A stretch of 33,563 nucleotides of DNA from Fibrobacterota bacterium (lineage in GTDB: Bacteria > Fibrobacterota > Fibrobacteria > UBA11236): contig JAEKLQ010000087.1 of assembly GCA_019509785.1 (NCBI GenBank), positions 1-33,563 of the forward strand, written 5' to 3'. The notes under the pieces are model-generated. The model did not search any database, had not been told where the DNA came from, and saw nothing but the letters and a program-made list of their open reading frames with translations. Made by a program: the position numbers and the translations under genes. Every line of letters starts with the position of its first letter. Positions within the stretch are counted from its first letter, which is position 1. This document shows positions 1 through 33,563 of this stretch, one piece after another.

Positions 1-1993
1 GCGAGTGACGTAGCCGATGATCTTGTCGCCCGGCACCGGATGGCAGCAGGTCGCGTAGCGGATGAGCATGTTCTGCATGCCCGAAACCACCACCGAGTTC
101 TCGGACTTGGGCGCGCGCTTGAAGGAAAGCCGCTCCAGCACGCTCGGCTTCTTGCGATTGTGATTCAGCTCCTGCACGAAGCTGGAAATGGACCCCAGGG
201 TGATTTCCCCATGCCCGAGCTTTTCCCACAATTGCTCCCAATCGGCGACCTGGAACTTGTCGGCGAAGGGCTTCAGATCGCTTTGGAATTGGGGCGGGAT
301 ATGCGCCTGGCGGAACTCGCGCTCCAGCATCTCCTTGCCCAGTTGTATGCTATGCGCGATCTCCTCGGTGCGCATCCACCGGCGGATGGCGCTCTTGGCC
401 TTGGTGGTGGCCACCACCGAGAGCCAATCCTTGGAAGGCCGCTGCGAATCGGACTTGAGGATCTCGACGCGTTCGCCCGTTTGCAACTCGCGGTATAAGG
501 GAACCACGTTGCCATCCACCTTGGCGCCGATGCAATGCAGGCCGATCTCCGAATGCAACGCGAATGCGAAATCCAAGGCGGTCGCGCCTTTAGGCAATTG
601 GACCAGATCGCCCGTAGGCGTGAATACGTAGATCTCGCCCGAGACCAGATCGCCCCGGAACCACTCCATGAACTCGTGGGAATCGGTCAGATCTTGCTGC
701 CATTCCAGGAACTGCTTCAGCCACTTGTTCTCTTTGCCCAATTGCTTGGGCGATGCGCCTTCCTTGTAGCCCCAATGGGCGGCGATGCCCTGCTCCGCGA
801 TCAGATCCATCTCGTCCGTGCGGATCTGGATCTCCAGCGGCTTGCCTCCCGGCCCGATCAGGGTGGTATGCAGCGACTGGTACATGTTGGACTTGGGCGT
901 GGCGATGTAGTCCTTGAAGCGCGATTGCAATGGCGTCCACAGGGAATGCATCAGGCCCAGCACGGCGTAGCAATCCCCCACCGTTTTCACGATCACGCGC
1001 AAGGCGTAAAGATCGTAGATGTCCTCGAAGCTGCATTGGCGGGACTGCATCTTGTGCCAGATGCTGTACAAGTGCTTGGGCCGCCCGAACACCTTGCCTT
1101 CCAGGCCGCTCTTCTTGAGCAGATCCTTGACCGGGCCCAGCACGCTGCGGATGTAGGCCTCGCGCTCCTGGCGCTTCTCCACCACCTTCTTCACCAGGTT
1201 CTTGTAGGCGTCCGGATTCAAATGCTTGAAGGCCAGATCCTATGGCCTTCTTGCGATCTTCTTGCATGTAGGACAAGGTTCGCATATTATGCAGGCGATC
1301 GGCGAACTTGATCATGATGACGCGGATGTCCTTCGCCATCGAGATCAGCATCTTGCGGAAGGTCTCGGCCTGCTGATCGGCGCGCGACTTGGACTTGATG
1401 GCGGAAATCTTGGTGACCGCCTCGACGAGGAAAGCCACGTCGTCGCCGAATTGGGTCTTGATCTCCGAGATGGGGATGCTGGTGTCCTCCACCACGTCGT
1501 GGAGCAGGCCGGCGACGATGGTCACCGAATCCATGTTCAGATCGGCCAGCAGCTTGGCCACTTCGAAAGGGTGCTCGGCATAGGGCATCCCGCTCTTGCG
1601 GAACTGGTTCTTATGCGCGATCATGGTCAAATCGATCGCCTTTTGGATCAGCTCGCGGTTGAAGTTGGGGCTGCGTTCGCCGATGTAGGCCAGCAGGTTT
1701 TCCTTGGCCCGATCCAGGCTCCGCTCGATTTCGGGAGGCTTGATCTCCGGATCGTCAGGGTCCGTTTCCGCCGACGCGGTGTCCACCACGGGGATGGGCG
1801 GCGGCAAGGGTTTGCCGTTGGGCAAGGTTTCCGGGACCGGGCTATCGGCTTCATCGAGAACGGCGGGGAGGGCCCCTTCGCCCGCGATGATTTCAGGCAC
1901 GGCTTCGGAGGTCCCGGTAGCCAGACCGGAAGCCGCGGCTTCGACCGGGGGATTTTCTAGCGCCCGCGGCGCCGGTCTTTGCTTTTCGTCCAT
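1..1993 (-). pseudogene. rel: Bifunctional (p)ppGpp synthetase/hydrolase (Rel/SpoT), frameshifted and cut by the window edge
   Basis: Long RelA/SpoT-family protein that makes and degrades the stringent-response alarmone (p)ppGpp in the cytoplasm. The first 251 codons (1993 down to 1241) hold a Pro/Glu-rich extension of about 90 residues, then the HD hydrolase domain with HDVVEDT and KFADRLHNMRT. From 1239 to 1, in another frame, come the synthetase domain (DIYDLYALRV, RFKDYIATPKSNMYQSLHT), the TGS domain (IYVFTPTGDLVQLP) and the start of the Cys/His zinc-finger domain (RYATCCHPVPGDKIIGYV). The HD motif is intact, so the ancestor was bifunctional rather than a synthetase-only RelA. At the junction 1239-1241 the reading frame moves by one base, and about 26 residues of the conserved linker (normally ETL-IYAPLAHRLG-KWELE) are missing. 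The result is either a real inactivating deletion that leaves only the hydrolase half, or an assembly error. Family identity is certain; functional status is not. Confidence 0.9.
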
Positions 1994-2030
1994 GTCCCTT
2001 TAATCCCGCGCGAATGCGGTAAGTCCTACT

Positions 2031-2060
2031 AACATAACACCTTGCATAGGCAAACACCAA
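2031..2060 (-). promoter_or_regulatory. Possible sigma-70 promoter for rel
   Basis: On the minus strand, TTGGTG (2060-2055) and TATGTT (2036-2031) are separated by 18 nt. They lie about 37 nt upstream of the rel ATG at 1993, which is preceded by AAAGGG as a possible Shine-Dalgarno. The match is partial, and this is inference from spacing and consensus only. Confidence 0.35.
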
Positions 2061-2065
2061 GATAT

Positions 2066-3190
2066 TCACGCTTTTTGGGGTTGCGTGGGCCGTAGCGCGG
2101 CCACGAGCGCGCCGGATTCGGCCAGCGCGAGGATCAGGAAAGGCACGGGGAGCGTGAAGTACGTGATATCGAAACCGGATTCGTAAAAGGCGGTATGCCA
2201 TCCTTGGATGATCGCGGCCCGCAGGAAGCAGGCGGTGATGAGGGAAAAGATCAACAGTCCGGCGTTGCGGAACCGGCGGTCGCCGGCAGGATCGGAATAG
2301 CCGAGGTAGAGAGCCCATCCGGCCACGGGGAGGAAGAAAGTCATCGGGGCGTACCCCGCCTGCACCAGGAATGGATTATGGATCCGGAAGGCTTCCGCAT
2401 CCCATAGATAGAAGGGGATAAAGGTGGCGGCCGCTATCAAGCCGGCGATAAGCCCGAAGAGGAAGACCCGGGGGAATCCTTGCGAGCGGATCAAGGATCC
2501 CGCGCGCAGCAGGAAAGGCACGGCCGTGATTCCCCGGGTAGCCAGAAGCGCGCCCCAAAAGCAGGCTTCCCTGACGAATCGTCCGGTCGATCGATCCTCC
2601 CTGGGCCGGTCCGATGCGTACATGCACCAAGCGGCCACCGTCATGTTCGCGAACAGATCGCTTCTCGCGAGCACCTCGTAATGGAATCCGGGCTGGGAGA
2701 GAAGCAGGAGGACCGCGAGGGTCGCGGCCTCCGGTCCGCCACCTACCTTCCGGGACAAGACCGCGAAAGCGGCCAGGGCCGCGAATTGCATCCATCCCAC
2801 GTCCCCCAGGAAGTAGAAAGGCAAGGCCAATGCGAAGAGCATCGGGAAGCCGCTGATCATATGTCCGAGATGGCTGAGCTTGCCGTACGGGTATTCCCCT
2901 CGCGGTATCGCCCCGATGAAATTCCCCAGCGCGCTCCAACGGTCCACTTGCAGGGTCTGCGGATCGACGCGCAGGAAAGCGGGAATGGCCGCCAGGAAAT
3001 AGGCCCCGATCCAGATCAAGGGACGTCGGAAAAACCGTCGCGGCATTTTGCCGGCCAGCCACGCCATCGCCAAGCAACCAAGAAAATAGGCAGTAACGGG
3101 AAGCAGAGGCGCCGTCCCGAAATGGGAGGCGTATTTCCAGGCGAAAAGGCCGCCAGCGGTCGCGAGGCCGGCCAGGCAAACAAGATTCAT
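2066..3190 (-). CDS. Polytopic membrane protein, possibly a GT-C-type glycosyltransferase
   Basis: Unrecognised integral membrane protein of about 374 residues when started at the ATG at 3190 (MNLVCLAGLATAGG). An in-frame ORF extends to 3316, but its extra 42 residues are polar and do not look like a signal. About nine or ten hydrophobic segments are spread over the whole length, ending with a Pro/Gln/Lys tail. The first large loop carries charged and aromatic residues (RVDPQTLQVDRWSALGNF, GEYPYGKLSHLGHM). This layout, an acidic residue in the first loop followed by many helices, recalls polyprenyl-phosphate-dependent GT-C glycosyltransferases, but I see no decisive motif. It lies upstream of rel on the same strand, although rel seems to have its own promoter between them. 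The role is unknown; the gene itself is well supported by its consistent hydrophobic pattern. Confidence 0.75.
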   Translation of the reverse strand: MNLVCLAGLATAGGLFAWKYASHFGTAPLLPVTAYFLGCLAMAWLAGKMPRRFFRRPLIWIGAYFLAAIPAFLRVDPQTLQVDRWSALGNFIGAIPRGEYPYGKLSHLGHMISGFPMLFALALPFYFLGDVGWMQFAALAAFAVLSRKVGGGPEAATLAVLLLLSQPGFHYEVLARSDLFANMTVAAWCMYASDRPREDRSTGRFVREACFWGALLATRGITAVPFLLRAGSLIRSQGFPRVFLFGLIAGLIAAATFIPFYLWDAEAFRIHNPFLVQAGYAPMTFFLPVAGWALYLGYSDPAGDRRFRNAGLLIFSLITACFLRAAIIQGWHTAFYESGFDITYFTLPVPFLILALAESGALVAALRPTQPQKA

Positions 3191-3416
3191 GGTATTCTCG
3201 GAAAGGGCGGATCGGGTACGCGTGGCACACGAAGCAAAGACGGTGCCGAGGACTTCCGGCCGGGAATCAAGGGAATGGGGAAGGTATCGCATCGATACGA
3301 TGCGTAACTTGACCACCTGGTCCCCGTTTGCGATTCAATTATTGAAGGCTATCGACCCGTCGGCGCGGACCAAGCCGCGGTAGCCGAGAAGAGCCGGACC
3401 GGCGCGACGCCGGGGA

Positions 3417-3438
3417 CGGGTAACCTTCCCGTTACCCG
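3417..3438. repeat. 8-bp perfect hairpin downstream of the coiled-coil gene
   Basis: CGGGTAAC (3417-3424) and GTTACCCG (3431-3438) are perfect inverted repeats with a 6-nt loop. They lie just past the stop of the minus-strand coiled-coil gene. No T-run follows on the minus strand, so it is not a textbook intrinsic terminator. It could be a Rho-dependent 3'-end stabiliser or coincidence. Confidence 0.4.
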
Positions 3439-3465
3439 CGCGCGGGAATCGGAGGCCGGGGCGGT

Positions 3466-5916
3466 TCAGCCGCCCTTGGGCTTGAGGCGGCGCAGGTTGG
3501 AAATGGCCGATTCGGCCTCGCCGATCAGGAATTCCAGCTCGGCGGCCTTGGAGACCGCTTCCGTGATTTTTTGCTCTTCCTCGGAGGCGTGCCGGATTTC
3601 CGATTTCAGATCTTCCAGCATCAGACGCAAATTCTGCATCTGGCTTTGGGCTTCCTGGACCAGGCCGCGTTCGGCGGCCAAGGCCTTGGCCCGCTCTTCC
3701 ACTTCGGTCATCGCGCCCAGGATGCCTTGCACCGACTCCTGGGTCCGGACCACCATGGATTCCTCGGCCTTGACGGCATCGACCCGGTCCTGGACCGATT
3801 TGGCCAGCACATGGAGCGATTCCACCGAACGGCGGGCGTCCTGGATGGCGCCCCGTTCGCCTTTGAGGGCGGTCATCTTGCTTTCCACGTCGGTCACCGT
3901 GTTCACTACTTCTTGCATGCGTCCGTCGAGCGCTTCCATGGCCGCGCGCCGACGTTCCAGCTCCCGCATGTTCTCTTCCAACGTCAGCAGGAAACCGTCC
4001 ACCTTCTTCAGGCGCTCTTCCGCCTGGTGCAGGGTGATCTTATGCCCGCCCACCGCCGACATGGTGCCGGCGATCTCGTCCTGCAAGCCCTTCAGCTTCT
4101 GGCGATCCTCCTCGAAGCGGCGCAATAGATCGCCATTCTCCTGGCGGATGCGCTCCTGGACCTTGCCCGCCTCTTCGGCCAAGCCGCGTTGCGCTTCCAG
4201 GTTTTCCCGGAACTTGACGTCCTCCTTGCCGATGGCCTCGCGCTCTTCGGCGACGCGAACCAAGGCGGCTTCTACTTCCTTGCCTTTGCGATCGAGCTCG
4301 GCCAAGCGGTTCTCCACCGCGCGCACGCGATCGCCCTGATGCGCGATCTCGCGGGCCCGCGAGTCCAGGGCCACGGCGCTTTCCGAGATCTCATCGATTT
4401 TCGCGCCCAAAGCGTTCAACGCGGGCTGGCGCGCCAACTGATCTTGCACGCGCGCATCGGTATCGCGGATGAGGGCGTCCAGCTTGCCCATCTTCTTCTC
4501 CAGCTCGCCGAACGATTCCAAACGGCCCCGGACGTCCTGGATGCGCGCGTCGGTCTGCCCGATGGATTTGTTCAATCCATCCACGCGGCCGTTGGCCTCG
4601 GAGATTTCCTTTTCGCGATGCTTCAGGTATTCCAGATGCGCGAGAACCGCTTCCGCCTGCCCCCGGGCCTCTTCCATCAGGGAGCGCAAGCCTTGCATCT
4701 CTTCGCGCTTGGCCTCCAGGGCTTCCATGGCGCGCAGCATTACGGACTCGCCCTGGCGCACGTCCTCCACCTTCTTCTCCACCTTCTTCAGCTCGTCGCC
4801 CAGGTGCGAGGCCACCACCAGTTCTTGCTGGAAGCTCTTCACCCATTCCTCCACCTTCGCGATCTTGCCTTCCAGCTTCTCCGCCGAGGCCCATTGCTTC
4901 TGGACCTTCTCGACCTTCTTCTCCACCCCCGACAAGGCCTCCTGGAAATCGTCCACCATCTTCTTGGCCGATTCCAGATGCACGTTGTTCTTGAGGATGG
5001 TGTTCATGGTCGCATCCATGCTCTTGACGATGTTCCCGGCTTCTTTGGCCCGGGTGCTCGCCTCCTCGATATTCTTCTGGCTCTTCTGGAACTCGGCCAA
5101 GCGCGCCTGGAATTCCTGGCCCAAGCGCTCCATCTCCTCGATGCTATGGCGGCTTTGCCGCAGGGTCGCTTCGAAGCGCTCGACTTGCTGTAAGCCCTGC
5201 CGCGAATCGCGTAAGCGGGCTTCCAAAGCCTCCACGTTCCCTTGGGCTTCGGCTATTTGCTTGTTCTGCCGCGCCATTTCCTGGACCTTCTGTTCCATTT
5301 CCCAGAAGAGGGTCGTCAGGCGCCCGTTCTCCACGTTGGCCCGTTCCACCACCATGCGTTGCTTGGCCAGGGATTGCAGCTTGCCCTCGATCCAGGAACG
5401 TTGCGAGCCCACCTGATCCATTTTCCCCTTGAGTTCGAGGATCTCCCGCTGGCGCACGGTCATGTCCTCTATCTCTTTGCGCAGCCCGCGCGAAGTCTGG
5501 CCCAGCTCTTCCAAAGTACCGCTTAAGCCCTTCTCCGTTTCCTTGGCCTCCGCGAAGACCTGGGACAACGAGGCGAGTTCTTGGGGGTTAGGCAAGGGGC
5601 CTACCACGATGGCCGCGGGCGCGTCGTCGGAAGCCTTCCATTCGGTCAGTACTTCGCGCACGGCAGCCTTGAGATCGGGCAGGGAACGCAGGGCATGGGC
5701 CTCGGAGAGCAATCGGTGCAAGGCTTCGTGCCCGCGTTTGAGCCCCTCGTTCTCGCGCGTAAGCGCATCGAGTTCCGCGCGCATGCGGAACTGCTCGGCC
5801 ATCAAGCCGGCTATCTCCTGCTGCGCGCCCGCGCCGCCCGCCGACCAACCCGCGTATTCGGCCATGTCGGGCGCGGCTCCGCTTTCGTTTTCGCTCTTAT
5901 CGGCCGGGTTTTCCAT
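3466..5916 (-). CDS. 816-residue all-coiled-coil protein, no enzymatic domain
   Basis: Almost the entire protein after about residue 35 is predicted-type coiled coil: continuous Glu/Lys/Gln/Ala/Leu-rich heptads, few prolines, no cysteine, no signal peptide and no Walker A or B motif. It is therefore not an SMC ATPase. The N-terminus is short and Gly/Ala-rich (MAEYAGWSAGGAGAQQE). A helix break around residues 100-115 contains VVGPLPNPQE. The C-terminal part contains an internal repeat: residues 675-694 (TDVESKMTALKGERGAIQDA) resemble 737-756 (TEVEERAKALAAERGLVQEA), an offset of 62 residues. Its ATG lies 4 nt after the stop of the upstream L,D-transpeptidase gene, with GGAG in that gene's end as ribosome binding site, so the two are almost certainly co-translated. 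A filament-forming or scaffold role in wall growth (compare crescentin or FilP-type proteins) is inference from architecture and neighbour only. Confidence 0.85.
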   Translation of the reverse strand: MENPADKSENESGAAPDMAEYAGWSAGGAGAQQEIAGLMAEQFRMRAELDALTRENEGLKRGHEALHRLLSEAHALRSLPDLKAAVREVLTEWKASDDAPAAIVVGPLPNPQELASLSQVFAEAKETEKGLSGTLEELGQTSRGLRKEIEDMTVRQREILELKGKMDQVGSQRSWIEGKLQSLAKQRMVVERANVENGRLTTLFWEMEQKVQEMARQNKQIAEAQGNVEALEARLRDSRQGLQQVERFEATLRQSRHSIEEMERLGQEFQARLAEFQKSQKNIEEASTRAKEAGNIVKSMDATMNTILKNNVHLESAKKMVDDFQEALSGVEKKVEKVQKQWASAEKLEGKIAKVEEWVKSFQQELVVASHLGDELKKVEKKVEDVRQGESVMLRAMEALEAKREEMQGLRSLMEEARGQAEAVLAHLEYLKHREKEISEANGRVDGLNKSIGQTDARIQDVRGRLESFGELEKKMGKLDALIRDTDARVQDQLARQPALNALGAKIDEISESAVALDSRAREIAHQGDRVRAVENRLAELDRKGKEVEAALVRVAEEREAIGKEDVKFRENLEAQRGLAEEAGKVQERIRQENGDLLRRFEEDRQKLKGLQDEIAGTMSAVGGHKITLHQAEERLKKVDGFLLTLEENMRELERRRAAMEALDGRMQEVVNTVTDVESKMTALKGERGAIQDARRSVESLHVLAKSVQDRVDAVKAEESMVVRTQESVQGILGAMTEVEERAKALAAERGLVQEAQSQMQNLRLMLEDLKSEIRHASEEEQKITEAVSKAAELEFLIGEAESAISNLRRLKPKGG

Positions 5917-5920
5917 GCGT

Positions 5921-7393
5921 TCACTCCGTTATGATGAGCCATCCCTGCGGGCCTTGGTCCAGCCTGAGGGTTTTGGTTTCCGAGCTGCGTTGCGCGCCGT
6001 CCGCGCCTTCGGCCAGGTAATCCTGACGGAAGGAAACGCGCACGCGTCCATAGCATTCCGGTTCGATCTTGGGATCGCGTAGTTCCATTTCGATTTTGGA
6101 CTTGGACTCGAAGATATGCGCCTTGCGCTCCAGGAAGACGTCCTTGGGTCTCCCGTGGCGATCGCGGAAAGAGGCATCGTAATTGGTGGCGTACGCGTCC
6201 AGGGCGCGATTGGACCAGTCGGCGCGCCATTTATCGAGCCGTGCCAGGATCGCCTTGCGATCGGCCTCCGTCAGGGATTGCATGGCCAGATCGGGGAAGT
6301 GCTTTTGCTCGTTGGCCACGAAGGCGCGGGCCTCCTTGAGGGCCTTCTCGCGCGCGGCGCTATCGGCCGCGGTCTTGCGGACGTATTTCTCGGCGATGCC
6401 CGGGTATTCGCGCTCCAGGCCGACGGTATCGATTTGCCGCGCGGGATCGGGGCCCACGCTATCTGACAGGATTACGACGGGCGTTCCGGCGGTGGCCAGG
6501 TTCGCCAGGGCCAGGATATCGTCGTTGGCCAGGGAGATGCAGCCGTGGGTGAAGTTCGGCAAGGTCCCCGCCGGCACGCCGTGGATCCAGATTCCATCGC
6601 CGCCCTTGCCTTCGGCTCGATCGGAGGGCCGCGGGTAATTCAAGGGGAAGACCAAGGCGCCGTAGAGCGGTCCCTTCGAAGGTCCCGCCACCATGCCCGT
6701 GATCCAGAATTGGCCTTCCGGCGTGCGCGCGTCGCCGCGTTCATCCTTATCGCCGGCGTTGCGGCCGATGGCCATGGGGAACGCGGCGATGCGCGACCAG
6801 GTCCCGGCCTTGCGCACGTAGGCGTATAGGGTACGATCTTTTTTGCAGGCCAAGAGCACGTTGGCCTGGGCCGGGAAACGCGCGGGCCCGGATGGTTCCG
6901 GGGCAACGGCCGATGGAGCCGCGACCTTAGCCGTAGGCGCCGATGCAGGAGCGGGTGCCGGTGTTGAAGCGGCCGATGGCAGGGACGCGGATGTCAGCGC
7001 AGGCGCGGGCGCCAGGGATCCCAGGGCCACCTGTTGCGCCGTAACCGGGTTTGCGGATGGCGATGCCGGTCCCGACATATGACGGGACCCGAGAGGGGCG
7101 GAAAGGATTTCGGACGCCGTCGCTTTCACCTCGCTCGCCCCTTGTCGCCAGTCCCAATTCCCGGTCCGTTGATGATGCCAGACGAGAGCGCTCGCCGAGG
7201 CCAGGGCCACGATGAGGAGGCCCTTCAGGATGCGCGCTTGCGCGGCGCCGCGCCGACGATAAATGACGTCGCAAGCATCCGCATCGCGGAAGGCTTCGGC
7301 AACGGAACGATTATTCCGCCACACTTGGAAACGGATCAAGCCGCGATGGAAGGCGCGGTGGGCCAGATATCCGGGCCGGGATTGGAATCGCAT
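5921..7393 (-). CDS. Membrane-anchored L,D-transpeptidase (YkuD domain) with C-terminal NTF2-like domain
   Basis: L,D-transpeptidases form 3-3 peptidoglycan cross-links or attach partner proteins to peptidoglycan outside the inner membrane. Order along the 490 residues: basic cytoplasmic segment 1-54, one membrane helix about 55-73 (ILKGLLIVALASASALVW), Ala/Pro/Ser-rich linker about 100-170, YkuD domain about 178-310, and a C-terminal alpha/beta domain about 330-490. The active-site signature is visible: H271 (IWIHG), H283 and catalytic C285 (FTHGCISL). YkuD plus a C-terminal NTF2-like fold matches the YafK/Cds6-type branch of the family, an assignment made from memory. The ATG at 7393 lies only 9 nt from a perfect TATAAT, so the mRNA may be leaderless. 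A start further in, for example the TTG or GTG around residues 19-24, is the alternative. The coiled-coil gene follows 4 nt downstream, suggesting joint work in wall remodelling or cell shape. Confidence 0.92.
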   Translation of the reverse strand: MRFQSRPGYLAHRAFHRGLIRFQVWRNNRSVAEAFRDADACDVIYRRRGAAQARILKGLLIVALASASALVWHHQRTGNWDWRQGASEVKATASEILSAPLGSRHMSGPASPSANPVTAQQVALGSLAPAPALTSASLPSAASTPAPAPASAPTAKVAAPSAVAPEPSGPARFPAQANVLLACKKDRTLYAYVRKAGTWSRIAAFPMAIGRNAGDKDERGDARTPEGQFWITGMVAGPSKGPLYGALVFPLNYPRPSDRAEGKGGDGIWIHGVPAGTLPNFTHGCISLANDDILALANLATAGTPVVILSDSVGPDPARQIDTVGLEREYPGIAEKYVRKTAADSAAREKALKEARAFVANEQKHFPDLAMQSLTEADRKAILARLDKWRADWSNRALDAYATNYDASFRDRHGRPKDVFLERKAHIFESKSKIEMELRDPKIEPECYGRVRVSFRQDYLAEGADGAQRSSETKTLRLDQGPQGWLIITE

Positions 7394-7402
7394 TGAATTC
7401 CC

Positions 7403-7431
7403 ATTATACCGCTAGCCCTAAAAGAAGCCAA
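7403..7431 (-). promoter_or_regulatory. Strong sigma-70-like promoter for the L,D-transpeptidase operon
   Basis: On the minus strand, TTGGCT (7431-7426), a 17-nt spacer and a perfect TATAAT (7408-7403) are followed after 9 nt (GGGAATTCA) by the ATG at 7393. A start of transcription 6-8 nt after the -10 box would leave at most a few bases of leader, so this promoter predicts a leaderless or near-leaderless transcript. Confidence 0.65.
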
Positions 7432-7515
7432 GCTGGAGAAAGCGAATTGAGGAAGTTGGATGTTTCGGGCTTTTGCCGATCGCGAAGCGACGGGTAAAGT
7501 AGATTAAGCGGGACC

Positions 7516-8466
7516 ATGGAAACTCCGAGACCCATTCGGCTTCCGGACCACCTGCGGGCCCGCGCCGCGGGACTTCGCTGTTACGGGCTTACGCCGCCCA
7601 AGCGCGGGTTAGACGAAGATAAATTGCGGTCCATTTCGGCCCGGCAGATGGAACGCATCGCCGGGCTCGCGCCCGACGCCCTTATCCTATACGACTTGCA
7701 AGCCGAGCCCGGCCGGGCGGGCGGGGAAAGGCCTTTCCCCTTCCTACCTACCTTGGAGCCGATGGACTACGCCCGGGATTTCCTGGCTGGTCTGGACATC
7801 CCGAGGATCTACTACAAGTGCGTAGCCAACTTGGACCAGGGAGGATTCGCGGCCTGGTTGCGCGGCTTTCCCGCCGCGCGCGATGCCTGCGTGCTGGTAG
7901 GCGCGCCTTCGTCCAGGCACGCCGGCGGGCTGCCGTTGGCGGAGGCCTATTCCCTGCTGGCTTCCTCCCCCATCGCATGCGGCGGCGTGGCCATCGCCGA
8001 ACGCCACGCGCGCAAAGGCGACGAGGACGAACGTCTCTTGGCCAAGCATGCTTCGGGCTGCGCCTTCTTCGTTTCCCAGACCGTGTACGACGCGGATGGG
8101 ACCAAATCCCTTCTCTCCGACTGCGCCTTGCGATTCACCGCCGCCGGAATTCCCATGCCGCCCATCCTGCTCAGCTTCAGCCCCTGCGGTTCGCTCAAGA
8201 CCATGGAGTTCATGAAATGGCTGGGCATCGCCTTCCCGCGCTGGCTGGAGAATGAACTGCGCCATTCGCCGGATATCCTCGCGAAATCGGTGGACCTGGC
8301 CGTCCGCAACTTCGCCGACATCGTGGCCTTCGCGAAGGAAAAAGGCGTTCCGGTGGGCATCAACGTGGAAAGCGTCTCCATCCGCAAGGAAGAGATCGAC
8401 GCCTCCTGCGAACTGTTCCGGCGGTTGTCGGAAATCCTGGAAAAGAAAAAGCCCCCCGCCTTCTAA
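7516..8466 (+). CDS. Methylenetetrahydrofolate reductase-like protein (MetF fold)
   Basis: A 316-residue TIM-barrel protein of the MetF superfamily (flavoenzymes that in the classic case reduce 5,10-methylene-THF to 5-methyl-THF). Family marks are GCAFFVSQTVYDA at about 184-196 (compare MetF GADFFVTQ-type strands) and GVPVGINVESVS near the C-terminus. The segment YDLQAEPGR followed by RPFPFLPTLEPMDYA is characteristic of a divergent MetF-like group. The region matching E. coli MetF SFEFFPP reads CYGLTPP (residues 22-28), so the catalytic Glu position is Gly24, and the true substrate may differ from methylene-THF. The ATG at 7516 is preceded by GCGGGA. The gene is monocistronic and ends inside a terminator hairpin. 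The fold assignment is firm; the reaction is uncertain. Confidence 0.8.
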   Translation: METPRPIRLPDHLRARAAGLRCYGLTPPKRGLDEDKLRSISARQMERIAGLAPDALILYDLQAEPGRAGGERPFPFLPTLEPMDYARDFLAGLDIPRIYYKCVANLDQGGFAAWLRGFPAARDACVLVGAPSSRHAGGLPLAEAYSLLASSPIACGGVAIAERHARKGDEDERLLAKHASGCAFFVSQTVYDADGTKSLLSDCALRFTAAGIPMPPILLSFSPCGSLKTMEFMKWLGIAFPRWLENELRHSPDILAKSVDLAVRNFADIVAFAKEKGVPVGINVESVSIRKEEIDASCELFRRLSEILEKKKPPAF

Positions 8467-8480
8467 GCGGAGGGCTTTTT
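8446..8480. terminator. Bidirectional intrinsic terminator between the MetF-like gene and rpoD
   Basis: Left arm AAAAAGCCCCCCGC (8446-8459) pairs with right arm GCGGAGGGCTTTTT (8467-8480) with one mismatch and a 7-nt loop that contains the stop codon of the MetF-like gene. T-runs follow on both strands, so it can end the plus-strand MetF-like mRNA and the converging dnaG-rpoD mRNA. Confidence 0.85.
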
Positions 8481-8517
8481 CCCATCTAACGGGACGGCTA
8501 CGCGTCCCGGCCCGGTC

Positions 8518-10017
8518 CTAGCCGAGACAGATGTCTTCGATATCGGTGCTCCAGCCTTCCAATTGCTTGATGCGGGAAGGATGTTGCAGCTTCGCCAGGG
8601 CTTTCGATTCGATCTGGCGCACGCGTTCCCGCGAGATGCGGTACTTGTCGCCGATCTCCTTCAGGGTCTTCACCAAGCCGTCGTCCAGCCCGAAGCGCAT
8701 GCGCACGATGGCCTGCTCCTTGGCGTCCAGCGAAGAAAGCACCCCGTCGATCTGCTTGCGCAGCATGCGCATGTTCACGCCCTGCGAAGGCTTCTCGGCG
8801 CTCTTGTCCTCGATGAACTCGGAGAAGGTGTTGTTCTGGTCCCCGGTCACGTAATCGTCCAGGGAGATGGGATCCTGGGACACGTCCATCGCCAACTGCA
8901 CCTTCTTGACGGAACAGCCGACCTTGGTGGCCACTTCCTCGGGGTTCGGATCCTTGCCCGTGCTCTGTTGCAGCTCGCGGCAAACGCGCATCACCTTGCG
9001 CACGATGTCCAGCATGTTGGCGGGCACGCGCACCGTCTTCGCCTTGTCGGCGATGGCGCGGGTGATGCTCTGCTTGATCCACCAGGTGGCGTAGGTGGAG
9101 AACTTGTAGCCCTTGGTATAATCGAAATTCTCCACCGCGCGGATGAGGCCACTGTTGCCTTCCTGGATCAGATCGATCAACTCCAGGCCCTTGCTGGTGT
9201 AACGCTTCGCGATCGAAACCACGAGACGCACGTTGGCCTCGACGATTTCCTCTTTGGCGCGGTCGCGCACCACTTCCCATTGCCTGATCCTGCGCAGATG
9301 CTCGATCTGCTGCTCGCTGTTCCCCTGCTCTTCCTTGTACTTCCCCACCAAGCGGTCGATTTGCTTGTGGTTCAGCTTGAAGGCGATGCAATCGTTCACC
9401 AGGCGCAGTTCCAGGTTCTCGATTTCCGAGGCCAGGGCCTGCTGATCGCCCCCGTTCTCGCGCATATCCTGGTACTGGATCTGCTGTTCCTCGAGCTTGG
9501 TGTAATTCTTGCGCAGCCGCATGATGGCCGCGATGGCTTTCTCTTTCTCCGACTCGTAGACCTTGGGATCGGTCCAGGCGTCGTTATCGATTTGGAGGAT
9601 CTCCTCGATGCGCAAGTCCTCTTCGATCACCTGGCGCCCCAGGTCCAGGACGTTGGCCACCATGGGCTTGGATCGGAAGATGATGGCGCCGATGCGCTTC
9701 TGCACCTCTTCGATGCGTTTCGCGATGTTGATCTCCTCTTCGCGCGAGAGGAGGGGAACCTTGCCCACCGAGTTGAGGTAGACCCAGGTGGGGTCATTGT
9801 AACGCGCGAGCTTCTTGAGCGTGTCCGGCTTGGTCGGCTTACGCGCCTTGACCGCGAATTCCGAGACCTGCACGCGCTGGTCGACGAAGAACTGCCGTAA
9901 GGTCGCGTATTCCTCGTCCGACTTGGACAAGGCCTTGATCTGGTTTTCCGCGATGAACCCTTGCAGCTTGGCCTGCTTCTGAAGACGCCGCAGTATTTGT
10001 CCGTCCAGTTCGTTCAT
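8518..10017 (-). CDS. rpoD: Primary RNA polymerase sigma factor (sigma-70)
   Basis: A 499-residue housekeeping sigma factor. It has region 1.2 at about 73-105 ([20 protein letters not shown]) and a non-conserved region about 106-250. Region 2 lies at about 251-322 ([34 protein letters not shown]), region 3 at about 330-410, and region 4.2 at 450-482 ([21 protein letters not shown]). Residues for the -10 element (Q316, T319) and the -35 element (R463, E464, R467, Q468) are kept. In region 3.0 the residues matching E. coli H455 and E458, which read the extended -10, are N334 and D337. Region 2.3/2.4 also reads ADKAKTVR where ADQARTIR is usual. The ATG lies 4 nt after the dnaG stop with GAGG upstream, the classical dnaG-rpoD arrangement. 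A terminator follows 38 nt downstream. Confidence 0.97.
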
Positions 10018-10021
10018 AGGG

Positions 10022-11848
10022 TTAACCTCTGCCTTTGGTTTGAAGCTCTAGAATGCGCTTTTTGAATTCCAGGTGCGCCGCCAAGTCGCGCTCCCGTGCC
10101 GTGCGCTCGGCCTGCTTTCGCAGCCAGCGCAATTCCAGGGCCCGCGCCAGGTCCTGGAAATGCCTACGTTCCTGTTCCGGATCCACGCCTTCGGTGATCC
10201 GCAAAGCCGCCAATGCCTCTTGTTGCGCCTGGTTCAGGCGCGTCGCGAATTCCCTGATCGAGAAGCCGCCCTGCTCTTCCACGAAGCCGAACATGTGATC
10301 CACCAGGTCCCGCACCAGATCCACCTGGAACCATTCCAACTTGATCGCGTCCAAGGCGGAATGGGCCAAGGCCGGGGAGGATATCAAGGCCTGGAGCATT
10401 TGCCATTCGGCCAGCGCCTCGTCCCGCGGACGTCCCCCGGGCACCGGGCCAGCGAAGACGGCCACCAGATCGGCCCCGCCCGCCCCGGCGTCCGCGGAAA
10501 CGTAGGCGTGCGCGCCTTGCGGGTCCCGCGCGCTGGGGCGCGCGACTTGCACCCGGATCGATTTCAAGCCGAGCTTCTTGCGCAGCTCTTCCAGGTATTG
10601 CTCCCGCACGCTGGGCGAAGGCATGGTCTGCAAGAGCGCCAGGCACTCTTTCAGGAGGCCGTCCTTCTCTTCCGGGCTCATGGCGTCGATGGGTTTGGCC
10701 GCGTAGCGCAAAAGGAAGGCTACGATATCCTCGCCTTGGGAAAAAAGTTCGCGCACCTTGTCCCCGCCGAACTTGCGGGTGAAGCTATCCGGATCTTCCG
10801 GGGAAGGCAGCACCGGCACGCGCACTTCGATTCCTTCGGACAGCAAGGGCTCCAGGCTGCGGCGCACGGCCTTGCGCCCGGGCTCGTCGCCGTCCAGGAA
10901 GAGATAGGCTTTGCGGCAGAAGCGGGACAGGATGTGGACGTGCTCTTTGGTCAGGGCGGTGCCGGAAACCGCCACCACGTTACGGATGCCCGCCTGCCAT
11001 AAGGCGAGCAAATCCATATAGCCTTCCACGATCACGACTTCGCCGGCCTTATCCATCGGGTTGCGCGCGAAGTTGAGGCCGTAGAGGACCTTGCTTTTAT
11101 GGTAGAACGCCGATTCCGGCGAGTTGACGTATTTCGGCTGATGCGGGTCCTTGGGCGCGCCTTCGACGGCCAGGATGCGGCCCCCGAATCCGATCACGTG
11201 GCCGCTGAGGTTCCAGATGGGGAAAATCAGGCGCCCGCCGAAACGGTCATAGACACGGCCCCCGGCGGTCTCGCCCAGGATGCCCGCGTCCATGAGCGCC
11301 TGGTTGGGAATCCCCTTGCCGGCGGCCCGCTTCAGCAATTTCTCGGAGGTGGGCGGCGCATAGCCCAGCTGGAACTGCTTACGCGTCTCTTCCGAAAAGC
11401 CGCGCTTCGCCAGGTATTCCAGTACCTCCGGATGCGCGGCCAATTCCTCTTGGTACAGTTGGCAGGCCAATTGATTGGCGGCCAGGGCCTGGCTCGCCTT
11501 GCCCTTATCGCCGTCGTCCTTGGAGAAGGCGATGTGCTCGGGGATGTTCACGCCGGCGCGGGCGGCCACCAGTTTCAGGGCGTCCAGGAAGTCGAGCTTC
11601 TCGTACTCCTGCACGAATTTCAGGACGTCGCCGCCGGCCCCGCAGGCGAAGCATTTGTAAATGCCCATCTGAGGCGTCACGTTCATGCTGGGGCTGCGAT
11701 CATGATGGAACGGGCACAAGCCGAGATAACGCGATCCGGCCTTCCTGAGGGGCACGTATTGCCCGATGACCTGCACGATATCGGCGTTTTCCTTCACTTG
11801 CAGGATAATGTCGCGCAAGGTGGAAGTCAGGGGAGGCTCCGATCGCAT
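10022..11848 (-). CDS. dnaG: DNA primase
   Basis: Makes RNA primers for the replisome. With the ATG at 11848 the protein has 608 residues, and the conserved block ([18 protein letters not shown]) begins at about residue 24, as in other primases. The frame stays open upstream to 12001, but that would begin at TTG, add 51 Arg/Pro-rich residues, and start at the predicted transcription start, so I reject it. The CHC2 zinc finger is C45, H48, C66, C69. The Toprim catalytic domain shows VEGYMD (E275) and LDGDEPG (D319, D321). The C-terminal third is helical and charged, matching the helicase-binding domain. It is co-transcribed with rpoD, 4 nt downstream. No rpsU is seen upstream, so the gammaproteobacterial three-gene order is not present. 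Confidence 0.96.
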
Positions 11849-12006
11849 AGGGGGATAGGCATGCGCGGCGTCATGCCTTGCGGTCCCCGTCCCGATGGGA
11901 AATCGGTTTCGGGATCGATGCTCCGGATACGCACACGCAGTCCGCGTCGGCAATCCGATACCCCCTGCCCTGAGTCGAAAATAAGTGGAACTCTTCGTCA
12001 AAAGCC

Positions 12007-12036
12007 ATTATTCAATTCCCAAGGATCGCTATGCAA
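12007..12036 (-). promoter_or_regulatory. Possible promoter for dnaG-rpoD
   Basis: On the minus strand, TTGCAT (12036-12031), an 18-nt spacer and AATAAT (12012-12007) lie in an AT-rich stretch between the divergent dnaG and RmlD-like genes. Transcription from about 12000 would give a leader of about 150 nt before the dnaG ATG. Inference from consensus only. Confidence 0.4.
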
Positions 12037-12099
12037 CTTGAATTTTTTAGGCATCTTTAGGGTTTACCGATCTTACCGTTCGCATGCAGGGGAGTAGCT

Positions 12100-13185
12100 T
12101 TGCCATCCATGGGTTCCTTGTCCGAGGCTTCCCGCATCCTTGAATATAATGCCATGCCCCCCGTTTTGGTCCTCGGCGTCCCCGGCGTTCCCGGATTCAA
12201 TGCTTTCCTAGGACTGAGCGCCTATTACCCGGGTTCTGTTCTGGGCCTCGCGCCCCCCCACGTCCCGGAACTCCGGGTCCCGGAATCCCCTTGGGGCCGC
12301 AGCCTGGTGCCCGCCGATCCCGAGGATATCCATGAACTCGCGGCCGTATGCGAAGCCCATAACATCAAAACGGTAGTGGACGCCTCCGGCTGGTGCGCGC
12401 TCCGTTCCTGCGAGATGGACCCCGTCCTGGGGCGCCGTCTCAATGTCGCCATCGGCCTCAACGCCATGCGCGTCGCCCGGGATCGGGGGGCCCGCCTCAT
12501 CCGCTTGTCGACCGATCTCGTCTTCGACGGCAACCCGCGCCGAGTCGCGGACGGGACGATGGCGTTGGGAAACTATCGCGAAGATGATTTTGTCAACCCT
12601 GTCACGGTTTATGGCAAATTGATGGCGGAAGCGGAAGCGGCCATCCTGGAGGGCTACCCGGAAACCCCGGTGCTGCGCGTCGCCTTGCCCATGGGCCCTT
12701 CCCTGAACGGCCATGCCGGGGCCATCGATTGGATTGAATCCCGCTTCCGAAAGGGCAAACCCGCGACCCTCTATTTCGACGAAGTGCGGAGCAACCTTTA
12801 CGCCCAGGATCTGACGAGGGTGATCGCCGCGTTCTGCGAAAACGATGCGAGCGGCATTTGGCACGTAGGCGGCCCGCTCCCCTTAAGCCTGTATCGCATC
12901 GCCCAGGTCATCAATCGCCTGGGGAATTATCCGCCGGAATTGCTGATGGGCTGCCCGCGCGCCGCGGCCGGCCCCGTGCCTCCGCGCGCCGGTGACGTTT
13001 CCATGGACACGTCCAAGCTGCTAAGCCTCCTCGGCGATAATGCCATCAACCCCTGGCCGTTCCATCCCGCGCACGTACCCGCCGACGACGGCTGGCATGG
13101 CCGGCGGGATCGGGCCTTCCCTCCCGACGCCATCGCGCGGTACCTGTGCGGGTACGGAACGGCTATCCCCGGGGTGGTTTTTTAA
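12100..13185 (+). CDS. RmlD-like NAD(P)-dependent sugar-nucleotide reductase (extended SDR)
   Basis: A 361-residue protein of the dTDP-4-dehydrorhamnose reductase branch of extended short-chain dehydrogenases. The Rossmann Gly motif is GVPGVPG at about residues 26-32. The family strand LIRLSTDLVFDGN is clear, followed by a proline-valine block that leads into the active-site Tyr171. The catalytic YxxxK is altered: Y171-G-K-L-M175, with Met at the Lys position and a Lys two residues earlier. The start is probably TTG at 12100, since AGGGGAG (12088-12094) lies 5 nt upstream. The ATG at 12109 or the Met at 12154, just before the Rossmann strand, are alternatives. Neighbours are dnaG (divergent) and alaS (57 nt downstream), and no other rhamnose gene is seen, so the substrate cannot be inferred from context. 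The fold is firm; rhamnose synthesis itself is doubtful. Confidence 0.78.
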   Translation: MPSMGSLSEASRILEYNAMPPVLVLGVPGVPGFNAFLGLSAYYPGSVLGLAPPHVPELRVPESPWGRSLVPADPEDIHELAAVCEAHNIKTVVDASGWCALRSCEMDPVLGRRLNVAIGLNAMRVARDRGARLIRLSTDLVFDGNPRRVADGTMALGNYREDDFVNPVTVYGKLMAEAEAAILEGYPETPVLRVALPMGPSLNGHAGAIDWIESRFRKGKPATLYFDEVRSNLYAQDLTRVIAAFCENDASGIWHVGGPLPLSLYRIAQVINRLGNYPPELLMGCPRAAAGPVPPRAGDVSMDTSKLLSLLGDNAINPWPFHPAHVPADDGWHGRRDRAFPPDAIARYLCGYGTAIPGVVF

Positions 13186-13242
13186 CTAAATTCCCCCCGT
13201 TCGCGTCGTTAATAGCCTCCTTGGAAACGGGTTCAGCAGAGC

Positions 13243-15951
13243 ATGACCACAGCATCGAATTCAGCGCCGGCCAACGGCTTCGGCATCCCATTCCTGACCG
13301 GCAAGCAGATCCGCCAGGGCTTCATCGATTTCTTCATCTCCAAAGGCCATGTCTACGTGCCCTCGGCGCCCGTGGTTCCCCACGACGATCCCACCCTGCT
13401 CTTCACGAATGCGGGCATGAACCAATTCAAATCCGCCCTGCTCGGCGACAATCGCGAGGGCTGGAAGCGGGTGGCGAACTCGCAGAAGTGCATCCGCGTT
13501 TCCGGCAAGCACAATGATCTGGACGAGGTCGGGCGCGACACCTACCACCACACCTTTTTCGAAATGCTCGGGAACTGGTCCTTCGGCGACTATTACAAGA
13601 AGGACGCCATCCGCTGGTCCTGGGAACTCTTGACCGAAGTCTGGAAGTTGCCCAAGGATCGCCTCTTCGCCACCATCTACCAGGACGACGACGAGTCCGA
13701 AGCCCTGTGGAAATCCGAAACCGACATCCCCCATGACCGTATCATGCGCTTCGGGGCCAAATCCAATTTCTGGGAGATGGGCGACGTCGGGCCCTGCGGC
13801 CCCTGCACGGAAATCCATTTCGACATGGGCGACCCGGCCACCCGCGAGGCCACCTACAAGGATCCCATCCAGGGCGTGAACGGGCCCAACGCCCGCTACA
13901 TCGAACTGTGGAACAACGTCTTCATGCAGAGCGAACGCCTGCAGAACGGCGACCTGAAGCCGCTCAAGAACCAGAACGTGGATACGGGCATGGGCTTCGA
14001 GCGCGTGGTCTCGGTGATCCAAGGCAGCGGCTCCAACTACGAGACCGACGTGTTCCAGCCCATCATCGGGAAGATCGCTTCCCTTTCCGGAGTCGCCTAC
14101 TCCAAGGGCCCCGAAGGCACGCCCCACCGCGTCATGGCCGATCATCTACGCGCCCTGTCCTTCGCCATCGCCGACGGCGCTACTCCCGGCAACGAAGGCC
14201 GCGGCTACGTACTCCGCCGCATCCTTCGCCGCGGCAGCCGCTTCGCCCGCAACTTAGGGCAACGCGAACCCTTCATCTGCAAGCTGGTCGCAACCCTGGC
14301 CGAAACCATGGGCGATGCATATCCCGAACTGGCGCAGCGCCGGTCCTATATCGAGCAAGTGATCAGTGTCGAAGAAGAGCGGTTCATGCGGACCCTGGAC
14401 CAGGGCCTGGACCGCTTCGCCAAAATCGCCGCCGAGACCAAGAGCAAGAACTCGCCCGCCATCGGCGGCGCCGAAGTGTTCACCTTGTACGATACCTACG
14501 GCTTCCCCGTCGATCTCACGCGGGTGTTGGCCGAAGAGCAGGGCCTCACCATCGACGAGGCCGGCTATACCAAGCATATGGAGGAACAGCGCGAACGCGC
14601 GCGCGGGGCCGCCAAGTTCGACGGGAGTTTCGCCAGCGACGAGGGCTGGACCCTGCTCTCCCCCACCTTGGACACCGAGTTCATCGGCTACGAAACGCTG
14701 GCGGCCGAGGTTTCGGCCCGCCGTTTCCGCGAGCATGGCGACCAAATCCTGGTGGTACTCGACAAGACCCCGTTCTACGCCGAGGCTGGCGGACAGGTGG
14801 GCGACTCCGGCACCCTCACCGGCAAGCCCGGTCCTACGGGCCAGCCCGCGATCGAGCTCAAGGTGGTCGATACCGTGAAGGTGTTCGACATGATCGTGCA
14901 CAAGTGCGAATTGCTGGGCGGCATCCTTTCCGCCGATACCATGAAATCGCTCTCAGCCAAGGTGGACGGCGAAGGACGTTTCCGCACCGTGCGGAATCAT
15001 AGCGCTACCCATCTGCTGCATTCGGCGCTGCGCAAGGTGCTGGGCTCCCATGTTCAGCAACAGGGCTCGCGGGTGGCGCCGGATTCCCTCCGCTTCGACT
15101 TCACGCATTTCCAGGCCATGACCCCTGAGGAAATCCGCCGCGTCGAATACGAGGTCAATCTCCGCATCGAAGAGAACCATCCTATCCGTTATGCCGTCCA
15201 CGGCATCGAGGAAGCTAAGAAGATGGGGGCCATGGCCCTGTTCGGCGAGAAGTACGGCGACCGCGTCCGCGTCATCACCATGGGGGAGGTGAGCATGGAA
15301 CTGTGCGGCGGCACCCACGCCCGGGCCACCGGGGACATCGGTTTCCTGAAGATCGTATCCGAAAGCTCGATCGCCTCGGGAGTGCGCCGCATCGAAGCCG
15401 TAACCGGCCTGGGCGCTCTGGAGTTGGCCCAGAAGCAGCAGATCACCCTCGCCGAAGTGGGCAAGGTCTTCAAGGCCAAGCCCGGCCAGGAAATCGAACG
15501 GGCGGTAGAAGCCACGGCCAAGATCAAGACTTTGGAAAAAGAAGTACTGGAACTGCGGCAGGCCCAGGCGCGTTTGCAAGCCCTGGCCTTGGTGGCCGAA
15601 AAAGGCAAGACCATGAACGGGGCGACGGTACTCGTGCACAAACTGGACGAGAAGACGTACCCGAAGGAGAGCGTTGCGCATCTGGTGGACGGCCTGGCCG
15701 CCCACTTGCGGAACGGCGTGGCCGTACTGACCCAGACCTCCGGCGATTCGCTTTCGATTTACGCCGTAGCGGGCAAGGAGGCCCAGGCCAAGGTGAAGGC
15801 CGGCGATCTCATCAAGGCCATCGGGCCGATTGCCGACGCGCGCGGCGGGGGCAAGCCGGACCGGGCCCAAGCGGGCTCCAAATCGCCTGAAAAGGAAACG
15901 CTGGTCCTGGCCGAAGCCGAGAAGTACCTTAAGCAAGCCCTGGGAGGATGA
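13243..15951 (+). CDS. alaS: Alanyl-tRNA synthetase
   Basis: Charges tRNA-Ala. The 902 residues are close to the usual bacterial length. The N-terminal class II catalytic domain begins at about residue 20 (IRQGFIDFFISKGH, LLFTNAGMNQF, NTGMGFERV-like block). The editing domain carries the zinc/hydrolase residues H586 and H590 (HSATH) and C688 and H692 (CGGTH). A coiled-coil stretch and the C-Ala domain complete the protein, ending ARGGGKPDRAQAGS. The ATG at 13243 has no clear Shine-Dalgarno. The stop TGA overlaps the start of the GGGP synthase gene by 4 nt (ATGA), so the two are translationally coupled. Confidence 0.98.
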   Translation: MTTASNSAPANGFGIPFLTGKQIRQGFIDFFISKGHVYVPSAPVVPHDDPTLLFTNAGMNQFKSALLGDNREGWKRVANSQKCIRVSGKHNDLDEVGRDTYHHTFFEMLGNWSFGDYYKKDAIRWSWELLTEVWKLPKDRLFATIYQDDDESEALWKSETDIPHDRIMRFGAKSNFWEMGDVGPCGPCTEIHFDMGDPATREATYKDPIQGVNGPNARYIELWNNVFMQSERLQNGDLKPLKNQNVDTGMGFERVVSVIQGSGSNYETDVFQPIIGKIASLSGVAYSKGPEGTPHRVMADHLRALSFAIADGATPGNEGRGYVLRRILRRGSRFARNLGQREPFICKLVATLAETMGDAYPELAQRRSYIEQVISVEEERFMRTLDQGLDRFAKIAAETKSKNSPAIGGAEVFTLYDTYGFPVDLTRVLAEEQGLTIDEAGYTKHMEEQRERARGAAKFDGSFASDEGWTLLSPTLDTEFIGYETLAAEVSARRFREHGDQILVVLDKTPFYAEAGGQVGDSGTLTGKPGPTGQPAIELKVVDTVKVFDMIVHKCELLGGILSADTMKSLSAKVDGEGRFRTVRNHSATHLLHSALRKVLGSHVQQQGSRVAPDSLRFDFTHFQAMTPEEIRRVEYEVNLRIEENHPIRYAVHGIEEAKKMGAMALFGEKYGDRVRVITMGEVSMELCGGTHARATGDIGFLKIVSESSIASGVRRIEAVTGLGALELAQKQQITLAEVGKVFKAKPGQEIERAVEATAKIKTLEKEVLELRQAQARLQALALVAEKGKTMNGATVLVHKLDEKTYPKESVAHLVDGLAAHLRNGVAVLTQTSGDSLSIYAVAGKEAQAKVKAGDLIKAIGPIADARGGGKPDRAQAGSKSPEKETLVLAEAEKYLKQALGG

Positions 15952-16703
15952 TGCAAGCCGGTCCGATCGAAAACCGCCTGGTCCAAAGCCTCGAGAAGGC
16001 CCGCAGCCTCTTTTTCGTGCTGCTCGATCCGGATTCCGATTCGGCCGATGGCATCATCGAATCGGGCCTTCGCGCCGCCAAGCACGGCGCCGACGCCCTC
16101 CTCCTGGGCGGCTCCTTCGTGGGCAATCCCAACTTCATGCGCATCGCCCAGGGGATCAAGAAGGAAACCCAGGTCCCGGTGATCCTGTTCCCCGGCGGCT
16201 GCTCCCACGTTACCCCCGGCCCGGACGCCATCCTCTTTACCACCTTGATCAGCGGTCGCAATCCCCAGTACCTCATCGACGAGCAGGTGAAAGGCGCCGT
16301 GCTGGTGCGCGGCCTCAAGATGGAAGCCATCCCCACCGCCTACCTCTTGATCGAATCGGGCCGCACCACCGCGGTCGAATTCATCAGTAACACCCGCCCC
16401 ATCCCGTCCGATAAGCCCGCCATCGCGGCCGCGCACGCCATGGCCGCCGAACTGATGGGACAGCGCTGGGTTTACCTGGAAGCGGGCTCGGGCGCCCTCA
16501 ATGCCGTACCAACGAAGATGGTGCAAGCCGTGCGCGCCTCCGTGCAGATGAAGGTGATCGTGGGAGGCGGCATCCGCACGCCCGAGCAGGCGCAGGAACG
16601 CGCGGAAGCGGGAGCGCATGCCATCGTGGTGGGGAACCACTTCGAGTCCAACCAGGACGAAGGGCTAATCAAGGCTTTCGTCCAAGCCGTTCACGGCAAG
16701 TGA
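15948..16703 (+). CDS. Geranylgeranylglyceryl-phosphate synthase-type prenyltransferase (GGGPS/PcrB family)
   Basis: A 251-residue TIM-barrel prenyltransferase. Family members join a polyprenyl diphosphate to sn-glycerol-1-phosphate through an ether bond, the first committed step of archaeal-type lipids. Seen in the sequence: LLDPDSD at 25-31, GADALLLGGSF, PVILFPGG, the substrate-binding YLEAGSGA at about 182-189, and the phosphate-binding GGGIRTPEQA. The length and YLEAGSGA suit the group II enzymes of archaea and FCB bacteria rather than the shorter Bacillus PcrB. Two consecutive ATGs (15948, 15951) follow GGGAGG directly, and the second has the better spacing. The first overlaps the alaS stop. 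No other ether-lipid gene (G1P dehydrogenase, DGGGP synthase) is in the window. The family is firm; prenyl chain length and lipid fate are unknown. Confidence 0.9.
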   Translation: MMQAGPIENRLVQSLEKARSLFFVLLDPDSDSADGIIESGLRAAKHGADALLLGGSFVGNPNFMRIAQGIKKETQVPVILFPGGCSHVTPGPDAILFTTLISGRNPQYLIDEQVKGAVLVRGLKMEAIPTAYLLIESGRTTAVEFISNTRPIPSDKPAIAAAHAMAAELMGQRWVYLEAGSGALNAVPTKMVQAVRASVQMKVIVGGGIRTPEQAQERAEAGAHAIVVGNHFESNQDEGLIKAFVQAVHGK

Positions 16704-18118
16704 GATAAACGGAATAACGGCAGGGTCGCAGGCCAGTAACCCGTTAGCTCCGGAGGATGAAACCTCCCCAAAGCATCGAATCCGCTTCCGTGCCACCCAG
16801 GTCCGGAACGACGCCTGCGAATGCCGGGGCGAATGCCTACCGTCTCGAAATCGGGCGCCAGTTTGATCATCGGGAATATCACTTCGCCGTTGAAGAAAGC
16901 GCCTACGAGGATCCCGCCCCCATCGCCGGCCGGTCTGAAATAGGCCGGAGCCCCCGACACGCCCGGAACCTGAATCTCCTTCTGATCCCCGTTCGGATAC
17001 TGGACGAAGAGAAACGGCGCGTTGCCGTGGCAGTCGGACCAAGCCACTAAGTTCCCATGCCCATCAGGCACGGTCGGTAATGTCCCGCAGCGCGTACTGA
17101 AATCCGTCCTGGCGTGGGAGGCGGCGGGTACGGTGCCGGGTTCCTCCGGCGACCAGAGCAATTCCAGGTAATGGGAGGCCAGATAAGGGCCAGGATCATC
17201 GCGGATATCGTCGGACCAGTCGTGCAGCAGGACTGTTAGCATCCCATCGGGACGGAGCCCCAGATTTTCGATTTCGTGGTCTTGAGAGACTGATGTCCAG
17301 GTGCTTGCCTCATGCCCGGATCCGCTGTGGACCGAACGAATGAGAGGATAGCCCGACCGGGCCACGATTTTCCCGTCTTGGCGCACGCGGAACAAGGTCA
17401 AGGTATCGCTCGACAGGACCTGGTTCGGATCCATGGGCGCCGGGTTCGCCAAGACCAAACCGAGAAGCCTTTCCTCGCCGTTGCCATAAGGGATGGCGCT
17501 GATGGGATTGGGGAAGAAGACGCTGTTCGGAAGCAATACCCTTCCGCCGAGCGGAACCAGGATAAAGCTTCCGGGAACACCTTTACTGGTCACATCCTGC
17601 AGAAGGGCGGTATCCTGATCCGCTCCTTTAATCCAGGATACGGCCATCCATATGGAGCCCATCGGGAGAATCGCGCGCACGCTCGATGACCCGGGCCTCG
17701 TCTCCAATCCGGCCCGCGATATTTCGGTTCCATTCGAATCCAGATGCACGACCATCGGGCGCTTGATAGTCGATGCGGTATCGGAGGCAGAATCCCTAAC
17801 GGCCAGGTAGCCGCCTTCGACGAATGCGATGGGACGGCCCAAGGGGATTTGGTCCTGGAGTATGCCATAGGCATTGTATCTAAGGAGAGTCGTTAAATTC
17901 GTTTCGCCCGAATACTTGATTCCCGCGAATCCCGATCCGAGGGCGAAGGCGGTATCCATTTGATAGAGCGGATCGTGCATATGCGGAGGTCCGGTCAGAT
18001 CCTGCCTCCAAAGCACGTTCCCGCTGGTATCGAAACCGACGCCCCAGGAACCCCCTTCCGCAAGCGCGAGATATCCTCTCCCGGGGAATTCGAATGCCTG
18101 CTTGAAATTTGGAACCAT
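16691..18118 (-). CDS. Unknown protein with beta-propeller-like repeats, probably frameshifted near its 3' end
   Basis: No family recognised. With the ATG at 18118 the frame runs 475 residues. It is rich in Gly, Asp and aromatics, with strand-turn-strand units such as GYLALAEGGSWGVGFDTSGN and GNLVAWSDCHGNAPFLFVQY that suggest a beta-propeller. No signal peptide or lipobox is visible, and no Shine-Dalgarno stands before the ATG. The reading frame continues upstream to 18244 inside the PAS-AraC gene (a GTG at 18151 is another option), so the 5' end may be damaged. The last 45 residues look non-coding (Arg-rich GIRRRRSGPGWHG) and overlap the convergent GGGPS gene by 13 nt. Another frame from about 16825 reads VVPDLGGTEADSMLWGGF and stops at 16744, before the neighbour. 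A one-base error or mutation near 16820-16830 is therefore likely. Base composition is a little less GC-rich than the operons around it. Confidence 0.6.
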   Translation of the reverse strand: MVPNFKQAFEFPGRGYLALAEGGSWGVGFDTSGNVLWRQDLTGPPHMHDPLYQMDTAFALGSGFAGIKYSGETNLTTLLRYNAYGILQDQIPLGRPIAFVEGGYLAVRDSASDTASTIKRPMVVHLDSNGTEISRAGLETRPGSSSVRAILPMGSIWMAVSWIKGADQDTALLQDVTSKGVPGSFILVPLGGRVLLPNSVFFPNPISAIPYGNGEERLLGLVLANPAPMDPNQVLSSDTLTLFRVRQDGKIVARSGYPLIRSVHSGSGHEASTWTSVSQDHEIENLGLRPDGMLTVLLHDWSDDIRDDPGPYLASHYLELLWSPEEPGTVPAASHARTDFSTRCGTLPTVPDGHGNLVAWSDCHGNAPFLFVQYPNGDQKEIQVPGVSGAPAYFRPAGDGGGILVGAFFNGEVIFPMIKLAPDFETVGIRPGIRRRRSGPGWHGSGFDALGRFHPPELTGYWPATLPLFRLSHLP

Positions 18119-18192
18119 TCCGACTGTTCGCGGATGAATACCGCTCTTCACTGCGCATTTTCTTTGGCTTCGGCTGTCACGCAAGCGCCCTC

Positions 18193-19071
18193 TCAGACCT
18201 GGCTTTGCGCCCGCCCCTGCCGCTCCCCCGGCGACGCCAGCCACGGCAGCGGCGGCGCCTTCACGCCCGCGTATTTCTTGCGGTAGGCGCTGGGCGACAT
18301 GGCCATCTGGGCCTTGAATTGGCGATTGAAGTGCGACAGATCGTAAAAGCCGTTATTGAGGGCGATGTCCGAGATGCGCTCGCTGCCTTCGGCCAAGGCC
18401 TGGCAGGCCGCGTGGATGCGGACCATGGTGATGTACTTGAGCGGGGAGATCTTGAAAAGCGATTTGAAGCGCCGTTCGAATTGGCTGATGGAAAGGCAAA
18501 CGATGGAGGCCAGCTTGGCCATGTCGATGGATTCGGGATAATGCTGCATCACGTATTCGAAGACTTCGCCCATCTCGGTGAAATGGCGCGAGCCCGATTC
18601 CATCTTCTTGATGTCGCGCGTGATGCCCGCCAGCCCGATGATAGTGCCGTCCTCGTGCCGTACCGGGATCTTGGTGGTGGAGTACCAGTCCGTCGCCTTG
18701 CCGGTATGGATCACCAGCTCGATGATGTTCACCAACGAATCGCCGTTCTGCATGACCTGATGATCGTCGCGCAGGTATTTTTCGGCCAGGTGGCGCGGGA
18801 ACACGTCCAAATCGGTAAGCCCCACCACGTCTTCCGGCTTCTTGAAACCGCACTTCTCGGCGAAGATGCGGTTGGCCATGGTGAAGCGGCCGTTCAGATC
18901 CTTCGCGAACAGGAAAACGTCCGCCAAATGCTCGAAGAGCTCGAGCAAGGCTGATTTTACCCCGGGCTCGTCGGAGTTCCAGGCCCCCGCTTGCTTCAAT
19001 TTCCCTCCCGGCTTACCGACACGCCATCGAACAAATACCGCCCAGGCGCAGTCCGCGCAAGATATAAACAT
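18193..19071 (-). CDS. PAS-domain AraC-family transcriptional regulator
   Basis: One-component regulator. A PAS domain lies at about residues 38-145 (DVFLFAKDLNGRFTMANRIFA, then IPVRHEDGTIIGLAGITRDI, the usual PAS/PAC ending). It is followed by an AraC-type double helix-turn-helix at about 165-272 (LASIVCLSISQFERRFKSLF; ISDIALNNGFYDLSHFNRQFK; MSPSAYRKKY). The ligand is unknown. I see no cysteine or histidine pattern that would fix a haem or flavin. The longest frame starts at ATG 19071, but TTG at 18999 is preceded by GGGAGGG at good spacing and would remove 24 residues of unclear nature. The neighbouring minus-strand unknown gene begins just downstream and could be its target; that is only proximity. 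Confidence 0.88.
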   Translation of the reverse strand: MFISCADCAWAVFVRWRVGKPGGKLKQAGAWNSDEPGVKSALLELFEHLADVFLFAKDLNGRFTMANRIFAEKCGFKKPEDVVGLTDLDVFPRHLAEKYLRDDHQVMQNGDSLVNIIELVIHTGKATDWYSTTKIPVRHEDGTIIGLAGITRDIKKMESGSRHFTEMGEVFEYVMQHYPESIDMAKLASIVCLSISQFERRFKSLFKISPLKYITMVRIHAACQALAEGSERISDIALNNGFYDLSHFNRQFKAQMAMSPSAYRKKYAGVKAPPLPWLASPGERQGRAQSQV

Positions 19072-19157
19072 AGGCCGGCTTTGCCGTTTTCCTGCTCATT
19101 TCGGCTTCCCCCTAATCCCGCTGCGACCCCGTCCTAGCGAGAAATCGCCATTTTGGC

Positions 19158-19207
19158 TATAATAATGGGCCTTCTGGCTTGACCGGATCGGGGGTGATAA
19201 TTAACTT
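19158..19207 (+). promoter_or_regulatory. Promoter region of the rplM-cdsA operon
   Basis: Two candidates lie in the AT-rich stretch before rplM. One is TTGACC (19179-19184), 17 nt, TAACTT (19202-19207). The other is a perfect TATAAT at 19158-19163 without a good -35 box. The leader to the rplM ATG would be about 30 or 75 nt, enough for ribosomal-protein autoregulation, but I cannot fold it reliably. Confidence 0.45.
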
Positions 19208-19244
19208 TTCACCTCCATAATTTTTCAAGTTACATAGGGATGCC

Positions 19245-19676
19245 ATGAAAACCGTTACGGTGAATCCGAAGTCCGTTGCCAAGAAGTGGTACATCATCGA
19301 CGCCACGGACATTGTTCTGGGCCGCCTGTCCACTAAAGCCGCCTCCATCCTCATGGGGAAGCACAAGGCCTCGTGGGCCCCGAATGAAGACATGGGCGAC
19401 TTCGTCGTCGTCGTCAACGCGGACAAGATCGCGTTGACCGGTAAAAAGCGCGAGACCATGCGCTATTTCAACCACTCCACCCATCCGGGCGGACATCGCA
19501 CTTTGACCGTGGCCCAGGCCCAGGCCATCCGCCCCGGCTATCCGGTCCGTTATGCCATCAAGGCCATGTTGCCCAAGACCATCCTGGGCGATCACATGGG
19601 CCGCAAGCTTTTCGTTTACGGTGGCGAAAGCCATCCCCACGCGGCCCAAAAGCCCGAGGCGCTGGCTGTCAAGTAA
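19245..19676 (+). CDS. rplM: 50S ribosomal protein L13 (uL13)
   Basis: Large-subunit assembly protein, 143 residues, the usual length. Typical L13 blocks are WYIIDATDIVLGRLSTKAAS, GDFVVVVNADKIALTGKK, AMLPKTILGDHMGRKLFVY and HPHAAQKPEAL. The ATG at 19245 follows ATAGGG. It is the first gene of the operon and is followed by rpsI, the almost universal bacterial pairing. Confidence 0.98.
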   Translation: MKTVTVNPKSVAKKWYIIDATDIVLGRLSTKAASILMGKHKASWAPNEDMGDFVVVVNADKIALTGKKRETMRYFNHSTHPGGHRTLTVAQAQAIRPGYPVRYAIKAMLPKTILGDHMGRKLFVYGGESHPHAAQKPEALAVK

Positions 19677-19693
19677 AGCCGGCCGAAATTCAC

Positions 19694-19710
19694 AGGAGGA
19701 TACCCCCATC
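19694..19710 (+). promoter_or_regulatory. Shine-Dalgarno and apparent ATC start codon of rpsI
   Basis: AGGAGG (19694-19699) is followed after 8 nt by ATC (19708-19710), which begins ATC-GCA-ACC-CAG. This is exactly where the start codon of S9 should be. No ATG, GTG or TTG lies in frame between the Shine-Dalgarno and the conserved ATGRRKTAIAR block. The nearest upstream ATG (19552) is deep inside rplM. Confidence 0.75.
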
Positions 19711-20103
19711 GCAACCCAGGATTCAATTCGAGCCACCGGACGCCGCAAGACCGCCATCGCGCGGGTGATCATCAAGCCCGGCACCGGCAAGCGCATCATC
19801 AATGATCGCACTTTCACCGAGTTCTTCGCCAACGCCATCCGCGAGATGATCGTTGAGCAGCCCCTCACCATCCTCAACCTGAACAAGCAGTGGGACGTCA
19901 TCGTCACCTCCAAGGGTGGCGGCGTGAACGGGACCGCCGGAGCCGTCCGGCTCGGCATCGCCCGCGCCCTGGTGGCGTTCAAGCCCGAGTATCGCGCCGC
20001 CATGCGCGAGCACGGCCTCATGACGCGCGACTCGCGCGCCGTGGAACGTAAGAAGTACGGAAAGTCTGGAGCCCGCCGCAGCTTCCAGTTCTCCAAGCGC
20101 TAA
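19708..20103 (+). CDS. rpsI: 30S ribosomal protein S9 (uS9), apparent ATC start
   Basis: Small-subunit protein whose C-terminal Lys/Arg tail reaches the P-site tRNA. From the ATC at 19708 it has 131 residues, the normal length. Conserved blocks are ATGRRKTAIARVIIKPGTGK, GGGVNGTAGAVRLGIARAL and the tail DSRAVERKKYGKSGARRSFQ followed by FSKR. If the start is really ATC, initiation is non-canonical. A miscalled ATG is the simpler explanation. An automatic caller would probably choose ATG 19552 and wrongly add 52 residues that overlap rplM. It lies 31 nt after rplM and 26 nt before rpsB, in a purine-only spacer. Confidence 0.93.
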   Translation: MATQDSIRATGRRKTAIARVIIKPGTGKRIINDRTFTEFFANAIREMIVEQPLTILNLNKQWDVIVTSKGGGVNGTAGAVRLGIARALVAFKPEYRAAMREHGLMTRDSRAVERKKYGKSGARRSFQFSKR

Positions 20104-20129
20104 TAGAGATAGAGAGAAAAGAGAGAAGA

Positions 20130-20876
20130 ATGCCTGTACCCGAAATCAAAGAGATGTTGGAGGCGGGTGTCCATTTCGGGCACTTGACCAAGCGCTGGAA
20201 CCCCAAGATGAAGAAATTCATCTTGACCGAGAAAAACGGGATCTACGTCATCGATCTGGCCAAGACCCAGGAATGCCTGAACAAGGCCATCGAAGCCGTC
20301 AAGCGCATCCGGCACTCCGGCAAGTCCATCCTCTTCGTCGGCACGAAGAAGACCATCAAGGACTGCATGAAGGAAGAAGCCGTCCGCTGCAACATGTACT
20401 ACGTGACCGAGCGCTGGCTGGGCGGCATGTTGACCAACTTCTCCACCGTCAAGAAGTCGATCAAGCGTTTGGAAGATATCGAGAAGATGGAAACCGACGG
20501 CCTGTTCAACGAGCTGACCAAGAAGGAAGTGCTCGCCCTGAACAAGGAACGCGGCAAGCTCGAAGGCATCTTCTCCGGTATCCGGAACATGAAGTCCCTG
20601 CCGGGCGCGCTGTTCGTGGTCGATTCCGAGCATGAGGAAATCGCCGTTCACGAAGCCAACCGCCTCAAGATCCCGGTCATCGCCATCGTGGATACCAATT
20701 CCGATCCGGACAAGGTCGCCTTCCCGATCCCTGGCAACGACGACGCCATCAAGTCCGTGGGCCTTTTGACCCGCGTCATTTCCGATGCCATCGTGGGCAT
20801 CCAGGCTCCCATCGCCGAAGACGGCAAGACCACCGCCGCCCCCGCCCTGGCCGAGGTGCTGGAAGGGGCCGAGTAA
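20130..20876 (+). CDS. rpsB: 30S ribosomal protein S2 (uS2)
   Basis: 248 residues. Signature blocks are MLEAGVHFGHLTKRWNPKMK near the N-terminus, SILFVGTKKTIKD, RWLGGMLTNFSTVKKSIKRL, GALFVVDSEHEEIAVHEANR and PVIAIVDTNSDPDKVAFPIP. Only a run of GA-rich bases precedes the ATG, so the Shine-Dalgarno is weak. The stop TAA shares one base with the tsf ATG (TAATG), so translation is coupled, as in the conserved rpsB-tsf pair. Confidence 0.98.
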   Translation: MPVPEIKEMLEAGVHFGHLTKRWNPKMKKFILTEKNGIYVIDLAKTQECLNKAIEAVKRIRHSGKSILFVGTKKTIKDCMKEEAVRCNMYYVTERWLGGMLTNFSTVKKSIKRLEDIEKMETDGLFNELTKKEVLALNKERGKLEGIFSGIRNMKSLPGALFVVDSEHEEIAVHEANRLKIPVIAIVDTNSDPDKVAFPIPGNDDAIKSVGLLTRVISDAIVGIQAPIAEDGKTTAAPALAEVLEGAE

Positions 20877-21742
20877 TGGCGGAAGTCACCGCTCAGACCG
20901 TGGCCGAGCTTCGCGAGAAGACCGGTCTCGGCATTCTCCAATGCAAAAAAGCCCTGACCGAAACGGCCGGGGACATGGAGAAGGCGATCGAGTTCCTGCG
21001 TAAGCAAGGGGCCGCCGTGGCCGCCAAGCGCGTGGGCAAAGAGACCAAGGAAGGCAAGATCGTCCTGGCCGCCGCAGCCGATGCGGTAGCCGCCGTGGAG
21101 ATCAACTGCGAGACCGACTTCGTCTCCGCTTCCGACGACTTCAACGCCTTCGCCTCCAAGGTTTCCCGCTCCATCCTGGAGAAGAAGCCCGCGGATCTCG
21201 AGGCCCTCAAGGCCTTGCCCCTGGACAACACCACCTTGGGCGAGGTGAATACCGCCGTCATCGCCAAGATCGGCGAGCTGATCACCATCCGCCGCTTTCT
21301 CATCGAGAAGGTGGGAGCCAACGAACTGGCCGAAACCTACTCCCATGGCGGGGGCAAGATCGGCGTCATCGTGAAGCTCGGGTTCCAAGGGACGCTCAAG
21401 GACAAAGGCGCCTTGTCGTCGGTCGCGAAGGATCTGGCGATGCAAGTCGCCGCCAGCATGCCCATCGCCATCGAGCCGAAGGACGTTCCCGCTTCCGTCA
21501 TCGAGAAAGAACGCGAAATCGGCCGCGAGCTGACCCTCAAGGAAGGCAAGACCGGCGACATCGTGGAAAAGATCGTCGAAGGCAAGGTCCAGAAGTTCTA
21601 CAAAGAGAACTGCCTGGTGAACCAGGTATACATCAAGGACAATAAGACGACTATCGACAAGTTGCTGGCTGCTACGGCCAAGTCGCAAGGGCTGGACTCC
21701 CTCAAGGTCCTCGCCTTCCACCGGCTGCAACTGGGTCAATAG
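20876..21742 (+). CDS. tsf: Translation elongation factor Ts
   Basis: Nucleotide-exchange factor for EF-Tu. 288 residues. The N-terminal UBA-like module is [20 protein letters not shown]. The EF-Tu contact motif is [12 protein letters not shown] (normally TDFVARN-F). Two core subdomains follow, and the C-terminus is [19 protein letters not shown] with a helical tail. The ATG overlaps the rpsB stop by one base, and pyrH follows after 4 nt. Confidence 0.98.
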
Positions 21743-21746
21743 GCCC

Positions 21747-22481
21747 ATGTCGCAACTCCGCTACAAGCGAGTCCTCCTCAAGTTGAGCGGGGAGGCGTTC
21801 GCAGGCAAGCCCGATAGCGGGAACGACGGCGGCATCGACCCCGAAACTATCCGCTCCATCGCCGAAGAGGTCGCCCAGGTCTACCAGAGCGGGGTCCAGG
21901 TCGGCGTCGTGATCGGCGGCGGCAACATCATCCGCGGCGCAACCCTCAGCAAGGTCGGCTTCGATCGCGTATCGGCCGATCAGATGGGCATGCTGGCCAC
22001 GGTCATCAACTGCCTGGCCATGCAAGACGCCCTGGAAAAGCTGGGCATCTTCACCCGCGTGATGAGCGCCATCAAGATGTCCTCCATCGCCGAGTTCTAC
22101 ATCCGCCGCCGCGCGGTTCGCCACCTGGAAAAGGGGCGCATCACCTTGTTCGCGGCCGGTACCGGCAACCCGTACTTCACGACGGATAGCGCCGCCACCT
22201 TGCGCGCCATCGAGACCAATTGCGACATCATCATGAAGGCCACCAATGTGGACGGGATCTACGACAAGGATCCGAACAAGCATAAGGATGCCGTGCGCTA
22301 CGAGACCATCACCTACACCGAGGCCATCAACCGGCAGCTCAAGGTAATGGATACCTCCGCGTTCGCCCTCTGCCGCGAGAACAACATTCCCATCTTGGTG
22401 TTCAACATGAACGTGCCGGGCAACCTGGTGAAGGCGGCCCGCGGCGAGAAGATCGGAACCCTGGTCAACGGCGGCGAGTAA
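21747..22481 (+). CDS. pyrH: UMP kinase
   Basis: Phosphorylates UMP to UDP in the cytoplasm; a hexameric amino-acid-kinase-fold enzyme. 244 residues, normal for the family. Motifs are [12 protein letters not shown] (N-terminal Lys, phosphate binding), [32 protein letters not shown] and [32 protein letters not shown] completes the nucleotide site. It lies between tsf and frr as in most bacteria. Confidence 0.98.
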
Positions 22482-22503
22482 GCCGAACGCCGGAGAAAAA
22501 GCC

Positions 22504-23055
22504 ATGCTCGACGAGAAGTCCATCAGGGAGCGCATGCAGAAGTCGGTGGACGCGGTTCGGCGCGACCTCGCGAAGATCCGCACCGGCATCGCCTCGCCCT
22601 CCATCCTCGACAACGTTTTCATCGACTATTACGGCACCCGGACGCCGATTCCGCAGGCCGCCGCCATCTCCGTTCCCGAGCCCCGCACCTTGGCCATCAA
22701 GCCGTGGGACAAGAGCCTGATGGGGCTCATCGAGAAGGCTATCCAGGCCAGCGACATCGGCATCAATCCCGTCAACGACGGCACCTACATCCGCCTGAAC
22801 ATGCCCGTCCTGACCGGCGATCGCCGCAAGGACCTGGCCAAGCAGGCCAAGAAGATCGGCGAAGAGGCCAAGGTCGCCATCCGCAACATCCGCCGCGACG
22901 AAAACGACCGACTCAAGCGGGAACTCACCGGCGCCGGCCACTCCGAAGACGAGTTGAAGGGCTGGCAGGAGAAGGTCCAGGTCATCACCGACAAGTTCAT
23001 CGCCGAAGTCGACAAGGTGATCGCGGACAAGGAAAAGGATATCCTCACCGTCTGA
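22504..23055 (+). CDS. frr: Ribosome recycling factor
   Basis: Splits post-termination ribosomes with EF-G. 183 residues, near the usual 185. It has the three-helix plus beta/alpha/beta architecture: LAKIRTGIASPSILDNVFID, YYGTRTPIPQAAAISVPEPR, NDGTYIRLNMPVLTGDRRKD, IRNIRRDENDRLKRELTG. GGAG precedes the ATG by about 8 nt. The gene sits 22 nt after pyrH. Confidence 0.98.
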   Translation: MLDEKSIRERMQKSVDAVRRDLAKIRTGIASPSILDNVFIDYYGTRTPIPQAAAISVPEPRTLAIKPWDKSLMGLIEKAIQASDIGINPVNDGTYIRLNMPVLTGDRRKDLAKQAKKIGEEAKVAIRNIRRDENDRLKRELTGAGHSEDELKGWQEKVQVITDKFIAEVDKVIADKEKDILTV

Positions 23056-23095
23056 CTATGGAAGCCGTCGTCCACAGGCCGCAGCGGGGGACGGC

Positions 23096-23806
23096 GTGAA
23101 GGAGCCTCCTTCCCATATCGCCATCATCATGGACGGTAACGGGCGCTGGGCCAAGAAGCGCATGCTCCCCCGGGTCATCGGCCACCGCGAGGGGACCAAG
23201 GCCACCAAGAAAATCGTCCGCGCCTGCGGCGAGCTCGGCGTCAAGCACCTTACCATCTACGTCTTCAGCTCCGAGAACTGGGAGCGCCCCCTCCCCGAGG
23301 TGGACGCGCTGATGAGCTTATTGGTGGACATGGTGCGCCAGGAAATCGAAGACCTGATGCGCAACAACGTCAGGCTTTGCGCCTTGGGGAATCTTTCCCG
23401 CCTTCCCGATCTCACCCGCCGCGAGTTGGAATGGGGTATCGAGCGCACCAAGGGCAATACCGGGCTGCAACTGAACCTGGCCGTCTCCTACGGCGGCCGC
23501 GAAGAGATCCTGGATGCCGCCAGGGCCCTGGCCGAAAAGGCGAAGCGCGGCGAGCTCGATCCCGCGGACATCGATGAACATGCTTTCCGTTCCTGCATGT
23601 ACCTGCCGCAAGTGCCCGATCCGGAGCTTTTGATCCGCACCGGAGGCGATCAGCGGATCTCCAACTACTTGCTCTGGCAAATCGCTTACACCGAGCTCTA
23701 CGTAACGCCCACGCTTTGGCCCGACTTCGACAAGGAAGGCCTGCTCGAAGCCATCGAAGAATACCATAGCCGCCAACGCCGCTTCGGCAAGGTTCTGGAA
23801 GGCTGA
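23096..23806 (+). CDS. uppS: Undecaprenyl diphosphate synthase (cis-prenyltransferase)
   Basis: Elongates farnesyl-PP with isopentenyl-PP to C55-PP, the lipid carrier for peptidoglycan and polysaccharides. 236 residues from a GTG start at 23096 with GGGGGA upstream. Motifs are IAIIMDGNGRWAKKR with the catalytic Asp, GHREGTKA, YVFSSENWERP, NLAVSYGGREEI and LIRTGGDQRISNYLLWQIAY. ELYVTPTLWPDF completes the set. In most bacteria the second block reads RTGGE-R-SNFLLWQ; here it is GGDQRISNYLLWQ, a mild change. It is directly followed by cdsA. Confidence 0.96.
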   Translation: MKEPPSHIAIIMDGNGRWAKKRMLPRVIGHREGTKATKKIVRACGELGVKHLTIYVFSSENWERPLPEVDALMSLLVDMVRQEIEDLMRNNVRLCALGNLSRLPDLTRRELEWGIERTKGNTGLQLNLAVSYGGREEILDAARALAEKAKRGELDPADIDEHAFRSCMYLPQVPDPELLIRTGGDQRISNYLLWQIAYTELYVTPTLWPDFDKEGLLEAIEEYHSRQRRFGKVLEG

Positions 23807-24697
23807 GTGCAAGGTTCTGATAACGTGACCGAAGGCGCTGAAAAACGTAGCTCCATGTCCAACCTGACCTTAAGAATCATCTCGGCCGCAGCGATGATCG
23901 TGATCATCTACGGCCTGCTGGTGGCTTCCTTCGTGACCCGCTGGGCCGCCCTCGCCTTGATCATAGCCATCGGGGCTTGGGAGTTCGCCCGCATGGTCAA
24001 CGTCAAATACCGCGGGCCCGCGGTGGCCTGGGTCGCGGGCCTGATCGTGTTCGCCTTCGCCATTCCCTATTATCCCGGGCTCATGGACGATGCGACCGGG
24101 GTGGCGGCCACGCCGGCGGCATGGATTTGGGCCTTGAGCATCCTTTCGGTACTCGCATTCACCCTGCTGGGGTTCCGCTATCTCGACATCGACGGGATGG
24201 CGCCCTGGATCTATATGCAGATTTTCGGCTGCGCCTACTTCGGCCTCTACGCCTCCGCCTTGTTCGGCCTTTTGCAGCCGCATACGGGCTGGCGCGGGAT
24301 CTTCCCGTTGATCATGATCCAGATCGCGATCGCCGCGGCCGACACCGGGGCCTATTTCGTCGGGCGGAAATTCGGGAAGCGGAAACTCGCGCCCTCTATT
24401 TCGGCCGGGAAGACTATCGAGGGCGCTTATGGCGGCACGGCATTTACGGTGCTGGTGACCGTATTGCTCGGTCCCAAGCTCTTGCATACGGGGCTGGCCG
24501 CGAATTTGGGCCTGGGCCTGGCCCTCGCCTTGACCGCCGTTTCAGGCGACCTATTCATATCCGTCCTGAAGCGCTACGTGGGCATGAAGGACTCGTCCAA
24601 CCTGATCCCCGGCCACGGTGGCATCCTCGATCGTTTCAACTCGCTTATCTTTTCCGCCCCGGTCGCCCTGTTTTATCTCCAGATCGTCCAGGGCTAA
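23807..24697 (+). CDS. cdsA: Phosphatidate cytidylyltransferase (CDP-diacylglycerol synthase)
   Basis: Inner-membrane enzyme that turns phosphatidic acid plus CTP into CDP-diacylglycerol, the branch point of phospholipid synthesis. 296 residues from GTG 23807, which directly follows the uppS TGA with GGAAGG upstream. GTG 23825 or ATG 23855 (MSNLTLRII, just before the first helix) are alternatives. Eight or so membrane helices are visible. The C-terminal signature is LKRYVGMKDSSNLIPGHGG followed by ILDRFNS. The last Asp of the usual DRxDS is Asn278 here, while D275 is kept. It is the last gene of the rplM operon before a minus-strand lipoprotein gene. Confidence 0.94.
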   Translation: MQGSDNVTEGAEKRSSMSNLTLRIISAAAMIVIIYGLLVASFVTRWAALALIIAIGAWEFARMVNVKYRGPAVAWVAGLIVFAFAIPYYPGLMDDATGVAATPAAWIWALSILSVLAFTLLGFRYLDIDGMAPWIYMQIFGCAYFGLYASALFGLLQPHTGWRGIFPLIMIQIAIAAADTGAYFVGRKFGKRKLAPSISAGKTIEGAYGGTAFTVLVTVLLGPKLLHTGLAANLGLGLALALTAVSGDLFISVLKRYVGMKDSSNLIPGHGGILDRFNSLIFSAPVALFYLQIVQG

Positions 24698-24760
24698 CCG
24701 AACTTCGGGGTCCCGAACGGTGCTCTTGATCAGTACCGGCCCTGGTTCGGATGGGATTCC

Positions 24761-25246
24761 TCAATCCTTCCGGTATACGGTGGGCTGGCCATCTTCCATC
24801 AGGGTCCAAGCGCTGCCCTTCACGTCGATGTCCGCCTCCCTGGTTTTCGGCTCGCTGCAATCCGTCGAGGTCTCCAGGAGCGTAGCGGCATCCTTATAGG
24901 TGCAATCCGTCTTGGTACTGACCAGCTTCCCGTCCGTCACCGACCAGGACTGGTACTCTTTCACGATTTCCACGTAGTCGTTGGGGGCGTCGAGCCCGGT
25001 GGCGAGGCGCTTGGAGAGAAGCAGGGTATGGTCCGGTTCGATATCCAAGGTGACCTTGATATCCGTCGGATCGGGCGGGGTTTTCCCGGTCGGAATATTG
25101 GTGCGCCAAATGCCGATCACGGTGGCCTCCGTGGCGGGCTGGCGCGTTTCGTCATCTTCCTTTTTCATGAAGGACATGGGATCGCAGGCGGCTAGCAGAA
25201 GTGTCGTGGCCGAATACGCGGCGAAACGGGTGAAGCCGTCGAGCAT
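24761..25246 (-). CDS. Small lipoprotein of unknown function
   Basis: 161 residues. The N-terminus is a lipoprotein signal: a hydrophobic run TTLLLAAC with Cys21 as the lipid attachment site. An acidic spacer follows (KKEDDETRQ), then a small domain of beta-type sequence (IGIWRTNIPTGK, IKVTLDIEPDHTLLLSKRL, WSVTDGKLVS) with three further cysteines that may pair. The pattern (GIWRT, then DHT-LLL, then WSVTDGKL) resembles lipocalin-like or DUF-type stress lipoproteins, but I assign no family. The ATG at 25246 is preceded by GGAGG at 6 nt spacing. It is transcribed against the flow of the operon and sits between cdsA and dxr. Confidence 0.82.
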   Translation of the reverse strand: MLDGFTRFAAYSATTLLLAACDPMSFMKKEDDETRQPATEATVIGIWRTNIPTGKTPPDPTDIKVTLDIEPDHTLLLSKRLATGLDAPNDYVEIVKEYQSWSVTDGKLVSTKTDCTYKDAATLLETSTDCSEPKTREADIDVKGSAWTLMEDGQPTVYRKD

Positions 25247-25430
25247 GGCATGCCTCCGGGAAAGGGCCTCCGGATTGTAATGGGTGGCGGGAGCCCGCCG
25301 CTCGTATCGGGCTTCTTGAACATTTCCCGCGGATTGCGGCCATGATCATGCGGGAATATGGGCCCCAGCCCATTTTCCTGTATTTTCCTCCGGATTCCGG
25401 GTTATCATAAAGAGCCCAGATCGACTTTTT

Positions 25431-25436
25431 TATATT
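25431..25436 (+). promoter_or_regulatory. -10 box for dxr, 9 nt before the ATG
   Basis: TATATT (25431-25436) preceded by a T-run is followed by 9 nt (ACCCCGGGA) and the ATG at 25446. No good -35 hexamer stands at 17 nt. The spacing equals that before the L,D-transpeptidase gene and purD and suggests a leaderless transcript. Confidence 0.45.
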
Positions 25437-25445
25437 ACCCCGGGA

Positions 25446-26714
25446 ATGCAAATGCAGAAAATCGCCTTGCTGGGCGCTACCGGCTCCATCGGAACGTCCG
25501 CCCTCAAGGTTCTGCGCCAACACCCGGACCGTTTTTCGCTTTGCGCCGTCGCCGCCGGCCGGCAATGGGAAAAGATCCTGCCCATCATCGAAGAGTTCCG
25601 GGTGCCCGTGGCCTGCATGTGGGATGCGGACTCGGCCGCCGAACTCCGCAAACGTACCCGCATCAAAGTCTTGGATGGCATGGACGGATTGCTGGAACTG
25701 GTTTCCGATGCCGGCATCGATTTCGTGTTGAACGGCCTGGTGGGTTCCATCGGATGCCGTCCCACCTTGGAAGCCATCACCCGCGGCAAACGCGTGGGAC
25801 TGGCCAACAAGGAATCCATGGTCATGGCCGGGGAGATCCTCAACGAGGCGCTGCGTAATCATCCCGAGGCGCGCCTGATTCCCATCGATTCCGAGCATTC
25901 CGCGATTTTCCAATGCCTGGCAGGCAGGCCCGTCGCCGAAGTGGAACAGATCCAATTGACGGCATCGGGCGGACCGTTCCGCACCCGCTCCGCCGCCGAC
26001 TTCGCCAGCATCCGCAAGTCCGACGCGTTGAAGCATCCGACCTGGGTGATGGGCGAGAAAATCACCATCGATTCCGCCACCTTGATGAACAAGGGATTGG
26101 AAGTCATCGAGGCGCATTACCTCTTCGGCGTGCCTTTCGCGGACATCAAGGTCGTCATCCATCCCGGCTCCATCGTCCATTCCTTCGTTCAGTTCCGGGA
26201 CGGCTCGCTGATGGCCCAGCTCGGCTGTCCCGACATGCAACTGCCCATCCAGTACGCCCTCACCTACCCCGAGCGCTGGGCTCTCCGGGTCGATCGCCTG
26301 GACATGACCGCCCTTGGTAAGCTCGAATTCTTTCCCCCCGACTTGGCTAAGTTCCCCTGCCTGGGCCTGGCCTACCGCGCGGGGGATCTCGGCGGGACGG
26401 CGCCCGCGATCGTGAACGCGGCCAACGAAGCCGCGGTGGCCCGCTTCCTGGAAGACCGCGCCTCGGGCGTCGAAGGGGCCATCGGCTTCACCGACATCCC
26501 GCGGGTAATCGCCGCCGTACTCGACGCGGCCGAGATCAAACAGCGGCCCGGCCTGGACGACGTCATCGCCGCCGATGCCTGGGCGCGCAAGTCGGCCTTA
26601 AGGATCATGAACGACGGACCGGATGCGCATGCGCGCACCGCCCCTTCCATCGCGTCGGCGGCAAGCGGCCGCGAAGCATCGGGCAAAGCCTCGGCCCGGA
26701 CAGGCAATCGGTAG
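25446..26714 (+). CDS. dxr: 1-deoxy-D-xylulose 5-phosphate reductoisomerase
   Basis: Second enzyme of the non-mevalonate (MEP) isoprenoid pathway: DXP plus NADPH gives 2-C-methylerythritol 4-phosphate. 422 residues. NADPH motif LLGATGSIGTSAL at 8-20. Metal and substrate residues are in LANKESMVMAGE, IPIDSEHSAIFQCL, ASGGPFR and MGEKITIDSATLMNKGLEV. HPGSIVHSFVQFRDGSLMAQ completes the active site. The last roughly 30 residues (AHARTAPSIASAASGREASG and on) are a low-complexity Ala/Ser/Arg tail not needed by the family. A second in-frame ATG lies two codons downstream. The gene feeds isoprenoid units to uppS and presumably to the GGGPS-type enzyme in this window. rseP follows after 25 nt. Confidence 0.97.
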   Translation: MQMQKIALLGATGSIGTSALKVLRQHPDRFSLCAVAAGRQWEKILPIIEEFRVPVACMWDADSAAELRKRTRIKVLDGMDGLLELVSDAGIDFVLNGLVGSIGCRPTLEAITRGKRVGLANKESMVMAGEILNEALRNHPEARLIPIDSEHSAIFQCLAGRPVAEVEQIQLTASGGPFRTRSAADFASIRKSDALKHPTWVMGEKITIDSATLMNKGLEVIEAHYLFGVPFADIKVVIHPGSIVHSFVQFRDGSLMAQLGCPDMQLPIQYALTYPERWALRVDRLDMTALGKLEFFPPDLAKFPCLGLAYRAGDLGGTAPAIVNAANEAAVARFLEDRASGVEGAIGFTDIPRVIAAVLDAAEIKQRPGLDDVIAADAWARKSALRIMNDGPDAHARTAPSIASAASGREASGKASARTGNR

Positions 26715-26739
26715 CCGTAAGGCTTCCGGAAAGGTTTCC

Positions 26740-28071
26740 ATGCATCTCAGCGGTTATTGGTCCCTCATCTACCAGATCCCCACCGGCCTGATCGGCTTGT
26801 CCTTCATGGTCTTCATCCACGAGCTGGGGCATTTCTCGGTGGCCAAATGGGTGGGCGTCAAGGTCCACACCTTTTCGATCGGATTCGGCAAGAAACTGAT
26901 CAAGTTCAAACGGGGCGATACCGAATACGCCATCTCCGCGATCCCTTTCGGCGGTTACGTGGCCATGGCGGGCGAAAACCCGGACGATGGGGGTTACGGG
27001 AATTCGGACGAGTTTCGCCAGAAATCCATCCCGGCGCGTTTGGCCATCGCCATCGCCGGGCCTTTGGCGAACCTGACCTTCGCGATCGCCCTCCTTTTCG
27101 GCCTGTACCTGTCCGGCGTGCAAGAACCCAAGACGACCATGACCGTGGGCGAAGTGGAAGCCGGCTCGGCCGCGGCCGACGCGGGCGTGAAGGTGGGCGA
27201 TGAAGTGCTCAACCTCAACGGCAAGACGCAGGCGGGTTGGGAACAGTTCATGCAGGACGTGGCCATGGAAGGCGGCCATACGGTCAATCTCGCTATCCGC
27301 CGTAACGGCAAGGATACCTCCCTGCAAATGACCCCGCAGATCAATCCCAAGTTCGGCATCGCGTTTTCCGGCATCGCCCCGGAAGCCGACGTAGAAGTCG
27401 ATAAGGTCATCCCCGGCAAGCCCGCCGAGGCCGCCGGCCTGAAAACCGACGACAAGATCCTGACCGTGGACGGGATCCGGATCCCTTCGGCCACCTCGCT
27501 CATCGACATGGTTAACGGCTCGAAAGGCTCGCAGATCACCTTCGACATCCAACGTAAGGGCGAACGCCAGCAGATCCAGGTGACGCCGGTGATGGACGAG
27601 CAGAGCAAGCGCTGGATCGTGGGGATTTATCCGCGGGTGATCGTGCCGACCGTGCTCGTGAAGCGGAACGCTCCGGCGGCATTGAAGCAGAGCCTGGAAA
27701 AGAATTGGGAATCGGGGACCATGGTGCTTCGTACCCTGTCCGGGATCGCGACGGGCAAGATCAAGATGAAGGCGCTCTCGGGCCCGATCGGGATCGTGCA
27801 GATGATCGCCGGGAGCCTGCGCCAGAGCATGCAGAAGTTCCTGGAATTCATGGCCCTCCTCAACACCAACCTTGCCGTGCTGAACATCCTTCCTTTGGCC
27901 ATTACCGACGGCGGTTTGGTGCTGTTCCTTTTGCTGGAAGCCATTCGTAGGAAGCCCCTGAGCTTAGGCACCCAATCGATTATTAATCGGGTGGGGATTT
28001 CATTTTTCCTGGTGCTGTTCCTCTTCGTAACGTTCCAGGATATCATCCGCATTCCCTGGTTCCTGAACTAG
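26740..28071 (+). CDS. rseP: RIP metalloprotease RseP (site-2 protease)
   Basis: Inner-membrane zinc protease that cleaves anti-sigma factors and signal-peptide remnants within the membrane. 443 residues from ATG 26740, chosen because GGAAAGG lies 5 nt upstream. The longer frame from 26623 overlaps dxr and adds a basic, non-hydrophobic 39 residues. The zinc site is H27-E28-L-G-H31 in the first helix, with the third ligand D390 in NILPLAITDGG (usual form NLLPIPxLDGG). Two PDZ domains lie between the helices: VGEVEAGSAAADAGVKVGDE and VDKVIPGKPAEAAGLKTDDK. The second helix pair begins GIAIAGPLANLTFAIAL-like and the protein ends in a hydrophobic helix. It sits immediately after dxr, the usual order. 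Confidence 0.96.
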   Translation: MHLSGYWSLIYQIPTGLIGLSFMVFIHELGHFSVAKWVGVKVHTFSIGFGKKLIKFKRGDTEYAISAIPFGGYVAMAGENPDDGGYGNSDEFRQKSIPARLAIAIAGPLANLTFAIALLFGLYLSGVQEPKTTMTVGEVEAGSAAADAGVKVGDEVLNLNGKTQAGWEQFMQDVAMEGGHTVNLAIRRNGKDTSLQMTPQINPKFGIAFSGIAPEADVEVDKVIPGKPAEAAGLKTDDKILTVDGIRIPSATSLIDMVNGSKGSQITFDIQRKGERQQIQVTPVMDEQSKRWIVGIYPRVIVPTVLVKRNAPAALKQSLEKNWESGTMVLRTLSGIATGKIKMKALSGPIGIVQMIAGSLRQSMQKFLEFMALLNTNLAVLNILPLAITDGGLVLFLLLEAIRRKPLSLGTQSIINRVGISFFLVLFLFVTFQDIIRIPWFLN

Positions 28072-28537
28072 TCGCGTTCGGGCGCTATGGCGCTTGGCGC
28101 TGTGCGTCCGGGGTCCCGGCGGTGCCGGTCCTGCCCGGCTCGGGGCTCCGATGGGCTGCGGCCCCGGCTAATCGAAGAGCCCAGTCGCCGGCCGGACAGG
28201 CCACCACGGATTCGACCTAGCCCGGTAGCGCGCATGCGGTGGCGATGGATGCGGTCTCGGCGGCGCGCATACAGGTTTACCTGTCCGGCCATGCCGGGAC
28301 CTCCGCCCAAGTCGCCCCGATCCGGGCAGGCCCGTCCCCGCCTGTTCCACTGCCGCGCGGCGACAGGCGCCGCAGCGACCGGTTGCGCGTTGATCAAAGG
28401 AATACCTTCGGGAATGCGAATGCGATCCTTCTCGGCGGGGGGGAGAGCATACGTTAGGGGGGAATGGGAGGAGCCTCCGAAACAAAATTCCGGCGGCATG
28501 CATCCTATTGGCCATGAACCCTTTTCATGGAGGATAT
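28072..28537. other. 466-nt gene-free, GC-rich stretch with inverted repeats
   Basis: No convincing protein is encoded on either strand; the open frames are Arg/Pro-rich and lack family features. It contains three GGCGCT copies (28081, 28089, 28096), a CGGGGC/GCCCCG pair (28141-28146 with 28161-28166), and a perfect 11-bp inverted repeat GGCCGGACAGG (28190-28200) and CCTGTCCGGCC (28280-28290). I do not recognise RNase P, tmRNA, SRP or 6S RNA signatures. The last part must hold the promoter of the downstream lipoprotein gene. Confidence 0.5.
28190..28290. repeat. 11-bp perfect inverted repeat
   Basis: GGCCGGACAGG at 28190-28200 and its exact complement CCTGTCCGGCC at 28280-28290, with 79 nt between. 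Either arm could close a long-range stem if the region is transcribed. Confidence 0.6.
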
Positions 28538-29560
28538 ATGCTCAGTTCGAGAATGCTTCTCGCCGGGACTGCCGGTATTGCCCTGGGACTTTTCCTGGGC
28601 GGATGTAATTCCGCCGATAGCAACCCCGTGAAGCCCGCCGCCAGCGGTCCCGTCGGGACCACGGATCTGAAAGGCTCAAGCGACTTCGACCGCGACCTCA
28701 TCGCGGCCAAGCAGGGTTCGGGAAATTCCGCGAACCGGGAAGAGGCCATCGAAGCCGTGCTTTCCAGATATGGCGTCCCGCATTCGACCGCGCGCGCGGC
28801 CCAGGGGCAGCAACCCGGTCCGGTCACCGAGGCCGTCGCGAAAACGGCGGCTACCACGTTCGTCACTGCCGTCCGTAATTTCAGCGCCGACAACGATATC
28901 CATACCTTCTACACCACGGTCATCGTCCCCGCCTTCGGATCCTTGGTGGTCTCGGCTACCGCCAGCCAGGACGGCGTCGACCCCTTCCTGGTCGCGTTCT
29001 CCCGGAACGACGCCTCCTCCAATACCGATGCCTATGCAATCAGCGTGGCCGGCTATAATGACGACGTGAGCAGCACGAACCGCAATTCGCAACTCGTTTG
29101 GGTAAACACCGGGTTCACCAACAAGAAGATCGAAATCGTGGCATTCAACTACCTGCCTTCGACCCGCGGCACCGTCGGCATCGGTATCAGCGTGAACGGG
29201 GCGGTCGCGGTCTACTCTTCCCGATTCCTGGGCGGGAAGGTGGAATACGGCACCGATGCCTTCCCGTCGATTCCTAGCAACTGCGCCCCTTCCTTCACCG
29301 CGGTAACGGAATCGAACCGGGCCGGAGGAGGATTCTCGGCGGCCGCGCTGGTGGTCGATACCAAAGCCATGAAAGGCGGCATAATCTGGGACCGGCCTGA
29401 CCTGGGCTCGCAATCTCTGGGTTTCTCGCCTCAACTCAACAATCCCTATCCCAGCTTCGCCTTACTGTTCGAAGCGACATCAGCCCGTGCCGGTAGCCTG
29501 GTCGAAGAAGGCTCCGCCTACGGCTACCTACAACGGGACTACTATATCTGCTTCCCTTAA
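28538..29560 (+). CDS. Secreted lipoprotein of unknown function
   Basis: 341 residues from ATG 28538, with GGAGGA at 28529-28534. A frame opening 10 codons earlier lacks this site. The N-terminus is a clear lipoprotein signal (MLLAGTAGIALGLFLGGC, Cys at about 23), followed by an Asn/Ser/Pro linker (NSADSNPVKPAAS). The mature part is mostly beta-type with many Ser/Thr/Asn and little charge (AFGSLVVSATASQDGVDPFL, VGIGISVNGAVAVYSSRFLG). It has two cysteines near the C-terminus, and no family is recognised. It stands alone between two gene-free stretches. A surface or periplasmic role is inferred only from the signal. Confidence 0.85.
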   Translation: MLSSRMLLAGTAGIALGLFLGGCNSADSNPVKPAASGPVGTTDLKGSSDFDRDLIAAKQGSGNSANREEAIEAVLSRYGVPHSTARAAQGQQPGPVTEAVAKTAATTFVTAVRNFSADNDIHTFYTTVIVPAFGSLVVSATASQDGVDPFLVAFSRNDASSNTDAYAISVAGYNDDVSSTNRNSQLVWVNTGFTNKKIEIVAFNYLPSTRGTVGIGISVNGAVAVYSSRFLGGKVEYGTDAFPSIPSNCAPSFTAVTESNRAGGGFSAAALVVDTKAMKGGIIWDRPDLGSQSLGFSPQLNNPYPSFALLFEATSARAGSLVEEGSAYGYLQRDYYICFP

Positions 29561-29634
29561 GCCGAATTTCGCGGCCAACTAATCCCGTTAATCGACCGAC
29601 GGGATCAATGGCCGGGTAATCCCAGGATAAGACC

Positions 29635-29673
29635 AAGACATTGTATTGCCAATGCATGACAATACAATGTCTT
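29635..29673. repeat. Perfect 14-bp inverted repeat (hairpin)
   Basis: AAGACATTGTATTG (29635-29648) and CAATACAATGTCTT (29660-29673) are exact complements around an 11-nt loop CCAATGCATGA. The arms are AT-rich in a very GC-rich setting. There is no T-run, so a simple intrinsic terminator is unlikely. Possible roles are an operator, a phase-variation or mobile-element end, or a stable 3' end for the lipoprotein mRNA. Confidence 0.8.
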
Positions 29674-29878
29674 TGCACTCCCATCTCTCCACCTCCCTCT
29701 CCCCTTCCGTCCCGCCCGACCCACCTCGGTCCCAGACGGCCCCAGTTGTCGTGGAGCTTGCCCGGAGCAGCGTGGCCGGTCCGGGCGCGCGGGGCGGACC
29801 GGCGCATTCGAGGCGCCAGGTCGCCCCGCGCGCACGGCCCGGCCCCATCGATCAAGGCAAACCCCAAGACAACCTTCC

Positions 29879-29884
29879 TATATT
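29879..29884 (+). promoter_or_regulatory. -10 box for purD, 9 nt before the ATG
   Basis: TATATT (29879-29884) is followed by GGGTTCCCT and the ATG at 29894. No good -35 box. Same geometry as for dxr and the L,D-transpeptidase gene. Confidence 0.45.
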
Positions 29885-29893
29885 GGGTTCCCT

Positions 29894-31177
29894 ATGAAAA
29901 TCCTCATCATCGGGAACGGCGGCCGCGAGCATGCGATCGGCCGCAAGCTGGCCCAAAGCCCGCGCAAACCGACCCTCCTCTTCGCTCCCGGGAATCCCGG
30001 GATGGAAGAGCTGGGTTCCTGCTACACCGTTTCGCCGGACGATTTCCGCGGGCTGCTTTCCCTGGCCCAATCCCAAAAGGTCGATCTCACCATCGTCGGC
30101 CCCGAACAACCCTTGGTGGGAGGCCTCGTCGATTTGTTCCGCGAACAGGGCCTGGCCATCTTCGGCCCGGACAAGGCCGCCGCCGCCTTGGAAGGCAGCA
30201 AGGCCTTCGCGAAGGACTTCATGGCGCGCCACAACATCCCTACCGCCCAATTCCGGACCTTCCGCGCCCTCGAGCCGGCCAAGGCCTGGTTACGCGAGAC
30301 GGGTGCGCCCATCGTCATCAAGGCCAGCGGCCTGGCCGGCGGCAAAGGCGCCGTGGTCTGCATGAACCTCCCTGAAGCCGAGAGCGCCCTCAACTCCATG
30401 CTCGGCCCCAAAGCCGTCTTCGGCGCCGCGGGTTCCGAGGTCGTGATGGAAGAGTTCATGGAAGGCGAAGAGGCTTCCGTATTCGCCCTTACCGACGGAG
30501 AGGCCTTCGTGGTCTTGCCCACCGCGCAGGATCATAAACGGATTGGCGATGGCGACACGGGACCCAACACCGGCGGCATGGGCGCCTATGCCCCCGCCCC
30601 TCTCATGACCCGGGAGCTTTTGGACGAGACCGCTCGCCTGGTCATCAAGCCCACGCTCGATGGCATGCGCCGCGAAGGCATGCCCTACCGCGGCATCCTC
30701 TACGTCGGCCTCATGGTCACGCGCCAAGGTCCCAAGGTGGTCGAATTCAATTGCCGCTTCGGGGATCCCGAAACCCAGGTGGTCTTGCCCATCCTGCAAG
30801 AGGATCTCCTCGACCTCATCCTCGCCTCCCTGGATGGGACGCTTAAGGCGCGGACCGTGGCCGCGCCCCGGGAATGGTCCGCCGTGGTCGTGATGGCCTC
30901 CAAGGGATATCCGGGCCCTTACGAAACCGGCATCCCCATCGAAGGCTTGGAGGGCGTCTCAGAAGTACCCGGAGCGCATGCCATCCACGCCGGCACCAAG
31001 CGCCTCAATGGCCGGCTCGTCAGCGCCGGCGGACGGGTATTGGGAATGGTCGGGCAAGGCCCCAGCTTGCAGGAAGCCATCCGCATCGCCTATGCCGGCG
31101 CCGGCAAGGTGGCCTTCGCCGGAGCCCGGTTCCGGGGCGATATCGGTAAAAAAGGCTTGGCGAGATTAGGGCTATAG
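29894..31177 (+). CDS. purD: Phosphoribosylamine-glycine ligase (GAR synthetase)
   Basis: ATP-grasp enzyme of purine synthesis: 5-phosphoribosylamine plus glycine plus ATP gives glycinamide ribonucleotide. 427 residues, normal for the single-domain bacterial form. Motifs are MKILIIGNGGREHAIGRKLA, PGNPGMEELG, TIVGPEQPLVGGLVDLF, APIVIKASGLAGGKGAVVC (ATP-grasp), TGPNTGGMGAYAPAP and VVEFNCRFGDPETQVVLPIL. Almost no Shine-Dalgarno precedes the ATG; see the adjacent -10 box. The DUF3108 gene starts 5 nt after its stop. Confidence 0.98.
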   Translation: MKILIIGNGGREHAIGRKLAQSPRKPTLLFAPGNPGMEELGSCYTVSPDDFRGLLSLAQSQKVDLTIVGPEQPLVGGLVDLFREQGLAIFGPDKAAAALEGSKAFAKDFMARHNIPTAQFRTFRALEPAKAWLRETGAPIVIKASGLAGGKGAVVCMNLPEAESALNSMLGPKAVFGAAGSEVVMEEFMEGEEASVFALTDGEAFVVLPTAQDHKRIGDGDTGPNTGGMGAYAPAPLMTRELLDETARLVIKPTLDGMRREGMPYRGILYVGLMVTRQGPKVVEFNCRFGDPETQVVLPILQEDLLDLILASLDGTLKARTVAAPREWSAVVVMASKGYPGPYETGIPIEGLEGVSEVPGAHAIHAGTKRLNGRLVSAGGRVLGMVGQGPSLQEAIRIAYAGAGKVAFAGARFRGDIGKKGLARLGL

Positions 31178-31182
31178 AAGGG

Positions 31183-32082
31183 ATGCGCTTCGTAGTCCTC
31201 CGCGGCCGCTCCGGGTACCCGATGGCAGGGCTTCTCCCCGCCGCCTTTCTCGCCAGCCTCCTATTTCTCCTGGTCGCCGCCGCTTCGCCGACCCCCGCTC
31301 CCGCCACCATTCGCAAACCCGCCAAACCGGGTCATGCCGATACTCTCGCCGCCCTTAGGGATTCCCTCCGCTCTCCTACGGATACCTTGCCTAAACCCTT
31401 GCGGAATCTGGGCCAGAAGGCTCTCCGGGTCCCGGAAAAACTTCTCTTCAACGTTATTTGGGGGGGCTGGAGCTTCCGTTGGGTGACCGCAGGACAAGCG
31501 ACCCTGGAACTGCTTCCCGCCGACGTCCCCGGGGCCTGGGAAATCCGCTCTTTGGCATGGTGCAATGGATTCTTCCAAACCTTCTATCCGGTGCGGGACA
31601 CCGTGGTTTCCCGCATCGATAGCCGCGGCATATACCCTTTGAAGTTCGAAAAGCATCTCCACGAAGGCGGATACAAGGCGTCCCTCTCGGCCGCGTATGA
31701 TCAAGCCCGGCATACGGTTACCACCCAGGATACGTCCTTCCCCATCGAGCCGTTCACCCATGATGTGCTTTCGGCCTTCTACTTCATCCGGACCCAACGT
31801 CTGGTGGAGGGGGACACCCTGGAATTGGCCGCCGTTTCCGGCAAAAAGAAGTACAGTCTTAAGGTCCTCTGCCATGGCCGCGAGACCATCGAAGTACCGG
31901 CCGGCAAGTTCAAGACCTTGGTCGTCGAGCCCGTCCTCAAGGAAGACGGCCTCTTCAAGGCCAAGGGCAAACTCACCATCTGGGTTACCGATGACGAGGC
32001 GCACGTCCCCGTGAAGATGCAAAGCAAGATCCCGGTCGGGTCGATCAAAGCGGAATTAGTGTCGATGCCTAAAGGGCAATAA
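31183..32082 (+). CDS. DUF3108 family secreted protein
   Basis: 299 residues with an N-terminal signal (GLLPAAFLASLLFLLVAAAS) and a Pro/Ala linker, then a DUF3108 domain of unknown function, about 85-295. The typical entry is LLFNVIWGGWSFRWVTAGQA, followed by DTVVSRIDSRGIYPLKFEKH and the end GKLTIWVTDDEAHVPVKMQS with GSIKAEL. Family members are predicted beta-rich envelope proteins. The ATG at 31183 has AGAAGGG directly against it. The Met at 31222 is a weaker alternative. Likely co-transcribed with purD, although no functional link is known. Confidence 0.86.
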   Translation: MRFVVLRGRSGYPMAGLLPAAFLASLLFLLVAAASPTPAPATIRKPAKPGHADTLAALRDSLRSPTDTLPKPLRNLGQKALRVPEKLLFNVIWGGWSFRWVTAGQATLELLPADVPGAWEIRSLAWCNGFFQTFYPVRDTVVSRIDSRGIYPLKFEKHLHEGGYKASLSAAYDQARHTVTTQDTSFPIEPFTHDVLSAFYFIRTQRLVEGDTLELAAVSGKKKYSLKVLCHGRETIEVPAGKFKTLVVEPVLKEDGLFKAKGKLTIWVTDDEAHVPVKMQSKIPVGSIKAELVSMPKGQ

Positions 32083-32195
32083 GACCCTTGGAGAACGGGC
32101 CTTCCGGCGCGATTGTCGTCCTTGCCGCCGCGGAAATCTGATTATATTCTGGTTACTCTTCCAACCGTCGCATCTTCCAACCAAGGAGACCCGTG

Positions 32196-32741
32196 ATGAC
32201 CCAACGCCAGGACGATACGCAAGACGATAAGCAGCCCAACCCCACCTTCCCCGATGAGATGGAGAACGGTTCCGGCGAGGCGCCCGCCCCCGAAGCCCAG
32301 GCCGCCTCCGCCGCCGACAAGGACGATGACGATCTCTGGGATCTCGATGATGAGTCCTCGGACATGGAACCGCCCGCCTCGATGACCGCCCCCGAAAAAC
32401 CGGCCGCCCCCAAGAAGGCCGCGGCCCCCAAGGCGAAAGCCAAACCCGCGAAGAAACCGGCCGCCCCCAAAGCGAAGAGCAGCGCCAAGCAGGCTTCTGC
32501 CAAGGCCAAGCCGGCCGCAAAGCGCGGGGCCGCCAAGAAGAAGTCCGGGAATGCCGCCGGCTCCAAGGCCAAAGCCGCAGGCAAAAAAGGTTCCGCCAAG
32601 GCGAAGGCCAAGGTAACCAAGAAGAGCGCCCCGAAAGCCAAAGCATCGGCCAAGAAGTCCGCCAAGGCGAAAGCCAAGCCGGCCACGAAGAAGATGGCCT
32701 CCAAAGGCAAGGCTAAGAAGACTAAGGGAAAGAAGAGGTAA
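32196..32741 (+). CDS. Histone H1-like / AlgP-like Lys-Ala-Pro repeat protein
   Basis: 181 residues of low complexity, with two halves of opposite charge. Residues 1-60 are acidic (DKDDDDLWDLDDESSDME at 41-58). Residues 68-181 are almost entirely Lys, Ala, Pro, Ser and Gly in KAKPAKKPAAPKAK-like repeats. Such tails bind DNA non-specifically in bacterial H1-like proteins (Hc1, AlgP, HupB tails), which is the likely role. I cannot exclude a role in RNA or polyphosphate binding. The ATG at 32196 has AAGGAG 7 nt upstream; the GTG one codon before is less likely. A possible -10 box TATATT lies at 32143-32148. A strong terminator follows. Confidence 0.85.
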   Translation: MTQRQDDTQDDKQPNPTFPDEMENGSGEAPAPEAQAASAADKDDDDLWDLDDESSDMEPPASMTAPEKPAAPKKAAAPKAKAKPAKKPAAPKAKSSAKQASAKAKPAAKRGAAKKKSGNAAGSKAKAAGKKGSAKAKAKVTKKSAPKAKASAKKSAKAKAKPATKKMASKGKAKKTKGKKR

Positions 32742-32772
32742 CGTCCGTAGGGACGAACTCATCCGGGTCCGC

Positions 32773-32808
32773 AAAAAGCCCTTCGGTTATTCCGAAGGGC
32801 TTTTTATT
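32773..32808. terminator. Bidirectional intrinsic terminator
   Basis: AAAAAGCCCTTCGG (32773-32786) and CCGAAGGGCTTTTT (32792-32805) form a perfect 14-bp stem with a TTATT loop, with T-runs at the 3' ends on both strands. It ends the H1-like gene and insulates it from the next gene. Confidence 0.95.
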
Positions 32809-32969
32809 TGAAGAACGCGGATCATTCGGTTCCGGTTCCCAAATACCGAGCCTGGGCCCAGGGCTCAAGACGATATGGCATCCGGAAGGGCGGGGTGCGT
32901 CAATAGGAACGGAAGTATCTTTTGTGATCCATATGACGGATCATAGGAATGCCGGATGAGCCATTGGGA

Positions 32970-33563
32970 ATGGAGGTGAAGGGCATTCCCAAAGTCCTTA
33001 CCGCTTTGCTCTGCTGCTTGTTCCTTTTCCGGGCCGCTACGGCGCAGCAATGGAAGAAAGAAGAAATAACTTCCGCGTATATCTTCAATTTCGCCAAGAA
33101 CATCGAATGGCAGAATGAAGACCGGATCCCGGAATTCCGCTTCTTGATCATAAGCGACGACGGCGCCATCAACCGCGAAATGCTGAACCTTTCCGCAACC
33201 CGGAAACTGAAAGGCAAACCCATCAGCGTCGCCATCTCCCAATCGGTCGTTATCCCGAAGGATATCCAACTGATCTTCATCACCCGTGGCATGAAGGATT
33301 TGACGGATCCCGTCTTCCGGCGCATCGAGGGCCGGAAAACGCTGCTGATTACCGAGGGATTCGAGGACAAGCGCAGCGTCATGATCAATCTAATCGAGAC
33401 GAAAGACAAGACGATAAAGTTCGAAATCAACAAGGCCAACATCATCAATCAGGGCCTGAAAGTCTTGCCGGAAATGGTGCTGCTCGGAGGCACCGAAATC
33501 GACGTGGCGAAACTGTACAAAGAGGCGCAAGATACGTTGCGGATCAAGGAAGGGGATATCGAG
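32970..33563 (+). CDS. YfiR/DUF4154-like protein, 3' end outside the window
   Basis: Open to the right edge, at least 198 residues. A short signal peptide (VLTALLCCLFLFRAATAQ) is followed by a YfiR-type domain: EEITSAYIFNFAKNIEW, then FRFLIISDDG, KDIQLIFITRGM, LLITEGFED and INLIETKDKTIKFEINKANI. GLKVLPEMVLLGG completes the domain. YfiR in Pseudomonas is a periplasmic inhibitor of a diguanylate cyclase. In FCB bacteria the domain is often the sensor part of larger histidine kinases. Here the domain is followed by VAKLYKEAQDTLRIKEGD, a helix that could continue into a signalling module. The start may be ATG 32970, GTG 32976 (directly after GGAGG) or ATG 32949. Just upstream is an inverted repeat TGATCC-N7-GGATCA (32925-32943). 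Confidence 0.82.
   Translation, partial: MEVKGIPKVLTALLCCLFLFRAATAQQWKKEEITSAYIFNFAKNIEWQNEDRIPEFRFLIISDDGAINREMLNLSATRKLKGKPISVAISQSVVIPKDIQLIFITRGMKDLTDPVFRRIEGRKTLLITEGFEDKRSVMINLIETKDKTIKFEINKANIINQGLKVLPEMVLLGGTEIDVAKLYKEAQDTLRIKEGDIE

Follow-up and report, generated by a model that had tools for sequence, protein, structure and literature searches.

An apparent ATC start codon on the ribosomal protein S9 gene of a Fibrobacterota bacterium, shared as ATC or ATT by most genomes surveyed in its class

Can a gene for an essential ribosomal protein open at ATC, and what would such a start mean for the control of its synthesis? These questions are raised by rpsI, encoding ribosomal protein S9, in the window, i.e. 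the whole 33,563-nucleotide stretch of DNA that was analysed. As described in the initial annotation, the window sequence carries the Shine-Dalgarno (SD) motif AGGAGG, followed by the 8-nt spacer ATACCCCC and an ATC (Table 1). The codons after this ATC are GCA ACC CAG GAT TCA ATT CGA GCC ACC GGA CGC CGC AAG (IATQDSIRATGRRK...), and translation in frame, with ATC shown as I, gives the S9 N-terminus IATQDSIRATGRRKTAIARV. The product belongs to the S9 family, with a full-length match to Pfam PF00380 (positions 1-121; window 19738-20100; E 3e-44; 152.4 bits against a cut-off of 22.5), and its translation keeps the C-terminal SKR tail. The gene is single-copy, with no second S9 match anywhere in the 5.4-Mb genome, so that the assembly holds no S9 paralogue started by ATG. 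Directly upstream, rplM adjoins rpsI in the same direction, and an Rfam search near the pair returned no family above chance or threshold, so no RNA leader was seen there. Further upstream, an ORF on the minus strand (18193-19071) looks, from its translation, like a sensor domain with an AraC-type DNA-binding regulator.

Table 1 Features at and around the proposed rpsI start in the window.
Feature	Positions	Strand	Evidence
rplM, ribosomal protein L13, ATG start, moderate Shine-Dalgarno (taggg)	19245..19676	+	ORF, translation; crude start/SD scoring
AGGAGG, Shine-Dalgarno of rpsI	19694..19699	+	sequence; anti-SD duplex -10.3 kcal/mol
ATC, rpsI start codon	19708..19710	+	codon homologous in relatives: ATC/ATT in 6/6 genus genomes, ATG in some relatives
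rpsI, ribosomal protein S9, 131 codons + stop	19708..20103	+	Pfam PF00380; translation
rpsB (S2), gene after rpsI, ATG start	20130..20876	+	ORF; SD scoring

The identity of the start codon is settled largely by comparison with relatives. Each of the genus's five other genomes, all separate assemblies, has AGGAGG and then, at the homologous position, ATC (in four) or ATT (in one); some 5-10 codons before this codon the frame is closed by a stop, and no ATG, GTG or TTG lies in between. In three relatives the stop lies directly ahead of AGGAGG. A second family of the class likewise has ATC or ATT with an upstream in-frame stop, and within its largest genus most species read ATC GCT ACC GCA AAG where a minority read ATG GCT ACA GCA AAG, the codons aligning one to one, which makes the homologous position of the start clear. 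As this layout of motif, spacer and ATY (ATC or ATT) is conserved across independent assemblies, it is not a matter of chance, despite the 24 copies of AGGAGG on the two strands of the window. The annotation had further held that no ATG, GTG or TTG precedes the S9 core in frame, which is correct from the end of rplM to the core but not within rplM, where the frame contains an ATG (19552) and a GTG (19621), neither with an evident SD before it. That S9 begins at one of these codons, or arises by a frameshift from rplM, would agree with the window's frame being open as far as 19552, but is very improbable and was rejected, since the relatives have in-frame stops shortly ahead of the start codon and the N-terminal extension is not conserved. 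A G miscalled as C at a true ATG, the competing view in the annotation, found nothing in its favour and is excluded: the check that it had suggested, i.e. the same codon in related genomes, gave ATC or ATT in the five congeners, with no canonical start between this codon and the upstream stop, and in 58 genomes of the class in all, including ATT in the single-contig genome G025. Hence, the start differs from ATG, GTG and TTG, is conserved beyond one genome and has no usable canonical alternative in frame, the last point being read from the congeners' stops, given that in the window itself the frame runs back to 19552 without a stop. Backed by the ATC and ATT codons of its relatives, the proposed start of the window's rpsI at ATC is almost certainly right.

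Across the phylum, an S9 search of 168 genomes gave 119 readable rpsI starts. In the window's class, 58 of 86 genomes have ATC or ATT (ATC 52, ATT 6, ATG 28), counts for which three rows of genera g11 and g14 with long N-terminal extensions were corrected by hand to ATG and one contig-edge row to ATC. Outside the class, the phylum has TTG (32) or GTG (1) and never ATG, and alphaproteobacterial S9 loci, taken as an outside comparison, gave ATG 72 times and GTG five times, with one locus lacking a clear start and two not found. Since some members of the class have an ATG rpsI, the ATC/ATT codon is dispensable. The S9 protein tree, whose deep order is weakly supported, requires rpsI to have switched between ATY, ATG and TTG five times or more. 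The mean anti-SD duplex energy of rpsI is about -9.2 kcal/mol for ATC/ATT (calculated prior to the hand correction), -8.5 kcal/mol for TTG and -6.1 kcal/mol for ATG, i.e. weak starts go with strong ribosome binding sites. In some genomes of genus g4, and only there, the rpsI SD can be drawn within a small hairpin, GGAGGAUACCUC, which was discarded as a general feature.

Related genomes were compared in pairs over about 150 conserved genes, the reading frame being picked by third-position substitutions. In this survey, which used crude scoring and took in a few percent of the genomes, rpsI was the sole credible ATY start. The gene flagged was rpsI of G019 and not that of the window, probably because the latter's frame is open upstream. 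Other ATY flags raised automatically, for the most part due to shadow frames or to alignments extending into the neighbouring upstream gene, were rejected on re-scoring, and no sign of a general relaxation of start choice was found among these genes. In nine genomes of the class, the S10/spc/alpha ribosomal protein genes, among those listed and projectable, start with ATG and in a few cases with GTG or TTG. We note weak yet canonical starts on several 30S genes of the S10/spc cluster: in the window's genus (L251, L252), TTG for rpsC and GTG for rpsM; in the sister genus (L253, L254), GTG for rpsC and, apparently, TTG for rpsE.

The translation apparatus appears ordinary where it was inspected. 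The anticodon stem-loop of the initiator tRNA, GGGCTCATAACCC, with anticodon CAU, was found in seven of seven genomes examined and ARAGORN detected a Met CAT tRNA in two genomes of the class, and a special initiator tRNA was rejected on this basis. The 16S 3' end, matched in one of five genomes searched, a member of the class, carries ACCTCCTT with a normal anti-SD core. In a single-contig genome of the class (L351), the 16S 3' end near 3015 reads GGATTACCTCCTTT in place of the usual GGATCACCTCCTTT. The 13-mer GGGCTCATCATCC occurs more than 20 times in G025 (G025:C1), pointing to a dispersed repeat.

An infC start of ATT, ATC or ATA behind a strong SD is the classic arrangement for autoregulation of IF3. 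Outside the window's class, infC has one of these codons after a GGAGG-type SD in 22 of 22 genomes; inside it, the start is TTG in 42 of 44 genomes, the window's included, with GTG and ATG once each (one further genome gave no call). At the infC loci (e.g. L142, L293-L318) the classic autoregulation codon is lost in the whole class. The IF3-discriminated codon is therefore reciprocally placed, on infC in the sister classes and on rpsI in the window's class, a contrast that, in phylogenetic terms, amounts to little more than one event. Genus g5 and two g2 species, basal branches in the S9 tree, combine infC TTG with rpsI ATG, which suggests that infC changed to TTG first and rpsI to ATY later, the tree being too weak for proof. 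In the C-domain of IF3, family f3 (e.g. L120-L141) has asparagine for the arginine of the C-terminal EGR motif, which we take to be R168 in E. coli numbering, and in genus g11 the end of IF3 is strongly altered. The EGR change was discarded as the cause of the ATC codon, the arginine being kept in the window's family.

Based on these comparisons, we propose that S9 output may be set at recognition of an AUC start on rpsI, and in an IF3-sensitive manner, a statement that taken as a whole stands at about even chances. The gene would be translated from AUC with the ordinary initiator tRNA, presumably inserting fMet despite the third-position mismatch. The strong AGGAGG would keep the 30S subunit on the mRNA and the poor start codon would limit commitment; because start and SD strengths compensate, start-codon recognition would be the step at which S9 output is set. 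IF3 discriminates against starts without a third-position G, a group to which AUC and AUU belong and UUG does not (PMC4611024), so S9 synthesis should depend on IF3 activity and, in the window's class, would move inversely with that activity on 30S subunits. The reciprocal infC/rpsI pattern adds some support to this plausible link, and IF3 control of S9 may reasonably be inferred. What we infer from the sequences is that initiation takes place at AUC in vivo, that it is sensitive to IF3 and that this sensitivity is put to physiological use. Since infC starts with TTG in the window's genome, the putative rpsI circuit would not be the infC one. Nor is the loop predicted for it a negative feedback: a rise in IF3 relative to 30S would reduce S9 and, with it, the 30S subunits themselves; simple negative feedback fits rpsI and IF3 poorly. 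A further step, that IF3-sensitive start control was transferred from infC to rpsI, coupling S9 and so 30S assembly to IF3, we advance tentatively, as something that may well not be so.

Alternatively, the AUC start may be real and have no regulatory meaning, a strong SD and a weak start drifting together so as to tune expression and match S9 to L13. Any weak start would then serve, and the contrast with infC would be a coincidence. The inverse relation of SD and start codon strength in rpsI, the TTG start with a strong SD in the sister classes, the repeated ATY/ATG changes on the S9 tree and the adjacent, co-directional S9 and L13 genes all agree with such tuning. Moreover, as the sister-class UUG is weak but not IF3-discriminated, the property shared more widely is weakness and not IF3 sensitivity. 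Against tuning, other ribosomal protein genes here were not found with ATY although they too would need tuning, and a non-canonical infC is absent throughout the very class in which rpsI adopted ATY. Given the lack of an obvious negative feedback and the UUG of the sister classes, we consider plain tuning nearly as likely as control by IF3. Autogenous control, in which the SKR tail of S9 contacts the P-site tRNA and a shortage of S9 in 30S subunits alters initiation on AUC, is improbable. The tail is retained in the window's S9 and the uS9 tail influences start-codon use in yeast, but the yeast tail mutants initiate worse, on UUG more than on AUG, which is the wrong sign for derepression (PMC6344880). 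With initiation reduced on both codons in these mutants, we disfavour feedback by way of the S9 tail. Deletion of the E. coli S9 tail, in work by Arora from 2013, reportedly likewise lowers UUG, GUG and CUG.

Compared to known systems, the proposed IF3-sensitive AUC start most resembles that of infC (AUU, AUC or AUA), which is present in the phylum outside the class and shares an IF3-discriminated non-canonical codon, a strong SD and conservation. It differs in that the gene encodes S9 and not IF3, that infC itself has TTG in the class, and that no simple negative feedback is expected from the loop. A gene other than infC under such control is sigR of Streptomyces, with an IF3-repressed GTC start, likewise in an operon and with a non-canonical start conserved in its lineage; there, however, the codon is GTC, the gene is non-ribosomal and repression by IF3 is demonstrated, whereas for rpsI it is a prediction (PMC5472188). 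In S. aureus, extended SDs accompany AUU and AUA starts, as in cvfC1 (AUU) and ccpN, which share the pairing of a weak start and an extended SD with rpsI but encode regulatory-type proteins, whereas S9 is a ribosomal protein needed in large amounts (PMC13009471). Such codons give about 10% of AUG output there, in poor medium (PMC13009471), a level that would be odd for so abundant a protein as S9. The E. coli rplM-rpsI operon, subject to autorepression by L13, has the same gene pair and order as the window; its rpsI differs in starting with ATG and in being controlled through the rplM leader (PMC10931766).

In conclusion, a literature search of open-licence papers found none on a non-AUG start of rpsI. 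To our knowledge, few non-canonical starts have been documented in bacteria (infC, pcnB, sigR, cvfC1 and ccpN), and the rpsI ATC is a new conserved member of this very small set, with an unexpected reciprocal relation to infC. It is also a reminder that true starts can be missed by gene callers. The idea that codons of this kind serve low expression only is challenged by one that is conserved on a ribosomal protein both essential and abundant. Together with it, the reciprocal change in infC offers a natural experiment in which to ask why infC is autoregulated at all and what takes the place of that control. If the tentative transfer of control from infC to rpsI is true, the class has lost the infC circuit and would tie S9, hence 30S assembly, to IF3 activity instead.
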